Positions 1-64,000 of a stretch of 64,000 bases of DNA are shown piece after piece. The DNA comes from Alteromonas sp. CI.11.F.A3. Its GTDB lineage: Bacteria > Pseudomonadota > Gammaproteobacteria > Enterobacterales > Alteromonadaceae. Both the position numbers and the translations under genes were made by a program. The stretch lies in assembly GCF_032925565.1 (NCBI RefSeq), contig NZ_CP136708.1, positions 2,232,001 through 2,296,000 on the forward strand, in the 5' to 3' direction. Under the pieces are notes generated by a model. It ran no database searches and was not told the origin of the DNA. It worked only from the letters and a program-made list of their open reading frames with translations. Numbering within the stretch: the first letter of the stretch is position 1; each line of letters begins with the position of its first letter.

Positions 1-2091
1 TGTTTGAATGAACCAGATTGGCCCATGGTATTTATTAGTGACGCAGTCTGCGAAATTACCGGGTATCCCGCAGATGACTTTATTCTGCCAAACTCTAAAG
101 TTACTTTTGGTTCGCTATGCCACCCCGATGATGTACAGCGAATAACAGATGAAGTTGCTGATAATAAAATGTTCAGTATTGAGTATCGGATTATTACCAA
201 GTCTGGTGATGTCCGATGGGTTACAGAACATGGTGTTCATGTTTTCGATGAAAATGGTGACATTGCCTATTTAGACGGCTTTATTTCAGATATAACGGCG
301 CGTCGGGAAATGGAGGAGGAGCTCAAGACGGCAAAAAATATAGCCGAGCAAGCTGCAGCAGCTCGCACCAACTTCCTTGCCAATATGAGCCATGAAATAA
401 GAACACCAATGAATGCCATTATTGGGTTCAGTGATTTAATGCTTGCGGAAAAAATGCCGCCAGAACAGCATGGGCACCTTACCACGGTGAATCGTTCAGC
501 ACGTTCACTGCTGCATCTATTAAACGATATTCTTGATAGCGCTAAGTTAGATAAAGGCAAACTCGATTTAGATTATCGCGACTTCATCATTCGTGATGAA
601 GTTGATACGGTTGTCTCAACATTTTGGTTAGAGGCTAAACGCAAAAAAATTACCTTAGAAGTACAAGTGGGCAGCGAAGTCCGCGAGGCTTACAATGGGG
701 TTCCAGAACGTATCAGGCAAGTACTTAATAACTTAATTGGTAATGCGGTCAAGTTCACCGGCGATGGAAGTGTCGTGTTACAAGTCTCCAGCGATGGCTC
801 ATTTGTTTATTTTAAAGTAAAGGATTCGGGTATTGGCATGAATAGCGAACAGGTTAATCGAGTATTCGATGCTTTCGCTCAAGCTGATGCATCAATGAGC
901 AGAAAGTATGGCGGAACAGGGCTAGGTACAACCATATCGAAACAGCTTGTTGAGTTAATGGGCGGAAACATATGTGCGCAAAGTGAACTTGGTAAAGGCA
1001 GTACGTTTACCTTCCGGCTGCCATTAGTGCCCGCTATAGCGCCTAGGGCAGTGGAAGAAGGTAAGCCGGTTCAATTGCCTCCAATGCATATTCTTATTGT
1101 TGACGATATAGCTCAAAATATAGATTTGCTATCTTTATTACTTGTGCGTTCAGGGCATACCGTTGAAGTGGCGCGAGATGGAAAAGAAGCGCTAGAAAAA
1201 ATGAAGTTGCCTGGTATTGAGTTGGTATTGATGGATTTACAAATGCCGGTGTTAGATGGCCTTGAAGCATCTGTGCAAAGACGAAAATACGAAGCGCTTA
1301 ATAATTTGCCGTCACTGCCAATTATTGCATTAACCGCCAGTGTACTAGTTCAGGATAGACATGCCGCAACTGATGCGGGTATGGACGGATTTGCCAATAA
1401 GCCTATTGATTACCCGGTGCTTACCCGAGAAATGGCGCGAGTGCTGGGCAAGGAAATTGATGAGTCAGCAACACTCATCGTTAATGACGACAAAGCAGAG
1501 CAACCAAAATCAAGTAAAGTGGTAGACGTCAATCGGGCAATTATGCTTTGGGGCGATGCGCAAACTCACCACAATGAAGTGGCGCGATTTACCCGCGAAA
1601 ACGAAAGTAAAATAGCGCAAATAACGACAGCGATTTTAGATAATGATGCTCCTAAAACAGCCTCACTGGCTCACGGGATAAAAGGCGTTGCTGGAAACCT
1701 ATGTTTAAACCCTCTGATGTCTGTTTGCCGTGACATAGAGAAAAATGCACATGCTGGCGAATTAGATATTTCCTCAGTACAGCTACTTAAAAAGTCATTT
1801 AATGAAGTGATTACGTGGTTGCAAGGCACCACTGAGACAGAAGCGGTGCAGGTTAAGCAAGACGTCGACTATGCTGTGTTGTTAGCACACCTCACTAAAT
1901 TGAAACGTAGTGTCGAGCAAAACATGCTTGATGAAAGTGAATTACAAGAAGTAAAGACGCTTGCTAGCGGCGAATACAAAGAAGTCATAGCCTCCATTAT
2001 CATGGATGTTGATGATTTTGAGTTCGAACGTGCCGAAGCGCAGCTCGTTGAGCTTATTGATACTTTGGCCAGAGAGATTGAAACGCAATAA
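1..2091 (+). CDS. Hybrid sensor histidine kinase (PAS-HisKA-HATPase-REC-Hpt), 5' end cut by window
   Basis: Partial gene: the frame is open to the first base, so the N terminus lies upstream; residues are counted from the TTG at 4. A PAS fold with its PAC tail covers about residues 10-100. The dimerisation/phosphoacceptor helix carries the H-box MSHEIRTPMN with His130. The ATPase domain shows the N-box around 242-250, DSGIGM and GGTGLG. A receiver domain follows with an acidic DD pair near 367 and phosphoacceptor Asp411 (LMDLQMP). A C-terminal Hpt domain has AHGIKGVAGN with His557. This is a complete His-Asp-His phosphorelay on one chain. Its stop overlaps by one base the start of an HD-GYP response regulator, so the two are translationally coupled and that regulator is the obvious phosphorelay target. 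The signal is unknown because the N-terminal sensory part is missing. Confidence 0.93.
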   Translation, partial: CLNEPDWPMVFISDAVCEITGYPADDFILPNSKVTFGSLCHPDDVQRITDEVADNKMFSIEYRIITKSGDVRWVTEHGVHVFDENGDIAYLDGFISDITARREMEEELKTAKNIAEQAAAARTNFLANMSHEIRTPMNAIIGFSDLMLAEKMPPEQHGHLTTVNRSARSLLHLLNDILDSAKLDKGKLDLDYRDFIIRDEVDTVVSTFWLEAKRKKITLEVQVGSEVREAYNGVPERIRQVLNNLIGNAVKFTGDGSVVLQVSSDGSFVYFKVKDSGIGMNSEQVNRVFDAFAQADASMSRKYGGTGLGTTISKQLVELMGGNICAQSELGKGSTFTFRLPLVPAIAPRAVEEGKPVQLPPMHILIVDDIAQNIDLLSLLLVRSGHTVEVARDGKEALEKMKLPGIELVLMDLQMPVLDGLEASVQRRKYEALNNLPSLPIIALTASVLVQDRHAATDAGMDGFANKPIDYPVLTREMARVLGKEIDESATLIVNDDKAEQPKSSKVVDVNRAIMLWGDAQTHHNEVARFTRENESKIAQITTAILDNDAPKTASLAHGIKGVAGNLCLNPLMSVCRDIEKNAHAGELDISSVQLLKKSFNEVITWLQGTTETEAVQVKQDVDYAVLLAHLTKLKRSVEQNMLDESELQEVKTLASGEYKEVIASIIMDVDDFEFERAEAQLVELIDTLAREIETQ

Positions 2092-3086
2092 TGTTAAGAC
2101 AAATTGAGAAGCCTACTTTATTACTCGTTGACGACGAGCCAGTAAATTTAAGAGTCTTGAAGCAGTTGTTAGCTGTGGACTACCAACTCATTTTTGCTAA
2201 AAATGGTGAAGAGGCCATAAGAATAACGACGGAACGTCAACCACAGCTTATTTTGCTAGATATCATGATGCCTGGGCTGACCGGCTTCGAAGTCTGCAGA
2301 ATATTAAAAGGCCGAGAAGATACACGCCACATTCCTGTTATATTCGTTACCGCATTAAATGATGAGCATGATGAAGCAGAAGGTTTCGAGGCTGGTGCAG
2401 TAGATTATATTACTAAACCCATCTCACCACCGGTGGTAAAAGCCAGAGTAAAAACCCACTTGTCGTTAGTGCAGTCTGATGAACTAATGCGTACTCGATT
2501 GCAAGTGGTTCAGCGCTTAGGGCGCGCAGCGGAGTACAAAGATAACGAAACTGGCATGCACGTATTGCGTATGAGTCATTACTCAAAAGAGTTGGCGCTA
2601 GCATACGGGTTTAGCGATGAACAAGCTGAAATATTGCTCCACGCAGCGCCTATGCACGATATTGGTAAAATCGGCATTTCTGATAGCATCATGTTGAAGC
2701 CAGGTAAACTGACAGACGAAGAGTTTGCAATTATGAAAACTCACCCTGAAATTGGTGCAGAAATTTTAGGTGAATGCGATTCTGCGCTGTTGGTAATTGC
2801 AAAGTCGGTGTCACTAACCCACCATGAAAAATGGGATGGCACTGGATACCCCAACGGGCTAGCGGGAGAAGATATTCCTATTGAGGGGAGAATTTGTGCT
2901 GTAGCAGATGTATTCGATGCGCTTACCAGCAAACGGCCTTATAAAGAGCCGTGGAGCGTAGATAAAACATTAGCCTTTATGGAAAGTCAGAAGGGAAAGC
3001 ATTTCGATCCGGCGCTAATTGATTTGTTAATGGCAAAATTACCTCAGATATTAGAAATAAAAGAAAAGTGGAAAGACGAAGACTAG
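2091..3086 (+). CDS. Two-component response regulator with HD-GYP domain
   Basis: 331 residues. The N-terminal receiver has the DDE acid pocket (LLVDDEP, residues 11-17), phosphoacceptor Asp57 (LLDIMMP) and the conserved Lys in YITKPIS. After a short helix comes an HD-GYP domain with the HD pair in APMHDIGKIG and the HHEKWDGTGYP signature. HD-GYP proteins of the RpfG class hydrolyse c-di-GMP, and all signature residues visible here are intact, so an active phosphodiesterase is likely. The ATG overlaps the stop of the upstream hybrid kinase by one base, giving a kinase-to-phosphodiesterase output module. No obvious terminator follows; about 60 bases later the promoter of the rimP leader begins. 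Confidence 0.93.
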   Translation: MLRQIEKPTLLLVDDEPVNLRVLKQLLAVDYQLIFAKNGEEAIRITTERQPQLILLDIMMPGLTGFEVCRILKGREDTRHIPVIFVTALNDEHDEAEGFEAGAVDYITKPISPPVVKARVKTHLSLVQSDELMRTRLQVVQRLGRAAEYKDNETGMHVLRMSHYSKELALAYGFSDEQAEILLHAAPMHDIGKIGISDSIMLKPGKLTDEEFAIMKTHPEIGAEILGECDSALLVIAKSVSLTHHEKWDGTGYPNGLAGEDIPIEGRICAVADVFDALTSKRPYKEPWSVDKTLAFMESQKGKHFDPALIDLLMAKLPQILEIKEKWKDED

Positions 3087-3146
3087 TCAAAGACTAATAG
3101 AGCCTGTGCTATGAAGCATGGGCTAACAACTAATAGTCGAGTGCTG

Positions 3147-3175
3147 TTGCTTAATGTGGCGCCAATCAGTATAAT
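3147..3175 (+). promoter_or_regulatory. Sigma-70 promoter of the rimP-nusA-infB operon
   Basis: TTGCTT at 3147-3152 and a perfect TATAAT at 3170-3175 with a 17-base spacer. It sits downstream of the HD-GYP gene and about 255 bases before rimP, so the transcript would start near 3182 with a long leader. Confidence 0.75.
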
Positions 3176-3320
3176 GCGCTCATTAAGTGATGGTAGCGGG
3201 CTCCCTCAGTGTTCAGGAAAGTAACGCTTCCATTCTCAGCAAACTATCACCTACCGGTGTTTTTTACCCATGTGTTTGCATTTGTCTTTTCGACAGATAT
3301 GGGTTCAGAATTTTAATAAA

Positions 3321-3345
3321 AGCCCCGCTAGTCCGGGGCTTTTTG
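3321..3345 (+). terminator. Rho-independent terminator inside the rimP leader
   Basis: Perfect stem AGCCCCG/CGGGGCT with the loop CTAGTC, followed by a T run. It stands about 90 bases before rimP on the same strand, so it must be read through or regulated for the operon to be expressed. Confidence 0.8.
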
Positions 3346-3393
3346 TTGTATTAGACCCTGGAGTCAGCCTAGCTGAGCTAGGTGATGACAGGT

Positions 3394-3412
3394 GGGCTTA
3401 AGGCCCTTTTTT
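3394..3412 (+). terminator. Second terminator-like hairpin directly before rimP
   Basis: GGGC-TTAAG-GCCC followed by six T, ending only a few bases before the rimP ribosome-binding site (GGAGG at 3420-3424). The stem is short, so it may act as a weak attenuator rather than a strong stop. Confidence 0.5.
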
Positions 3413-3430
3413 CGTTTTTGGAGGTTTGCA

Positions 3431-3889
3431 TTGGCAAAACTTGAAGAGAAACTAACCGAAATGCTTAACCCAGGCGTAGAAGCTTTGGGGTTTGAATTGG
3501 TTGGGATCGAATTTGTACGAGCGGGGAAACATTCAATTCTTCGCGTTTTTATTGATCATGAAAACGGTATCTCCGTAGATAATTGTGCAGATGTAAGTCA
3601 TCAAGTGAGTGCGATATTGGATGTTGAAGATCCAATTAGCACAGAGTACAACCTAGAAGTATCTTCACCAGGTATGGATAGACCGCTTTTCAAAGAGAAG
3701 CATTATGTTGATTCAGTAGGTGAAGTGGTTCAGGTTCGTTTATCTATGCCGATGGACGACAGACGTAACTTTAAAGGCAAAGTATTGGCTTGCGACAATG
3801 GCGTAGTCAGTATTGAAGTGGATGGCCAGCAGTTCCAGTTAGCTGTGGCGAATATCGAAAAAGGTAACGTTGTTCCCACATTCGAATAA
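3431..3889 (+). CDS. rimP: Ribosome maturation factor RimP
   Basis: 152 residues from a TTG start at 3431, chosen because GGAGG lies seven bases upstream, the product then begins (M)AKLEEKLTEML like known RimP proteins, and the length matches the family (about 150). E. coli rimP also starts with TTG. RimP acts in 30S subunit assembly. The N-terminal alpha/beta domain contains the motif VSSPGMDRPL, typical of RimP, and the C-terminal part has the SH3-like fold. It is the first gene of rimP-nusA-infB and lies 45 bases before nusA. A longer reading from 3392 would add 13 residues across the terminator hairpin and is unlikely. Confidence 0.95.
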   Translation: MAKLEEKLTEMLNPGVEALGFELVGIEFVRAGKHSILRVFIDHENGISVDNCADVSHQVSAILDVEDPISTEYNLEVSSPGMDRPLFKEKHYVDSVGEVVQVRLSMPMDDRRNFKGKVLACDNGVVSIEVDGQQFQLAVANIEKGNVVPTFE

Positions 3890-3934
3890 CGGAACAGCAA
3901 TGCTTTCATCGACGAAAGCTTGAGTGAGGCTAAA

Positions 3935-5428
3935 ATGAATAAAGAAATTTTGTTAGTGGCGGAAGCCGTTTCAAATGAAAAACAAGTGCCTAGAGAGAAG
4001 ATTTTTGAAGCGCTGGAATTTGCAATAGCCAGTGCCACCAAAAAGAAAAATGAAGGCGATATTGAAGTACGAGTAAGTATCGACAGAACCTCTGGCGACT
4101 TCGACACATTCCGTCGTTGGTTAATTATTCCTGATGATCAGGAACAAGAGAACCCGTTTGCAGAAATCACCCTTTCTGCTGCACAAGTAGAAGAGCCTGA
4201 GCTTCAATTAGGCGATTATGTGGAAGATCAGATTGAATCTATCAAATTTGACCGCATAACTACGCAGACCGCGAAACAAGTTATCGTACAAAAAGTACGT
4301 GAAGCTGAACGCGCGCAAATGATTGCAGAATACGAAGATAAAGTCGGCGAGTTGGTAACCGGTACGGTTAAGAAAGTAAACCGCGACAACATTATCATCG
4401 ATTTAGGTAATAACGCCGAGGGTGTTATCTACCGTGACGATATGCTTCCTCGTGAAACGTTCAGACCAGGAGACCGTGTTCGCGGCTTACTTTATGTAAT
4501 TCGCCCTGAAGCACGTGGTGCTCAATTGTTTATCAGCCGTACTCATCCTGACATGCTTGTAGAGCTATTCAGACTTGAAGTACCAGAAATTGCTGAAGAA
4601 ACACTAGAAATTAAAGCGGCGGCTCGTGATCCGGGTTCGCGTGCAAAAATTGCCGTTAAAACTAACGACAAACGCTTAGACCCAGTTGGTGCGTGTGTAG
4701 GTATGCGTGGTTCACGCGTACAAGCAGTATCGGGCGAATTGGGTGGTGAGCGTGTTGATATCGTATTGTGGGATGAAAACTCTGCACAGTTTGTTATTAA
4801 CGCCATGGCCCCTGCAGAAGTTGCCTCTATTGTTGTGGACGAAGACAGTCACATGATGGATGTAGCTGTAGAAGCTGACAACCTTGCTCAGGCAATCGGT
4901 CGTAGCGGTCAAAATGTTCGTCTTGCTAGCCAGTTAACTGGTTGGGAACTGAACGTGATGACAGTAGAAGATCTGAACAAGAAACATGAAGAAGAAAACG
5001 CGAAGGTGTTGAATATCTTTACCGCTGGCTTAGATGTAGACGAAGAGTTTGCTGCTATGTTAGTTGATGAAGGGTTCACCACGTTGGAAGAAGTGGCATA
5101 CGTGCCAGCAAGCGAGCTTCTTGCCATTGACGGACTTGATGAAGATACCGTTGAAGAATTGCGTAATCGTGCACGTGCATTCCTTACGACCCGTGCATTA
5201 GCAAACGAAGAATCGCTTGAAGGCGCAGAGCCTACCGAAGCCTTACTAGGCCTTGAAGGAATGAGTAAGCACGTGGCCTATGTGTTGGCCAGCCGCGGCA
5301 TTACCGACCTTGAAGAACTGGCCGAGCAAGGCACAGATGAAATTAGTGATATTGATGAACTAGACGAAGCTACTGCGGGTGCGCTGATTATGGCAGCACG
5401 TAATATCGTTTGGTTCAATGAAGAGTAA
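3935..5428 (+). CDS. nusA: Transcription termination/antitermination factor NusA
   Basis: 497 residues from ATG 3935 (GAGG just upstream; product starts [16 protein letters not shown] like E. coli NusA, 495 residues). The N-terminal RNA-polymerase-binding domain (about 1-125) contains [10 protein letters not shown]. It is followed by an S1 domain ([15 protein letters not shown]), two KH domains including [23 protein letters not shown] and [13 protein letters not shown], and two acidic C-terminal repeats as in gammaproteobacteria. NusA binds the elongation complex to control pausing, termination and antitermination, including rRNA antitermination. The gene lies in the conserved rimP-nusA-infB order, and the terminator-rich leader upstream fits NusA autoregulation as known in E. 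coli. Confidence 0.97.
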
Positions 5429-5453
5429 AGGTCAACAGGGGGAATAATACGTA

Positions 5454-8060
5454 ATGGCAGATGTATCTATTGAAAAGCTCGCCAGCGACATTGGTACGAC
5501 CGTTGACCGATTGGTTGGCCAGTTTAAAGACGCGGGTATTACAAAGAATGCCGGCGCTCAGGTTACTGAAGAAGAGAAAAAGAAACTGTTGGATCATTTA
5601 AGTAAGCAACACGGCAGCGCATCCGAACCACAGCGCATGACACTTAAACGCAAGACAACCAGTACTATTAGCGTAGGCAAGTCTAAAGAAGTTAAAGTAG
5701 AAGTACGTAAAAAGCGTACATACGTTAAGCGTACTGATGCTGAAGAGCAGCAGCGTTTAGCAGAAGAAGAAGCGAAGTTAGCTGAAGAAGCACGTTTGAA
5801 GCGTGAAGCAGAAGAAAAAGCTGCTGCTGAAGCAAAACAAGCTGCTGAAGAAAAAGCGCGTAAAGCGGAAGAGTCAAGAAAAGCTGCTGAGGAAGAACGT
5901 GCACGTCGCGTTGAGCAAGCTAAGAAAGACGCTGAAGCACGCAAGAAAGACGAGCCTGAAATGTCGGCTGAAGAAAAAGCTGCTCAAGAAGCTGCTCGTC
6001 AGGAAGAAGAACGTCTTCGTAAAGCGCAAGAAGAAGAAGCGCAGAAGAAGCTTGAAGAAGATGCTAAGAAAGCGGCTGATGAAGCACGTAAACTAGCAGA
6101 AGAAAACGAGCGTCGTTGGAAAGAAGAAGCGGAAGCTCGTAAGAAAGCAGAAGCCGAAGAAGTTCACTTACATTCAAACCGTTATGCTCAAGAAGCAGAA
6201 GACGAGCAAGACGCCCAAGTTGAGCGTTCTTCACGTCGTCGCAGAAAGTCTAAGCGTAATGCGGGCGAGCACTTGAAGCAAGGCTTCAACAAGCCAGCTC
6301 AACCAGTAGAGCGTATCGTTAAGCTTGGTGAAACTATCACGGTTGGCGAACTTGCTAGCAAGTTAGCCATCAAGTCGAATGAAGTTATCAAAACCATGAT
6401 GAAAATGGGTGAGATGGCGACAATTAACCAAGTTCTTGACCAAGATACAGCAGTACTTGTTGTTGAAGAAATGGGTCATAAATTTGAGTTGGTTAACGAC
6501 AACGCGCTTGAAGAAGAATTGTTAGCTGATGATGGTACAGGCGGTGATAAAACATCACGTGCACCTGTTGTTACTATCATGGGTCACGTTGACCACGGTA
6601 AGACATCACTACTTGATTACATTCGTCGCGCGAAAGTGGCAGATGGTGAAGCGGGTGGTATTACTCAGCATATCGGTGCTTATAAAGTACAAACAGATAA
6701 CGGTGAAATTACGTTCCTAGATACTCCTGGACACGCTGCGTTTACTGCAATGCGTGCACGTGGAGCAACGGCAACTGATATCGTAATCTTGGTTGTTGCG
6801 GCAGACGATGGCGTAATGCCACAAACAAAAGAAGCGGTTCAACATGCTCGTGCAGCTGGTGTACCGTTAATCATTGCCGTGAACAAGATGGATAAAGAGT
6901 CAGCCGATCCAGATCGTGTTAAAACTGAGCTTTCTCAACTGGAAGTTATTTCAGAAGAGTGGGGCGGTGAGCACCAGTTCTGTAACGTTTCTGCTAAAAC
7001 CGGTATGGGCGTTGATGGTCTTCTAGAAGCCATTAACCTTCAAGCTGAGTTGTTGGATTTACAAGCGGTAGCGAAAGGCCCAGGTCGCGGTATCGTTATT
7101 GAATCTCGTCTTGATAAAGGTCGTGGCCCAGTGGCTTCAGTACTTATTCAAGAAGGTGAGCTGAAAGCGGGCGATATCCTACTGTGTGGCGAAGAGTACG
7201 GACGTGTTCGTGCAATGCGCGACGAGCATGGTCAAGAGCTTAAGCTAGCGGGTCCATCTACTCCTGTTGAAGTACTAGGTTTATCTGGTGTTCCAGTAGC
7301 CGGTGAAGATGCTGCAGTGGTTAAAGATGAGCGTAAAGCACGTGAAGTAGCGGCTAAGCGTCATCAGAAGAAGCGTGAGCTTAAACTAGCTCGTCAGCAA
7401 AAAGCTAAGCTTGAAAACATGTTTGCGAACATGGAAGCCGGTGACGTTAGCGAGCTTAACATTGTACTTAAAGCTGATGTACAAGGTTCTGTTGAAGCAA
7501 TTGCTGAGTCGTTGATTAAACTTTCAACGGCAGAAGTGAAAGTGAACATTGTAGGTAGCGGCGTAGGTGGAATCACTGAAACTGATGCAACATTGGCAGC
7601 AGCGTCTGGCGCTATCGTACTAGGCTTTAACGTTCGTGCCGATGCAACTGCACGTCGCGTGTTAGAAGCTGAAGAAATTGATTTACGTTACTACAGCGTT
7701 ATCTATAGCCTAATTGACGAAGTGAAAGCAGCAATGAGCGGTATGCTTGCGCCAGAATTCAGACAAGAAATTATTGGTCTGGCTGAAGTGCGTGATGTAT
7801 TTAAATCGCCTAAGCTTGGTGCTATCGCTGGTTGTATGGTTACAGAAGGTGTGGTTAAGCGTAGCAATCCAATCCGTGTACTTCGTGAAAACGTAGTAAT
7901 CTATGAAGGTGAACTAGAATCTCTACGTCGCTTCAAAGATGACGTACAAGACGTACGTAACGGTATGGAATGTGGTATCGGCGTTAAGAACTACAACGAC
8001 GTAAAAGTTGGAGACCAAATCGAAGTCTTCGAAATCGTTGAAGTTAAACGCGAAATCTAA
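5454..8060 (+). CDS. infB: Translation initiation factor IF-2
   Basis: 868 residues (E. coli 890). The N-terminal IF2 domain ([14 protein letters not shown]) is followed by a long Lys/Glu/Ala-rich linker at about 90-260, a second IF2 N domain, then the GTPase domain with G1 [10 protein letters not shown]3 DTPGH and G4 NKMD, and domains II-IV ending in the initiator-tRNA-binding region. IF-2 delivers fMet-tRNA to the 30S subunit and promotes subunit joining. The start ATG lies 25 bases after nusA behind a purine-rich GGGGGA. The repetitive linker gives open reading frames in other frames that are not genes. A strong terminator follows at 8089. Confidence 0.98.
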
Positions 8061-8088
8061 TTGCCTAACTAAATCAGTATAAATAAAG

Positions 8089-8111
8089 CGGGGGCACAAG
8101 CCCCCGTTTTT
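8089..8111 (+). terminator. Rho-independent terminator after infB
   Basis: Perfect stem CGGGGGC-ACAA-GCCCCCG followed by five T, 28 bases after the infB stop. It separates rimP-nusA-infB from rbfA-truB, which in E. coli are read together. Confidence 0.9.
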
Positions 8112-8145
8112 GTCTGTCACTTTTCTAAAAGAGAAGAGGTTGTTT

Positions 8146-8175
8146 ATGAGCTACGCTTTACAAGGCGAAGTTTAA
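8146..8175 (+). other. Possible nine-codon leader ORF before rbfA
   Basis: ATG at 8146 opens a nine-codon frame (MSYALQGEV) ending with TAA at 8173, preceded by a strong AGAAGAGG six bases upstream. It sits between the infB terminator and rbfA. It could be a regulatory upstream ORF or chance; nothing in the peptide suggests a stalling sequence. Confidence 0.25.
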
Positions 8176-8224
8176 TAACCAGAGTGACTGGCAACAATCG
8201 CTGATTTAAAGACAGGAGAAACTT

Positions 8225-8626
8225 ATGGCTCGTGAATTTTCACGTACCGACAGAGTGTCACAGCAAGTTCATAAAGAAGTGGCTAGCATTCTGCAAAATG
8301 AATACAAACACCGCGTAGGCGATATGCCGTTGATTACTGTGTCTGATGTAGATGTAACACGAGATTTAGCCCACGCTAAAATTTACGTAACTATCTATAA
8401 CAGCACAGAAGAAGAAGGCAAAAGACAAATAAAACAGCTGGCTGAGTTTCAGCCGTTTATTCGTAGTATTTTGGCTAAGCGTTTACGCATGCGCTCTGTG
8501 CCGCACCTGCACTTCTTTGAAGATAAATCAATTATCGAAGGTATGCGCATTTCCAACTTGGTATCGCAAACCGTTGCGGCAGATGACGCAAAACGAGATA
8601 CCGACGAGTCAGAAGAGAAGGAATAA
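8225..8626 (+). CDS. rbfA: 30S ribosome-binding factor RbfA
   Basis: 133 residues with AGGAG nine bases before the ATG. The single KH-like domain shows family features: the N-terminal RTDRVSQQVHKEVASIL, VSDVDVTRDLAHAKIYV and the C-terminal RMRSVPHLHFFED. RbfA binds the immature 30S subunit near 16S helix 1 and is needed for maturation and cold adaptation in E. coli. The stop is directly followed by the truB ATG, so the pair is an operon. The acidic tail (DESEEKE) is typical. Confidence 0.96.
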   Translation: MAREFSRTDRVSQQVHKEVASILQNEYKHRVGDMPLITVSDVDVTRDLAHAKIYVTIYNSTEEEGKRQIKQLAEFQPFIRSILAKRLRMRSVPHLHFFEDKSIIEGMRISNLVSQTVAADDAKRDTDESEEKE

Positions 8627-9601
8627 ATGGCAAGGCGTCGTAAAGGCCGTGATATTAACGGCATAGTATTGCTAGATAAGCCATTAGGCGGTTCTTCAAA
8701 CCAACTACTCCAGAAAGTACGCTGGTTGTTCAAGGCTTCAAAAGGTGGCCACACAGGCGCGTTAGACCCTCTCGCCAGCGGAATGTTACCTCTATGTTTA
8801 GGAGAAGCGACTAAATTTTCTCAGTTTTTGCTAGATGCTGAGAAAACTTATGAAGTTACCGCAACCTTAGGTATTCGTACTACTACCTCTGATGCAGATG
8901 GTGAAGTGGTTGAAGAAAAGCCGGTGACAGTAGACGAAGATACGGTACGAAACACGTGTTTGCAATTCCTAGGGAAGAGCAAGCAGGTACCTTCCATGTT
9001 TTCGGCGCTAAAACACCAAGGCAAGCCTCTTTATCACTATGCTCGTCAGGGTATAACGGTTGAGCGTGAAGCCAGAGATATAGAAATATTTGAACTTGAA
9101 GTCATGCGTATTGCGCTTCCTGAAGTGGATATGCGCGTTAAATGCAGTAAAGGCACTTATATCCGCTCGTTAGTAGACGATATTGGACAAATTCTTGAGT
9201 GTGGCGCTTACGTTACGCGCTTGCATCGTACTGAAGTGGCCGATTACCCAACGGATAAAATGGTCTCTCTTGATACGCTAATTGCTACTCAAGAAGCGCT
9301 TGCTGAGGGCGACTTTGCTGCACTTGATGCCTTTATGATACCTATGGATACCGCGGTCAGTAGACTTCCTTTAGTCTGCATTAATGATGCTGAAAAACAT
9401 CGTTTCGATAACGGTCAAAGTGTCAAAGGTACCTGTAGCGAAGCATTAGTAGTTGGCCAGCCTTACCGAGTTTACTTTGGTGAAAACGAACAAGGTTTGT
9501 TTTTAGGCGTAGGCGAAGGCGTTCAGGATCCCAAGGACCAAGCTGGCTCTAATGGCGATATTTTTGTGAATCCCAAAAGACGGGTTGTGTACAACCAATA
9601 A
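8627..9601 (+). CDS. truB: tRNA pseudouridine-55 synthase TruB
   Basis: 324 residues, ATG immediately after the rbfA stop. It makes pseudouridine 55 in the T loop of tRNAs. The opening [15 protein letters not shown], the catalytic motif [15 protein letters not shown] with Asp47 (Asp48 in E. coli), and [13 protein letters not shown] are all TruB signatures. The C-terminal extension at about 245-324 matches the TruB C-terminal and PUA-like region. The order rbfA-truB-rpsO is conserved in gammaproteobacteria. rpsO follows after about 100 bases with its own promoter. Confidence 0.97.
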
Positions 9602-9616
9602 AGTTTACACTTTCCC

Positions 9617-9644
9617 TTGCTAACTCGCGCGCTGTCATTATAAT
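9617..9644 (+). promoter_or_regulatory. Promoter of rpsO
   Basis: TTGCTA at 9617-9622 and perfect TATAAT at 9639-9644 with a 16-base spacer, about 60 bases before the rpsO ATG. Confidence 0.7.
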
Positions 9645-9658
9645 ACGCGCTTCATTCC

Positions 9659-9686
9659 GTCTGGCTGAATTAGTGATCGGCCGGAC
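9659..9686 (+). promoter_or_regulatory. Hairpin in the rpsO leader, possible S15 autoregulation site
   Basis: GTCTGGC at 9659-9665 pairs with GCCGGAC at 9680-9686 (seven pairs, one G-U), ending shortly before the AGGAG of rpsO. S15 represses its own mRNA in E. coli and other bacteria through differing leader structures. This stem is the only obvious candidate here; its role is inferred. Confidence 0.45.
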
Positions 9687-9704
9687 ATAATTTAGGAGAA
9701 TGTT

Positions 9705-9974
9705 ATGTCACTAACTAAAGACGAAACTGCAACAATCATTGCTGATTATGGCGTAAAAGAAGGTGATACTGGTTCACCTGAAGTTCAAGTTGCGTTGTTA
9801 ACTCACAACATCAACAAGCTTCAAGGCCATTTTGCTGATCATAAGAAAGACCACCACTCACGTCGCGGTCTTCTACGTATGGTTAGCCAGCGTCGTAAGC
9901 TTCTAGACTACCTTAAAGGCAAGAACGCTGAGCGTTATCTTGACCTAATTAAGCGTCTTGGCCTACGTCGATAA
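9705..9974 (+). CDS. rpsO: 30S ribosomal protein S15
   Basis: 89 residues, the same length as E. coli S15 and nearly identical in the core ([24 protein letters not shown]). It is a primary 16S-binding protein that organises the central domain of the 30S subunit. AGGAG lies eight bases before the ATG. A strong terminator follows at once. In many gammaproteobacteria pnp follows rpsO; here it does not, and a DUF898 gene comes next. Confidence 0.99.
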
Positions 9975-9990
9975 GCTTAAGTTTTTAATG

Positions 9991-10017
9991 AAAAAAGCAC
10001 CCTAGGGTGCTTTTTTT
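9991..10017 (+). terminator. Rho-independent terminator after rpsO
   Basis: Palindromic stem GCACCCTAGGGTGC flanked by an A run and seven T, 17 bases after the rpsO stop. The A and T flanks let it work in both directions. Confidence 0.9.
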
Positions 10018-10113
10018 ATGTCTGTAAAACATTGCCCCCATAGTAAATGTTGCGTATGTTTAGCATTGGTAATGCTTTAAGCATATGGAAATTACTAAAA
10101 TTAAGAGGGATTT

Positions 10114-11319
10114 ATGTCATCACAGATTGATTACTCAACGTATTCATTAGAAGAATTAAAGCAAGCTCGCGCTACAGTTGACGAAATCGAGCACCCAGAA
10201 CGGGCGCAAGAGTTAGAAGAGCGAATTGTTCAGTTTGAATCATCAGGAAATCCTTCCACAGAAACGTCCTCCACAGTATCTACCCCAAGTGTTTTAAGAA
10301 AAGGTAAGGTTTCCTTTCATGGTACAGCGTCAGAATTCTTTTCTATTTGGATGGTGAACCTATTGCTCACCATTGTGACACTGGGTATCTATTCTGCGTG
10401 GGCAAAAGTAAGAACCAATCGATATTTTTATGGGAATACTGAAATTGATGGTCATCGATTTTCCTATCTAGCAAATCCATTACAAATTTTAAAAGGCCGT
10501 ATTATTGCGGTGTTTTTATTTGCTAGTTATTTTATTTTAAGTGCAGTAAATCCTATTGCAGGCGCATTTATGGTGTTGGCTTTAATGCTACTCACGCCCT
10601 TTATGATAGTGCTAGGTCAGCGTTTCAGTATGCGCATGACAGGCTATCGAAATGTTCGATTTAAATTTAACGGCGGCTTTGGTGGCGCGTTCGTGGTTTT
10701 TGTAGTTTTGCCTATTGTTAGCCTATTTACTTTGTACTTAATGTTGCCGTGGGCGCTAAAGAAGGTAGACGAATACCTAGTTGACGAATCTGCTTTCGGT
10801 GACAGTAGTTTTACTACGAAACTGAGCACGGGATCTTACTATCTTGCGTCACTTGGCGCTGTGGGTATAGTCGCGGCAGTGTTTATCGTTGGTGCTAGTC
10901 TAATGGGTTTTGGCTTTAGTAGCCTTATTGAAACATTAGAAAACGGCGCACCTTTATTGATGCTCGCTCTGATCGGCATGTATCTTATTGCTTTTGCTAT
11001 TTCATCTAGCTTTTATACCGCCCTTATTCGCAATCATATTTATGAAAATAGTGAAATACCAAACGTGGCGCAGTTTAGTTCTAATGTGGGTGTAATGCCG
11101 CTGATATGGCTTAGATCCACCAACGTTATTGCTATTGTTCTTTCCTTAGGGTTTGCTATTCCTTGGGCGAAAATTCGCAGTGCTCATTTCTTTGCTAATG
11201 CAACTGAGGTTACTGTGTTATCAGGTATTGATAGCGTTACGTCCATTAATACCGGTTCTGTGGGCGCGACAGCTGAAGAAGCGGCTACGTTGTTCGATGT
11301 TGATGTCGCGTTAGGCTAG
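10114..11319 (+). CDS. DUF898 (YjgN-family) multi-pass membrane protein
   Basis: 401 residues. After a short charged N terminus (Glu-rich, about 10-45) comes the DUF898 signature: FHGTASEFFSIWMVNLLLTIVTLGIYSAWAKVR near 70-104, then YFYGNTEIDGHRFSYLANPLQILKGR. Several further hydrophobic segments follow, at about 130-175, 190-215, 240-305 and 332-355. A second copy of the IYSAWAKVR-type motif (LSLGFAIPWAKIRSAHFF) near the C terminus indicates an internal duplication typical of the family. Function is unknown; E. coli YjgN is the namesake. An M48 protease gene starts four bases after the stop, so the two form an operon and may act together in the inner membrane. Confidence 0.85.
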   Translation: MSSQIDYSTYSLEELKQARATVDEIEHPERAQELEERIVQFESSGNPSTETSSTVSTPSVLRKGKVSFHGTASEFFSIWMVNLLLTIVTLGIYSAWAKVRTNRYFYGNTEIDGHRFSYLANPLQILKGRIIAVFLFASYFILSAVNPIAGAFMVLALMLLTPFMIVLGQRFSMRMTGYRNVRFKFNGGFGGAFVVFVVLPIVSLFTLYLMLPWALKKVDEYLVDESAFGDSSFTTKLSTGSYYLASLGAVGIVAAVFIVGASLMGFGFSSLIETLENGAPLLMLALIGMYLIAFAISSSFYTALIRNHIYENSEIPNVAQFSSNVGVMPLIWLRSTNVIAIVLSLGFAIPWAKIRSAHFFANATEVTVLSGIDSVTSINTGSVGATAEEAATLFDVDVALG

Positions 11320-11323
11320 CTTA

Positions 11324-12430
11324 ATGATAGATGGGCAGTTATATCAATCAGAAGGTTCATCGGTTACACCTATTACCGCGAGTATTGAAGATAATATACT
11401 GGTCATTCGTTTCAAAAACGAGGATCAGTGTGTTTCTGACAGCGGCCTAGGAATAGACGAAAGTAATACTGTCGTTAATACGAGTTTGGTCAGTGGTGAA
11501 AGCGCTGAACCGTTAAGGTTTCAGCAATCTGAAGTTAATGCGAAGTCAAAACTGGGCAACTTGCCACGAGAAATTACCCTACCTAACGACCGTTTACTGG
11601 TTTGTGCGCCATCACCACTGTTAAATCAGTGGTTAGATGGTGGGGCAGGTAGTCGTATCTCTCAAATGGAAACGAAAAAGCCTTGGTTAGTTGCGAGTGT
11701 TTTATTAGTACCACTTTTACTCTACGTTATTTTTGTACAAGGTATGCCGTGGGCGGCCGTTAAATTTGCTGACCAAATACCTGACTCCATTAAAACCCTA
11801 GCTTCACAGCATACGTTAAGTGCACTAGATTATTCTATGCTGGAGCCTAGTACGCTACCCGATTTGCAACGTGAGCAGTTAATGATGGGGTTTAACGCCG
11901 TTGTAGAGCAAGTTAGCGAACCCGGTTTTGAGAATAATATACGGGTACATTTCAGAGATTCCGAGCTTATTGGCCCCAATGCTTTTGCGTTACCCGACGG
12001 TACCATAGTGTTTACCGATGATTTGGTTACACTGGTAGATGGTAACCAAGCATTACTTGATGCCATATTGTTACACGAAATAGGCCATGTGGCGCAAAAC
12101 CATTCCATGCAAATGGTGGCCGAGTCTTTATTTGCCACCTTGGCGATAAGTTACTTTTTCGGTGATTTAAGCGGCGCAATTGAGTCTTTTATGGGAATAG
12201 GTTCTAGTGTTGTACAAAATCAATACTCGCAAAAGCATGAATGGCAGGCTGACAACTTTGCTATTTCAAAGTTAAAATTAATGCATCGAGATCCCGCTGA
12301 CTTTGCAGAAGTAATGCGTAAATTATCGATGGAAACTGACCAGCAGGGCGCTGAAAATAGTTGGTTTCAATCTCATCCATCAACAAAAGCACGTATAGAG
12401 AATGCTGAAAGCGCAGCATATAATGATTGA
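11324..12430 (+). CDS. M48-family membrane-associated zinc metalloprotease
   Basis: 368 residues, starting four bases after the DUF898 gene. The soluble N-terminal part (1-118) has no clear family. One membrane segment lies at about 120-140. The M48 domain follows with the zinc site HEIGH at 251-255 in LLHEIGHVAQNH and third ligand Glu306 in KHEWQADNFA. The family includes HtpX- and Oma1/BepA-type proteases for envelope quality control. The C-terminal SHPSTKARIENA motif is also typical of M48. Partnership with a DUF898 protein is inferred from the operon. Confidence 0.88.
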   Translation: MIDGQLYQSEGSSVTPITASIEDNILVIRFKNEDQCVSDSGLGIDESNTVVNTSLVSGESAEPLRFQQSEVNAKSKLGNLPREITLPNDRLLVCAPSPLLNQWLDGGAGSRISQMETKKPWLVASVLLVPLLLYVIFVQGMPWAAVKFADQIPDSIKTLASQHTLSALDYSMLEPSTLPDLQREQLMMGFNAVVEQVSEPGFENNIRVHFRDSELIGPNAFALPDGTIVFTDDLVTLVDGNQALLDAILLHEIGHVAQNHSMQMVAESLFATLAISYFFGDLSGAIESFMGIGSSVVQNQYSQKHEWQADNFAISKLKLMHRDPADFAEVMRKLSMETDQQGAENSWFQSHPSTKARIENAESAAYND

Positions 12431-12445
12431 TTGGTATTGGTCGTT

Positions 12446-12520
12446 CTAGTGGTAATGCCGAGTGGAATACTTAGTGTTTATACCTAGTAGAATGCCTAGT
12501 GTTAATGCCTACAGTTATAA
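12446..12520. repeat. Three imperfect 25-bp tandem repeats
   Basis: Units at 12446-12470, 12471-12495 and 12496-12520 share the core TAGTGxTxATxCC and fit an exact 25-base period. They lie between the convergent M48 protease and PAS-GGDEF genes. No function is evident. Confidence 0.7.
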
Positions 12521-12541
12521 GGGGCTAGCGAGTGTTATCGC

Positions 12542-13456
12542 CTAGATTTTGGCGTGTTTGTCTGTGTGGAAGATCGTGCGATTTCGGCCGTCGTCTTTCG
12601 CCTGGTAAAGCGCGTCATCGGCTTCTTTAATTAATGTTTCAACTTGCAAAACTGTGTCATGTTGCGGCATGAGTATTTGCGTCACGCCAATACTCACCGT
12701 AATTCTATCTGCTCGCGAGTAACGTAACTCTGCAATCCTTTCATGCAAATACTTACAATAGAGTCGGGCATTGTCTTGGGTTGAGTTATATAGCACTATC
12801 AGAAATTCTTCGCCGCCCCAGCGGGCAACAACATCAGTTTTTCGCGTGGCAGATTTTAATGTTTTTGATAGTAATCCAATAACCTCGTCGCCTACATCAT
12901 GACCGTGGTTATCGTTAATGTTTTTAAAGAAATCAATATCAATGAGTAAGAAAGACACAGGAACGAATTTTCGATTTACCTGATCGAGTAGCTTACGAAT
13001 ATCCGCCGAGGCAGCACGACGATTAAGTAAGTTTGTAAGCGGGTCGAGTCGGGAAAGTAGTGTGAGCTCGTCGGTTTTTAATTCCAAGCTGTCTCTTACT
13101 TCTATGAGCTCTTGATAAAGCTTATCGCGGCTTTTAGCTGAATGCATAGACCAGTAGAGTTGTTCGCCATGCAGTGTAACATTTGCCAGTACAGGTAACC
13201 GTTCTTGTTGCGCAGTGACTAACGTCATTTGAAGTTCTGAAAATCTACCCGTCGCGAGTAATGACGGTCTCACATAGCTTTCAAAAAAAATTAAACTCGC
13301 CCGCGAAATAATACTGGAAACGTTGCTTCCCGCCATCTCTTCTCGTGAAGAGCCGAGAAATTCCAAAGCATCTTTATTGCAGTAATCAATGCTTCCGGAT
13401 CGTAAATTCGACACTAAAAGTAAACTTGGAAATAGGTCGAGCAGTTCCTCATTCAA
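12542..13456 (-). CDS. PAS-GGDEF diguanylate cyclase, partner of the RsbQ-like hydrolase
   Basis: 304 residues from a TTG at 13456 that overlaps the stop of the upstream hydrolase (TTGA). An alternative TTG at 13513 would add 19 residues and overlap the hydrolase by 61 bases; there is no ATG choice. A PAS-like domain (about 1-110: LVSNLRSGSIDYCNKDALEFLGSSREEM) is followed by a coiled linker (115-140) and a GGDEF domain with the catalytic motif GGEEF at 214-218, DPLTNLLNRR and DIDFFKNIND. It should make c-di-GMP from GTP. The stop-start overlap suggests 1:1 production with the hydrolase. In B. subtilis RsbQ signals to the PAS domain of RsbP; here the PAS output would be a cyclase. Confidence 0.88.
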   Translation of the reverse strand: MNEELLDLFPSLLLVSNLRSGSIDYCNKDALEFLGSSREEMAGSNVSSIISRASLIFFESYVRPSLLATGRFSELQMTLVTAQQERLPVLANVTLHGEQLYWSMHSAKSRDKLYQELIEVRDSLELKTDELTLLSRLDPLTNLLNRRAASADIRKLLDQVNRKFVPVSFLLIDIDFFKNINDNHGHDVGDEVIGLLSKTLKSATRKTDVVARWGGEEFLIVLYNSTQDNARLYCKYLHERIAELRYSRADRITVSIGVTQILMPQHDTVLQVETLIKEADDALYQAKDDGRNRTIFHTDKHAKI

Positions 13457-14268
13457 GAGACAAACTGCGCTATTTTTTCTGCAATAGTGACGGGGTTTGT
13501 CATATGCAAACAATGGCCGTGAGCGTCAATCACTTCAAGCGATGACAAAGGTGTTTTTTTATGCATATATTTCCCCACTTCGACTGCTGCTAATGAGTCG
13601 CTGCGACTTTGCAGAATAAGAGAGGGAAAAGAAATTGTAGGAAGGATATTTCTATAATCGGAAAAGAAGGTGGTCTTTGCAAAAGGTTTCGCATACTTAG
13701 GGTCGGTAGAACAAAAGCTGCTTTCCAGTTCTTTTACTAAAGTGGGGTCGTTCTCTCCGCCCATCACTAATGGCGCAAGGTAACTCGCCCAGCCGATATA
13801 GTTTTTGTCCATTAAGTTAATAAGCTCTTCCAAGTCTTCTTTTTCGAAACCGCCAAAATAGTCTGGTGGTAAATTCAGGAAACAAGGAGAGGGGCATACC
13901 AACACAAAATTTGAAAAATATTGCGGGGCGATAACTGAAGCGAGATAACCAATAATACCGCTTACTGAATGGCCAATAAACGTGACCTCAGTTAACTCAA
14001 GCGCTTCACAAATATCGATAACATCTTGTGCATACCCTTCTAATTCTTCATACCGAGATTTATCAAAAGCACTAACATTAGATTTTCCGCAGCCCACATA
14101 GTCAAACAGCACGATTTTGTATTTCTGCTCAAGATAGGGGGTAAGGTACTTCCACATGTTTTGGTCACAACCAAATCCATGTGCAAGCATAAGAGTTTTT
14201 GTGCCTGAACCAATAATGTTTACGTTATTGTTGTCGATAATATGATTAGCACTGGATTGAAAAATCAT
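13453..14268 (-). CDS. RsbQ/KAI2-like alpha/beta hydrolase
   Basis: 271 residues. Strongly RsbQ-like: AHGFGCDQNMWKYLTPYLE forms the oxyanion region, GHSVSGIIG holds nucleophile Ser101, and the other triad members fit Asp224 (QSRSDSLA) and His255 (HGHCLHMTNP). RsbQ of B. subtilis and the related plant receptors KAI2 and D14 bind small hydrophobic ligands and signal to a partner rather than acting as bulk enzymes. The gene is first on the minus strand and its stop overlaps the PAS-GGDEF start. I infer a two-part sensing module in which the hydrolase detects a metabolite and regulates c-di-GMP synthesis through the PAS domain. The ligand is unknown. Confidence 0.88.
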   Translation of the reverse strand: MIFQSSANHIIDNNNVNIIGSGTKTLMLAHGFGCDQNMWKYLTPYLEQKYKIVLFDYVGCGKSNVSAFDKSRYEELEGYAQDVIDICEALELTEVTFIGHSVSGIIGYLASVIAPQYFSNFVLVCPSPCFLNLPPDYFGGFEKEDLEELINLMDKNYIGWASYLAPLVMGGENDPTLVKELESSFCSTDPKYAKPFAKTTFFSDYRNILPTISFPSLILQSRSDSLAAVEVGKYMHKKTPLSSLEVIDAHGHCLHMTNPVTIAEKIAQFVS

Positions 14269-14405
14269 AGTTGTAGCCTGTTCTTACTTGAGCAAAAAAA
14301 TAGCCTCAAAATTGCAACACACAAGGCTCTCCACTTATATAATGTTTATAGCATCGAAGGGGTACAGAATATATGCTACTTATGGTTAATAACATCAGCG
14401 CAAAA

Positions 14406-14427
14406 AAAGGAGCCGATAGGCTCCTTT
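14406..14427 (-). terminator. Terminator after the coiled-coil membrane protein gene
   Basis: Perfect 9-bp stem AAAGGAGCC/GGCTCCTTT with a GATA loop. Read on the minus strand it is followed by a T run and lies 28 bases past the stop at 14456. Confidence 0.85.
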
Positions 14428-14455
14428 AAAAATACATTCAAATTTGAGGCTAAGA

Positions 14456-15280
14456 TTAGCCTTCAGATACGCTCACTGCAGACGATGGCGCAGAGTTTGT
14501 AGAACTCGTTGTGCTTCGCGAAACTACTTTAGTGGCTATCTCTCTTAACTCATTTTCAAGGCTGGTAATACGCCCAGAAAGGGAGCTGTTACGCTGCTCT
14601 AACACCGATAATTTGTCAGACAAGTTGCGTACTTGTTGCTCGCTGCTGCGTTTATCACCAGAAACTTGTTCTAGTTGAACATTCAAGGCCAAAATTTCAT
14701 CGGCCAAAGAAGCCAATTGATTTTTCACTGAGCCAACTTGGCTCTGCTGGCTAGTCATATCATCGGCAACCTTCTTAATGTTGCCCTGAAGCGCAGTTTG
14801 AACGTTACCCACTCTATCACCTAAGTCAGCAATTTCTTTTTGATTGCGGCGCCACGCTGAAGCCCAAAGTTTGTCCATCTGTTCCCACAAATCATTGGTC
14901 TTACTGGCTAGTTCATTTACTTTAACCTGCAAAGCAACGGTCGACTCACCCATTTCTTCACCAGTAGCAGAAAGCTTTTTCTCTAATTCAAGAATGCGTT
15001 TTTCAGCTTGAGAAGCGACTACTTTTTGTTGTTCTACCAATGTGTACAGGTAGTAACATCCGCCACAGGCACCAAGAGCAATAAGTGCGATAAGGAATAC
15101 CCAGAGGCCATTACCGCCACCACTGCTTTTTTCTGGGGATTTGGGAGAGGGGCTGGTAGGCGATGAGGAATTCGAAGGCGCTTTGGTTGGCGTAGGCTGA
15201 CGCTTTTTTTGATAATCGCGACGATCTTCATCATCTAAACGAATAGTTGGAAAATCATCATTATTCGAATTATTTGCCAT
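14456..15280 (-). CDS. Single-pass membrane protein with long coiled coil, function unknown
   Basis: 274 residues. I do not recognise a named family. The N terminus is acidic then Pro/Ser/Lys-rich (about 1-55), followed by a Gly patch, one hydrophobic segment LWVFLIALIALGACGGCYYLYTLV at about 59-82, and then a continuous heptad-like coiled coil to about 255 with many Gln, Glu, Lys and Ser. The tail is Ser/Thr-rich. The topology suggests a cytoplasmic disordered N terminus and a periplasmic coiled coil. It stands alone with its own terminator. Confidence 0.75.
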   Translation of the reverse strand: MANNSNNDDFPTIRLDDEDRRDYQKKRQPTPTKAPSNSSSPTSPSPKSPEKSSGGGNGLWVFLIALIALGACGGCYYLYTLVEQQKVVASQAEKRILELEKKLSATGEEMGESTVALQVKVNELASKTNDLWEQMDKLWASAWRRNQKEIADLGDRVGNVQTALQGNIKKVADDMTSQQSQVGSVKNQLASLADEILALNVQLEQVSGDKRSSEQQVRNLSDKLSVLEQRNSSLSGRITSLENELREIATKVVSRSTTSSTNSAPSSAVSVSEG

Positions 15281-15416
15281 AAGTTCTCTATTTTCTCTTG
15301 TTAAAGCATTGGGTTGACTGCTGCCTACTTAGATGTAGGCGCAGTAACCGAAATATCATTGTTAGCGCATAATAACATCGATATTATATTGAATTAATTA
15401 TAAATACCAATGGCGA

Positions 15417-16973
15417 TTACGTATCGCTGTCAAACCATTCTACACGATACAAATCGCGACGGCGATCTAGGTAATTCCTAACAGAACCTTCATTTTGAAG
15501 TTTAGTCAGCTTATCTAAGTCTAGGTCTACAATCAGCGTCATTTCCGTATTTGGCGTGGTTTCTGACACAATTGCATCGTGGGGGAATGCAAAGTCGCTA
15601 GGTGAAAACACCGCAGTTTGACCGTATTGAATATCAACATTGTCTACTTTAGGTAAGTTACCTACACTGCCTGCTATAGCCACATAACATTCATTTTCAA
15701 TAGCGCGAGCTTGGGCACAACGTCTAACCCGTAAATAGCCGTTCTTGGTATCTGTCCAAAAAGGAACAAATAGAATCTGCATTTCTTGCTCAGACAGCAA
15801 CCTTGCAAGTTCAGGGAATTCCACGTCGTAACATATCAGTACCCCAATTTTGCCGAAATCTGTATCGAATACTTTAAGGCTATTACCGCCTTTCATTATC
15901 CAATCTTTCTTTTCATGTGGGGTAAGATGCAGCTTGTACTGACTTTCTATGGTGCCATCGCGCTTACAGATATAGCTAACGTTGTACAATTCATCTTCTT
16001 CTACCACAGGCATAGAGCCCGCGATAATAGTGATATTGTACGACACAGCAAGATGCGAAATAGAAGTCAGAATTTCATCGGTATAGGTGGCTAAGTGCCA
16101 TATTGCATCAATTGAAGTATCAGACGGGCTTAGCCCCATTAACGGTGCGTTAAAAAATTCAGGAAACAATGCCACATCGCAGGAATAATCCGACAACGCG
16201 TCCACAAAATATTCAACTTGCTGAAGAAGTTCTTCCACATTATTGAAGTAACGCATTTGCCATTGAATACAACCGATACGAGCGCTCGATTTACGGCCAG
16301 TGATAAGCGATGGATTATTAGGCTCATAATAAATATTGTGCCATTGCAGTAGCGTGGCATAGCCTTTCGAAGCTTCGTCCTCAGGCAAATAGGCACTGAG
16401 TACCTGTTTTACTTCAAAACCATTCGATAGCTGAAAAGTAAGAATAGGATCGTAAATGTCTTTAGATTTAACCTGTTCAATGTATTCATAGGGCGACAGT
16501 TCTTTTGCGTAATTCTTATAAGTAGGAATACGCCCGCCAGCCATAATTGACTTCAGGTTCAGGTTTCTGCATAGCTCTTTACGTGCCTCGTACAAACGCC
16601 GGCCTAGTCTCAGCCCTCGATAGTCGGGGCAGACAATAACTTCAACGCCGTACAACACATCCCCGTTTGGATCGTGAGTAGTAAGATAAGCATCGCCAGT
16701 AATTTCATCGTAACTGTGTTTGTCACCGAATTGGTCGTAATCCACTATAACCGAGATAGCAAAGGCCACCACCTTGCCTTTGTCTTCAATACAAATTTGA
16801 CCTTCTGGGAATGTGGTGACTTGTGCCTTAAAGTTGTTATAAGGCCAAGCACCTCCAACGTTTGCATACACGTTATCCATTAACGCTTTTACGTCGTTGT
16901 AATCATCTAGGCGCAAATTACGCAGCGCTAAATGATGTTCGGTTTCTTCAATGACTGTTTGATCCTGACTCAT
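15417..16973 (-). CDS. GNAT acetyltransferase-nitrilase fusion (carbon-nitrogen hydrolase)
   Basis: 518 residues in two parts. Residues 15-215 form a GNAT N-acetyltransferase domain with the acetyl-CoA-binding stretch CPDYRGLRLGRRLYEARKEL at 115-134. Residues 230-510 form a nitrilase-superfamily amidase with the triad Glu272 (LFPEFFN), Lys347 (QYKLHLTPHE) and Cys381 (VLICYDVEFPEL). The fused architecture is known as a GNAT/carbon-nitrogen hydrolase family; its substrate is not established. Both active sites look intact. Gene stands alone on the minus strand, divergent from a 2OG oxygenase. A perfect 12-bp palindrome lies just upstream of the start codon. Confidence 0.92.
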   Translation of the reverse strand: MSQDQTVIEETEHHLALRNLRLDDYNDVKALMDNVYANVGGAWPYNNFKAQVTTFPEGQICIEDKGKVVAFAISVIVDYDQFGDKHSYDEITGDAYLTTHDPNGDVLYGVEVIVCPDYRGLRLGRRLYEARKELCRNLNLKSIMAGGRIPTYKNYAKELSPYEYIEQVKSKDIYDPILTFQLSNGFEVKQVLSAYLPEDEASKGYATLLQWHNIYYEPNNPSLITGRKSSARIGCIQWQMRYFNNVEELLQQVEYFVDALSDYSCDVALFPEFFNAPLMGLSPSDTSIDAIWHLATYTDEILTSISHLAVSYNITIIAGSMPVVEEDELYNVSYICKRDGTIESQYKLHLTPHEKKDWIMKGGNSLKVFDTDFGKIGVLICYDVEFPELARLLSEQEMQILFVPFWTDTKNGYLRVRRCAQARAIENECYVAIAGSVGNLPKVDNVDIQYGQTAVFSPSDFAFPHDAIVSETTPNTEMTLIVDLDLDKLTKLQNEGSVRNYLDRRRDLYRVEWFDSDT

Positions 16974-17227
16974 GCCTTTACCACCGGTGGTTGTTTTTCA
17001 TATTTGAGCATAATTATTTCCGTGGGGCTAACGGTATTAATTTTTGTGTGAACACGTTTTTAAAGCAAGTTTTATTCCTATTAAAACCAATGTGTTACAA
17101 CTAGGGTGATTAGGTCTTTTAATATTGTTCGTAAACTGTTCATTTATTGCTTGCTGCACTAGTCACTTAAGCGTATAAACCCGCATCCGTTTACTCGCGC
17201 TACTGCTGCGCAGAGCCAGAATCAAGC

Positions 17228-17899
17228 ATGGAACGTTTCTCGTTAGATTTACCTTCACCCCTTTATGTTTTTGATGAAAATTATTTCACTAATATCGTCA
17301 GCGATTTACACGAAAAGGGCTTTAGTATTAGGCCATTAGGCGTACCAGAGTTTGTTATAAATGCATTGGTCGCCTGCCAAGATACATTGTCTAAGCAAGC
17401 ATATCGGCGCGCGGGCATTGGTCGGGCTCAACAATTTCAACACCACGAAAAAGTGAGAAGCGATGAGATATGTTGGATAGACGGCTCGTCGTCAGAAGGG
17501 CAGTTGTGGCTAGAATGGTGTGAAGCGTTAAGGCTCTATATTAATCGCCATTTGTTCATGGGGTTATTTTCGTTCGAGAGCCATTTTGCCTGTTACGCGC
17601 CGGGTAATTTTTACAAACGTCACTACGATGCTTTCAAAGGCCAAAGTAATCGAATGTTGTCGGTGGTGACCTATTTGAATGATGATTGGCAAGCGACCGA
17701 TGGTGGCGAGTTAGTATTATATGCTAATGAACAAGATAACATTGGTGTGAAGGTATTACCTGAAAAGGGCACTATCGCCATTTTTCTGAGTGAGGTGTTT
17801 CCACATGAGGTACTCACCGCAAAACGTGAACGACATTCAGTTGCGGGGTGGTTTAGGTTGAATACCAGTATTAATGAAAATATTGATCCACCAAAGTAA
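17228..17899 (+). CDS. 2-oxoglutarate/Fe(II)-dependent oxygenase (prolyl 4-hydroxylase-like)
   Basis: 223 residues. The double-stranded beta-helix core is clear: HFACYAPGNFYKRHYDAF with iron ligands His132 and Asp134, the strand SVVTYLNDDW, GGELVLY, the distal ligand His193 in FPHEVL, and Arg202 in ERHSVAGWFR for 2-oxoglutarate. It resembles the prolyl 4-hydroxylase-like SM-20 (EGLN) group of bacterial hydroxylases. The substrate is unknown; a protein target is possible. It is divergent from the GNAT-nitrilase gene and followed by about 200 bases before the next gene. Confidence 0.87.
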   Translation: MERFSLDLPSPLYVFDENYFTNIVSDLHEKGFSIRPLGVPEFVINALVACQDTLSKQAYRRAGIGRAQQFQHHEKVRSDEICWIDGSSSEGQLWLEWCEALRLYINRHLFMGLFSFESHFACYAPGNFYKRHYDAFKGQSNRMLSVVTYLNDDWQATDGGELVLYANEQDNIGVKVLPEKGTIAIFLSEVFPHEVLTAKRERHSVAGWFRLNTSINENIDPPK

Positions 17900-17978
17900 T
17901 TCACCTATGGCTAAACCCTTGCTTCTAATGCTAGTATCGAGACTATAAGTCAAAAGTATAATTCCCAAGTGATGCAGT

Positions 17979-18016
17979 TACTGTTAAACCCCAACAGTAG
18001 GTTATTGGCTTATAAT
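17979..18016 (+). promoter_or_regulatory. Operator-like inverted repeat and -10 box before the pseudo-receiver TPR gene
   Basis: TACTGTT at 17979-17985 and AACAGTA at 17993-17999 form a perfect 7-bp inverted repeat with a 7-base gap, ending 11 bases before a perfect TATAAT at 18011-18016. The arms resemble LexA half-sites but the spacing is one base too long. Confidence 0.4.
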
Positions 18017-18098
18017 ATCGTAGATAGTTAAACCCTCCATTTAACAGATGTGGTAACTACGGTAAGTCTTAGGGATAAGAAGAAAAGTGATTGGTTGA

Positions 18099-19787
18099 AT
18101 GTTGGAAAAAATTCCTGCCCCCACCTCAAAAGAGGATTTGCGCGTTCTGGTTATCGACAACCAGGGTTTAGTGCACGATGTAGTAGCCTCTGCGTTGCAT
18201 GCTATTGGTATCAAACATGTAGTGAGTGCATTTAATGCCTTTCACGCTATTCGTTTGTGTGAAGAAAAGCGTTTTGACTTTGTGCTGCTTGCATTCAATG
18301 TGAGTCACGATAAAGACGGTTTTCATTTATTCGAAGAGCTTAAGCACTTAAATCATATCAATGACACCACCACGGTTATCTTTCTAAGTGCTGAAACGTC
18401 GCCAGAATTGGTTAATTGTATTGTTGAGTTGCAGCCTGACGATTTCTGGGTGAAACCATTAAAGCCTAGCAGTATTGAGTCTCGTTTAAATTACTTACTC
18501 CAGATACGCTATAAGCTTCATAAAATGCTGCATTGCATGAAGGTTGGCGACTATTCTACTGCGATGTACTATGCAGAGCGCCAATTAAAAGACGTATCAC
18601 TATCCGACTATCACCCCAGAATTAGGCGCCTTATTGGCGAATGTTTGCTGCAACTGCGTGACTATGAAACGTCTGAAAATTATTACCGTGAACTACTGCA
18701 AACCATGGATCATGCGTGGGTGCATATTGGTTTAGCCCGTTCGTTATTGCGTCAGGATGAGCTAGAAGAAGCTCAACTCTTGGTTGAAGATTTATTACTA
18801 CGTCCAGACACTCGGTTTTTAACCTACGACTTGCTAGCACAGTACTTTATTGAAAAAGAGCAGTTCGAGTTGGCTTACGAGCAAATGAAACAAGCGAGTA
18901 AGTTAGCACCTCGTAATATTGAACGTAATAAACGATTGTGGGATTTGGCTAGGCTTAACCACGACAAAGTAGGTCAGTTGTCTGCAGTTCAAAATATGGC
19001 GAAGTTTGCCAAAAATTCTATTCATGACTCACCTGAGCTTTCTTTAAATGTAATTCGATCTACCATCGATTTAGCCACTAGCCTTGGTGCTGGGGAAGGC
19101 GATAGATACATACAACGGGCGCAAAGTGATTTAGAAGAGATCAGTCAGCAAAAAGGGGTGCAAACCCAACTTGGCGATCAAATTGATGTTATTAAAGCGC
19201 GTATGTTGTGCCTTCGAAATCAAAAGAAGTCGGCTGAAGAAATCATGAACGCCAGTTCAGTGCATACTACTGGGCAATCGATGGAAGATAACCTAGACAA
19301 AATGAAAGCCTTTCATGAGCTAGGCATGCGTGAGCAGTGCATCAGTATTTTAGAAAAGCTTAAAACGCAAATTGAGGGTGATACCTTTTCTTCCCAAGTC
19401 GTCGATGAATATCTCAAACAAGAGTCTATTGAACGCACTGAGATACAGTTCACGACTAAAGAATTGAAGAACATGGCTACGGTGCACTATAAAGAGAACC
19501 GGTTGCAGCCTGCTTACAATAACTTGCGACAAGCACTTACTATTTCGCCTAAAGACAAACAAATTGCATTGAGTTTAATGAAGGTGTTGCTTCAACTGCA
19601 CAGTACTCAGCCATTAAATGATGAGCAGTTGGAAGTGGTCACACTGGCAGCACGTATGTTAACCAACGAAAAGTTATCATCTTCACAAGCGGAAAAGCGC
19701 GATCAGTATATTGATAAGTTGGGGCTTGAGGTAGAAGCACCACAGGACAAAGAAGCCTTAGGCGTTCTTGGTCACCCTACACCTTAA
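18099..19787 (+). CDS. Degenerate receiver domain plus TPR-repeat protein
   Basis: 562 residues. The N terminus (about 14-135) has a receiver fold but has lost key residues: the acid pocket is VLVIDNQ (Asp20 followed by Asn21), and the phosphoacceptor position in FVLLAFNVSH holds Ala65 or Phe66 instead of Asp. Ser97 and Lys119 (WVKPL) remain. From about 140 to the end it is helical with TPR-type repeats (AMYYAERQLKD, AWVHIGLARSLLRQDELEEAQ, LAYEQMKQASKLAPRN, AYNNLRQALTISPKDKQ). TPR-containing response regulators of this type occur in Vibrio and Alteromonas relatives. Without the Asp it should be a phosphorylation-independent binding module. Monocistronic by appearance. Confidence 0.82.
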   Translation: MLEKIPAPTSKEDLRVLVIDNQGLVHDVVASALHAIGIKHVVSAFNAFHAIRLCEEKRFDFVLLAFNVSHDKDGFHLFEELKHLNHINDTTTVIFLSAETSPELVNCIVELQPDDFWVKPLKPSSIESRLNYLLQIRYKLHKMLHCMKVGDYSTAMYYAERQLKDVSLSDYHPRIRRLIGECLLQLRDYETSENYYRELLQTMDHAWVHIGLARSLLRQDELEEAQLLVEDLLLRPDTRFLTYDLLAQYFIEKEQFELAYEQMKQASKLAPRNIERNKRLWDLARLNHDKVGQLSAVQNMAKFAKNSIHDSPELSLNVIRSTIDLATSLGAGEGDRYIQRAQSDLEEISQQKGVQTQLGDQIDVIKARMLCLRNQKKSAEEIMNASSVHTTGQSMEDNLDKMKAFHELGMREQCISILEKLKTQIEGDTFSSQVVDEYLKQESIERTEIQFTTKELKNMATVHYKENRLQPAYNNLRQALTISPKDKQIALSLMKVLLQLHSTQPLNDEQLEVVTLAARMLTNEKLSSSQAEKRDQYIDKLGLEVEAPQDKEALGVLGHPTP

Positions 19788-19880
19788 ATGAGTAAAGCGG
19801 ACAGTGAATCTGCCTGCGTAAACTAAACCATGCGCCAATAGGGCAATACACGAATACAAAGCAGGTACAAAGTACATATA

Positions 19881-19916
19881 AAAAGGGGATGGTTTAAAAA
19901 ACCATCCCCTTTTTTA
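19881..19916. terminator. Bidirectional terminator between convergent genes
   Basis: Long stem AAAAGGGGATGGTTT/AAACCATCCCCTTTT with a two-base loop and T runs on both strands. It serves the TPR gene (plus) and the ExeM-like nuclease gene (minus). Confidence 0.92.
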
Positions 19917-19963
19917 ATTTATAAACCGCCAGCGTTTATTTGTGGCGGTTACGTTTAATAAAT

Positions 19964-22531
19964 TTACTTAGCTGAACGGCGGCGAAAGGTTAGAACACCA
20001 GCCATTAATGCTAAGATGAAACCCATAGAGCCGCCTGAATCGTTGTCATCTTCAATAGGATCAGCTTCATCAGGTAATTCTGCTTCTAAGTTGAAGGTTG
20101 CAATGAACGGGTCGTGATCTGAGCTGCGGAATGGACCTACATCAGTAAATGCATAGCCGTCTTCATCAGGGTAGTAAGAAAGCGCTTGGTCGTACTGGAA
20201 TTGGTAAACTTCAGGAGAGTTAATGCTCCAATGTGCACCGTCTACCGCATCAGCAAGCATGGTTTCACTTGCGAGTACATGGTCTAAGCTACCTACTTGC
20301 TCTGTACCGTAGAACCAGTAAGAGTAACCTTCAGCATCAAACTCTTCTGCAAGGTTAACGTAACCATAGTTGGCCGTTACTTCTACAGAGGCACCGTCAT
20401 CCATACCTGTGTTAGCTGCGGTCATTACCGTGTAGCCTTGAGTTTCTGCTGTGTAGTCGGTAAGAACAGCAACAGGATCTTCAGCACTGTATGAGTTCAA
20501 ATCACCTAATACTAGAATACGCTCTGGTAAGCTATCATTGCTTAGTGCTTCACCAAGGGTAATAGCAGCAGAAACACGAAGCGCGTTACAGCTACCTTGA
20601 ATAGCATCAGTTTCGCTTACGTCTTCAGCAATATCTTCACCACACTGTGAACCTTTCGATTTAAAGTGGTTAACAGCAACTGCAAATGTTTTTCCACTTT
20701 CAACATGGGCAAAAGATTGAATTAAAGAAGGACGCATTTGTGCCACGCTATCTTCATCAATTTGCTGAATTGGCATGTCTACTACTTGTGCATCACCTTC
20801 AGGCGTTACAATAGCAGCGCGGTATAACAAACCAACAGTAATAGCATCAGTACCAATTGCTGTGCTATCAGCAGTGCTGATAAACGAGTACTGTTCAGTA
20901 TCAGCAAGCTCAGCGTTTACCGCAGCAACTAAGCTAACAATAGCACTGTCATCGCCAAAGCCGTCGTTTTCAATTTCCATTAGGCCAACCACGTCAGCGT
21001 TTAAGCCTACAATGGCTTCAACGATACGCGCTTCTTGTAAAGCGAATTCAGTTTCGTCTTCTGCGCCACGGTTTAAATCGAAATCGTAGGTTACATCGCC
21101 GTTTGCATCTACTTCGCCATTGAAGTAGTTCAAAACGTTGAAGGTAGCAATTGATAAATTACCTTCAGTTACTACTGGGTTCGCTTCGCGAGTAGAGGTT
21201 ACTGTGATCACATCGGTAGGATTAATTCTAAACGCACCGAAGCTATAGTTTAGCGGGCCGCTGGCAGACACAGTATCACCAATACGAATAGCATTTGCGT
21301 AGCTAAAGGTAGGGAAGTAGTTAATAGCGTCTGGGTAACTAGAGCTGCTGTTATCTTCAATTTTAAGTAAGCTAGCTTCTGAAGCGGCAACTGCTTCAAC
21401 GTATGCATCTGAAAGTGGTGCTGCAACGTCGCTAGGCTGGCGTTTGACGCCGTCACTTACTTGAATTTCACCGTAACGCCATAAATCGTTTGTGCTCGTT
21501 ACCGTAGCGTCAACAACAGAAGCTAACATGCCTTCAAACGGCTCAAGAGAATAATCGAAAGGCATATCGATAGTCGTCATCAGAACGTCATCGCTTGCGC
21601 CACAATCTAGGACAGTTACATCGCTGTCCAGGTTTAGCGTAGTCATGCCGTAATTTTCAACTACTTCACCGTATAGGCGAGCAACGTTACCTACCGCAAT
21701 GGTAGTACTACCGCTAACGAAAATACCTTCAGAAGTAGCATCATCACCATCGCTATCAGCCGTTTCTTCTTGTAGGAAGAAACCGCCCGCACCCATGCCA
21801 GTAACAATGGCTTCAACGATATGCCCGTTGCCTACTTCTTCTGACGCATCGCCACTACCTTGAATGGTGCTAATAAGCGTTGCTGCATCAGCACAAACGC
21901 CTAGCTCGATTACTGGCTCTTCTGGTGGAACTTCATCATCACCGCCGCCTTCAGTACTAAAAGTACCTTCAGGGAAGGGCGTAGTTGCGGCAGCATTGGT
22001 CGCAGCATCGTCTAATGCGTCAACGCCACTGTAAGTCCAGTTGTCAGACGAGAAAGTACCGCCATTGGCGACTGAACCATCTTTTCGGTAAGCCCAGCCG
22101 TCTAGGTATTCCCACGCTGTGCCATTACCATCAACATCAATGTCACCGAAAGTATCAACAACGGCTTCGTTTTCGAAAAGCTCTACCGCATCATCGCCAT
22201 TAATACCCATGGCCGAAGTATCGTAATCTGGTGCATAACCGAAAAATTCAGTAAAACCATCAATTTCAGATGCGACATAAATATAGCTACCCGCTGAGGC
22301 GCTATCTGCTGGGAAAGTAAATTCTACGCCATCAGTACCGCCGCCATTGTTGGCTGAGCCAAGCCCGTATACTGATAAGTCGGCAATATCGTTTACAACG
22401 TAAAGCTCAACAGCTTTTGGAAGGCCACCGGTAAGTGACGCATCAACAACACCGCTGATAACTAAGTCGCTGGCATTGGCCGAAAATGCAGTAAGAATAC
22501 CTGCTGTTATTAGTGACAATGAAGTTTTCAC
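19964..22531 (-). CDS. ExeM/NucH-family secreted endonuclease with GlyGly-CTERM tail
   Basis: About 855 residues from a GTG at 22531, chosen because AAGAGG precedes it and the product then begins with a clean signal peptide (cleavage after SANA). An upstream ATG at 22573 would put 14 polar residues before the signal. Order: lamin-tail domain (LVISGVVDASLTGGLPKAVELY to about 150), an OB-like nuclease domain (FLQEETADSDGDDATSEGIFV), an endonuclease/exonuclease/phosphatase domain with ATFNVLNYFN, GLMEIEND, VLGDLNSY and SDHDPFIATF, then an acidic stretch and a C-terminal SGGSMGFILALMAGVLTFRRR. That tail is the GlyGly-CTERM signal processed by rhombosortase. ExeM of Shewanella degrades extracellular DNA in biofilms. 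A Fur-like box lies upstream. Confidence 0.9.
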   Translation of the reverse strand: MKTSLSLITAGILTAFSANASDLVISGVVDASLTGGLPKAVELYVVNDIADLSVYGLGSANNGGGTDGVEFTFPADSASAGSYIYVASEIDGFTEFFGYAPDYDTSAMGINGDDAVELFENEAVVDTFGDIDVDGNGTAWEYLDGWAYRKDGSVANGGTFSSDNWTYSGVDALDDAATNAAATTPFPEGTFSTEGGGDDEVPPEEPVIELGVCADAATLISTIQGSGDASEEVGNGHIVEAIVTGMGAGGFFLQEETADSDGDDATSEGIFVSGSTTIAVGNVARLYGEVVENYGMTTLNLDSDVTVLDCGASDDVLMTTIDMPFDYSLEPFEGMLASVVDATVTSTNDLWRYGEIQVSDGVKRQPSDVAAPLSDAYVEAVAASEASLLKIEDNSSSSYPDAINYFPTFSYANAIRIGDTVSASGPLNYSFGAFRINPTDVITVTSTREANPVVTEGNLSIATFNVLNYFNGEVDANGDVTYDFDLNRGAEDETEFALQEARIVEAIVGLNADVVGLMEIENDGFGDDSAIVSLVAAVNAELADTEQYSFISTADSTAIGTDAITVGLLYRAAIVTPEGDAQVVDMPIQQIDEDSVAQMRPSLIQSFAHVESGKTFAVAVNHFKSKGSQCGEDIAEDVSETDAIQGSCNALRVSAAITLGEALSNDSLPERILVLGDLNSYSAEDPVAVLTDYTAETQGYTVMTAANTGMDDGASVEVTANYGYVNLAEEFDAEGYSYWFYGTEQVGSLDHVLASETMLADAVDGAHWSINSPEVYQFQYDQALSYYPDEDGYAFTDVGPFRSSDHDPFIATFNLEAELPDEADPIEDDNDSGGSMGFILALMAGVLTFRRRSAK

Positions 22532-22563
22532 TGGTTGTTTCCCTCTTAGGTCTTTTATTATTA

Positions 22564-22581
22564 GGTCTGTCAAAGCAGACC
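22564..22581 (-). promoter_or_regulatory. Hairpin in the exeM-like leader
   Basis: Perfect inverted repeat GGTCTG/CAGACC with a six-base loop, about 33 bases before the GTG start. It could be an operator or an mRNA hairpin. Confidence 0.3.
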
Positions 22582-22664
22582 CTCTTTGTTATTGCTAGAC
22601 CTAGCCTATAACTATAATGTCAACGCAGGAATGACTTAACGTTATTCAAGTTTATTTTTAATTA

Positions 22665-22683
22665 AATAATGATAATCAATAGG
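22665..22683. promoter_or_regulatory. Fur-box candidate upstream of the ExeM-like nuclease
   Basis: AATAATGATAATCAATAGG matches 15 of 19 positions of the Fur consensus GATAATGATAATCATTATC, with 13 consecutive matches. It lies about 135 bases before the nuclease start. The nearest other gene ends here rather than starting, so the nuclease is the only likely target. Confidence 0.5.
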
Positions 22684-22815
22684 TTAACTCATTTAAATAA
22701 GGTTATTTATGACATTGGCTCGTCATAAAAGGCATTTCGGCATCTATAAATAACCCTACAACGACTAAAAAGTTTTCAATGCGCTCGCGTTGTCACAAGA
22801 CAATAAACCCCCGTA

Positions 22816-24141
22816 TTAATTATTTTTTAGCGTATCGCAAAACCAACTGTGATCATCGATAACTTGCTTTGCATAATGGTTAGCACTCGTGATTAGTGCA
22901 CTATTAGTGTGGTGGTTTAACGCTTTTACAGCGCTTTTTGCAAAACGCGTACTTCGTCTGTCACCACGGCAATGCGCTAAGGCGAGGGTGTACCCGCACA
23001 GTTTAGCGAAGTAACCAAAGTCGCCGTTTCGCGCTTTATTTCCCATACCAATATCATGAGGGTCTATTCCTACTTTTGCGTGGTGGCGTGAGCGAATTAA
23101 CCAGTGAGCGTTGTTCCAAATAACCTCATCTAACAATAAGTCTGGACGGCGCTGCATTCGTCGTTGACTGCGGGCGGTTAAGTGAGCAGGGTTTAATTGA
23201 TTCACTGGGCACACATTGTCGAAATAGAATAAGGGAGCGGCTTTGCGTTGTTGTTTGACCTCAACAATGTGGCAGTAACGAAAGCTTTCAGCGTTATGCG
23301 GTTTTTTAGGGCCAACTAAAAAATAAAAGCGGCGCATATTTACCGAACCTGTGCCGGCATTTTCTCTGCTGGTGATATCGACGATATCATCATCCATATA
23401 AGGTGCGAATGCCTTTAATACCTGTTGATGTTCCACTGGGCTCAATGGCGTGTACTTATCGGTGATGTGTTTAAATTTAAGGCCGTCTTGGGTTAAATGA
23501 ACCGCTTTAGCTAGCGCACTTTTAGATTCAAACTTTTCTCCGCAAGAAGAGCGCTCTAATGCTTTGTTATAGCATTTTTTCAATTTGCCATCAGGCTCTT
23601 GTTCCATAGCTTCATTAATAACCGTCGAATTTTCAGTAACCCGCTGGCACGTAGCCACGTACTCTTGAATAAACAGAGATTGAGCATGGTTAACCTGGTG
23701 GGTGTCTACCACAGATTTTAACGGGTCTGGCACATCTATTAAAAAGCGGCCTTCAGAAATACCTTTGCAATGGGCTTCTACAAGAGACAGAGAAGTAAGG
23801 TAACGAAGAATATCCCAATGTGCATAACCTACACAGGCATCATCAAAATCGTTTGGCGTAAAAATAACGGTGTCACCGTGAGAGCCTTCCTCAGTAAGAA
23901 ACCCAAAATTAGACGTGTGGCAATCACCCATTACACTGGTTAGTGACATCGAAAAGCATGCCTCTGGCACTACTAGATGGTGATTGGCTAAATCGGCATA
24001 AAATAGTTGTGCGCTACCGCGGTAAAACACGAAGGGGCTTTGAGCCATTTTTAAATGTTTAGCTAAGTGGGGAGAAGGTGGGGTGCCATCAATTCTAGCA
24101 ATTTCTTGATTAAGAAATTTCGCGCGATCCATAACTGCCAT
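22816..24141 (-). CDS. DUF2252 family protein
   Basis: 441 residues. Family features: FVFYRGSAQLFYADLA near 37-52, GDCHTSNFGFLTEEG, FTPNDFDDACVGYAHWDILRYLTSLSL, then a long C-terminal half with VEVKQQRKAAPLFYF and the terminal HCRGDRRSTRFAKSAVK-type stretch. DUF2252 shares a kinase-like (aminoglycoside phosphotransferase-like) look, with HxxN and DFDD suggestive of catalytic and metal-binding loops, but its biochemical role is not established. The start could also be the ATG three codons later (MDRAKFL). It ends about 235 bases before the nuclease leader on the same strand and is probably independent. Confidence 0.85.
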   Translation of the reverse strand: MAVMDRAKFLNQEIARIDGTPPSPHLAKHLKMAQSPFVFYRGSAQLFYADLANHHLVVPEACFSMSLTSVMGDCHTSNFGFLTEEGSHGDTVIFTPNDFDDACVGYAHWDILRYLTSLSLVEAHCKGISEGRFLIDVPDPLKSVVDTHQVNHAQSLFIQEYVATCQRVTENSTVINEAMEQEPDGKLKKCYNKALERSSCGEKFESKSALAKAVHLTQDGLKFKHITDKYTPLSPVEHQQVLKAFAPYMDDDIVDITSRENAGTGSVNMRRFYFLVGPKKPHNAESFRYCHIVEVKQQRKAAPLFYFDNVCPVNQLNPAHLTARSQRRMQRRPDLLLDEVIWNNAHWLIRSRHHAKVGIDPHDIGMGNKARNGDFGYFAKLCGYTLALAHCRGDRRSTRFAKSAVKALNHHTNSALITSANHYAKQVIDDHSWFCDTLKNN

Positions 24142-24265
24142 GCCGTTGTAACAATGATGGCGTTAACATTACCTTTATTGGTTTTTGAATGCGAGGCTTG
24201 CGTGGGGAGGTGGAATGTGAGAAATTTCGCTTGTTCGGGATTTTTGCGATTAATTTATATTATTG

Positions 24266-24302
24266 ATTGGTAAATTTGATTGAAACATTCAAAAATACCA
24301 AT
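24266..24302. promoter_or_regulatory. Extended imperfect palindrome upstream of ahpC
   Basis: ATTGGTA at 24266-24272 and TACCAAT at 24296-24302 are perfect arms, and inner segments TTTGA/TCAAA also pair, giving a 37-base dyad about 170 bases before ahpC. It does not match the OxyR spacing I know. The rest of the 330-base gap holds a possible promoter (TTGTAA at 24394, TATTTA at 24416) and nothing else obvious. Confidence 0.4.
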
Positions 24303-24474
24303 TAGTTTTTTTAAAAAAAGCGCGCTATTCTTATCACCAGTTTCAACGAAGTCGATTTTGCACAACAGCAATGTGCTGGTAACAAAACGGGCTTTGTAAT
24401 TTTTCGTACTGTTTGTATTTATAGACTAAGAGTCGTAAATACAAAACAACACTCACTAAATGGAGAAAGTAAAC

Positions 24475-25038
24475 ATGGCATTAATTAACACTGCTATCAA
24501 ACCGTTCAAAGCACAAGCATTTAAAGACGGCGAGTTCATCGAAGTAAGCAACGAAGATATCAGCGGTAAGTGGGCAGTATTTGTTTTCTATCCAGCAGAT
24601 TTCACATTTGTTTGCCCAACTGAGCTTGGCGATATTGCTGACAAATATGAAGAACTTCAGTCTCGTGGCGTTGAAGTATTTTCAGTATCAACCGATACTC
24701 ACTTCACTCACAAAGCGTGGCATGATTCGTCTGACACTATCAACAAAATCAAATTTGCAATGATTGGCGACCCTACTGGTGAAATCACTCGCAACTTCGA
24801 TTGTATGCGTGAAACTATGGGTCTTGCTGACCGTGCAACATTTGTTGTTGACCCAGAAGGTATCGTTCAAGCGATGGAAATTACTTCTGAAGGTATTGGC
24901 CGTGATGCAGACGATCTAGTTCGTAAAATCAAAGCTGCTCAGTACGTTGCTTCTCACCCAGGTGAAGTTTGCCCAGCTAAATGGAAAGAAGGCGAAGCTA
25001 CACTAGCTCCTTCTCTTGACCTAGTAGGCAAAATCTAA
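24475..25038 (+). CDS. ahpC: Alkyl hydroperoxide reductase subunit C (peroxiredoxin)
   Basis: 187 residues from ATG 24475 (GGAG nine bases upstream; product starts [17 protein letters not shown], matching E. coli AhpC in length and sequence). A typical 2-Cys peroxiredoxin with peroxidatic Cys47 in FTFVCPTE and resolving Cys166 in GEVCPAKW. It reduces H2O2, organic peroxides and peroxynitrite and is recharged by AhpF, encoded next. The C terminus ([19 protein letters not shown]) is identical to the enterobacterial one. It is separated from ahpF by a strong hairpin, as expected when AhpC is made in excess. Confidence 0.98.
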
Positions 25039-25065
25039 GCAACCGCTTAGCGCTTAAAAGTAAAA

Positions 25066-25087
25066 AGGGAGTGGGTCTCCACTCCCT
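25066..25087 (+). terminator. Intercistronic hairpin between ahpC and ahpF
   Basis: Perfect 9-bp stem AGGGAGTGG/CCACTCCCT with a GTCT loop. No T run follows on the plus strand, so it is more likely a partial terminator or an mRNA-stabilising 3' end of ahpC than a full stop. Confidence 0.6.
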
Positions 25088-25174
25088 ATCTAATTAATTT
25101 CCAATTCCTGCTTATATTGTTAGCCTGAAAAATGGTTGGCGGGGATCGGCGTGTCGAAAATAAGGCAGATTACC

Positions 25175-26764
25175 GTGTTAACTAAAGAAATTTTACAAGC
25201 ATTGAAAGGCTATGCTGAGTCAATGCAGAAAAACGTAACCTTCGTCGTACAGACCGGTGAACACAGCAAGCGCGAAGAGCTTGTGTCGTTTCTGTCCGAC
25301 ATTGCTGGTGTAAGTGACAAATTAAGCCTTGAAGAGCGTGACACCAATGGTGTACTGCGCAGCTCTATCAGCTTTTTATTAGAAGCTGATGGTGAAGATA
25401 CAGGCATTCGCTTTTCTGGTATTCCTGGCGGTCACGAATTTAACTCGCTTATCTTAGGTATGCTTCACGTATCAGGTACCGAGCTTAAAATTGATGACAG
25501 CGTAAAAGCGATTGTTAAAGGCGTTAAAGAAGAACTTAACTTCGAAGTATTTATTAGCTTAAGCTGCCACAACTGCCCAGAAGTAGTTCAGGCGCTCAAC
25601 CAATTTGCGCTACTTAATCCAAACATTACGTCTGAAATGATTGACGGTGGTTTGTATCAAAATGTAGTAGCAGAACGTGACATTCAAGGTGTTCCAAGTG
25701 TTTACCTTAATGGCGAGCTGTTTGCTAACGGTAAGGTAGATGCATCGGTGCTTATCGACAAACTTATCGAACGTGACCCTTCGCTAAAAGAGGCGAACAA
25801 GGGTGAGTCGTTACCGTTACAAGACGTTACCGTAATTGGTGGTGGTCCAGCGGGTGTGGCATCAGCAATATACAGTGCCCGAAAAGGCCTGAAAGTGACT
25901 GTGGTTGCTGACCGTTTCGGTGGCCAAGTGAAAGATACTATGGGTATTGAGAACCTTATCTCAGTATCTAAAACTACAGGTCCTGAGCTTGTAGGTAATT
26001 TAATGGAGCACATGAACGATTACGATATCACGCTTAAAGAGCATGTTCGTGTAGATTCTGTAGAACAGGGTAATGTTAAAACCATTACGTTATCGTCTGG
26101 CGAACAAATTCGCACTCGTTCAATCGTTGTAGCCACTGGCGCACGCTGGAGAGAGCTGGGTGTTCCAGGTGAAAAAGAAAACGTTGGTAATGGTGTGGCG
26201 TACTGCCCACACTGCGACGGCCCTTTCTTTAAAGGAAAAGATGTTGCGGTAATTGGTGGTGGTAACTCGGGTATTGAGGCGGCGCTTGATTTAGCAGGTA
26301 TTGTTAAGTCAGTAACGGTTTTTGAATTTATGCCGGAATTGAAAGCTGACCAAGTACTGATTGACCAAGCTGAAAAGCGTGAAAATATCACGATTATTCG
26401 AAATGCAGCTACCCATCAGATTACCGCCGAAAACGGTAAAGTTAATGCTATTGAGTATCAAGATCGCAATACTAACGAATTACACTCGCTTCCACTATCG
26501 GGCGTGTTCGTACAAATTGGTTTAGTGCCAAACAGCCAATTCATGGAAGGTGTAGTAGACATGAGTAAGTACGGCGAAATTGTGATTGATACGAAATGCA
26601 ATACATCAGCGCCAGGCATCTTCGCGGCGGGCGACGTAACAACGGTGCCATATAAGCAGATTGTTATTTCAATGGGTGAGGGCGCAAAAGCATCACTAGC
26701 AGCATTTGAATACTTGCTAAGCCATGAAGTTATTGAAATGGAAGAAGAAACACAAGCGGCTTAG
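25175..26764 (+). CDS. ahpF: Alkyl hydroperoxide reductase subunit F (flavoprotein)
   Basis: 529 residues if started at GTG 25175 (AAGG nine bases before; start aligned with E. coli AhpF, 521 residues). In-frame upstream starts at 25151 (GTG) and 25136 are possible. The N-terminal double thioredoxin-fold domain carries the CxxC pair Cys131/Cys134 (SCHNCPEV). Then come the FAD site ([19 protein letters not shown]), the NADH site ([17 protein letters not shown]), the second redox pair in CPHCDGPFF, and the C-terminal FAD motif [14 protein letters not shown]. It moves electrons from NADH through FAD and two disulfides to AhpC. A terminator follows. Confidence 0.96.
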
Positions 26765-26784
26765 CGCTTTTAAAACGCCACAAA

Positions 26785-26817
26785 TAAAAAAGCTGACGTA
26801 AATCGTCAGCTTTTTTG
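26785..26817 (+). terminator. Rho-independent terminator after ahpF
   Basis: Stem AGCTGACG/CGTCAGCT, with A and T runs extending the pairing, and a TAAAT loop; starts about 20 bases after the ahpF stop. Confidence 0.9.
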
Positions 26818-26848
26818 ATCGTAGCGTTAAAATCATGCAAATAGGAAT

Positions 26849-26867
26849 GGTTTTTATTTTCATTATT
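26849..26867. promoter_or_regulatory. Weak Fur-box candidate before TonB receptor 1
   Basis: On the minus strand AATAATGAAAATAAAAACC matches 13 of 19 positions of the Fur consensus. It lies about 65 bases before the receptor start, where a Fur operator would be expected, in a very A/T-rich stretch that weakens the match. Confidence 0.35.
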
Positions 26868-26930
26868 GTTGTTATTTTGGTAAATTATCGGCAAATATAA
26901 ACGCAACTCTACTAATAAGCATAATAATTA

Positions 26931-29063
26931 ATGAAGCACTCACCCATTACCTTAGCCACACTAGTGGCGCTTTCACATACTGTTTTCCCTCAATTTGTAT
27001 TTGCACAACAAAGTTCAGATATCGCTGAAAGTGATATAGAAAAAGTTGAAATTGTCAGTAAACGTAGCCCATTTGGTGCAACAAAAACAAATACGCCAAT
27101 TGTAGATTTAGCGAGAACTATTTCTATTGAATCTGAGATGGATCTCAAACTCAAAGGTGTGCTAAACCTTTCTCAGTCAGCGACCTACATGGCGGGCGTC
27201 ACAGGGGAATCCTACGGATTTGCCACTCGGGTAGATTCTGTATCATCGCGTGGATTAAGTATTCCTCGTTATAGGGACTCTATTCAAGAACTCTTTGGCA
27301 ACTATAACTCGACCCGCGCCGAGATATACACCATGGAGCAGGTTGAACTACTCAAAGGCCCAGCGTCTGTACTTTATGGGCAAGGTTCACCAGGCGGCAT
27401 TGTAAATTATGTATCTAAAACACCTACACTCGGAAAGGGAAGCGAAATAGTGGGTAGTTATGGCTCGTTTGATAGAGCACAAGTGAGCGTTGACTTAAAC
27501 GCTACTCTTAGCGAAGACGAAAAATGGTTGGGCAGATTCGTTGGTGTATATCGAGACGCGAACACCCAAGTCGACCATGTTAATGACGACACCCAAGTAT
27601 TCATGCCTTCAGTGTCTTTTCTCCCTTCTGACAATACGACATTGACCTTGATTGGCTTGTTCCAAAACACAGACAGTGACACTGCGGCGCAGTTTATTCC
27701 GGTTGAAGGAACACTCTTGCCCTTGGCTGATGGCAGCTATCTACCTGACCAAGACATCTATGCGGGTGAGCCAGGTTTCAACAAATTTGAAACTGAGTCT
27801 AATCAGGTAACATTATTAGGGGAGCATATCTTCAACGATACCACGTCTATGTCTTTTACGGCATTATGGCGCGATGGTGAGGCAGATTACCACCAAGCCT
27901 GGCCAACATTTACTGGCGGCTCACGCTATCTAAATGCGTTTATTGGGGCACCGGTAGCACCCACTGATACTTATGTTGCCCGCACCTTTTATCAAGCTGA
28001 TAATACTTTTAATCAACATGCGGTCGATATTCGCCTAAATAAACTCGTTGAAACCGGAATGTTTGAACATGAAATATTGGGTGGTATTCAATATCAGAAT
28101 GTTGATACTGATGCGAACTCCGCATACTACGCAGGCGGTGGCGTACTTCAGGGCGACTTCCGTTATATATTAGATTTAGCTAACCCGATTTACACTGGGG
28201 CACCCGAACAAGCTATTTTCGATGCCATTTATAACGATAGCCCAGAGCAGAATGTTACAGATACGGGCTTTTATCTTTCAGACCACATCAGTTACAACCA
28301 GTGGCGCGTTACGCTAGGCCTTCGCCACGACAGGGTGGATAACGATAATGGTGCTTCCGAGCAAAATGACTCTCAAACTTCATACTCTGCGGGCGTCTTG
28401 TATCGTTTCGATAATGGCATTTCACCTTACTTGAGCTACGCTGAGTCGTTTGAAACTGTCGTTGGGCTAGATGATAACGATAATCAGCTTAAGCCAGAAG
28501 AAGGGCGTCAGTTCGAAGCTGGGGTGAAATATGCATTTTCCGAATTGCCAGGCTATATGACGTTGTCATATTACAATATCGAAATTTCAAATCTTCCTAA
28601 CCCGAATAGTCTGCCAACTGATGCAAGTCAGCAACAAGGTATAACTAAGATAGATGGCGTAGAATTGGAGGGACGTGTGCAATGGGGGCAAGTATCAGCA
28701 CAATTTGCAGCTTCTATCATGGATGCTGAGGATCCAAATGGCTTCGACCTCTCTGCACAGCCAGACAGTAATGCCTCACTATGGTTAAGTTGGACGCCTG
28801 AAATTCTTGCCGATGTCACGCTTGGTGGCGGAGTTCGTTATGTAGGGAAATCTGTATCAGAAAATGCAGCCCTACGTTATGAAACACCTAGTTATGCTCT
28901 GGCAGACCTAATGGCGGCCTATCAGTTTTCAGACAACCTCAACGTTCAGCTTAACGTACGTAATCTAACAGACAAAGAATACCTTACATCTTGTTTATTC
29001 AGAGGTGACTGTTTCCCAGGCTTGCGCAGAACGGTGAATGCTAGTGTTACTTACTCATTTTAA
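26931..29063 (+). CDS. TonB-dependent siderophore receptor (iron-uptake locus 1)
   Basis: 710 residues. Signal peptide to about residue 25 (VFAQQ). The plug domain is visible at about 60-170 (RTISIESEMDLKL, VSSRGLSIPRYRDSIQELFGNY, VELLKGPASVLYGQGSPGGIVNYVSKTP). The rest is a 22-strand barrel ending in aromatic Phe (RRTVNASVTYSF), with the family motif NVRNLTDKEYLTSC near the C terminus. It resembles the FhuA/FpvA-type receptors for ferric siderophores; the ligand cannot be told. Downstream genes encode a small membrane protein and a PepSY protein, the usual partners for reduction or processing of ferric siderophore. A weak Fur box precedes it. Confidence 0.9.
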   Translation: MKHSPITLATLVALSHTVFPQFVFAQQSSDIAESDIEKVEIVSKRSPFGATKTNTPIVDLARTISIESEMDLKLKGVLNLSQSATYMAGVTGESYGFATRVDSVSSRGLSIPRYRDSIQELFGNYNSTRAEIYTMEQVELLKGPASVLYGQGSPGGIVNYVSKTPTLGKGSEIVGSYGSFDRAQVSVDLNATLSEDEKWLGRFVGVYRDANTQVDHVNDDTQVFMPSVSFLPSDNTTLTLIGLFQNTDSDTAAQFIPVEGTLLPLADGSYLPDQDIYAGEPGFNKFETESNQVTLLGEHIFNDTTSMSFTALWRDGEADYHQAWPTFTGGSRYLNAFIGAPVAPTDTYVARTFYQADNTFNQHAVDIRLNKLVETGMFEHEILGGIQYQNVDTDANSAYYAGGGVLQGDFRYILDLANPIYTGAPEQAIFDAIYNDSPEQNVTDTGFYLSDHISYNQWRVTLGLRHDRVDNDNGASEQNDSQTSYSAGVLYRFDNGISPYLSYAESFETVVGLDDNDNQLKPEEGRQFEAGVKYAFSELPGYMTLSYYNIEISNLPNPNSLPTDASQQQGITKIDGVELEGRVQWGQVSAQFAASIMDAEDPNGFDLSAQPDSNASLWLSWTPEILADVTLGGGVRYVGKSVSENAALRYETPSYALADLMAAYQFSDNLNVQLNVRNLTDKEYLTSCLFRGDCFPGLRRTVNASVTYSF

Positions 29064-29075
29064 AAGGTTTGAAAT

Positions 29076-29615
29076 ATGTTGATGTTATTGACAGCAGGTA
29101 GCCTATCGATTGCCTCTATGGCGGCCGTTTATGAAAGTTGGCGTCGCCAAAAGTCTTTGGTGCTTTATATAGGCGTAGTTATCTGGCTTCTATCTGCACT
29201 GATATGGTCTTATGCCAGTGGATGGGAGTTTGGGGTTTTATATGCATTGTGTTTACCCGGTATTCTTGTGTGGCCTTTTATTGGTAAAAACCAATCGACA
29301 TTGCCTGTGCCTAGAAATATACCGCAACCGAAAATACTGCACTTTTCACTGCAATCAAGCATGCGAAATTTAGGTCATGCATGTGTGGTGTTGGTTTTGC
29401 TGTTAGTGACAAATGTGACGCTAGCGCTAGGGATATGCACGTTACTGCCTTTTGATACCGCTGGAAAATTAGCATCAAGTATTGTGTTGCTTCCTATTCT
29501 CTGGGGGCTTGCCGCTTATCATTATTTAGCCACTAAGCGTAAAGTTATCGCAATAATTACATACATTCTCGTTGCAGCAATCAGTACTGCCGTTCTTTAC
29601 GCAGTGCCGATTTAG
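29076..29615 (+). CDS. Small polytopic membrane protein of iron locus 1, possible DUF3325-DUF3649 fusion
   Basis: 179 residues with about five membrane segments (roughly 2-20, 28-48, 50-70, 100-125, 130-178). The first 75 residues resemble DUF3325 in layout (MA-x-YE-x-x-RRQ after the first helix, then SALIWSYASGWEFGVLYAL). The second half (from about 90) resembles the DUF3649 protein of locus 2 (two-helix hydrophobic hairpin with LLP...ASSIVLL). I infer a fusion of the two small iron-uptake membrane proteins that are separate at 61968 and 63922; this needs a profile search. It lies 12 bases after the receptor and nine before the PepSY gene, so it is in the operon. Confidence 0.6.
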   Translation: MLMLLTAGSLSIASMAAVYESWRRQKSLVLYIGVVIWLLSALIWSYASGWEFGVLYALCLPGILVWPFIGKNQSTLPVPRNIPQPKILHFSLQSSMRNLGHACVVLVLLLVTNVTLALGICTLLPFDTAGKLASSIVLLPILWGLAAYHYLATKRKVIAIITYILVAAISTAVLYAVPI

Positions 29616-29624
29616 GAGAGCACA

Positions 29625-31163
29625 ATGAATAAAGCAACAAAACAATCAGCGTTGAATGCACACAGTTGGATAGGTGTATTTTTAAGTGTACTCCTTTTTT
29701 TAGTGTGCCTGTCAGGCACTATTGCCGTGTTCCATTTGGAATTTGAACGCTGGGAACAACCGCATATTCCAGAATTTGAAACCCTAGATGATGGGGCAGT
29801 AGAAAAGGCGATGGACAGCTTTTTAGCTCAACATCCAGAGGAAACCGATCACCTATTTGTGGTACTCCCTACATCAGGTATACCTCGGTTAGTGGTTGAA
29901 AACGACCATGCAGCATATTTCGCAGATGAACAGGGGAATTTGCTAGAAAGAGAAAGCGTACTTTTCACTGAAATGTTGGTGGACTTGCATTTATACCTCA
30001 ACCTTCCCAAAAGCTGGGGCATGATTCTTGTGAGTGCTTTGGGTGCGATTATTTGCACGCTTATTGTTACGGGGATTATAGCGCATAAACGTTTGGCGCG
30101 AGACGCGTTTAAGTTACGCCGCGGTGGGAATTATCAACAAAGCCAAATTGATTTACATAATCGCTTTGGCCTTTGGGCAGCGCCCTTTCATTTGATTATT
30201 GGCGTGACGGGAACGTACTTTGGGTTAGCCGGAATTGTACTGGTTCTTGTGGCACAACTAAATTATGGTGGCGACAGGGAAGCGGTAATAAACCAAGTAT
30301 TTACGCCCGATCCTGTCATTGAAGCGCAAGAGGGCAAACCTGAAATAGGCAAAGCCATCGCGCAAATGAAAACCATAGCGCCAGAAAACCCGCTTATATT
30401 TGTGACTGTTCACGAGGTGAACAAGCCAGAACAATTCATCGAAATTTATGCGCAAGTTCCGGGGCGACTGATTTACGGTGAAGCATACCGATTTGATACT
30501 GCAGGTAATTATTTAGGTACTGCCGGTTACGATGATGGCGTATGGGGTAAGCAATTGTTGTGGGCGGTCTACCGCCTTCACTTTGGCGATTTTGCAGGGA
30601 TACCAAGTAAAGTGCTGTATTTTGTTTTGGGTATTATGCTAACCATGTTGTGCGTATCGGGAATGGAAGTATGGTTATCTAAAAAAGCTCATCCTGTACT
30701 GGCCACACGGTTATGGTATTGCACGGTATGGGGCAGCGTAAGTGCATTAGCATTCACGGCAATAGCAGACATGTTCTTCGCGGGTTCGTTAATTGCAGTG
30801 TTCTGGGGAATAATGGTTTTAAACGTAGCGCTGACGGTGGCCGTTAAAAGACTTACCAAACCAGTGTGGCTGATAATTTCAGGTATCAGTGTGTTAATGC
30901 TATTATTTACTTATAGTGCTGTAAACGGGCAAAATGCACTTTCGGTGGCGTCGCTGCAATTAAACATACCCATGCTGATATATGTGGTGTGGAGTATTTT
31001 TCGAGGTAACACTTTGCTTAAGCGTGAAACTCTATTGTTGAATTTTCAAAAAGAAAATCAGGCAGCAATCCCAAATAGTCATAGTGGTAACGAAACTAAT
31101 AGCGATGAAGATACTCATCAGAGCACGACAAAATCTCATGCGCCTCAATCGCCTATGGCTTAA
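29625..31163 (+). CDS. PepSY-associated TM protein, probable ferric-siderophore reductase (locus 1)
   Basis: 512 residues. The PepSY-TM architecture is seen: a first membrane segment at about 14-36 (SWIGVFLSVLLFLVCLSGTIAVF), a periplasmic domain, membrane segments near 138-160 and 188-215 (FGLWAAPFHLIIGVTGTYFGLAGIVLVLV), a periplasmic PepSY-like part, then segments around 335-355 and four more near 375-465. Conserved His in NAHSWIG, DLHNRFGLW, YRLHFGDF fit heme or metal binding. FsrB/FpvG-like members reduce ferric siderophores in the periplasm in Pseudomonas. Last gene of locus 1. The C-terminal 40 residues are polar and low-complexity. AGGAG precedes the ATG. Confidence 0.88.
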   Translation: MNKATKQSALNAHSWIGVFLSVLLFLVCLSGTIAVFHLEFERWEQPHIPEFETLDDGAVEKAMDSFLAQHPEETDHLFVVLPTSGIPRLVVENDHAAYFADEQGNLLERESVLFTEMLVDLHLYLNLPKSWGMILVSALGAIICTLIVTGIIAHKRLARDAFKLRRGGNYQQSQIDLHNRFGLWAAPFHLIIGVTGTYFGLAGIVLVLVAQLNYGGDREAVINQVFTPDPVIEAQEGKPEIGKAIAQMKTIAPENPLIFVTVHEVNKPEQFIEIYAQVPGRLIYGEAYRFDTAGNYLGTAGYDDGVWGKQLLWAVYRLHFGDFAGIPSKVLYFVLGIMLTMLCVSGMEVWLSKKAHPVLATRLWYCTVWGSVSALAFTAIADMFFAGSLIAVFWGIMVLNVALTVAVKRLTKPVWLIISGISVLMLLFTYSAVNGQNALSVASLQLNIPMLIYVVWSIFRGNTLLKRETLLLNFQKENQAAIPNSHSGNETNSDEDTHQSTTKSHAPQSPMA

Positions 31164-31212
31164 AAGCACTATCCGATAAACATTAATAGGTTTGTCGTGT
31201 GAACGAATACAG

Positions 31213-31259
31213 CGCGTCTTTTATTTAGTTTATATAACTAAGTGAAAGACGCGTTTTTT
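31213..31259 (+). terminator. Rho-independent terminator after iron locus 1
   Basis: CGCGTCTTT at 31213 pairs with AAAGACGCG at 31245-31253, and inner segments TTAGTT/AACTAA extend the stem; a T run follows. Confidence 0.85.
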
Positions 31260-31281
31260 GTGCCTAACTTTTGTTTTTTAC

Positions 31282-31329
31282 CTAAACCTTCAGCTTAATC
31301 TGCATCTCAGCCTTCATCTAAACCTTCAA
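31282..31329. repeat. Imperfect hexanucleotide repeat, eight units
   Basis: Eight consecutive six-base units of the pattern CTN followed by AAY, CAN or AGC. They lie in the 380-base gene-free gap (31164-31545) between iron locus 1 and the strictosidine-synthase-like gene. Besides the terminator at 31213 the gap shows nothing else recognisable. Confidence 0.5.
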
Positions 31330-31545
31330 AGTTATCTCCGTCCTCATTTTTACTTTCCTCTTAACCTAATCACTTACCCTTTTGATAAAGGTTTATTCAC
31401 CTACTTAGTGGGCATTGTGTTGTCATGGTTTATCTACCTATAGCGTTTAAACATATTGAATAATCACCAATCTGAATTTAACCCTAGAGTAAGAACATGC
31501 TATTGCTACGGTTCTACATTTAGATGGAATTACAAAAGGTAGCGC

Positions 31546-32643
31546 ATGCGAATTATACTAATCATCGCTTTATTGTCAGTGACGGGATATTTACTGCTTT
31601 GGCCCGTGCCGGTTGAACCTGTAGCTTGGGAAGCTCCAGAAAATAGCGGTTACAGCGGCGTTCACCTTACTAACGAATCACTATCCCGTTCTGATAGCCT
31701 TTCCCTTGGCAACGAATTCGGCCCCGAGGATTTTGCACTGCGAAGTGATGGCACTATTGCTACTGCAACGCATTCTGGTGCCATTTTACTGTTAGCCCCT
31801 AACGCTACGCACTTTACACCTTGGGTAAACACTGGCGGCCGACCACTAGGCTTGGAGTACGATGCCAATGATAACCTTATTGTGGCAGATGCCTATCTAG
31901 GCTTACTTTCAGTTTCACCCTCAGGCGATATCACCTTGTTAACAGACAGCGTTGATGGAACGGCCATTGTGTATGCTGATGACGTAGATGTGGCAGAAAA
32001 TGGCATGATATATTTTTCTGACGCCACCACTAAATTTAGTGCTAAAGCCTATGGCGGCACCTTAAGCGGCAGCTTGTTAGAGATTTTAGAGCATAAGGGT
32101 CATGGCCGATTGCTAGCGTACAATCCAGATACCCGAGTCACTAGGGTATTAATGGACGGGTTAATTTTTGCTAATGGGGTTGCCATCAGCCAAAACCAGC
32201 AGTCTGTATTAGTAAACGAAACAGGCAGCTACCGCGTGTTACGTTACTTCATTTCTGGGCCTAAATCAGGTTTGGTGGATGTGTTCATCGATAACTTGCC
32301 TGGCTTTCCCGATAATATTGCCACAGCGCCAGACGGCGGTTACTGGGTAGGGTTTGCTTCACCTCGTTCCGCCTCGTTAGACGATTTATCCAACTCTCCC
32401 TTTTTACGTAAAGTGGTACAGCGACTGCCTGCTTCACTGCGCCCTAAAGCAAAAGCCTACGGCCATGTAATAAAAGTTAACGAACAAGGTGATGTGACGA
32501 GTGACTTACAAGACCCAACGGGACATTATCCGCTTACAACAGGGGTGTTAGAAACGGCGGATATGCTATACATTAGCAGCTTAACTGCCCCTCATGTAGC
32601 GGTGATTGACAAAGCAAATTTACCAAAGGGAGATGATGAATGA
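31546..32643 (+). CDS. Strictosidine-synthase-like/SMP-30 beta-propeller protein
   Basis: 365 residues. An N-terminal hydrophobic anchor (IILIIALLSVTGYLLLWPV, residues 2-20) targets it to the envelope. The rest is a six-bladed propeller of the strictosidine synthase-like group: GPEDFALRSDGTIATATHSG, RPLGLEYDANDNLIVADAYLGL, DDVDVAENGMIYFSDATTKF, ANGVAISQNQQSVLVNETGSYRV, GFPDNIATAPDGGYWVGF. Bacterial members are often lactonase- or esterase-like; the plant name does not imply alkaloid synthesis. The start TTG/ATG choice is ATG 31546. The stop overlaps the ATG of the cupin gene (ATGA), so both are co-translated. Confidence 0.82.
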   Translation: MRIILIIALLSVTGYLLLWPVPVEPVAWEAPENSGYSGVHLTNESLSRSDSLSLGNEFGPEDFALRSDGTIATATHSGAILLLAPNATHFTPWVNTGGRPLGLEYDANDNLIVADAYLGLLSVSPSGDITLLTDSVDGTAIVYADDVDVAENGMIYFSDATTKFSAKAYGGTLSGSLLEILEHKGHGRLLAYNPDTRVTRVLMDGLIFANGVAISQNQQSVLVNETGSYRVLRYFISGPKSGLVDVFIDNLPGFPDNIATAPDGGYWVGFASPRSASLDDLSNSPFLRKVVQRLPASLRPKAKAYGHVIKVNEQGDVTSDLQDPTGHYPLTTGVLETADMLYISSLTAPHVAVIDKANLPKGDDE

Positions 32644-33143
32644 AGCGTAATTTACCTGTAGTGCTATCTGTTATTTTATGTGCTTTAGGCAGTGTTTCTA
32701 CTGCGCTTGCGGCAGATACTCTTGCGGTTAAGAAGAATAACACCGACAAAGTAATCTCTGAAAACAGTTTTAAAACACAGGTTATCCCACAGGCTAATGC
32801 AGCCATTGATGAAGGCGAGGGTTGGATATTTTATAGCTACCACAATGATGAAACCTTTGGCACAAGCCAATCATTGGCGGGGATGGCAGTGATTAAACCT
32901 GGCGTAGAAATACACCCACCTCACGAACACAGTGACGAAGAGTTTCTATTAGTGACACAGGGCAGTGGGGAATGGAGCGTAGAAGGTGAAGTGTTTAAGG
33001 CAAACATGGGTGATATGTTGTACGCCGCACCATGGGATGAACACGGAGTAAAAAATACCGGAGAAGTAGACTTAATCTTTGTGGTATTTAAGTGGCACAG
33101 CAAAGGTATTGCTGTGCCTACAAAAAGTGCTTACAAGAAATAA
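32640..33143 (+). CDS. Secreted cupin-domain protein
   Basis: 167 residues with a signal peptide cleaved after about residue 25 (STALAAD). One cupin barrel: motif 1 PGVEIHPPHEHSDEEFLLVTQG gives His, His and Glu ligands, and motif 2 MGDMLYAAPWDEHGVKNTG gives the last His. A metal-binding periplasmic protein of unknown activity. The start overlaps by four bases the stop of the propeller protein, which suggests a shared substrate or complex. Convergent with YgiQ, whose stop is 35 bases downstream. Confidence 0.85.
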   Translation: MKRNLPVVLSVILCALGSVSTALAADTLAVKKNNTDKVISENSFKTQVIPQANAAIDEGEGWIFYSYHNDETFGTSQSLAGMAVIKPGVEIHPPHEHSDEEFLLVTQGSGEWSVEGEVFKANMGDMLYAAPWDEHGVKNTGEVDLIFVVFKWHSKGIAVPTKSAYKK

Positions 33144-33177
33144 GTAACAAATCACTAGTATTTAGCGATAGGGGAAA

Positions 33178-35481
33178 CTAGCGTTTTGCTGTTGGTTTCC
33201 CTCTTCGCTGTGAACTAGGCGTGTTTTGTCCGCTGTTTCTGCCGCCACTTCTGTTAGAAGTGGCGTTATCGCGACCGGCATTTTTTCCGCCTCTATTCTC
33301 AGTAGAAGCACCAGCGGCATTATTTTTACCACGACCTTTGCGTTGGAAACTTGGCGGTAAACCGGTGTGTTTGGTTAACGCACGTTCCCCATTTCTACCT
33401 TTCGCCGCTTTTTTACGTTTCTCATCCGCGGTTTCTGGTGGCACTAAGTGCTGTGCACCACGGCCTATTAAGTCTTCGCGACCCATACTTTTAAGGGCTT
33501 CACGAATTTGCGCGAAGTTTTTGGGATCGTGATATCGAAGCATAGCTTTGTGCAGACGCCTATGTATTTCACCTTTAGCGGAAGGCACGTCTTCACTGTC
33601 TTTTGTTACCTTACGAAGTGAGTTTACTTCGGTGTGGTACATAGTCGTCGCTGTTGCCATTGGTGAAGGATAGAAGTTCTGCACTTGATCAAGCTTAAAC
33701 TTATTCTCTTTCAGCCAAATCGCTAAGTTCAACATATCGTCGTCTGTGGTGCCTGGGTGCGAGGCAATAAAGTACGGAATAAGGTACTGTTTTTTGCCTG
33801 CTTCTTGCGAATATTTGTCGAATAACTCTTTGAAACGGTAATAGCTGCCCATACCTGGCTTCATCATTTTCGATAGTGGGCCGTCTTCGGTATGCTCAGG
33901 TGCTATTTTCAAATAGCCGCCAACGTGGTGCAAGGCTAATTCTTTTACGTACTCAGGATCTTCAACTGCCAAATCGTAGCGTACACCCGAAGCAATAAGA
34001 ATTTTCTTCACGCCGGGCAATTCACGAGCACGACGATACAAATCAATAGTCGGTTTATGGTCGGTGTCCATGTGCGCGCAAATACTTGGATATACACAAG
34101 ACGGGCGACGACAGGTAGCCTCGGCTTTCGGGCTCTTACAGCGCAAACGATACATGTTTGCGGTAGGGCCACCTAAGTCTGAAATAACACCAGTAAATCC
34201 AGGTACGGTGTCGCGAATTTCTTCAATTTCACGAATAATCGAGTCTTCAGAGCGGCTTTGAATAATTCGGCCTTCGTGTTCTGTAATAGAACAGAAGGTA
34301 CAACCACCGTAACACCCGCGCATAATGTTGATACTGAACTTAATCATATCGTAAGCGGGTATAGTGGCATCGCCATACACAGGGTGAGGCACACGCTGAT
34401 ACGGAAGGTCGAATACCGCATCCATTTCCTCTGTTTCTAAAGGCATGGCGGGTGGGTTTATCCAAATATGACGGTCGCCATGGCGCTGCATTAATGCACG
34501 AGCACAGCCAGGGTTGGTTTCTTGGTGCAAAATACGTGATGTATGGGCATACAAGACTTTGTTGTCTTTTACCGTTTCGTAAGCCGGCAGCTTCACGTAT
34601 ACATTTTCCCAAGGCTTGCGGCGCGTTGGGGGTTGTATCACAATTGGTGCAGCTTCTGGCGCTTCGCTGTTTGCTTTATCGTTATCTTGCGAGTCGCACT
34701 CAGGCTCCATTTGATAAGGGCTTGAGATAGGCTCGATTTTACCAGGGCGATCTAACGAGGTTGAGTCAACCCCTTGCCACTCAGGTAACGCTTCTTTCAC
34801 AATGATAGCGGTGCCGCGAATATCACGCATTTCGCTGATAGTTTCACCGGCTGCTAAGCGGTGAGTTACTTCAACGAGTGGGCGCTCGGCGTTGCCGAAA
34901 AATAACATATCGGCTTTTGAGTCGAACAATACTGAACGACGTACCTTTTCGCTCCAATAATCGTAATGTGCAATACGGCGTAAGCTAGCTTCAATACCGC
35001 CGGCAATAACAGGCGTGCCTTTAAAGGCTTCACGGCAACGTTGTGCGTATACGGTAACCGCACGGTCTGGGCGCTTACCGCCCACATTACCTGGTGTATA
35101 AGCATCGTCGTGGCGAAGCTTTTTGTCTGCTGTGTAGCGGTTGATCATTGAATCCATGTTGCCCGCAGTAACACCGAAATAAAGATTCGGTTTACCAAGG
35201 GTCATGAATGCATCTTTGCTCGTCCAATCAGGTTGAGAAATAATACCAACACGAAAACCATGCGCTTCAAGTACACGGCCAATCACCGCCATACCGAAGC
35301 TAGGATGATCAACATACGCATCACCAGTCACTAAGATTACGTCACAGCTGTCCCATCCTAGGGCATCCATTTCCTCTTTAGACATGGGAAGAAACGGCGC
35401 AGTACCAAGGCAGTGCGGCCAATATTTAGGGTAGGAAAATAGACCGCGATCGGCCTTAATGGTGGCTTGCATAAGGTTCAC
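33178..35481 (-). CDS. YgiQ-family radical SAM protein
   Basis: 767 residues. N-terminal YgiQ domain ([37 protein letters not shown]), then a radical SAM domain with the cluster motif GCYGGCTFC (Cys390, Cys394, Cys397), and a YgiQ C-terminal region ([15 protein letters not shown]). The last 80 residues are basic and low-complexity (Arg, Gly, Asn, Lys), typical of RNA-binding tails. Start: ATG 35481 or the internal ATG at 35472 (MQATIKAD). The specific reaction of YgiQ is not known to me. It is monocistronic, ending 35 bases from the convergent cupin gene. Confidence 0.93.
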
Positions 35482-35714
35482 ATATAGCAGAGAAAAAAAA
35501 GAATTAAGTAGGTCAGTACATCATAGTTCATATTGCTTATGGCAAATACAAAACTGCCTAAAGCGCACATAAATCGCTTAAAGCGAATACAAACATTGCA
35601 GACCGAATACATATTATACCAGTACACAGCAACCTAGGTATAGCGCTGTCGTTAAATTCACCGCCTTTGTTATACTGCTTTGCTATATCAATTAGGATAA
35701 TAAAGAGAAAATGT

Positions 35715-36182
35715 ATGGCTTACTGGTTATTTAAGACAGAACCCGATGCATTCGGCATTGATGATTTAAAAACACGGCCTGAGCAAACTGAGCCTTGGGA
35801 TGGGGTACGTAACTATCAAGCAAGGAACTTTTTGCGGGATAAGGTCGCTATTGGTGATAACGTGTTTATCTATCATTCAAGTTGCAAAACAGTTGGTATT
35901 GCAGGCGTTGCAAAAGTGGTAAAAGCAGGTTACCCAGATGAAACCCAGTTTAATCCCGAGTCTAACTACTATGATCCTAAATCGACGCCAGAAAACCCGC
36001 GATGGTTTCGCGTAGATGTAAAGTTTGTAGAAAAATTTGAAAGCGTATTGCCGTTATCAGTCATCAAGGCAATGCCTAGTATTACAGAAATAGGGTTGGT
36101 GAAAAAGGGCGGTAGGTTATCAATAATGCCAGTGGAAGAAACAGAATGGCAGCAACTTTATGCTACTGCCAAAATGAACTAA
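35715..36182 (+). CDS. EVE domain protein
   Basis: 155 residues from ATG 35715 (AAAGAG upstream; product MAYWLFKTEPDAFGIDDL is the standard family start). Family motifs WDGVRNYQARNFLRD, VFIYHSSC, VGIAGVAKVVKAGYPD and RWFRVDVKFVEKFE cover the whole length. EVE domains are PUA-like folds that bind modified bases in DNA or RNA; a small stand-alone one like this (the YTH/thymocyte-nuclear-protein-1 group) has no fixed role. Monocistronic. Confidence 0.93.
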   Translation: MAYWLFKTEPDAFGIDDLKTRPEQTEPWDGVRNYQARNFLRDKVAIGDNVFIYHSSCKTVGIAGVAKVVKAGYPDETQFNPESNYYDPKSTPENPRWFRVDVKFVEKFESVLPLSVIKAMPSITEIGLVKKGGRLSIMPVEETEWQQLYATAKMN

Positions 36183-36260
36183 ACCTGCTATATATAAGTA
36201 AATATTTATTTACTTTGTAAAGCTGCTTTACAACCATGCGAATAGTCGTGCTAGTAGGGT

Positions 36261-36677
36261 TTACTTACCTAAAGCAAAACGTGTATCTGCGTCGCGAAGT
36301 ATATAAAGCGCAAAACATGCCGCCCACATTGGCCATGCAGCGAAAAATAACAAGTTATTGAAGGCATCAAAGTATTGTGCGAAAGCCGACAACGTAGATC
36401 CGCCGTGAAGCAAGAAAATTAAACCGTAGGTGTAACGCTTTGCTATACCGGCAACGAAAGCAAGGACTAATGCCAACTGAAATGCACCTAAAATGTACAC
36501 GGCCGTCTCTGGTACGCCACCAATTGAATAAAAATGTTGAAAGATTTTCATGCTGTGTGCAGGGTTAACGAATTTGTCTAATGTCCATACGAACATAACA
36601 ATGAAAACAGAAACACGAAGGGCGAGTAGAGACCAACTGAGGCGATTAGAAATATCAGTGGTTTGTTGAGATTGCAT
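36261..36677 (-). CDS. DoxX-like small membrane protein
   Basis: 138 residues with four membrane segments (about 14-33, 60-80, 85-100, 110-130) and the DoxX-like spacing (LRVSVFIVMFVWTLDKFVNPAHSMKIF, AFQLALVLAFVAGIAKR). Function unknown. It is divergent from TonB receptor 2 and shares a 150-base intergenic region with it, so the two may share regulation. Confidence 0.7.
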   Translation of the reverse strand: MQSQQTTDISNRLSWSLLALRVSVFIVMFVWTLDKFVNPAHSMKIFQHFYSIGGVPETAVYILGAFQLALVLAFVAGIAKRYTYGLIFLLHGGSTLSAFAQYFDAFNNLLFFAAWPMWAACFALYILRDADTRFALGK

Positions 36678-36830
36678 TGTAACTCCTATTTATTTGTGTA
36701 GCGATAAAGAACGGGCGTTTTCATATTAAATTTCAAAAACTTTCATAGAAAAAAATAAATATGCTTATGAAATATTTTTAGCCGGGTGTCGGTCTTGTCG
36801 AGTAAGCAATCTTGTAAGGTAAAAATACGA

Positions 36831-39194
36831 ATGAAAAATAATATTGGGCTTGCCATCAGTGCACTGGCTCTATCTGTAAGCCAAGGGCTGCAAGCTCAGC
36901 AAGCTGACACGCTTGATACCATCGATGCAAATGACATAGAAGTCGTTGAGGTTACTGGAAATCAGCAAGCGCTAAACCCGTTAAACCCTGGCGACAATAC
37001 GCTAAGTGGTTTATTTGGCGCTGGGATGTCGGCAGCCGATACGCCACGAGCAGTAACGTCTTTATCGGCTGAAGCTATGGATGCGCTAAACATCAATACC
37101 TTACATGATATTGTTAAAGCCGCGCCGAACGCCTATGCATCTAGCGGTTTTGGTACGCCTAGCTTGCCTAGTATTCGTGGCCAGTTGGGGGAGCTATTCC
37201 AAGATGGTATACGTCGTCAGTCGGGTAACAACGGTTTTGGTTTACCGGTTTCTTTCAACAGTGTTGAACAATTAGATGTGGTTAAAGGTCCATCGCCAGT
37301 ACTTTTCGGTAGTACACAGCGAAATGGCGGCTTTGTGAATCTGCAAACCAAAACCGCCCCAACAGCAGGAACCGAAGGCAATATCACATTAAGAGCTGGG
37401 CGCTGGGATCAATATTCAGCGCAGCTTGATTATGGTACTGCCATTGAAGAAGGCAAAAGCGGTATTCGAGTAAGCGCTGAATGGTTAGATCACGATAGCT
37501 TCTTTGATTTTGCAGAGCGTGAAAGCAAAAACCTGTTCATTGCATATAGATACACACCGAGTAATGCTACAACCTGGGATATAAGCGCAGAATACTATGA
37601 TGCCGAGTACCCAGATATTGCAGGTATTAATCGCCCCACGCAAAACCTGATTGATAACAACCTTTATATAACAGGCCAAGGTGTACAAGCGAATGGCAGT
37701 ACCGTACCTGGTGCTGGCGCTATTATTTCGCCTACCGGTGAAGTGGTTATTCCCCGCAGCCAAGTTTATACCCATCCTGATGATATTAATGGCGCTGAGT
37801 CTGCCGTTCTTCGAAGCAACTTATCTCATCAGTTTTCAGACAGCCTTGTATTACGAAACATGACGTACTATCAGCACCTTACCCGTGAAGAGATTGCACA
37901 AAATAGTTTTGTAGAGATTATAGATGGTGCCGATGCGTTCGAGAATCGCACTGAATTAGATGTGGTTTGGAATGATAAGCAAACTACCACATTCGGTTTA
38001 GCGCTGCGTTACAACGATGTTTTAGGTTACAGCCAGTTTACGACTGAAGCTGACAGTCCAGTAGATTTAACTGGTCCGTTAAGTAATCGCGTAATTCCGT
38101 TAACCGATGCACAGAAAGCCCGCTTGGTTGAGCTTCGCCCCGGTATTTTTGTTTCACCTGGTGGACAGTACGATGTAGATGGCGATGGTGCAGGGGATTA
38201 CAATCTATCTGACACTACCGATTCAACCACCCTACAAACTGGCTTAGCGTTTCAGCAGCGCTCTCAATGGACAGAATCGTTTTCAACCATTGCCGGTGTT
38301 AGATTTGACTATTACGATGTAGAAGCGCGAGATCCGCTTGCTCCTGAAGGTGTCGTTGCGGCTTCTGACACTTATAACGATATACTTGAAAGCGTACAAC
38401 TAAGTGCGGTGTACAAGCTGACAAAATCACTTAATGCTTATGTGGCGTGGTCAGAAAATGATGCCACGTCTAATAGCATGGCTGGTGGCACCACACTTAC
38501 CAGTGCAAACGAAATCAACCCGCTAAACTTTGCCACTGAAAATACCCTTTATGAAGTAGGGCTCAAGTATTCTCCTGATAGTCATTGGTATGGTGAGGTA
38601 TCGGTGTTTGATCAGACACGTAGCCTACGTAACCGTGATGGTAGTAACAGTGGCGTAAAAACCAAAGGCGCTGAGCTACAAGTTTTCTACCAAGGGCAAG
38701 ATGTATGGGTAAATGCGGCATACAGTTATTTAGATGCACGCTTTGATGATTCGGCCTCTTTCCAAGATACCGCGCAAATCGCCGATGCTTTTGACGATAG
38801 CCGACCAGATATTATTGAAGGTAATGGTGTAGGGTCGCCGTCTTTTGCAGCGTTTGCTCCGTCTGACTCGTTAGTGCAGGGTATTCCATCGCAAATAGTG
38901 TCAATTAATGCTGGCTGGCAACTTACCGATGATTTACAAATTGGTGCCTCGGCCTTATACACTAAGTCGTTCCCACTCGACTTTCTACAAACCGTATTTA
39001 TTCGAGACCAAATCAACATTGATGTAAATGCCGATTATCAAGTTAGTGATGATATGCGCCTACGTGTTGATGTTATTAATATTACCGATGAAGAGAATTG
39101 GCAGCCTGTGTTTGAGGGGGGCTACTTCGGCGCTACCTTGGCTATGCCGAACACGCCTCGCCACGTTCAATTCACTATGCAATACGCGTTTTAA
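36831..39194 (+). CDS. TonB-dependent receptor heading the ynjBCD-like operon
   Basis: 787 residues from ATG 36831 (AAGG upstream; the product then has a signal peptide ending near QGLQAQQ). Plug at about 50-170 (DTPRAVTSLSAEAMDALNINTLHDIV, LPSIRGQLGELFQDGIRRQSG, LDVVKGPSPVLFGSTQRNGGFVNLQ). The barrel ends in Phe (HVQFTMQYAF). The RGQLGELFQDG variation and long loops differ from receptor 1. It is first in a run of eight same-strand genes with gaps under 25 bases; the downstream ABC transporter suggests it feeds its substrate to YnjB-like. No Fur box seen upstream, so the ligand may not be iron. Confidence 0.87.
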   Translation: MKNNIGLAISALALSVSQGLQAQQADTLDTIDANDIEVVEVTGNQQALNPLNPGDNTLSGLFGAGMSAADTPRAVTSLSAEAMDALNINTLHDIVKAAPNAYASSGFGTPSLPSIRGQLGELFQDGIRRQSGNNGFGLPVSFNSVEQLDVVKGPSPVLFGSTQRNGGFVNLQTKTAPTAGTEGNITLRAGRWDQYSAQLDYGTAIEEGKSGIRVSAEWLDHDSFFDFAERESKNLFIAYRYTPSNATTWDISAEYYDAEYPDIAGINRPTQNLIDNNLYITGQGVQANGSTVPGAGAIISPTGEVVIPRSQVYTHPDDINGAESAVLRSNLSHQFSDSLVLRNMTYYQHLTREEIAQNSFVEIIDGADAFENRTELDVVWNDKQTTTFGLALRYNDVLGYSQFTTEADSPVDLTGPLSNRVIPLTDAQKARLVELRPGIFVSPGGQYDVDGDGAGDYNLSDTTDSTTLQTGLAFQQRSQWTESFSTIAGVRFDYYDVEARDPLAPEGVVAASDTYNDILESVQLSAVYKLTKSLNAYVAWSENDATSNSMAGGTTLTSANEINPLNFATENTLYEVGLKYSPDSHWYGEVSVFDQTRSLRNRDGSNSGVKTKGAELQVFYQGQDVWVNAAYSYLDARFDDSASFQDTAQIADAFDDSRPDIIEGNGVGSPSFAAFAPSDSLVQGIPSQIVSINAGWQLTDDLQIGASALYTKSFPLDFLQTVFIRDQINIDVNADYQVSDDMRLRVDVINITDEENWQPVFEGGYFGATLAMPNTPRHVQFTMQYAF

Positions 39195-39214
39195 GCGCAA
39201 TTAAGGAATAAAAC

Positions 39215-41368
39215 ATGTTCAAGAAAATTGCACTTGTCGCCGTGTTGGTGGCTGCCGTTATTGGCTTTTTTTACTTTGATCTAAATACCTATCTTACCCT
39301 TGAAGGGTTGAAAGGGTCATTAGATACCTTCACACAACAAATTGAAGAAAACCCACTTGTGAGTATTGGTGTGTTCTTCGCGATTTATGTGGCAGTAACG
39401 GCTTTGTCGTTGCCTGGTGCAGCCATTCTTACCTTAGCCGCAGGTGCTTTATTTGGGCTGGTGCAAGGCTTTATTATTGTGTCTTTTGCTTCAAGCGTAG
39501 GGGCTACCGTAGCCTTTTTAGTTGCACGCTTTATTCTGCGCGATACGGTAAGAAAGCGTTTTGGCGAAAAGCTTAAAAAGATTGATGAAGGTGTTGAAAA
39601 GCAAGGTGCCTTTTACCTGTTCACGCTGCGTTTAGTTCCCGTGTTCCCGTTTTTTCTAATAAACCTATTAATGGGTTTAACATCTATTAAAACATGGACA
39701 TTCTACTGGGTAAGCCAAGTCGGTATGTTGGCTGGCACCGTGGTATACGTGAATGCGGGTACGCAGCTTGCGCAAATAGACAGCTTGTCGGGCATTGTAT
39801 CGCCGGGGCTTATTTTATCGTTTGTATTACTCGGTATATTCCCGTGGATTGCTAAGGCCATTGTGGCATTTGTTGAACGCCGCCGCGTTTACAAAGGCTA
39901 TAAAAAACCCGCTAAATTTGACAGAAATCTTATTGTTATTGGTGCTGGCGCGGGTGGCTTAGTCACCAGTTATATCGCTGCAGCGGTAAAAGCAAAAGTA
40001 ACGCTAGTGGAAGCCGGTGAAATGGGCGGTGACTGTTTGAACTATGGTTGCGTACCAAGTAAAGCCCTCATCAAAACTGCCAAAGTAGCTAACCAGATGC
40101 GTAACGCTGAAAATTACGGTTTGCACGGTGTTGAACCTACTATGTCTTTTAAAACAGTGATGCAGCGTGTGCATAACGTCATTGCTACGATTGCGCCAGT
40201 AGATAGTGTAGAGCGTTACACAGGTTTGGGTGTAGATGTAGTGAAAGGCTACGCAAAAATTATCGACCCTTGGACGGTAGAAATTAAGCAAAACGACGGC
40301 GGCATGCAAACCCTAACCACCAAAAGCATTGTCGTGGCGACAGGTGCAAGCCCATTTGTACCACCGTTGCCGGGTATTGAAGAGAGCGGCTATGTAACAT
40401 CTGATACTTTGTGGAGCCGTTTTGCTGAGTTAGATGAAACCCCTAAACGCATGATTGTATTAGGTGGCGGCCCAATTGGGTGTGAACTAGCACAAGCCTT
40501 CGCACGCTTAGGCAGTGAAGTAACCCAAGTTGAACGTGCACCGCACCTTATGGGCCGAGAAGACAAAGAAGTCGCTGAATTTTCAGAAGACGTACTCCGC
40601 GATAGTGGCGTGAACGTATTAACCAGCCACGACGCCCTTCGTTTTGAAAATAAAGATGGCGTTAAAACCCTTGTAGTCGCCAAAGACGGCAATGAAAGCG
40701 CGATTGAATATGATGAAGTCATCGTGGCGGTAGGGCGTAAAGCACGTCTTGACGGCTTTGGTTTAAAAGAGTTAGGCATTCAGTTTGATCGCACTATCGA
40801 AACCGATGAATACCTACAAACCTTAATGCCAAATATTTTTGCGGCGGGCGATGTAGTAGGGCCGTATCAGTTTACTCACGTTGCGGCACACCATGCATGG
40901 TATGCCGCGGTAAATGCCTTGTTTGGTACCTTCAAAAAATTCAAAGTAGATTACCGTGTTATCCCATGGACGACCTTTATCGACCCCGAAGTGGCACGGG
41001 TAGGCCTTAATGAAAACGATGCAGCAGAGCAGGGTATTGACGTTGAAGTAACTCGCTACGAGTTTGAAGAGCTTGATAGAGCCATTGCTGAGAGCGCAAT
41101 TAAAGGTTTCATTAAAGTACTTACTCCGCCGGGCAAGGATAAAATTTTAGGGGTAACCATTGTTTCTGAACACGCTGGTGATTTATTAGCAGAATTTGTA
41201 TTAGCCATGAAGCACGATTTGGGCTTAAACAAGTTACTCGGCACTATTCACGCGTACCCAACGTGGGCTGAAGGGGCTAAAAACACCGCAGGTACTTGGA
41301 AGCGTGCGAATAAACCAGAAAAGTTACTAAGCTATGTGGAAAAATTCCACACGTGGCGTCGTGGTTAA
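39215..41368 (+). CDS. TVP38/TMEM64 membrane domain fused to a mercuric-reductase-like flavin disulfide reductase
   Basis: 717 residues in two parts. Residues 1-225 are a DedA-like TVP38/TMEM64 membrane domain (FAIYVAVTALSLPGAAILTLAAGALFG, LRLVPVFPFFLINLLMGLTSI). Residues 236-710 are a class I pyridine-nucleotide disulfide oxidoreductase: FAD site VIGAGAGGLVTSYIA, redox pair in GGDCLNYGCVPSKALIK (Cys274/Cys279), NAD site MIVLGGGPIGCELAQAFARLG, FAAGDVVGPYQFTH, and the C-terminal dimer domain HAYPTWAEG. The vicinal-Cys tail of true MerA is not present and there is no HMA domain. Such fusions exist in gammaproteobacteria; the substrate is not known. Second gene of the operon. Confidence 0.9.
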   Translation: MFKKIALVAVLVAAVIGFFYFDLNTYLTLEGLKGSLDTFTQQIEENPLVSIGVFFAIYVAVTALSLPGAAILTLAAGALFGLVQGFIIVSFASSVGATVAFLVARFILRDTVRKRFGEKLKKIDEGVEKQGAFYLFTLRLVPVFPFFLINLLMGLTSIKTWTFYWVSQVGMLAGTVVYVNAGTQLAQIDSLSGIVSPGLILSFVLLGIFPWIAKAIVAFVERRRVYKGYKKPAKFDRNLIVIGAGAGGLVTSYIAAAVKAKVTLVEAGEMGGDCLNYGCVPSKALIKTAKVANQMRNAENYGLHGVEPTMSFKTVMQRVHNVIATIAPVDSVERYTGLGVDVVKGYAKIIDPWTVEIKQNDGGMQTLTTKSIVVATGASPFVPPLPGIEESGYVTSDTLWSRFAELDETPKRMIVLGGGPIGCELAQAFARLGSEVTQVERAPHLMGREDKEVAEFSEDVLRDSGVNVLTSHDALRFENKDGVKTLVVAKDGNESAIEYDEVIVAVGRKARLDGFGLKELGIQFDRTIETDEYLQTLMPNIFAAGDVVGPYQFTHVAAHHAWYAAVNALFGTFKKFKVDYRVIPWTTFIDPEVARVGLNENDAAEQGIDVEVTRYEFEELDRAIAESAIKGFIKVLTPPGKDKILGVTIVSEHAGDLLAEFVLAMKHDLGLNKLLGTIHAYPTWAEGAKNTAGTWKRANKPEKLLSYVEKFHTWRRG

Positions 41369-41384
41369 TAAGCGAGTAAATATT

Positions 41385-42314
41385 ATGTTTCCTATTAATG
41401 CGATAAAGCTAAAAAAAACAGCGCTAGAGTCAACCTTAGCGTCAAGGTTAGCTTCATATGCAATGGGTGCGTTACTACTGGTTATGCCAGTGGTAGCTCA
41501 CGCTGAAGCTTCTCTACACCAACCCTTTTCAGCAATGCTAGCTAAATACGTTGTGCCTATTAACCCTGTTGATAAAGGCAGGGGGGATGGAGAGGCGGAC
41601 TTGCAAGGTATAAGCTCTAAAGGCACGAGCACACAAGTTGTTTATTCGGGCTTTAAATCGTCTCAAACTGAACTCACTGCTTATCTAAAGAGCTTATCAG
41701 CAGTGTCACAAGATACGTTTGAACAGTGGGATCAAAACACGCAGTTAGCGTTTTTAATTAATGCGTACAATGCGTATACCATCGATTTAATATTAACTCG
41801 CTACCCTGATTTAACCTCTATTCGTGACATTGGGGGTTTCTTTTCGTCACCATGGAAACAAGAGTTTGCTGTGTTATTGGGTAAAAAACGCAGCCTTGAT
41901 GATATAGAGCACGGGCTCATTCGTGAAAAGGGTGTGTATAACGAACCTCGTATTCACTTTGCGGTAAACTGCGCGAGTATTGGTTGCCCTGCATTACGTG
42001 AAGAAGCCTATGTGGGCGATAAGTTAGATGAACAATTAGAACAGCAAACCGTTCGTTTCTTATCTGACAATAGCCGCAACTATTACGATGGGAATACGCT
42101 ACACATTTCGAAAATTTTCAGTTGGTATAAAGACGACTTCGAAATGAAATGGCGTGATTCATCAAGCCTCAATGGGTTTCTTGCTCATTATGGCAGTGCA
42201 TTATCATCCAACGATGGTAAGTCACTTGATAACGATGACATAAAAGCGATTAAGTCTGGTAATAGCGAAATTGAGTTTTTGGATTACAACTGGGCATTGA
42301 ATGACCAAGAGTAA
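41385..42314 (+). CDS. DUF547 protein, periplasmic
   Basis: 309 residues from ATG 41385, which puts the signal peptide (ASYAMGALLLVMPVVAHAEA, cleaved near 43) near the N terminus. A longer reading from 41334 overlaps the reductase gene. DUF547 motifs: AFLINAYNAYTIDLIL, FFSSPWKQEFAVLLGKKRSLDDIEHGLIR, RIHFAVNCASIGCPALREEAY and ISKIFSWYKDDF. The Cys-containing NCASIGCPAL and His suggest a cysteine-based active site, but the function is unknown. It overlaps the next gene by 14 bases. Confidence 0.85.
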   Translation: MFPINAIKLKKTALESTLASRLASYAMGALLLVMPVVAHAEASLHQPFSAMLAKYVVPINPVDKGRGDGEADLQGISSKGTSTQVVYSGFKSSQTELTAYLKSLSAVSQDTFEQWDQNTQLAFLINAYNAYTIDLILTRYPDLTSIRDIGGFFSSPWKQEFAVLLGKKRSLDDIEHGLIREKGVYNEPRIHFAVNCASIGCPALREEAYVGDKLDEQLEQQTVRFLSDNSRNYYDGNTLHISKIFSWYKDDFEMKWRDSSSLNGFLAHYGSALSSNDGKSLDNDDIKAIKSGNSEIEFLDYNWALNDQE

Positions 42315-43725
42315 TTTAATGTTAGCGGCGTTAGGCAGTTTGTTTCGTCTAACGCCACTGTGCCTGTTTACTACCCCAACTGTAAAACCAAGATCGACTG
42401 TAAATGTACAATCAGTTATTCATGTAGCAGTTCAAGTGACAGGCCTCTTAAAAACCGTATTTACCGCAATAGCCGTCGCCATGCTTGCAACGGCGTTAGC
42501 TTATGGATCGGAAGCTGCACAATCGCTAGGTCAAATAAACCCTGAAGTTCAAACAAGCACTCGACTAAAAGGCCAGCCTCAAAATCAATCACCAGCTTCT
42601 AATCAAAAGCTAGGCGATTCGCCTACCGTGCAGTTTCATGCGTGGGGCGGCAGTGCCCAAGTGAATGGATATATTCAGTGGGTAGGCCAGCAAGTAAGTG
42701 ACCAATATAATATTACCTTGAACCATGTGAAACTAGCCGATACCAGCGATGCGGTATCTCGGGTACTCGCTGAAAAAGCGGCGGGTAACAACAACCAAGG
42801 TAGCGTTAACTTAATTTGGATTAATGGCGAAAATTTTGCTGCCATGAAACGCCACGATTTATTATTGAAAGACTGGGCTAATAGCATTCCTAATTTTGCC
42901 CTCACGAACCCGGCTCGTAACCCTGCTATGATCACCGATTTTGGTATTGCTACCGACGGGCAAGAAGCACCGTGGGGCAAGGCATCTATGGTATTTTATT
43001 ATAATAATCAGTTTGTAGAAAATCCTCCGCTCAATATTCATGAATTACTTGCCTTTGCCAATCAATACCCGGGTCGATTTACTTACCCATTACCCAACGA
43101 TTATTTAGGCATCAGCTTTTTAAAGTATGCGGCCATAGCGTTAAATCAAGATCATCAAGACTTGCTGTATAAGCCGGTAACTGACAACGCATTAACGAAA
43201 ATCATCCCCGTGCTTTTTGAATATTTAGATGCGTTACACCCTCTGATGTATAAAGAGGGGGACTATATGGTACGCCAAGCTTCGCAACTTCAGCGTTTAA
43301 TGGGAACCAGCGAATTATTGTTGGCATTTTCGTTTACCGCCGCCGAAATACCCAGTGCAGTAAACCGATTTGACTTACCTAAAAGCATTCGCACTTACGC
43401 GATGCAAGATGGCAGCTTAGCGAACGTGCATTTTATCGGCATTACCTATAACACCGAAAATGTTGCAGCGGCTAAGCAAGTGGTGGATTTTTTATTATCT
43501 CCTCAAGCACAAGCAAAAAAGCAGCAGTTGGCGGTATGGGGTGACGATTCAGTACTTGATTTTTCCATGCTAGCTGCCCACGACAAAGCGTTGTTTAAAC
43601 CCATATCACACCATGCTTCTGCACTTAACAAAGAAAAGACAGTACCACTTTTCGCTGAACCTCATAGCAGTTGGACAGATGCGATACGACAAGCGTGGTT
43701 TGCACGCTATGGTGAGCGTTTCTGA
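42301..43725 (+). CDS. YnjB-like ABC transporter substrate-binding protein
   Basis: 474 residues. The ATG at 42301 lies inside the end of DUF547; a later start is possible, as the first 40 residues are unusual before the hydrophobic segment VFTAIAVAMLATALAYG (about 55-70). The mature part starts with VQFHAWGGSAQVNGYIQWVGQQVSDQYNI, like E. coli YnjB, and shows a bilobal binding-protein pattern (VNLIWINGENFAAMKRHDLL, APWGKASMVFYYNNQ, NRFDLPKSIRTYAMQDGSLANVHFIGI). It belongs with the ThiB/AfuA-type proteins. The ligand of YnjB is not established. The stop overlaps the permease ATG by one base. Confidence 0.85.
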   Translation: MTKSNLMLAALGSLFRLTPLCLFTTPTVKPRSTVNVQSVIHVAVQVTGLLKTVFTAIAVAMLATALAYGSEAAQSLGQINPEVQTSTRLKGQPQNQSPASNQKLGDSPTVQFHAWGGSAQVNGYIQWVGQQVSDQYNITLNHVKLADTSDAVSRVLAEKAAGNNNQGSVNLIWINGENFAAMKRHDLLLKDWANSIPNFALTNPARNPAMITDFGIATDGQEAPWGKASMVFYYNNQFVENPPLNIHELLAFANQYPGRFTYPLPNDYLGISFLKYAAIALNQDHQDLLYKPVTDNALTKIIPVLFEYLDALHPLMYKEGDYMVRQASQLQRLMGTSELLLAFSFTAAEIPSAVNRFDLPKSIRTYAMQDGSLANVHFIGITYNTENVAAAKQVVDFLLSPQAQAKKQQLAVWGDDSVLDFSMLAAHDKALFKPISHHASALNKEKTVPLFAEPHSSWTDAIRQAWFARYGERF

Positions 43726-45608
43726 TGTCGGTTCTAATGTCTGTGCTTTCACGAACTCAATGGCTTCGCAGCATGACGCTTTTTCAACGTATAACGGTGA
43801 TTGTACGGGTGTTACTTATTTTGCTGTTAAGCCTGCCGGTATTGGCGGGGCTAATTGGCGTGGTGTTACCTGCCTTTGGTTATTTTCCGGCACTGGATGC
43901 TCATCATTTTACCTTCAGTGTTTTTGCTCAGCTATTTGCGATAGATGGCATGGGTAAAATGGCATTGTTATCGTTTTCCACCGGCTTATTAGCCACCATG
44001 ATTTCCGTTGCGAGTGCCTTTTTGCTCTTGGCGGTGTTTTATCGTTCATCCTATTTAAACAAGCTACAAACTTGGTTAAGTCCGCTATTAGTCTTGCCCC
44101 ATGCGGCTGCGGCCATTGCGCTGTTGTTTGTACTTTCACCTTCAGGCTTCTTTTCGAGCATTGTTACAAATGTGAGTAACATACTAAGTAGTATAGGGAT
44201 AAGTGAAGCAACAAATGTAGATGGCGCCAGCACACTATTGCCGCCGATGTGGGCATTTCCGTACGACAGTTACGGTATATCTATTATTATTGCGTTGGCA
44301 CTTAAAGAACTGCCTTTTGTGTTTTTAATGGCAGTAAGTGTGATGTCGCAGCCACACGTTAAACGTAAGTTAGACGGTTATTTTAATAGTGCAACGGCGC
44401 TAGGATACTCGCCGGTAACCGTGTTCTTTAAAACCGTTTTCCCCATCGTGTATCCCCAAGTACGTTTACCTATATTGGCGGTGTTAGCTTATGCTACGGC
44501 GAATGTGGAAATTCCTTTATTGTTAGGCCCCAATAACCCGCCCACGTTAGCCGTGGCGGTAGTGCAATGGTTTAATCATGTAGATTTGTCGATGCGCTTT
44601 CAGGCATCGGCGGCTGCATTGCTTCAAGTCGCTGTAACTTTAGTGGCTATTAGTGTATGGATAGTGGGTGAAAAAGTAGCGAAGCATACACAAGTTCGCT
44701 TCTATTCAAATGGGCATCGGCATACAGGGCAAACTCTTAGCACCATAGTCGCCTACGCCATAGTGGCCATTTATACGCTGCTAATACTCTCGATAATCAT
44801 CAGCACGATATTGTGGTCTGTTGCTACCTTTTGGCAGTTTCCAGCTTTTTTACCAGAAGGTTTTACTTTGCTGCATTGGAAAACCACGCTTGCTGCGCTG
44901 GCCGAACCTTTCAACAATACCGTATTGCTTGCTGTGTTAGTGAGCGGTTTTTCGGTGATAGTGGCTACATTGGCGTTAGAAGCAGAATCTTTAAACGGCA
45001 ATAGCGGCAATATCGCGGATAACGGGCATAAAAGTAATCCCTCATCTTACTTTAACGGTTGGGCAGGGGCGTTGCTGTCACTTACTTTGTTTTTACCACT
45101 GCTAGTACCAGGCGTCGCCTTCTTATATGGCCTAGTATGGTTTCAATTAGCCTATTTCAACGAGGCAGTGTGGTTTCATTTGTTTATTAGCCACCTTGTG
45201 TATGTTTTGCCTTATGTGTTTATTTCGTTAGCGGTGGCTTATCGTAAGTTTGACCCTAGATATATTCAAGTTGCCTACGGCATGGGAAAAACGCCATGGC
45301 AGGTGTTTGTAAAAATAAAACTACCCTTATTGTTTGCTCCCATGCTGGTGGCTTATGCGTTAGGGCTTGCCATTAGTTTTAGCCAATATTTGCCTACCTT
45401 ACTAAGTACCGGTGGGCGTATTGCTACCGTTACTACAGAAGCGGTGGCAGCGGCTTCGGGCAGCAGTGCTAGGTTAACAGCGGTGTACGTGATAGTACAA
45501 ACGCTTATGCCCTTACTAGGCTTTATATTGGCGTGGTGGCTACCCACAATTTGTTTTAACCCGATGGGGCGCTATACGCTTCTGCAAACAAGGAAATCGA
45601 AATTATGA
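43725..45608 (+). CDS. YnjC-like ABC transporter permease, two fused domains
   Basis: 627 residues, longer than E. coli YnjC (511). About 12 membrane segments in two homologous halves, each with a BPD-transporter EAA-like loop: YFNSATALGYSPVTVFFKTVFPIVYPQVRLPIL in the first half and KFDPRYIQVAYGMGKTPWQVFVKIKLPLLF in the second. Fused permeases of this kind occur in thiamine (ThiP) and ferric-iron (FbpB) transporters. It overlaps its neighbours on both sides (1 base with ynjB-like, 4 bases with ynjD-like), so the operon is translationally coupled. Confidence 0.88.
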   Translation: MSVLMSVLSRTQWLRSMTLFQRITVIVRVLLILLLSLPVLAGLIGVVLPAFGYFPALDAHHFTFSVFAQLFAIDGMGKMALLSFSTGLLATMISVASAFLLLAVFYRSSYLNKLQTWLSPLLVLPHAAAAIALLFVLSPSGFFSSIVTNVSNILSSIGISEATNVDGASTLLPPMWAFPYDSYGISIIIALALKELPFVFLMAVSVMSQPHVKRKLDGYFNSATALGYSPVTVFFKTVFPIVYPQVRLPILAVLAYATANVEIPLLLGPNNPPTLAVAVVQWFNHVDLSMRFQASAAALLQVAVTLVAISVWIVGEKVAKHTQVRFYSNGHRHTGQTLSTIVAYAIVAIYTLLILSIIISTILWSVATFWQFPAFLPEGFTLLHWKTTLAALAEPFNNTVLLAVLVSGFSVIVATLALEAESLNGNSGNIADNGHKSNPSSYFNGWAGALLSLTLFLPLLVPGVAFLYGLVWFQLAYFNEAVWFHLFISHLVYVLPYVFISLAVAYRKFDPRYIQVAYGMGKTPWQVFVKIKLPLLFAPMLVAYALGLAISFSQYLPTLLSTGGRIATVTTEAVAAASGSSARLTAVYVIVQTLMPLLGFILAWWLPTICFNPMGRYTLLQTRKSKL

Positions 45609-46240
45609 CCTTGAAGTTAGATAGGGTGAGTTTGTTTCGATACACAGATACCTTGCTTTCACTCGATGAAGTAATCAACCCTGGCGAAGTGCTGTCTATC
45701 ATGGGGCCAAGCGGCTCTGGCAAATCGACCTTATTGAACGCGATTGCCGGGCAGTTAACTGCGCCTTTTTCCATGACAGGAAGTATATACATTAATGATA
45801 AGTGCATTGATGACATGCCAGCTCATAAACGTGGGGTAGGCGTGCTATATCAAGATCCTTTGCTTTTTGAACATATGACTGTTGGGCAAAATATTGCGTT
45901 TGCATTGCCTTCTAGTGCGCTTAATAAAACGCAGCGCGAGCAACGGGTTAGTGAAATGTTAGTCGAAGTGGGGCTTAACGATTTACAACACAGACCCGTA
46001 CAGACCTTATCAGGCGGGCAACAGGCGCGTATCGCGTTGTTACGAACTTTGGCTGCGGCACCAAGTGTGGTGTTACTCGATGAGCCATTTAGTAAATTAG
46101 ATGCTACCACCAAAACTCAAATGCGAACCTGGGTATTCGGTCAGCTTAAAGCTCGTGGGCTACCTACTTTGTTAGTTACGCACGACAATGAAGACGTAGA
46201 AGCTGCCCAAGGGCAATTAATAGAGATAGAAACATGTTAG
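45605..46240 (+). CDS. YnjD-like ABC transporter ATP-binding protein
   Basis: 211 residues (E. coli YnjD 217). Walker A GPSGSGKST at 34-42, Q-loop YQDPLLF, signature LSGGQQARIALLR, Walker B VVLLDEPFSKLD and the switch His in LLVTHDNEDVEAA are all present. The short single-domain form without a C-terminal regulatory extension matches YnjD and ThiQ. The ATG overlaps the permease stop (ATGA) and the stop overlaps the next gene by seven bases. Confidence 0.93.
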   Translation: MTLKLDRVSLFRYTDTLLSLDEVINPGEVLSIMGPSGSGKSTLLNAIAGQLTAPFSMTGSIYINDKCIDDMPAHKRGVGVLYQDPLLFEHMTVGQNIAFALPSSALNKTQREQRVSEMLVEVGLNDLQHRPVQTLSGGQQARIALLRTLAAAPSVVLLDEPFSKLDATTKTQMRTWVFGQLKARGLPTLLVTHDNEDVEAAQGQLIEIETC

Positions 46241-46893
46241 ACGCTAAAGTTACGCCTTATATAAAGCCGCTGTTAAGGCCCATGATAGTGGCGCTTAGCA
46301 AAGCCTGCGTTACCCCAAATCAAGTTACCTTGGCTGGTTTTGTTATTGGTATGTTGGCGGTTCCTGCCATTATTAATGGGTGGTGGGTATTGGCGTTCAT
46401 TTGTATCATAGCGAACCGAGTATTCGACGGTATAGATGGCGAACTTGCTCGCTTTCAGCAAAGTAGCAGTAGTGCAGGTGGCTTTTTAGATATTTGTTTA
46501 GACTTTCTATTTTACGCGGCAGTACCGTTAGCATTTGGAATTGCAAACCCTAGTGAATGGGGCGTACCTGCGTTAGTGCTAATGGCCGCGTTTGTAGGAA
46601 CGGGCAGTAGCTTTTTGGCCTTCGCCGTCGCCGCAGAAAAATTTAATATAGAAAAACCACAGTTCAAGAATAAGAGTTTTTATTATATGCAGGGGCTCAC
46701 CGAAGGCACCGAAACCATACTCTTGTTTTTAGCATTTTGTACATGGCCGGCATATTTTCCGGTGTTGGCTTATGTTTTCGCGGCAGCATGTGGCATTACC
46801 ATCATAACCCGAGTTTACAGTGGTTTTACCACCCTTAAAGCCGTAGAAGGCATTGATGACTACTGTAGTAACAAAGAAAAAGAGAAGTCATAG
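46234..46893 (+). CDS. CDP-alcohol phosphatidyltransferase family protein (YnjF-like)
   Basis: 219 residues with about six membrane segments. The complete active-site motif is seen as DG-EL-AR, eight residues, G, three residues, D, three residues, D (FDGIDGELARFQQSSSSAGGFLDICLDF). Members move a phosphoalcohol onto or from CDP-lipid. In E. coli ynjF also lies next to ynjBCD-ynjE, and the same order here supports a functional link to the transporter. Neither substrate is known. The stop overlaps the next start by one base. Confidence 0.9.
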   Translation: MLDAKVTPYIKPLLRPMIVALSKACVTPNQVTLAGFVIGMLAVPAIINGWWVLAFICIIANRVFDGIDGELARFQQSSSSAGGFLDICLDFLFYAAVPLAFGIANPSEWGVPALVLMAAFVGTGSSFLAFAVAAEKFNIEKPQFKNKSFYYMQGLTEGTETILLFLAFCTWPAYFPVLAYVFAAACGITIITRVYSGFTTLKAVEGIDDYCSNKEKEKS

Positions 46894-47681
46894 TGGATAA
46901 CACTGCACTTGTTCGAGTTAGTCTATTTTTAGGCATATTCGCGATAATGGCTCTGCTGGAAGCATGGCTGCCAGCGAGGCAATCGGTATTGGGGCGCGCC
47001 AGCCGGTGGAAAGGCAATCTGAGTATGGTGGTATTAGGTGCGCTGTGTTCAAGAGTAGTGTTGCCTGCCAGCTTAGTAGGTGTGGCCTTGTGGGCTGATA
47101 ATACTAATGTGGGGTTATTCAACAGCCTAAATATGAGCCACTGGGTTCTGGTCGCTTTTAGTGTATTGCTGTTAGATATGGTGATTTATTGGCAGCATCG
47201 GCTATTTCATAAAATTCCTCTTTTATGGCGTATTCATAAAATGCATCACGCTGACAGCCACGTAGATACCACCACAGGGCTTCGCTTTCACCCTATCGAA
47301 ATTATATTAAGCTTATTCATTAAAGCGGTGGTGGTTGTCGCTTTTGGGGTACCTGCTGTTGCGATAGTTATTTTCGAAGTGGGTTTGAATGGGTTTGCCC
47401 TGTTTAACCATGCAAATATTCGACTGCCACAGAAGTGGGATGACAGAATTGGGATGCTTATTATTACCCAGCGGTTGCATCGCATTCACCACAGCCAGCG
47501 TAAAGAAGAATCTAATACTAACTTTGGCTTCAGTGTGTCTTGGTGGGACAAGCTATTTGGTAGTTTTAAAAGCCGTGCAACCATGCGTGATGAAGATATT
47601 GCTATAGGCCAAAAAGATTACCCAGCAACCAACGATAATGCAGGCATAATAGCTTTATTGAAAATGCCATTTAATCGCTAA
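46893..47681 (+). CDS. Sterol-desaturase-like fatty acid hydroxylase superfamily protein
   Basis: 262 residues from GTG 46893, overlapping the previous stop by one base. Four to five membrane segments. The di-iron histidine boxes are clear: HRLFH, HKMHH (residues near 115), and HRIHH near 200, matching the superfamily order HX3H, HX2HH, HX2HH. Superfamily members hydroxylate or desaturate lipids. Together with the phosphatidyltransferase-like gene it suggests lipid modification. Last gene of the eight-gene operon; a 12-bp perfect palindrome follows at 47683. Confidence 0.9.
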   Translation: MDNTALVRVSLFLGIFAIMALLEAWLPARQSVLGRASRWKGNLSMVVLGALCSRVVLPASLVGVALWADNTNVGLFNSLNMSHWVLVAFSVLLLDMVIYWQHRLFHKIPLLWRIHKMHHADSHVDTTTGLRFHPIEIILSLFIKAVVVVAFGVPAVAIVIFEVGLNGFALFNHANIRLPQKWDDRIGMLIITQRLHRIHHSQRKEESNTNFGFSVSWWDKLFGSFKSRATMRDEDIAIGQKDYPATNDNAGIIALLKMPFNR

Positions 47682-47682
47682 A

Positions 47683-47754
47683 TGCCACGTGGCAATGCTC
47701 ACTAGCCTATGCCATCCTCACTAGTCTATGCCAGTCTCGTTAGACTATGCCAGA
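47683..47754. repeat. 12-bp palindrome plus three 19-bp tandem repeats
   Basis: TGCCACGTGGCA at 47683-47694 is a perfect palindrome. Three imperfect 19-base units follow at 47698-47716, 47717-47735 and 47736-47754 (core CTCACTAGxCTATGCCA). The last unit runs into the stop end of the minus-strand ExoD gene. It separates convergent genes. Confidence 0.65.
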
Positions 47755-48318
47755 GACTTTGAGTGTTAGGTACACGGTACCTAGCTGAATTATCATTCCT
47801 AAGCCAATAAAAACACCATCTCGGTTGGTCATGCCTATAGCTGTTAGTGTTAGTGCAAATGCAGGGAGTGCTACTGCGAAAGGCACAACCTCAAGAGGGA
47901 TCATACAGAGTGATGCTATAGCACAATAACCCGCTACTATATTTTTCCATGGCGCTTTTGATAGTACTGCTAAGCGTGGTTTTAACAGCTTTTCGGTTTT
48001 TTTAACGTAAGGTTTTGCTCTATCTACAGCATTTTCTAGCTTGTCTTGTTTAATTTCCTGTTTGGTAATTCTATTTGGTAGCCAAGGTGCACTTCTGCCC
48101 AATGCGACTTGTATGCAAATTAGAAAGAGGATTATACCGCATAGTGAGGGCACGCCAGGAATAGCACCGGTAGGCAGTAGGGCAATTAACGAAGGTATAA
48201 GCAGCAGTGGGCCAAAACCTCTGTCTTCAAAGCGAGCAATAATATCTCCTGCGCTTTGCTTTTCGCCTCCGTCTTCATCAATTAACTTGTCCAAAAGCCC
48301 ACTTATTGACTCATTCAT
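47740..48318 (-). CDS. ExoD family membrane protein
   Basis: 192 residues. The ExoD pattern is visible: N-terminal acidic segment, then GDIIARFEDRGFGPLLLIPSLIALLPTGAIPGVPSLCGIILFLICIQVALGR and the later LTLTAIGMTNRDGVFIGLGMI. Four to five membrane segments. ExoD of Sinorhizobium is named for a role in exopolysaccharide synthesis, but the biochemical role is unknown. Monocistronic; its last codons overlap the third 19-bp repeat. Confidence 0.85.
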   Translation of the reverse strand: MNESISGLLDKLIDEDGGEKQSAGDIIARFEDRGFGPLLLIPSLIALLPTGAIPGVPSLCGIILFLICIQVALGRSAPWLPNRITKQEIKQDKLENAVDRAKPYVKKTEKLLKPRLAVLSKAPWKNIVAGYCAIASLCMIPLEVVPFAVALPAFALTLTAIGMTNRDGVFIGLGMIIQLGTVYLTLKVSGIV

Positions 48319-48566
48319 ATCAACCCATCCATAAGTTACCTCGCATCTTAATGAAAGAAACTATGGTGAAACATAGCTGCTGTAACTTATTACGTAAGTA
48401 CCATGTAATGGATTACTGCAAAAATTCTTAACGTTAAATCTATTTGCTGAAAAGCGCGTTTTATTAATATGTACTAAAGTAAAAGCTAATTATTTAACTT
48501 CTATAAGGGGTATATGTGAAGCCAAATGAAGGCATAGCATTGTTGCGTTAACTTCCTACGTGTTTA

Positions 48567-50006
48567 TTGTTCAAACGCCTTGGAGAAACAAAGTTTGATG
48601 TCAGCACTGCATTTGCACGTCAATTCGGTGAGTCATGTGTATCTGATGCGTTCTTAGACAGCCTACGTTTTTTCGATCCTATTACAAAAGATGAGTTGTC
48701 AGGCAGCTATCACCCTTTTGCCATTGCAGAGGAAACACTGCACCTTTGCCAGTGGGTTCGCATACAATCTTATGAAAGAGGAATTCAGTTTTTTATAGAA
48801 AGTGCTGTTATTACCGTTGACGGCGTTACCTTAGTGGTGATTAACGCGAAGGCGGTTCAAAATAATTTGTTCATCGCACCTGAAGAGTCTTCACCTGTGG
48901 GTAAACACATTGCCTTTAATGGCTTACTTTCAACACTTTCTTCGCAACTGATTAATACTACCAGTGACAAAATTGATAGCCTTATAGAAAATATTCTGGG
49001 CGCATTCGGTGAATTCTGCGACCTTGACCGTTGCTATTTATTTGAATTTTATGATGACACAAAGTTTGCCTGTAACACCCACGAATGGGTTGCTGCAGGA
49101 GTAACGCCTTATAAAAACGATCTGCAAGCGCTACCGATGGAATCCATGCCTTATCTTAATAGAAAGATTAAGCAAGATGGCCTTTTTAAGGTGAATAATG
49201 TGGCCTATTTACCGAAAGAGGCGACGGGAGAAAAAGAGGAATTTGAGCGAGAGCGCATTTGTTCGATTCTTTGCGCCGCGATTGAATTAGATAAAGGCAT
49301 TTTCGGCTTTATCGGCTGTGATATCACGGGTAGCCCTTACACGTGGCGTGATTATGATATTAAGTATTTACAGCGTATAGCCCAAATGTTGGCTAATACA
49401 TTACAAAACGCCCATAACGAACGAGCACTGCACCAAGCAAAACAGCAGCTTATAGAGGCCAACCTTAAGTTAGCAAAACTTGCCAATATTGATGGTTTAA
49501 CGGGGATAGCAAACAGAAGGCTGTTTGATGATACCTTACAAAGCGATATACAAAGAAGTGTGCGATGTAAAACGCCCCTAAGTTTGTTGTTGATTGATGT
49601 TGATCACTTCAAAATTTACAACGACTGCTATGGTCACGTAGCGGGCGATAAGGTATTAATTCAGGTGGCGGAAATATTAAAGAAAACCTGTATTGGCAAT
49701 GATGACGTGGTGGCAAGGTATGGTGGTGAAGAATTTGCGGTCATTATGCCCTTCACTGACATGAGCTCAGCGTTAAAAGTGGCCGAGCGTATTCGCAGCA
49801 ATATCGAGCAAGCATCCATCGTATTCAAGCAATCTAGCTACAACAGTAGACTGACCATAAGTTTAGGTGCTTCTACTATGGCATTTAGTCACCCAGTGAG
49901 CCCTAACGAATTGATACAGCGAGCAGATGCTGCACTTTATTTGGCTAAATCGTTAGGGCGTAATCGCGTTGATATATGGGAAACCCATGAAGCTGCACTG
50001 CGTTAA
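48567..50006 (+). CDS. GAF-GGDEF diguanylate cyclase
   Basis: 479 residues from TTG 48567 (a stop lies at 48549 in frame; no clear ribosome-binding site). The first 100 residues are a PAS-like sensory part (FDPITKDELSGSYHPFAIAEETLHLCQWVRIQ, FFIESAVITVDGVTLVVINA). A GAF domain covers about 130-280 and is followed by a coiled linker and a GGDEF domain with GGEEF at 386-390 and DVDHFKIYND. An active c-di-GMP synthase is expected. Monocistronic; its stop overlaps the convergent dehydrogenase gene by four bases. Confidence 0.88.
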   Translation: MFKRLGETKFDVSTAFARQFGESCVSDAFLDSLRFFDPITKDELSGSYHPFAIAEETLHLCQWVRIQSYERGIQFFIESAVITVDGVTLVVINAKAVQNNLFIAPEESSPVGKHIAFNGLLSTLSSQLINTTSDKIDSLIENILGAFGEFCDLDRCYLFEFYDDTKFACNTHEWVAAGVTPYKNDLQALPMESMPYLNRKIKQDGLFKVNNVAYLPKEATGEKEEFERERICSILCAAIELDKGIFGFIGCDITGSPYTWRDYDIKYLQRIAQMLANTLQNAHNERALHQAKQQLIEANLKLAKLANIDGLTGIANRRLFDDTLQSDIQRSVRCKTPLSLLLIDVDHFKIYNDCYGHVAGDKVLIQVAEILKKTCIGNDDVVARYGGEEFAVIMPFTDMSSALKVAERIRSNIEQASIVFKQSSYNSRLTISLGASTMAFSHPVSPNELIQRADAALYLAKSLGRNRVDIWETHEAALR

Positions 50007-51049
50007 AGCGTAAGCACCAATTTTCCAATATGTGCTTTCTGCTCGAAGTCTGTTTGCGCTTGTTTAATATCTTCAATGGGATAAGTTTTAGAGACAAGCG
50101 GGGCAATGTCGCCTGCTTCAATACGCTTCACTACGTTGCCAAATACTTCTTCACAAATCACAGTACAGCCCAGCAATTGTAAATCTTTTAAGTATAGGGT
50201 TCTAACATCTAAGGTTACGCTATGCCCAGCAATGGCGCCCGATACTGCGTAGCGACCAAAGGGGCGCATCATATCAAGCAGTTCTGGCCATCTTGGGCCG
50301 GCCACTAAATCGATAACAACATCAAAGGGCTTATCTTTCGCATACGCTACCCAATTACAGTCGCGCGTTAGCGTATCGTCGGCCCCTACCGCTTTCAACT
50401 CTTCTTGTTTCGATTCACTGGTAATGGCGACTACAAAAGCGCCTCTTGCTTTTGCTAGTTGTACTGCAGCAGAACCAACGCCACCAGACGCGCCAGTAAC
50501 GAGTACTCTGTCTCCAGCCACTACATTAGCGCGGTGCAGCATGTTTTCAGCGGTAGAATATGAACATGGAAATGAAGCAAGTTCGGCATCGGTCATGGTT
50601 GTGTTGATGGTGTAGGCATGTTTTGCAGCTACTTTTGTATATTGAGCAAACCCACCATCACACTCTGACCCAAAATACCAAGGTGCAGGTAATTTAGCAC
50701 CATTCGCTTCGGTTAAGCAGGGTTCAATAATGACTCGTTCACCAATGCGTGAAGTGCTTACCTCACTGCCTACAGCTACAATATAGCCGCATACATCTGC
50801 GCCTTGAATAAGGGGAAGCGCTAGCGGTGTGCCAGACCAAGATGCATCTTCTGCGTCGTTATCGCCTTTTGAATACCAGCCTTTGCGGGTATTTAGGTCT
50901 GTATTATTGACACCTGCGGCGGCCACCTTAATAACAACATCAGTGGCAGCTGGAATAGGCAGAGGGAGATTGTGACGAATACTTAGGGCATCAAGGTCGC
51001 CATGATGAGTAAGCACCACCCCTTTCATGTGTGAGGGAAGTTGTGACAT
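50003..51049 (-). CDS. MDR-family NAD(P)H quinone oxidoreductase/alcohol dehydrogenase-like
   Basis: 348 residues. The GroES-like N-terminal domain (ATDVVIKVAAAGVNNTDLNTRKGWY, GADVCGYIVAVGSE) and Rossmann fold (VLVTGASGGVGSAAVQLAKARGA) are seen. The structural zinc Cys cluster is absent, so it is of the zinc-independent quinone-oxidoreductase type. The upstream TetR regulator starts the same strand run, with a 12-base gap, and probably controls this gene. Substrate unknown. Confidence 0.88.
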   Translation of the reverse strand: MSQLPSHMKGVVLTHHGDLDALSIRHNLPLPIPAATDVVIKVAAAGVNNTDLNTRKGWYSKGDNDAEDASWSGTPLALPLIQGADVCGYIVAVGSEVSTSRIGERVIIEPCLTEANGAKLPAPWYFGSECDGGFAQYTKVAAKHAYTINTTMTDAELASFPCSYSTAENMLHRANVVAGDRVLVTGASGGVGSAAVQLAKARGAFVVAITSESKQEELKAVGADDTLTRDCNWVAYAKDKPFDVVIDLVAGPRWPELLDMMRPFGRYAVSGAIAGHSVTLDVRTLYLKDLQLLGCTVICEEVFGNVVKRIEAGDIAPLVSKTYPIEDIKQAQTDFEQKAHIGKLVLTL

Positions 51050-51061
51050 AAATCGTCTCCT

Positions 51062-51610
51062 TTAAGACAAACCGTGTTTAATAAGTGTCTGATCTAGCAA
51101 AGCTTGCGTTGTGATTAGCGCTTGTTTACCCATGGTTGGCCACGCAGCCGACATCCCTTCATGCATAATGAAAAGTGAATTAGACAGTGATTCGTTTCGG
51201 GTTAAGTCAAAAAGCCATTGGCGCACGTCGGCTTTATGCGTATTTACGGCTGTGGTTACCTGTGCGTAGTTTGGGTAGCTAGATAAGGCTTGTAATGACA
51301 TACACCCGTTAGGGGCGTATTGGGCTAACCACAAGGCCAAACGTGAAAAAACATGCTTTACCGCTGCTTTCATATCGTCTGGGCAGTCTGTTGCTAGAAA
51401 TGATAAATACCGCTGGTGGCGATGGGTAAGTGCCCCAATGATCATATCTTCCTTAGAAGGAAAATATTTGTATAACGTTTTTAGCGTGGTACCTGTTTGT
51501 TCTTTTAAGAAGGCGACATTAGGCTGGGTGAAGCCATAAGCGCTAAAAGCGCTTTCTAACCGTGCAGCAATGTCATTTCTTCGCTCATCGGGCGTCATCT
51601 TGCTCTCCAA
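51062..51610 (-). CDS. TetR family transcriptional regulator
   Basis: 182 residues. N-terminal helix-turn-helix: RLESAFSAYGFTQPNVAFLKEQTGTTLKTLYKYFPSKEDM at about 18-57, typical TetR. The C-terminal ligand domain is helical without clear family. First gene of a two-gene minus-strand unit with the MDR oxidoreductase, so it likely represses that gene and itself. Possible starts are ATG 51610 or the ATG three codons later (MTPDERR). Confidence 0.9.
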   Translation of the reverse strand: MESKMTPDERRNDIAARLESAFSAYGFTQPNVAFLKEQTGTTLKTLYKYFPSKEDMIIGALTHRHQRYLSFLATDCPDDMKAAVKHVFSRLALWLAQYAPNGCMSLQALSSYPNYAQVTTAVNTHKADVRQWLFDLTRNESLSNSLFIMHEGMSAAWPTMGKQALITTQALLDQTLIKHGLS

Positions 51611-51794
51611 TTTCAGGTCAACGTCTAGGAAAGGGTAGAATGCTTGTTCTACCCTGATGGGGTGAAGGGTAGAGTAATCATTCTACCTTTGCAAGTTGTG
51701 TTATAAGATTTGTGAGTAACCTACTTATATTGAGACTTTTTTATGTCATGGGTAACGCTAATTTTTGTTGCTAACGCTTTTGACTAAACCACAC

Positions 51795-51899
51795 ATGTGA
51801 GCGTTTGTAGTTACTTTTTAATGTGACTATTTATGGTAACTTTGCGAAATGTGATTATTTATAGTAACTTTAATGAAAGTGCTTTATTACGGTAACTTC
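51795..51899. repeat. Four tandem imperfect repeats upstream of the SatD-like gene
   Basis: Four copies of a roughly 23-base unit (ATGTGA, then TTTAT, then GTAACTTT) begin at 51795, 51821, 51849 and 51877. The element GTAACTT (GTTACTT in the first) stands at 51810, 51836, 51864 and 51892, a spacing of 26, 28 and 28 bases, close to helix-phased. They fill the middle of the 457-base gap between the TetR gene and the SatD-like gene and look like operators. Confidence 0.7.
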
Positions 51900-51935
51900 C
51901 AACCGTTGAAATTAACCGCCGAAGTTATATTGCAT

Positions 51936-51951
51936 CTGTATAAAAATACAG
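51936..51951. promoter_or_regulatory. LexA (SOS) box candidate upstream of the SatD-like gene
   Basis: CTGTATAAAAATACAG has perfect CTGTAT/ATACAG arms with a four-base centre and fits CTG-N10-CAG, the gammaproteobacterial LexA consensus. It includes a TATAAA -10-like element at 51939-51944, as in several known SOS promoters. It lies 117 bases before the SatD-like ATG. Confidence 0.6.
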
Positions 51952-52067
51952 GCAATCTAAATTGCGGCTATGATGCAGATAACATAAAAGTGGGTGCAAG
52001 CTAGATATGAGTTTTTGATTATTAACCAAAATCAGCTGCTACCCCAAAGAGTAAATAAAGGGAAAGT

Positions 52068-52706
52068 ATGGATAATACGAACAAGCGGCAGGCGGTAATA
52101 ACCGGTGATATCGCAAACTCCCAGCAGTTAACTAATACCGATTTAGCTCATGTGTTAGAGGTGCTAACCAATGAACTGAAAGAACAATCGGCAATTTACA
52201 GCGGACAATACGACGTCTTTCGTGGAGATGCTTTTCAGGTTGTTATTCCAGAGTCTAAAAGTGCCATGCTGGTGGCCATTTGCATCCGGTTAGCATTAAA
52301 AGCCTGCACGCCCACTACAGATATACGTATTAGCGTAGGTGTTGGTAAAGTGAGTTTTACTGATGGGAAAGTGAAAACCGGAAATGGTGATGCCTTCGTT
52401 CGTTCGGGTAGGACGCTTGATAGTTTGAAGTCACAATATCTTGCCTTTTCTAGTGACAATGAAGCTTTCAATAAACACGCAAGCTTGATGACTGCCTTTG
52501 TTGATAGCCATATTACTTCCTTAACGCAAACACAGTCAGAAACCTTACTGGCCTATATTAAAGCAGAAGATAAAGGTCATGAGAATATAGCGAATACGCT
52601 GGGGAAAAACCGCAGCAATATCACTCGTATTTTAAACGCCAGTCAATATCATCTCGTCAGTGATTATTTAGATTATATGGCAACAGAAGTGGAAACGGAG
52701 CAGTAA
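52068..52706 (+). CDS. SatD-like protein with C-terminal helix-turn-helix
   Basis: 212 residues. N-terminal motif AVITGDIANSQQL fits the SatD family (ITGDI-x-NS); the middle has a nucleotide-cyclase-like ferredoxin fold pattern (YDVFRGDAFQVVI, IRISVGVGKV, GDAFVRSGRTLDSLK). The C terminus (about 155-205: TLLAYIKAEDKGHENIANTLGKNRSNITRILNAS) is a clear helix-turn-helix. SatD was named for Streptococcus mutans acid tolerance; the function is unknown. It may be its own regulator through the upstream repeats. Two bases separate it from the DUF3307 gene, a known pairing. Confidence 0.82.
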   Translation: MDNTNKRQAVITGDIANSQQLTNTDLAHVLEVLTNELKEQSAIYSGQYDVFRGDAFQVVIPESKSAMLVAICIRLALKACTPTTDIRISVGVGKVSFTDGKVKTGNGDAFVRSGRTLDSLKSQYLAFSSDNEAFNKHASLMTAFVDSHITSLTQTQSETLLAYIKAEDKGHENIANTLGKNRSNITRILNASQYHLVSDYLDYMATEVETEQ

Positions 52707-52708
52707 GC

Positions 52709-53527
52709 ATGGAGCAACTTAGCATGGTAATAGGGCTATTGGTTGCCCATTTACTCGGAGACTTCTATTTTCAGCCAACTCACTGGGTGGAAAGCCGAAA
52801 CACTAAACATCTTCAATCCCCTGCATTATACCTTCACGCTTTATTGCATGGGGTATTAGCTCTTATTGCCTTACTCGCGATGTCGGCCATAATGGTACTT
52901 ACTACAAAAGAGTCGTGTATGGCAGATATCGACTTTACCGCACTTTTAATGGTGGCTGGCGGGATATTAATAAGCCATTTTATTATAGATGCAATAAAGT
53001 CTTACGCGGGAAGCACAACCTTAGCATTTGCAATCGATCAAGCGGCACACATTGGCGTTATCGTTATTTTATGGGCGCTGCTTACTGCTCAGGTCGAGGC
53101 ACTGTTTGAGCAAATTTTACTGATTAACCATCAGCATCTGACCATACTCTTGGCGTACTTAATTATTCTAAAACCAACGTCTATTTTTATAAAACAACTC
53201 CTGTCGCCATGGAGTAAAGAGCTTGATGAGCATGCTAAACCAAAAACAGCCAGCACGTTAGTACAGCTTCCCATACAAAATACGCTTGCTATGGCTGGGC
53301 AGCGAATTGGTTATTTAGAGCGTTTGCTTATTTTAACTTTTGTACTGATTAATCAATTTGCAGCAATAGGCTTTCTACTTGCCGCTAAATCAATTTTTCG
53401 GTTTGGTGATTTGACGAAAAGCGAAGATAAGAAGCTAACGGAATATGTATTGCTGGGTACATTGACGAGTGTGGTAATTACGCTAGCGGTAGGGCTTACC
53501 GTTAGATGGTTTATTGGAAAACTTTAG
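52709..53527 (+). CDS. DUF3307 membrane protein
   Basis: 272 residues with about seven membrane segments. The DUF3307 signature is at the N terminus: LLVAHLLGDFYFQPTHWVESRNTKHLQSPALYLHALLHG, followed by GGILISHFIIDAIKSY and FAIDQAAHIGVIVILW. The conserved His and Asp residues in the membrane suggest a metal or ion site. Function unknown. It starts two bases after the SatD-like stop, so both are made together. Convergent with the GGDEF-EAL gene, overlapping by four bases. Confidence 0.88.
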   Translation: MEQLSMVIGLLVAHLLGDFYFQPTHWVESRNTKHLQSPALYLHALLHGVLALIALLAMSAIMVLTTKESCMADIDFTALLMVAGGILISHFIIDAIKSYAGSTTLAFAIDQAAHIGVIVILWALLTAQVEALFEQILLINHQHLTILLAYLIILKPTSIFIKQLLSPWSKELDEHAKPKTASTLVQLPIQNTLAMAGQRIGYLERLLILTFVLINQFAAIGFLLAAKSIFRFGDLTKSEDKKLTEYVLLGTLTSVVITLAVGLTVRWFIGKL

Positions 53528-55584
53528 CTTTCGATAGTTTCTAACATCAATGTGGCTGCCGCATCAACCTGTAGAGGAGGGTGGTAGTAATAGCCTTGTA
53601 TCACATCGCAGCCCATTTCACGCAGTCGCACAAGTTGGTCTTCTGTTTCCACACACTCGCCCACCGTGGCTAGGTTAAGCCCCTTGGCCAACATGACAAT
53701 TGCGCTCACAATGCCATCGTTAGATTTAGACTTCCCGAGTTTCTGCACAAAACTGCCATCAATTTTCAACTTATCAATAGGCAAGGTGGAAATGTAACTT
53801 AAGCAAGAATAGCCAGTACCAAAGTCATCAATAGAGACTTTAAAGCCTAATTTTTTTAACTTTTTCAGTGACGTTAATGCAAATTCCGTAGAACTTATAA
53901 ACGTGTTTTCAGTGAGCTCAACTTCAATAAGCTCAGGGGGTATTTGATTAGACGCCATAATATCCGCAATTTGCTCGGCGCAATCTAATTGAGTAATAAA
54001 ACAAGCCGGCAAGTTAATCGCAACAGGCACTAAAGGAACACCTTGCTCCCGCCATTGATGCATCTGAGTACTTACCCGGTTTAATATCCATATACTGAGA
54101 GAATTGATAAGGCCAGCTTCCTCAGCAATAGGAATAAAGTCTGAAGGAGGAATATAGTTACCTTCACTATCTTGCCAACGTATTAATGCTTCCATGCCTT
54201 GAACACGACCTGTGTAGGCACAAATTTGAGGCTGATAAACCATATGAAAAGCATCTTCAAGTTTTAACGCTTGTCGTAATTGCCCTTCCACAGACAGTCG
54301 ATTCAGTGAATTTTCTAACATGCCGTTGTTAAAAAAGCAGAACTGACCAGGCCCGTTTTCTTTAGCATGGTACATGCTGGTATCGGCATGCTTTAACAAC
54401 GTTATGCCGTTTTCACTCTCTGTTTCATATATCGCAATACCAATACTGGTAGAAATGTGAAGTTGATGCCCTTCCAATTGCATGGGTTCACTCAAACTGG
54501 TGATGATTTCCTTAGCAAGGTACGCTAAATCATCTTTAGAGTGAGTTTCTTCAACCATAACCACAAATTCATCGCCACCCCATCTAGACACACTGTCTCG
54601 TTGCATCACGATTTCAGTCAGCTTCTTTGAAACTTCAATAAGCACTTTATCGCCAATATCGTGGCCCAAACTGTCGTTAATAAGTTTAAAGCGATCTAAA
54701 TCTAGGAACATGACGGCCAGTGGGCTGCTATATTTATTGGCTTTGCTTACCGCAAGCTCCAACTGATCTACAAAAAGGTGGCGATTGGGTAAGTGCGTTA
54801 ACGCATCATAATTGGCACGTTGATAAAGCTGGCGAGTTCGAAGTTCTACCAAACTTTCAAGTTCAGTATTGTGAGCCTTTAGCTGCTCTTGGTGATTTTC
54901 AACGGTTGCCAAAATATCGTTAACGCCAGAAAATAACTCGCCTAATTCGTCGTTACGTACTTCTGGCAGACGAGTGTGATATTCACGGGATGTGGCTACT
55001 TTTCTAATCAGTGAGATCAGTTTGTTGATGGGGCTGGTAAAGAGTTTCTGTAAACGAAAATTAAGCAAGTATGAAAGCAGCATACTTAACAACAATACGC
55101 CTATTACCACCATCATTGCTTGATGCTGTTGTGTATCTAGCGAGTACGTACTGGCAGATAGCAAGAGGTAACCAATAATTTCTTTATCAAAAACGATAGG
55201 CTCTAGAAAATAAAGCGCATCGTCCTTAAATGTTTCCCCTAGAGGAAGCTGCCTAGGGGAGGTGAGGTCTAAGACACCGTCTCTGGCGTATTCGGCGAAT
55301 AGGTTAAAGTCCGCATCGTAAACTTTGGCAGTTAATGTAGCTTGTAACTGCGATGCCGCAAACAGTAAATCCTGGGTAGACTGAGCATCATTAAAAAGTA
55401 CCGATGAGCGGCTAGCCGATGCCAACAATGTAGATTGGCTGCTAAGCACATTCACTAAGTTAGTTTTGTGATCATCGACGAAATTTGAATAAAGCAAACC
55501 CGCAACCAGACACAGAGATAAGAAGTTAACCGAAAGGACGGCAAGCAATTGTTTGGTAAAAAACGACGTAGAACGAAATATCAT
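53524..55584 (-). CDS. YfiN-like sensor with CHASE8-HAMP-GGDEF-EAL domains
   Basis: 686 residues. N-terminal membrane segment (12-34), periplasmic CHASE8-like domain (36-155: HKTNLVNVLSSQSTLLASASRSSVLFNDA, LYFLEPIVFDKEIIGYLLLSAS), second membrane segment (156-178), HAMP (180-235), GGDEF with GGDEF at 336-340, and EAL with EALIRW at 465-470, ELTENTF, DDFGTGYSCLSYI and GECVETEDQ. Both active sites look intact. P. aeruginosa YfiN has no EAL, so this is a bifunctional version. The start overlaps by four bases the YfiR-like stop, so it is the cyclase restrained by YfiR. Confidence 0.92.
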   Translation of the reverse strand: MIFRSTSFFTKQLLAVLSVNFLSLCLVAGLLYSNFVDDHKTNLVNVLSSQSTLLASASRSSVLFNDAQSTQDLLFAASQLQATLTAKVYDADFNLFAEYARDGVLDLTSPRQLPLGETFKDDALYFLEPIVFDKEIIGYLLLSASTYSLDTQQHQAMMVVIGVLLLSMLLSYLLNFRLQKLFTSPINKLISLIRKVATSREYHTRLPEVRNDELGELFSGVNDILATVENHQEQLKAHNTELESLVELRTRQLYQRANYDALTHLPNRHLFVDQLELAVSKANKYSSPLAVMFLDLDRFKLINDSLGHDIGDKVLIEVSKKLTEIVMQRDSVSRWGGDEFVVMVEETHSKDDLAYLAKEIITSLSEPMQLEGHQLHISTSIGIAIYETESENGITLLKHADTSMYHAKENGPGQFCFFNNGMLENSLNRLSVEGQLRQALKLEDAFHMVYQPQICAYTGRVQGMEALIRWQDSEGNYIPPSDFIPIAEEAGLINSLSIWILNRVSTQMHQWREQGVPLVPVAINLPACFITQLDCAEQIADIMASNQIPPELIEVELTENTFISSTEFALTSLKKLKKLGFKVSIDDFGTGYSCLSYISTLPIDKLKIDGSFVQKLGKSKSNDGIVSAIVMLAKGLNLATVGECVETEDQLVRLREMGCDVIQGYYYHPPLQVDAAATLMLETIES

Positions 55585-56072
55585 TTTATTTTCGCTACCT
55601 TCAACAATTCCGAGCTAATCGTTAACTCAAGACGTTCAGCCTCTGCTAAATCAATTTCAAACCTTAACCGATTGTTTTCTTCATAAAATGTAAATACCGC
55701 TGGGCGTTCAATAAGATTGGGTAAATCACTGATAATGATGGTTGAAGTGGCAAGGTTTACTAGGCTGTCATCATTTTCGATGAGATAGGCAAAGGTGCAG
55801 CTTTGTTTTCCGTCTAACATAACGATGCGAATGGACGCACCGCTGCTTGTGGGGCGGCTTTCAACTAACTGGGTTAAAAACTGCTGAAATGCTTCATCAT
55901 TCTGTACACAAAAATTGACTGGATCAGTATTCATACTGCTCCATGTCATAAACTTTGTGAAGTTAAACATGTAAGCCGCTTTAACTTTGTCTAGTTTTTT
56001 TAAGTCGGCATAAGCCGAGTGACTAACGGCTAAAGTCAGAGCGACAGCAATGAATAATGAACGCATGTACAA
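55581..56072 (-). CDS. YfiR-family periplasmic regulator
   Basis: 163 residues with a signal peptide (about 1-22, SHSAYA). The YfiR pattern is visible: KVKAAYMFNFTKFMTW near the mature N terminus, FCVQNDEAFQQFLTQL, CTFAYLIENDD, IIISDLPNLIERPAVFTFYEENNRLRFEIDLAEAERLELTISSELLKVAKI at the end. In P. aeruginosa YfiR binds the periplasmic part of YfiN and represses it, and is released by redox or envelope stress. Two Cys in the mature part (CVQND, SCTFAY) could form the disulfide. It lies between an outer-membrane protein gene and the YfiN-like gene. Confidence 0.9.
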   Translation of the reverse strand: MYMRSLFIAVALTLAVSHSAYADLKKLDKVKAAYMFNFTKFMTWSSMNTDPVNFCVQNDEAFQQFLTQLVESRPTSSGASIRIVMLDGKQSCTFAYLIENDDSLVNLATSTIIISDLPNLIERPAVFTFYEENNRLRFEIDLAEAERLELTISSELLKVAKIK

Positions 56073-56075
56073 CGT

Positions 56076-57134
56076 TTAATACAACACGGAGAATTGAAGG
56101 CCTGCGCGCCACAATTCTTGGGGTTGAGGGCCATTTAGGTTTTGATATACAGGCTTACTGACATCGGCGACCACTTTTAACCAATCAATAGGAACAAACG
56201 AAACGCCCCCAAACACACTCACTTTTTCTCCGCCGTATAAATCAGGGTTAGTAATACTGGCAGGGTACGAGTAATTGCCACCTGTGGTAATTTCATCGTC
56301 CTGTCCGTGAATAGATTCTGAATAGCCAAATGCTGCACCAGTGAACAATGCCGTACTTTGAGAAAGTGGGAAGTTGTATTTACCACTGAGTTTATAGTTG
56401 TTGCCTAAGCGATAGTTTCTATCGTTAGTACCTGTACGAAGCATGGCTGATAGGGTAACGGTAAACGTGTGTTCCCCTTTATTTTGATAGCTTACTTCGA
56501 TAGGAAAATCGTAGGTTCCTGAGCCTAATTGCATGGTGTAGGGGAGTTGTTGATCACCCGGATCTCTAGGCGTATCGCCTTGCTCATCAATTGAGCCGGT
56601 TGGCAGGCTAAGCCCTGCGGTAACCCACCAACTAAACTCACTGTTGTCTTCTAACGCGTAACTTGCTGAAAGCGCAATATCGCCCAAGCCTGAAGATGAA
56701 ATAACGAAATGATCGTAACCTGGTACCACACTAATATGGTCAGTTTCTTGATGAATAAAAGGAACTTGAATACCGAGCTTTAGGCGTTCATTTACTTGGT
56801 AACCTAGTTGAATAATTTTAGCGTGTTGCTTGATAATCGTCGGCACAACAGGGAAGTTACTTGAAGTGCGCGTTTCTTGTCCAAAAGAGAACAACACATC
56901 ATCAAGGCTCACGTCGCTATCATTGACTTTATAACCATCAAACTCTGCGGCTTTTAGTTGTACAGCGAAACTCCACTTATTAGGCGAAGATTGTTCACTG
57001 TCACTTTCGTTTATATCGATATCAAGCAAGGCTTGGAAACTTAATTCTGCGAATTCTGAAGGCGTACTTTGTGCTAGGGCTGCGGGTGTAAAAGAAACTA
57101 AGCTAACGCTGGCTATTCTCAGAAACTCTCTCAT
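56076..57134 (-). CDS. Predicted outer-membrane beta-barrel protein in the YfiR operon
   Basis: 352 residues with a signal peptide (about 1-21, PAALAQ). The rest alternates polar and hydrophobic residues as in a beta barrel (VQLKAAEFDGYKV, KLGIQVPFIHQET, IALSASYALEDNSEFSWWVTAGLSLPTGS, YKLSGKYNFPLSQSTALFTGAAFG), ending in WRAGLQFSVLY. It resembles transporter-like barrels of the phenol-degradation meta-pathway group. In P. aeruginosa the outer-membrane partner of YfiR is the lipoprotein YfiB, so this barrel may take that sensing role or be an independent channel. Three bases separate it from yfiR-like. Confidence 0.75.
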   Translation of the reverse strand: MREFLRIASVSLVSFTPAALAQSTPSEFAELSFQALLDIDINESDSEQSSPNKWSFAVQLKAAEFDGYKVNDSDVSLDDVLFSFGQETRTSSNFPVVPTIIKQHAKIIQLGYQVNERLKLGIQVPFIHQETDHISVVPGYDHFVISSSGLGDIALSASYALEDNSEFSWWVTAGLSLPTGSIDEQGDTPRDPGDQQLPYTMQLGSGTYDFPIEVSYQNKGEHTFTVTLSAMLRTGTNDRNYRLGNNYKLSGKYNFPLSQSTALFTGAAFGYSESIHGQDDEITTGGNYSYPASITNPDLYGGEKVSVFGGVSFVPIDWLKVVADVSKPVYQNLNGPQPQELWRAGLQFSVLY

Positions 57135-57320
57135 TAGTGCGCTCCGAGATTGGCCAAGAGGAAAGTAAAAATAAAGTATTGTTATACTATTACAAACTTC
57201 TTATATACTCGTCAACCACTATTGCAGCTTATTCAACCAATTGATTAGAAAAGAATAAATTAAAATAAAATGAAGATTTTTCACCTATTTATCGCGTTTA
57301 AAGAGCGAGCTTTAAGACTG

Positions 57321-58166
57321 CTAGAAAACACTATATGCACTATTGGTGCGAATATAAATAGTCGTCTCTTGCTTACTTTTATTCACGAGTTGATGGTTAA
57401 AAGTACCAGTAGATTCTACGTAGCTTCCCGCACTTAACGATACCGGTGAAGTAACCTCCACAGATTGATATTCAACGTCACCCGCTATAACTACAGCGCG
57501 AAATTCGCTGGCTTGTGTGCCAATAGTACCTTTAAAGCCAGCCGGTAACTTAACCATTGAGCCGTTGATATCGGCGGTGTTGCCCCACAAGTACGTTGAT
57601 GAAACACCTAGTACACTTATGTTAGGCAGCTGGGCATCGTTTAACCACACTATGTTATCTTTATGCAGGTTTAGTGGACGTTCGCCGTTGTCGAAATGCT
57701 CACTAGATGGCTTTACTAGGTAAGGGCCAGAATCTATTTCTAAGTAAATTAAGTTTGCGCTGTCGTTAGCTGCGGTGGTGTGATTTTCACCAGCAGGTTG
57801 AGTCCAAAAAGAACCAGCTGGCATCCACATTTTGTCAGCGCTTGGGTCGTCATTGTGCATAGCACCTTCAATCACAATACCGCGATAGGTAATGTTGTGA
57901 ATGTGCGGTGGAGACTCAAAGCCTTTATTAAAACGTACCAGCATACCGGTTGCCGTATCTTTAGTACGATCGCCCCAAAGATCTGCTGCACCTGGGCTTT
58001 TATCGCCGCGAAGCGGGTTTAGGTAACCCCACTCAATATCGGTTGCCGCCACCACCTTAGATGCTGTCTGGGCTGCAAACGCTGCTGTGCCCACCAACGA
58101 TGTAGAAAGTACTATGGCGCTTGAAAAAGCAAGTGCGAGCGTTGTTGCTTTAATTGTGAATTTCAT
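57321..58166 (-). CDS. DUF4437 secreted cupin protein
   Basis: 281 residues with a signal peptide (about 1-31, GTAAFAAQ). Two cupin-like halves: first [21 protein letters not shown] with HxH and the following [13 protein letters not shown], second [28 protein letters not shown]. The DUF4437 family is defined by this double-cupin layout; activity unknown. Only the first half keeps His ligands, so it is probably the metal site. Divergent from a LysR gene with a 233-base shared promoter region, which suggests control by it. Confidence 0.85.
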
Positions 58167-58399
58167 TTTTTAACCCTTTAACTTGATTGCTTGGGCGTAT
58201 TTTATGAGCTTACAGACAGTGGAAAAATGGGCAAATAGCAAATACACTTTCGCTAAAACGTGGATAATAAATAAGGTAATTAAATCTATTGTCTCGCTTT
58301 AAGCTGTAATAAAGCGGATCTGATTAACGTTTATACCCTCGAACTTACGCAGCGTTAGTCACATTAACTCACGCGCTAGCAATTGAAAAAGAAGATGTT

Positions 58400-59359
58400 A
58401 TGAAGACAGAAGACCTGCAAGTATTGCTCAAGGTGGCAGAATTGCATTCAATTACTGCTGCGGCTAATCAACTAGACATTAGTTCTTCTGCCGCAAGCGT
58501 TGCGCTAAAGCGCCTAGAGCAACAGTTAGGCACTCAGCTATTTGTGCGAACCACCCGCAAAATTCGGTTATCCCCGGAAGGGGAGCGTTTTCTGCCCTTA
58601 TGTCAGCAAGCGGTAGATTTGTTGCAACAAGGTGTTATGCGTATCAGTGAAAAGCAGCAAGACATTAATGGCGAAGTGAAAATGGCCATGTCTTCCGAGA
58701 TGGGCCGTAATCTAATGCGGGTTTTGCTGAACGATATTATGAATGAGCATGAAGACTTGTCGCTAAGGTTGCAGGTAAGTGACAGCCGAGTCGACTTCTA
58801 TCGCGACGGGGTAGATGTTGCTTTAAGAGCCATGACGAAAAGCGCAGTGCAGGAACTTAATATGTATGGGTTCAAAATTTGTAATATTCCACACTTTATC
58901 TGCGCATCTCCCAGTTATATAGAAAACCATGGCGAGCCTACCACTCCTGAAGAATTAGCCAATCATAATGCATTGCTTTACAAATTATACGAGCTAACCC
59001 ACGACGGTTGGGATCTTTATAAAGGGGAAGGTAAAGAGAAATTCAAAGTGAAAGTGAAAAGCAACCGCGCAGTGAATGACGGCGATATTGTTCGCCGATG
59101 GTGTGTGGACGGCGTGGGAGTAGCGAAAAAATCTGTTATCGATATTGCAGAAGATTTAATTGCTGGGCGACTTCAGCGGATCATGCCAGTTTATCACATA
59201 CCCCTTACGGAAATGTGGCTGGTATTGCCTAGCAGGCAGCTTATTACCCCAGCTATACGGCTCATTCGCGATGAACTGAAAGTGAAAATCAATCAAATAA
59301 GAAACGTACTTCTTGATAACAACATGATAAGTAAAGAAGAGTGGCCGTTAGATGAATAA
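58400..59359 (+). CDS. LysR family transcriptional regulator
   Basis: 319 residues. N-terminal winged helix-turn-helix (MKTEDLQVLLKVAELHSITAAANQLDISSSAASVALKRLEQQLGTQLFVRTTRKI, about 1-55), then the substrate-binding domain of the CrgA/DsdC-like type (VALRAMTKSAVQELNMYGFKICNIPHFICASPSYIENHG). The gene is divergent from the DUF4437 cupin gene, its most likely target. It ends 90 bases before the TonB receptor 3 leader. Confidence 0.92.
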   Translation: MKTEDLQVLLKVAELHSITAAANQLDISSSAASVALKRLEQQLGTQLFVRTTRKIRLSPEGERFLPLCQQAVDLLQQGVMRISEKQQDINGEVKMAMSSEMGRNLMRVLLNDIMNEHEDLSLRLQVSDSRVDFYRDGVDVALRAMTKSAVQELNMYGFKICNIPHFICASPSYIENHGEPTTPEELANHNALLYKLYELTHDGWDLYKGEGKEKFKVKVKSNRAVNDGDIVRRWCVDGVGVAKKSVIDIAEDLIAGRLQRIMPVYHIPLTEMWLVLPSRQLITPAIRLIRDELKVKINQIRNVLLDNNMISKEEWPLDE

Positions 59360-59426
59360 AGCATCAAATAAGGATTTTATGTAAATATAGTTGAAATAAA
59401 AAAGGTGTTTAATTACCATGCGCGGC

Positions 59427-59447
59427 TGATAATGAGATTGGTTATCA
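59427..59447. promoter_or_regulatory. Fur box upstream of TonB receptor 3
   Basis: Perfect 6-bp arms TGATAA at 59427-59432 and TTATCA at 59442-59447 with a nine-base centre, the classic Fur-operator look, 25 bases before the likely receptor start. Confidence 0.7.
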
Positions 59448-59472
59448 TTTGCAACTAAACATCGGACACATA

Positions 59473-61932
59473 ATGCACATAAACTTCACACACACTTCTA
59501 AAGTTGGCGCAGCGACTGCGATTTTCTCTCTTTTTTATACCACTGCAATTTCAGCACAAGCAGTGCAGTCGGAAGATGCAATACCACTTGCTCAAGCTAG
59601 CAAAGAAACACAAAAAGAACAAAAAGTTCAAGATGAAAATTTAGATGTTATTACCGTTTACGGTCGTCACAACAGATTAATTCTTGAATCGGGTACGGCA
59701 ACGAAGTCAAACATGAGCCTCATGGAAACTCCTGCTGCTGTAGTTGTGGTTGATGGAACATTATTACGAGAGCAAGGCGTTGACACGCTGCAGGAAAGCA
59801 TTCGTAATATTAGTGGCTTGACCCAAGACGGTAACAATTATGGGGTAGGTGATAACCTTGCCATACGTGGTTTAGGTGTGAATTATACCTACGATGGAAT
59901 TTATGCGGGTGCTGATTTAGGGAATAGCTATAACCCAACTCGTTCAATGACTAATGTAGAAAGTATTGAAGTGTTAAAGGGGCCGGCAACGGGTCTTTAT
60001 GGAATGGGTGAAGCTGGCGGTATTATCAACCTTATTGAGAAAAAGCCAGAATTTGAAGAGCAATATGAGATAAAAGCATCGGTAGGTAGCTGGGACAGTT
60101 ACTCATTAATGTTTGACGCAACGAACGCGATAAATGACTCGTTAGCCTATCGAGTTGTAGCTAATCATGAACAATCTGACGGTTACCGTGGTCTTAGCGA
60201 TGAACGTAGTGAGTTGTATACTTCGTTACGATATGACCATTCTGCTGATAACAGGTTTTTAGTTTCGGCGGCGTATATTGATGATGCTATTCAAATTGAT
60301 TCTATCGGTCATCCTGTCCGCCTTATCGACTTAACGTTATTAGACGCAGATGCGGGCAGCATTACTGCGCAAGATCTAGTTAATGATGATACCAACAGCG
60401 GTGGTTTACAACTAACCGATGATCAAATAGCCGAGCTAGCAGCATCGTTAACATCTACTGATGGTGTTCAGCCATATGATTTAGGCGATACTAGCCTTAT
60501 TTCACCGTTGTCAGAACCTAATGAAGGCAAAGAGTTCCGTGTTAAGGTGCGTCAAGATCTGAACTTCGCTGATAATTGGACACTGACACAACAACTTCAA
60601 TATCGCACCTATGAAACAGATTATATTCGTCAAACCAGTGCATACAACTATGTTTATACAGAGCGTACAGACATCATTAACTTAGCGCCTCGTGCACCAT
60701 TGGTTATTGATGATGTTCTGTATCCGTTTGCTGCTCGCAGGCAGGAGTACCGAAATATTGTTGCCGATGAAGAAGTGTGGCAATACTTTATTGATGTAAC
60801 GAATACATGGTCAGCTGGCGGTGTTGAGGGTGAACACTTATTTAGCGCGAACTATGAAGATCATGAAATGTCATATGCACAGTGGTCTATCTGGGACGCT
60901 GATGATACGCGAAGTGATGCAGTGCCATACATTTTAGATATTCGTAATCCAAATTGGCCTACTGGCACATTCGATGATTACAACCCATCTTTACGCAGCA
61001 AGTATGAAAAAGAAGTATCAAGCTGGGGCGTGAGTTTCCAAGAAGTATTGTACTTCAACGAATACTTTACGGGGCGTTTTGGTGGAGCTTACGGAGCAGT
61101 TAAACAAACCTACTTGAACCAATTCAGCGACGGCAACCCTGAGTACGATGCTGATGATGATGGTTTTACTTATAATGTAGGCTTAACCTATAAAGTAACC
61201 CCCAATGTCTCTACCTTTATCAACCATTCAAAGGGTAGAACTGCATACAGTGTATTGGGGTCGTTGAGTGAAGAAAATAACCGACCTGATTCAGAATCGA
61301 TTTCATGGGATTTAGGACTGCGTTTTACTGCTTTGTCTGAGCAGTTGCTTGGTTCAATCGTAGTGTTTGATACCGCAAGAACCAACCTGCAATACACTAA
61401 CCCACTGTATGAAGATAACATTGACGATCCGGCATATAACATTGATGTTCCTGAGTTTTATTACGATGAACAAGAGCGTACTACCGGTGTTGAAATTGAT
61501 ATTAACTTCGATATTAATGAACAATGGGCATTAAATACTAATGCAACGTACCAAGAACCTGTCACTGAGCCTGGTGATTTTGCAAGCAGTACAGACGAAG
61601 AGCAAACCAAAGGTATAGCGGAAAAAACCGCGAGTGCATGGTTAACCTATAGTCATGTGTTTAGTGCATTGCCTGCACCAGTAAAATTCAGCGTAGGGGT
61701 GTCTTATGAAGATGAGCGTACTATTTCTGCCTCGTCTTTCGGTATTGACTATGCCTTCGTAGACTCATATACCGTGTGGGATGCAGCTATTAGCTACGTA
61801 TCAAATGACTGGGACATTCAGCTAAACATCAAAAACCTTGATAATACCGATTACTACAGCAGTGCCATGTACCTTGGTGGACTTCCGGGTGAGGAAAGAA
61901 ATGCCAAGTTATCTGTAGCTTACCGCTTTTAA
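59473..61932 (+). CDS. TonB-dependent siderophore receptor (iron-uptake locus 2)
   Basis: 819 residues from ATG 59473 (MHINFTHTSK); a TTG at 59449 would overlap the Fur box region. Signal peptide ends near AISAQA (about 29). Plug at about 60-190 (MSLMETPAAVVVVDGTLLREQGVDTLQESIRNISGL, LAIRGLGVNYTYDGIYAG, VESIEVLKGPATGLYGMGEAGGIINLIEKKPEF). The barrel ends in Phe (NAKLSVAYRF), preceded by IKNLDNTDYYSS. The ligand is a ferric siderophore or similar, not identified. Followed by DUF3649, PepSY and DUF3325 genes in one coupled operon. Confidence 0.9.
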   Translation: MHINFTHTSKVGAATAIFSLFYTTAISAQAVQSEDAIPLAQASKETQKEQKVQDENLDVITVYGRHNRLILESGTATKSNMSLMETPAAVVVVDGTLLREQGVDTLQESIRNISGLTQDGNNYGVGDNLAIRGLGVNYTYDGIYAGADLGNSYNPTRSMTNVESIEVLKGPATGLYGMGEAGGIINLIEKKPEFEEQYEIKASVGSWDSYSLMFDATNAINDSLAYRVVANHEQSDGYRGLSDERSELYTSLRYDHSADNRFLVSAAYIDDAIQIDSIGHPVRLIDLTLLDADAGSITAQDLVNDDTNSGGLQLTDDQIAELAASLTSTDGVQPYDLGDTSLISPLSEPNEGKEFRVKVRQDLNFADNWTLTQQLQYRTYETDYIRQTSAYNYVYTERTDIINLAPRAPLVIDDVLYPFAARRQEYRNIVADEEVWQYFIDVTNTWSAGGVEGEHLFSANYEDHEMSYAQWSIWDADDTRSDAVPYILDIRNPNWPTGTFDDYNPSLRSKYEKEVSSWGVSFQEVLYFNEYFTGRFGGAYGAVKQTYLNQFSDGNPEYDADDDGFTYNVGLTYKVTPNVSTFINHSKGRTAYSVLGSLSEENNRPDSESISWDLGLRFTALSEQLLGSIVVFDTARTNLQYTNPLYEDNIDDPAYNIDVPEFYYDEQERTTGVEIDINFDINEQWALNTNATYQEPVTEPGDFASSTDEEQTKGIAEKTASAWLTYSHVFSALPAPVKFSVGVSYEDERTISASSFGIDYAFVDSYTVWDAAISYVSNDWDIQLNIKNLDNTDYYSSAMYLGGLPGEERNAKLSVAYRF

Positions 61933-61967
61933 CAAAAGCATTCACAGTAAGACAGGTAATACAAAGT

Positions 61968-62249
61968 TTGACTAAAAACGTAGACATTATACTGCGTAGC
62001 ATAGCCGCCATTATTGGCGGCTATGTGCTATCCGCACTCTCATCAATTTATTTAACCTACGGGTTGGTAAACTTACTATATATAAATGACGGCGTAGCAG
62101 TGTTATCCGCTAGCATGCTGAGCTATATCGTATTTTTTGCTTTTTTCATTGCCAGCTTCGCGATTTCCAATATTGCAAAATGGTTAATTTTCTTAATCTT
62201 ATTGATTGCAGTGGCAGTGTTATTTTTACCCTTGGTTGACGTACTGTGA
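61968..62249 (+). CDS. DUF3649 small membrane protein (iron-uptake locus 2)
   Basis: 93 residues from TTG 61968 (AGG upstream). Three membrane segments; RSIAAIIGGYVLSALSSIYLTYGLVNLL and the following SASMLSYIVFFAFFIASFA fit DUF3649, found in TonB-PepSY iron loci. Function unknown. Its stop overlaps the PepSY start by four bases (GTGA). Confidence 0.8.
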   Translation: MTKNVDIILRSIAAIIGGYVLSALSSIYLTYGLVNLLYINDGVAVLSASMLSYIVFFAFFIASFAISNIAKWLIFLILLIAVAVLFLPLVDVL

Positions 62250-63922
62250 AAACAACATTTAGAAAATCGATGATATGGCTTCACACATACTTAGGCTTAA
62301 TAACCGGGTGGTTGCTGTTTACTATTTTTGTGACGGGAACCCTTAGCTATTTCACGCCAGAAATAACCTACTGGATGATGCCAGAGCGACAGGCTATCGT
62401 GATAGATGAACAGCAACAAAACCAAGTTTATACACAAGGCCAGCGCTACCAAGTTGAGAAGTCTATAGACTACCTAGAAACGCACGCAACAAATGCCACT
62501 TCATGGCGGGTTTATTTACCCACACAGCGAGATCATCATTGGTATGTTCAGTGGAGAGAAGGCAAAACGCGCCATTTAGTAAATTTTAATAAAGATGCCA
62601 TACCCATAGAGACAACCACAGACACCAAAGGTGGCTTGTTTTTCAGAAACTTTCACTACACCTTGCAGCTAAGAGGCTACGGTGGGCGTTATATTGCAGG
62701 GGTTGCTGCTATGGCCATGCTGCTTGCACTTTTTACCGGAATATATACCCACAGACGTTTTTTCAAAGATTTCTTCACTCTAAGAAAGGGTAAGGTAACA
62801 AAGTGGACAACTGATTTTCATGCATTAATCGGCATCGTCACGCTGCCTTTCTGCTTAATGATTTGTATCAGCGCTATTATGATTTACGCCATTATGTACA
62901 TGCCGTTTTCTGCCAATATGCATTTTGAAAAGGGCGAGCGGGGCGTTAATAAAGCCATTATTCCATCGTTGCCGCCGCTTGATAGTAATGCACAAGCGAT
63001 AAATAGACTAAGTGAAAACCAGGACATTGCTTATTCCGCTATTGTGACGAATCTGCAAGCCCAATGGCAAGAACCCAACGCTATCAGACGAATTACCGTA
63101 GAATCGCCATCCAAAATAAATAGCCGATTTATAGTGGAGCGTACTAAAAGCTTATCGGTTTCAAATCGCGCTGAGCGTTTGGTTTATTCGAGTTATACCG
63201 CAGCACCCCTTGAAGGTTATGCCGATGAAAGTGCGCCCGCCACGATTAGGCGAATAATGTATGGTTTACATCAAGCTAACTTCGCCACTATTGGTTTGCG
63301 CTGGCTACTATTTAGTTTAGGTGTATTAAGTTGTGCACTTATTGCAACTGGGTTAGTGATTTGGACTAACCAGCGCCGTATTAACTATCTTAAAGCTGTT
63401 GATATCCGTACTACTCCAGCGATAGGTAAAAACCCGAGCAAGCTCCCCATATCCCTACAGATTATGGAAAAAGGTAATGTGGTAGCAATAATGGGGCTCG
63501 CGATTGCCACGTCGGCTTTTTTATTAGCTAACAGAATAATACCCACAGAGGTAACTAATCGTTCAGGCTTCGAAATTAATACGTTTTTTATTACCTGGCT
63601 ATGCAGTGCAATTCACGCTGCTGTCAGGCCAATAAAATATGCATGGTATGAACAAGCATGCGCAGCCGCAATAAGTTATCTAGTGTTAGCGGGGGGAAGC
63701 GTGTGGCTCTTTTATGAGAGAACAATGCATGCATTTAATGCAGTAGATACAATATACCTGAGTTTTATGCTTATGTTCGGTATATGTAGCGTTGGGTTTA
63801 TTGCCTTAGCTTATTGGTTAAGAGGGCGTTTAGATTATAAAAGGACACCTTCTTATCTGTCTCGATTAAGCAGTGAAACTTGCACAAATGAGATTCAAAA
63901 TAATACAGAGAGTAAGCGGTAA
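62246..63922 (+). CDS. PepSY-associated TM protein, probable ferric-siderophore reductase (locus 2)
   Basis: 558 residues from GTG 62246 (GTGA overlap with DUF3649). First membrane segment (MIWLHTYLGLITGWLLFTIFVTGTLSYF, about 9-36), periplasmic part, then segments near 150-170 and 195-218 (FHALIGIVTLPFCLMICISAIMIYAIMYM), a second periplasmic part, and further segments from about 350. His residues in WLHTYLG, RNFHYTLQL and YGLHQANF fit heme or metal ligands. Similar in layout to the locus 1 protein but clearly diverged. Its stop overlaps the next start by one base. Confidence 0.88.
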   Translation: MKTTFRKSMIWLHTYLGLITGWLLFTIFVTGTLSYFTPEITYWMMPERQAIVIDEQQQNQVYTQGQRYQVEKSIDYLETHATNATSWRVYLPTQRDHHWYVQWREGKTRHLVNFNKDAIPIETTTDTKGGLFFRNFHYTLQLRGYGGRYIAGVAAMAMLLALFTGIYTHRRFFKDFFTLRKGKVTKWTTDFHALIGIVTLPFCLMICISAIMIYAIMYMPFSANMHFEKGERGVNKAIIPSLPPLDSNAQAINRLSENQDIAYSAIVTNLQAQWQEPNAIRRITVESPSKINSRFIVERTKSLSVSNRAERLVYSSYTAAPLEGYADESAPATIRRIMYGLHQANFATIGLRWLLFSLGVLSCALIATGLVIWTNQRRINYLKAVDIRTTPAIGKNPSKLPISLQIMEKGNVVAIMGLAIATSAFLLANRIIPTEVTNRSGFEINTFFITWLCSAIHAAVRPIKYAWYEQACAAAISYLVLAGGSVWLFYERTMHAFNAVDTIYLSFMLMFGICSVGFIALAYWLRGRLDYKRTPSYLSRLSSETCTNEIQNNTESKR

Positions 63923-64000
63923 TGCTGGCAGTCACCGTTTTAATTATAGTCGGTATTAGTTTGCTCGCATTAGGAAGCAATAAGCATTTCAAGCGAGTGG
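63922..64000 (+). CDS. DUF3325 small membrane protein, cut by window end
   Basis: ATG at 63922 overlaps the PepSY stop by one base. The 26 codons present read MLAVTVLIIVGISLLALGSN then KHFKRV, matching the DUF3325 start pattern (hydrophobic helix then a basic pair after ALG-x-x-KHF). Only the N terminus is in the window. It would complete the TonB-DUF3649-PepSY-DUF3325 set. Confidence 0.65.
   Translation, partial: MLAVTVLIIVGISLLALGSNKHFKRV

Follow-up and report, generated by a model that had tools for sequence, protein, structure and literature searches.

One of the known systems closest to the locus analysed here is the ydjXYZ-ynjABCDE run of E. coli K-12. It likewise encodes a YnjBCD importer together with the DedA/TVP38-family proteins YdjX and YdjZ, and it is accompanied by YnjF; its products are annotated as putative, and YnjBCD itself merely as a putative ABC transporter. 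The E. coli run differs in having YdjY, YnjA and YnjE and in lacking a TonB receptor, a DUF547 protein, a flavoprotein fusion and an FA_hydroxylase protein. A second group of related loci is centred on the radical SAM enzyme ArsS, which we take to couple a methylated arsenical with a 5'-deoxyadenosyl group, yielding a nucleoside; the pathway is reportedly the subject of papers by Xue and others. These ArsS loci share with our locus a fusion of a VTT membrane domain to a flavoprotein (55-66% identity in ArsS-adjacent cases), and also DUF547 in 5/27 loci and an FA_hydroxylase relative in 1/27. They differ in their radical SAM gene, which is ArsS or a relative, in an ArsM-like gene that some of them also have, and in having YnjF in 0/27 loci. 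A third group, described below, combines the same fusion and YnjF with a concentrative nucleoside transporter (CNT), a type of transporter that carries nucleosides.

We analysed a window of 64,000 nucleotides, positions 2,232,001-2,296,000, within the complete 4.66 Mb chromosome of Alteromonas sp. CI.11.F.A3. A first-pass annotation of the window had described eight genes in a tight run with overlaps or short gaps, read as one operon, and a divergent DoxX-like gene. The genes, their coordinates and their domain names were borne out by the ORFs and by Pfam and NCBIfam searches, and the DoxX-like gene is divergent, its Pfam score falling slightly below the cut-off (Table 1). The junctions in gene order are +20, -35, -14, -1, -4, -7 and -1 nt, where the value of -35 between the fusion and DUF547 becomes +16 if DUF547 starts at ATG 41385. 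The eight genes are thus real and form a predicted operon. The same annotation had likened the gene order to that of E. coli; this holds for ynjB-C-D and fails for ynjF, which in K-12 is found past ynjE and on the other strand.

Table 1. Features of the predicted operon and its divergent neighbour in the window.
Feature	Position	Strand	Evidence or remark
DoxX-like membrane protein	36261..36677	-	divergent; Pfam DoxX 22.5 bits vs cut-off 23.6 (just below)
Promoter-like element facing DoxX, TGAAA-N18-GTTCT	36708..36735	-	looser pattern, 9/14 DoxX/TBDR loci
Operon promoter-like element, ECF type, TGAAA-N18-GGTCT	36768..36795	+	17/21 receptor loci
TonB-dependent receptor	36831..39194 (ORF opens 36786)	+	Pfam barrel 4e-21, plug 2e-14
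VTT (TVP38) membrane domain + FAD pyridine-nucleotide-disulphide reductase fusion	39215..41368	+	Pfam
DUF547 protein	41385..42314 (ORF opens 41334)	+	Pfam 9e-27
YnjB-type periplasmic binding protein	42301..43725	+	NF008633 426.8 bits vs cut-off 203
YnjC ABC permease	43725..45608	+	Pfam BPD_transp_1
YnjD ABC ATPase	45605..46240	+	Pfam ABC_tran 3.5e-33
YnjF-type CDP-alcohol phosphatidyltransferase	46234..46893	+	Pfam 1.6e-14, 55 bits vs cut-off 22
FA_hydroxylase-superfamily membrane enzyme	46893..47681	+	Pfam 4.8e-29

The individual proteins were then compared with curated families. Plug and barrel of the receptor both exceed their Pfam cut-offs, and its start is probably ATG 36831 rather than GTG 36786, since the promoter-like element covers the GTG. 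The fusion matches VTT (1.5e-25), Pyr_redox_2 (2e-63) and the dimerisation domain (1.5e-27) and carries a CxxxxC motif, read in the sequence. Its flavoprotein domain is similar to both lipoamide dehydrogenase and mercuric reductase, scoring below the cut-off of each; assignment as the mercuric reductase MerA was rejected (TIGR02053, 376.8 bits, cut-off 454), and the C-terminal cysteine pair that we take to be a feature of MerA is not visible in the window fusion. DUF547 has two invariant cysteines, also spaced as CxxxxC, in an alignment of 19 sequences, and an N-terminus that is hydrophobic by eye. YnjB exceeds the curated NF008633 cut-off and YnjC, YnjD and YnjF are all present, which makes this a YnjBCD-YnjF system. 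An AlphaFold2 model of YnjB (pLDDT 85) has a binding-protein fold; comparison of this fold did not separate ligand classes, with sugar-binding proteins tying in Z. YnjD reaches 145 bits against the thiQ model (cut-off 245), and the thiamine transporter ThiBPQ was rejected as an assignment. YnjF shows by eye D..DG..AR..G...D...D, presumably the CDP-alcohol phosphatidyltransferase motif. The enzymes closest to it are the archaetidylinositol-phosphate and phosphatidylinositol-phosphate synthases, its best NCBIfam match being archaetidylinositol phosphate synthase at 69 bits (cut-off 180), and this kinship would suit a polyol or riboside head group. The last protein, first described as sterol-desaturase-like, does belong to the FA_hydroxylase superfamily, and nothing places it nearer to sterol desaturases; the ornithine-lipid hydroxylase OlsE was rejected for it (NF052566, 79 bits, cut-off 475).

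To follow the operon in relatives, we compared YnjB neighbourhoods from the best 80 of at least 582 confirmed relatives, together with a YnjB alignment, and a sample of 299 genomes drawn evenly across the phylum, 31 of which have a YnjB above the family cut-off. Because a simple script was used to call ORFs, starts and gene sets are rough in GC-rich loci. The YnjB protein nearest to that of the window belongs to an Alteromonas (93% identity). The eight genes occur in the same order in at least 18 loci (the window and 17 relatives), with gaps of up to 125 nt, and the full run is found in Alteromonas, Salinimonas, Pseudoalteromonas, Shewanella and Colwellia kin. Two further loci (L033, L068) have all but the last gene, L031 has all but the receptor, and L037 has the genes in a different order. 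A neighbourhood check that had been set beforehand therefore found that the genes are not scattered in Alteromonas-type relatives. Beyond these, Psychrobacter loci mostly consist of DoxX, the fusion, YnjBCD and YnjF, with FA_hydroxylase in some and neither receptor nor DUF547. Halomonas-type loci commonly combine an APH-family phosphotransferase, YnjBCD, relatives of TIGR04283 and TIGR04282, the fusion and a SelD-N-like reductase. Among 111 YnjB loci (114 minus three without a clustered YnjB), YnjC is present in 105, and the fusion is absent from the fetched flanks in 62. Homologues of the DoxX-like protein cluster in 24 loci. Six loci from genomes of the same taxonomic order (L013, L014, L016, L017, L021 and L024) have YnjBCD-YnjF and no fusion. 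The linkage of ynjF to ynjBCD that the first-pass annotation had pointed out proved strong: in searches of the same 299 genomes for YnjB, ArsS, the fusion and YnjF, whose counts ignore relatedness, YnjF was found in 29/31 YnjB genomes vs 6/268 others. This co-occurrence holds also in genomes where the two genes are unlinked.

ArsS loci were examined because the Halomonas-type YnjB loci carry relatives of TIGR04283 and TIGR04282, which are arsenosugar biosynthesis glycosyltransferases by NCBI naming; one representative of each is over its cut-off (265 vs 182 and 159 vs 134 bits). In the 299 genomes, ArsS (TIGR04167) is over cut-off in 112 and TIGR04283 in 126, mostly of the ArsS type. Around ArsS in 20 fetched loci we found the fusion, DUF547 and TIGR04283/TIGR04282 relatives recurring, and an FA_hydroxylase relative once. 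We then scored by script the neighbourhoods of 45 fusion genes from this one sample, counted as full length when the match began no later than residue 44, ran to the end and had at least 51% identity; matches to the flavoprotein part only and those at 37-42% identity, G018 among them, were excluded. YnjB, YnjC or YnjF lies within 6 kb of 12/45 fusion genes, and a radical SAM gene (ArsS or a further one) or an ArsM-like gene within 6 kb of 17/45. Both kinds of partner were found together in 0/45. The remaining 16/45 have neither, a count that may be too high since L152 and L171 are cut by contig ends, and DUF547 is present in eight of these 16. The ArsM-like genes reach 173 and 181 bits, short of the curated cut-off of 263.

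The fusion is associated with ArsS weakly over the 299 genomes (23/45, p=0.046) and strongly within the class (8/8 ArsS genomes, p=3e-5). ArsS was found in 0/31 YnjB genomes, where about 12 would be expected if the two were independent; within the class the figure is 0/23 YnjB genomes with eight ArsS genomes, which is not significant (p=0.10), and relatedness may therefore explain the absence. A quick tree built from 83 fusion proteins shows the YnjB-linked copies interspersed with ArsS-linked ones, with at least five changes of the YnjB label. The Alteromonas-Psychrobacter fusion clade falls in a larger, weakly supported group (SH-aLRT 86) with fusion-DUF547 pairs from ArsS genomes. In this tree L132_11328, with a branch length of 10, is unlikely to be a true fusion, and L032 is labelled as having neither partner, its YnjB frame having not been recovered. 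The window genome itself has no match over cut-off to ArsS (TIGR04167, best E=3e-7, cut-off 300), ArsM (NF008823, best 60.7 bits, cut-off 263) or TIGR04283 (best 59.3 bits, cut-off 182), and we rejected an arsenosugar biosynthesis locus as its description. Such an absence is expected if the compound is imported and is not expected if it is synthesised.

Two fusion genomes without YnjB and ArsS, in which YnjF adjoins the fusion, revealed a further arrangement. In one of them (L154) a SelD-N-like reductase is followed by the fusion, the DoxX-like gene, a protein of 432 residues and YnjF, and the 432-residue protein is a CNT by Pfam (Nucleos_tra2_C 1e-62, Gate 7e-12). We searched 199 genomes of this family and found the fusion in 29, kept in 17/96 genera; it is full length in 25, and the four genomes with partial matches were left out of the counts. 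In these 25 loci a CNT gene takes the place of YnjBCD in 22, on the strand of the fusion in 21. YnjF is present in 20/25 by clustering, and by BLAST within 8 kb it accompanies the CNT in 22/22 CNT loci. As in the Alteromonas operon, a TonB receptor (6/25, checked by Pfam in representatives) and a DoxX-like gene (9/25 by clustering, its one representative lacking a Pfam match) may be present; these loci differ in having a SelD-N-like gene in 14/25 and DUF547 in 1/22 CNT loci. Two representative CNT proteins exceed the Pfam cut-offs for Nucleos_tra2 N, C and Gate, and the other 20 were assigned by BLAST clustering. Both representatives score below the cut-off of the nupC model TIGR00804 (268 and 272 bits vs 442) and therefore may not carry ordinary nucleosides. 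The CNT loci are confined to one family and probably represent one event. Within them, a CNT transporter occupies the place of YnjBCD in an otherwise similar operon. The core of the module is the VTT-flavoprotein fusion. The redox part that the first-pass annotation had treated as belonging to this operon is not private to it, and the same core is common to ArsS/ArsM-like and CNT loci.

We also examined the region upstream of the operon, where no Fur or TPP element had been seen. Our searches agree, with no Fur box upstream of the operon by eye and no TPP riboswitch reaching the Rfam gathering score in the window. A conserved promoter-like element, TGAAA-N18-GGTC(T/A), is present there instead. 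It lies upstream of the receptor in 17/21 loci, where 0.02 are expected from Markov shuffles. The spacing of N18 is constant, and the element is absent from the 21 receptor loci at spacings of 12-17 and 19-24. A looser form directed toward DoxX was found in 9/14 loci (expected 0.045), the pattern having been relaxed after the sequences were inspected. We take the element to have the form of an ECF sigma promoter. The search for a matching ECF sigma gene gave distant ones only; in L132, L155, L161, L168 and L169 an ECF sigma gene lies no more than 6 kb from the fusion, and the L161 gene was checked.

In its own genome the pattern has 19 exact matches vs 8 for a reversed control, and in two relatives 16 vs 11 and 11 vs 7, a modest excess. 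Seven further elements in the own genome lie 31-180 nt before genes with a putative name or a Pfam match. Six of these genes are DsbD-, glutathione reductase-, DsbC-, MsrP-, MlaC- and cupredoxin-like by sequence, and another encodes a Cys-rich precursor and is followed by an MbnB-type enzyme (Pfam). The remaining matches fall within long frames or upstream of frames that are short or unknown. Recurring in the relatives are the DsbD-like gene in one and the Cys-rich gene in the other, and nothing else. Two published accounts list a DUF692-type enzyme, DoxX and MsrP or other methionine-sulphoxide repair genes, in the Caulobacter sigma-F regulon under metal stress (PMC3511200) and in the Haemophilus RpoE2 regulon under hypochlorite (PMC7907618). 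The Caulobacter promoter is different (GTAACC-N16-CGAA), and an uptake operon of the window type does not appear in the parts covered for either regulon.

Taking together the gene content, its conservation, the shared promoter-like element, the interchangeable neighbours and the co-occurrence, we infer a candidate substrate class, lipid product and inducing sigma factor, and a direction for each step. We tentatively propose that the operon is an uptake and membrane-processing module for a nucleoside- or riboside-type molecule, probably ECF-induced, in which the VTT-flavoprotein and YnjF couple the molecule to lipid; this reading is quite possible and somewhat short of probable. An ECF sigma factor answering envelope thiol, oxidative or metal stress would induce the operon. 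The TonB receptor would bring the compound across the outer membrane, YnjB would catch it and YnjCD would import it. The membrane-anchored VTT-flavoprotein, with DUF547 outside, would reduce or otherwise handle the compound at the membrane, YnjF would attach a phosphatidyl group to the compound or to its alcohol, and the FA_hydroxylase would alter the lipid. Elsewhere, the same core would be fed by ArsM/ArsS-type synthesis or by a CNT transporter. The first-pass annotation had proposed such a complete route, which finds support in part: its import side (receptor, binding protein and ABC importer), redox side and lipid side are all encoded; reduction and lipid attachment are steps that we put conditionally.

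The gene neighbourhoods suggest that YnjBCD, ArsM/ArsS and CNT may be alternative suppliers of one metabolite class. We place a nucleoside or riboside at the fusion/YnjF core because the ArsS product is a nucleoside and CNT proteins carry nucleosides, which narrows the substrate question. Small nucleosides can pass porins and so do not obviously need a TonB receptor; its presence hints at a compound larger or scarcer than a nucleoside. The leading concrete candidate is perhaps an arsenosugar or its nucleoside precursor. The YnjBCD-YnjF system might then be the scavenging counterpart of arsenosugar and arsenolipid synthesis, by which marine bacteria and, by extension, enteric ones would import arsenosugars or arsenonucleosides made by algae and ArsS bacteria, reduce them at their membrane and incorporate them into phospholipids, with one undescribed core fed by ABC, CNT or ArsM/ArsS. 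We regard this more specific version as doubtful.

Some of the same observations can be read in other ways. The 16/45 fusion genes without either partner, and the more than half of YnjB loci without the fusion in their flanks, speak against the reading proposed here. Import half and redox/lipid half could be separate functions under one promoter. The fusion-DUF547 pair does occur without YnjB or ArsS-type neighbours in 8/45 loci, as does YnjBCD-YnjF without the fusion in the six loci mentioned above. However, in another family a CNT importer accompanies the fusion and YnjF, and by the tree the association of the fusion with YnjBCD loci arose repeatedly, which makes separate functions distinctly improbable. 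The genes that follow the promoter-like element in the same genome, from the DsbD-like to the Cys-rich/MbnB-type, and the sigma-F and RpoE2 regulons cited above are consistent with a thiol/oxidative or metal stress operon, serving to repair the membrane or to take up a protective redox compound, to which arsenic and nucleosides would be incidental. The fold changes of 1.6 for E. coli ynjA and 1.4 for ynjB in a table of BaeR effects (PMC2731931) fit a stress role as well. Yet regulation gives the occasion and not the substrate, a receptor combined with either an ABC importer or a CNT suggests one particular solute, and the whole-genome excess of the pattern is modest with few recurring genes; we consider the stress operon somewhat unlikely.

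Import by YnjBCD of a small organic ion such as a phosphonate or polyamine, with the shared core acting in general envelope repair, is unlikely: the scores behind it are far below curated cut-offs, sugar-binding proteins tie in the fold comparison, and the exchange with ArsS and CNT is left unexplained. Uptake of thiamine or of iron and siderophores is very improbable. Some homologues do carry the name 'putative thiamine transport system substrate-binding protein', and the nearest solved receptors by sequence, albeit weak matches, are a pyochelin receptor and another siderophore receptor (E 2e-9 and 6e-9). Against this, the riboswitch and ThiQ scores fall short of their thresholds, in agreement with the earlier view that thiamine is not favoured, and the upstream element is not a Fur box by eye.

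In the open-licence PubMed Central literature we found no paper stating a link of YnjBCD to a core of the CNT/ArsS type. The exchange of YnjBCD, CNT and ArsS beside one core yields a short, testable list of ligands for the YnjBCD importer and leads us to predict a polar lipid not yet described. Should arsenic be involved, marine heterotrophs would gain a place in the arsenosugar and arsenolipid cycle; if it is not, DUF547, the VTT-flavoprotein and YnjF would still be tied to one pathway.

DUF3047-type proteins turned up in each of the three kinds of loci, namely those with YnjB, with the arsenosugar biosynthesis protein ArsS and with the nucleoside-type transporter CNT. A script search of the DUF547 proteins in the fetched loci found a CASxGC cysteine pair in 30 of 36, which recalls the CxxxxC of the flavoprotein. 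A structure search with the model of the window's DUF547 protein found no close solved structure.

A second radical SAM family was observed near the VTT-flavoprotein fusion gene in four loci (L158, L161, L162 and L169). This family is distinct from ArsS, as two members scored 48 and 38 bits with TIGR04167. The radical SAM gene was accompanied by an ArsM-like gene in one of the four loci and by an SSS-type symporter in the remaining three. Elsewhere in the window's genome, a second long VTT-domain frame of 756 codons gave no good BLAST match to the flavoprotein fusion. A stand-alone TVP38 gene directly follows a glycosyltransferase gene, whose product has weak TIGR04283 similarity (48 bits).

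In one genome lacking YnjB (locus L225), the neighbours of YnjF, arranged tail to tail with it, are a PnrA-like (Bmp) ABC binding protein and a permease. The PnrA-like genes may encode another nucleoside-type importer beside YnjF, though they probably belong to a purine operon.

Two structured RNA leaders in the window, of the rimP and S15 families, reach the Rfam gathering score. Among the matches to the operon's ECF-type promoter-like element in a pattern search of the same genome, five have the following genes downstream: DsbD-like and glutathione reductase-like genes, a Cys-rich precursor with an MbnB-type enzyme, and MsrP-like and DsbC-like genes. The genes sharing this element may form an ECF thiol/metal stress regulon.

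Locations of the features (G000:C1, chromosome of the window's genome; L, loci fetched for comparison)
Feature	Position	Loci
rimP leader	window 3282-3413	
S15 leader	window 9657-9761	
DUF547 gene	window 41385-42314	
VTT-domain frame	G000:C1:958001-958351	L003, L039
Glycosyltransferase-TVP38	G000:C1:1849415-1850705	L002, L141
Promoter-like element	G000:C1 346517, 675756, 1825346, 2732860, 3985640	L180, L183, L186, L190, L195
YnjF with PnrA-like genes	L225:7266-10313	L225
DUF3047-type, ArsS loci		L124, L129, L130, L132
DUF3047-type, YnjB loci		L030, L069, L084
DUF3047-type, CNT locus		L276
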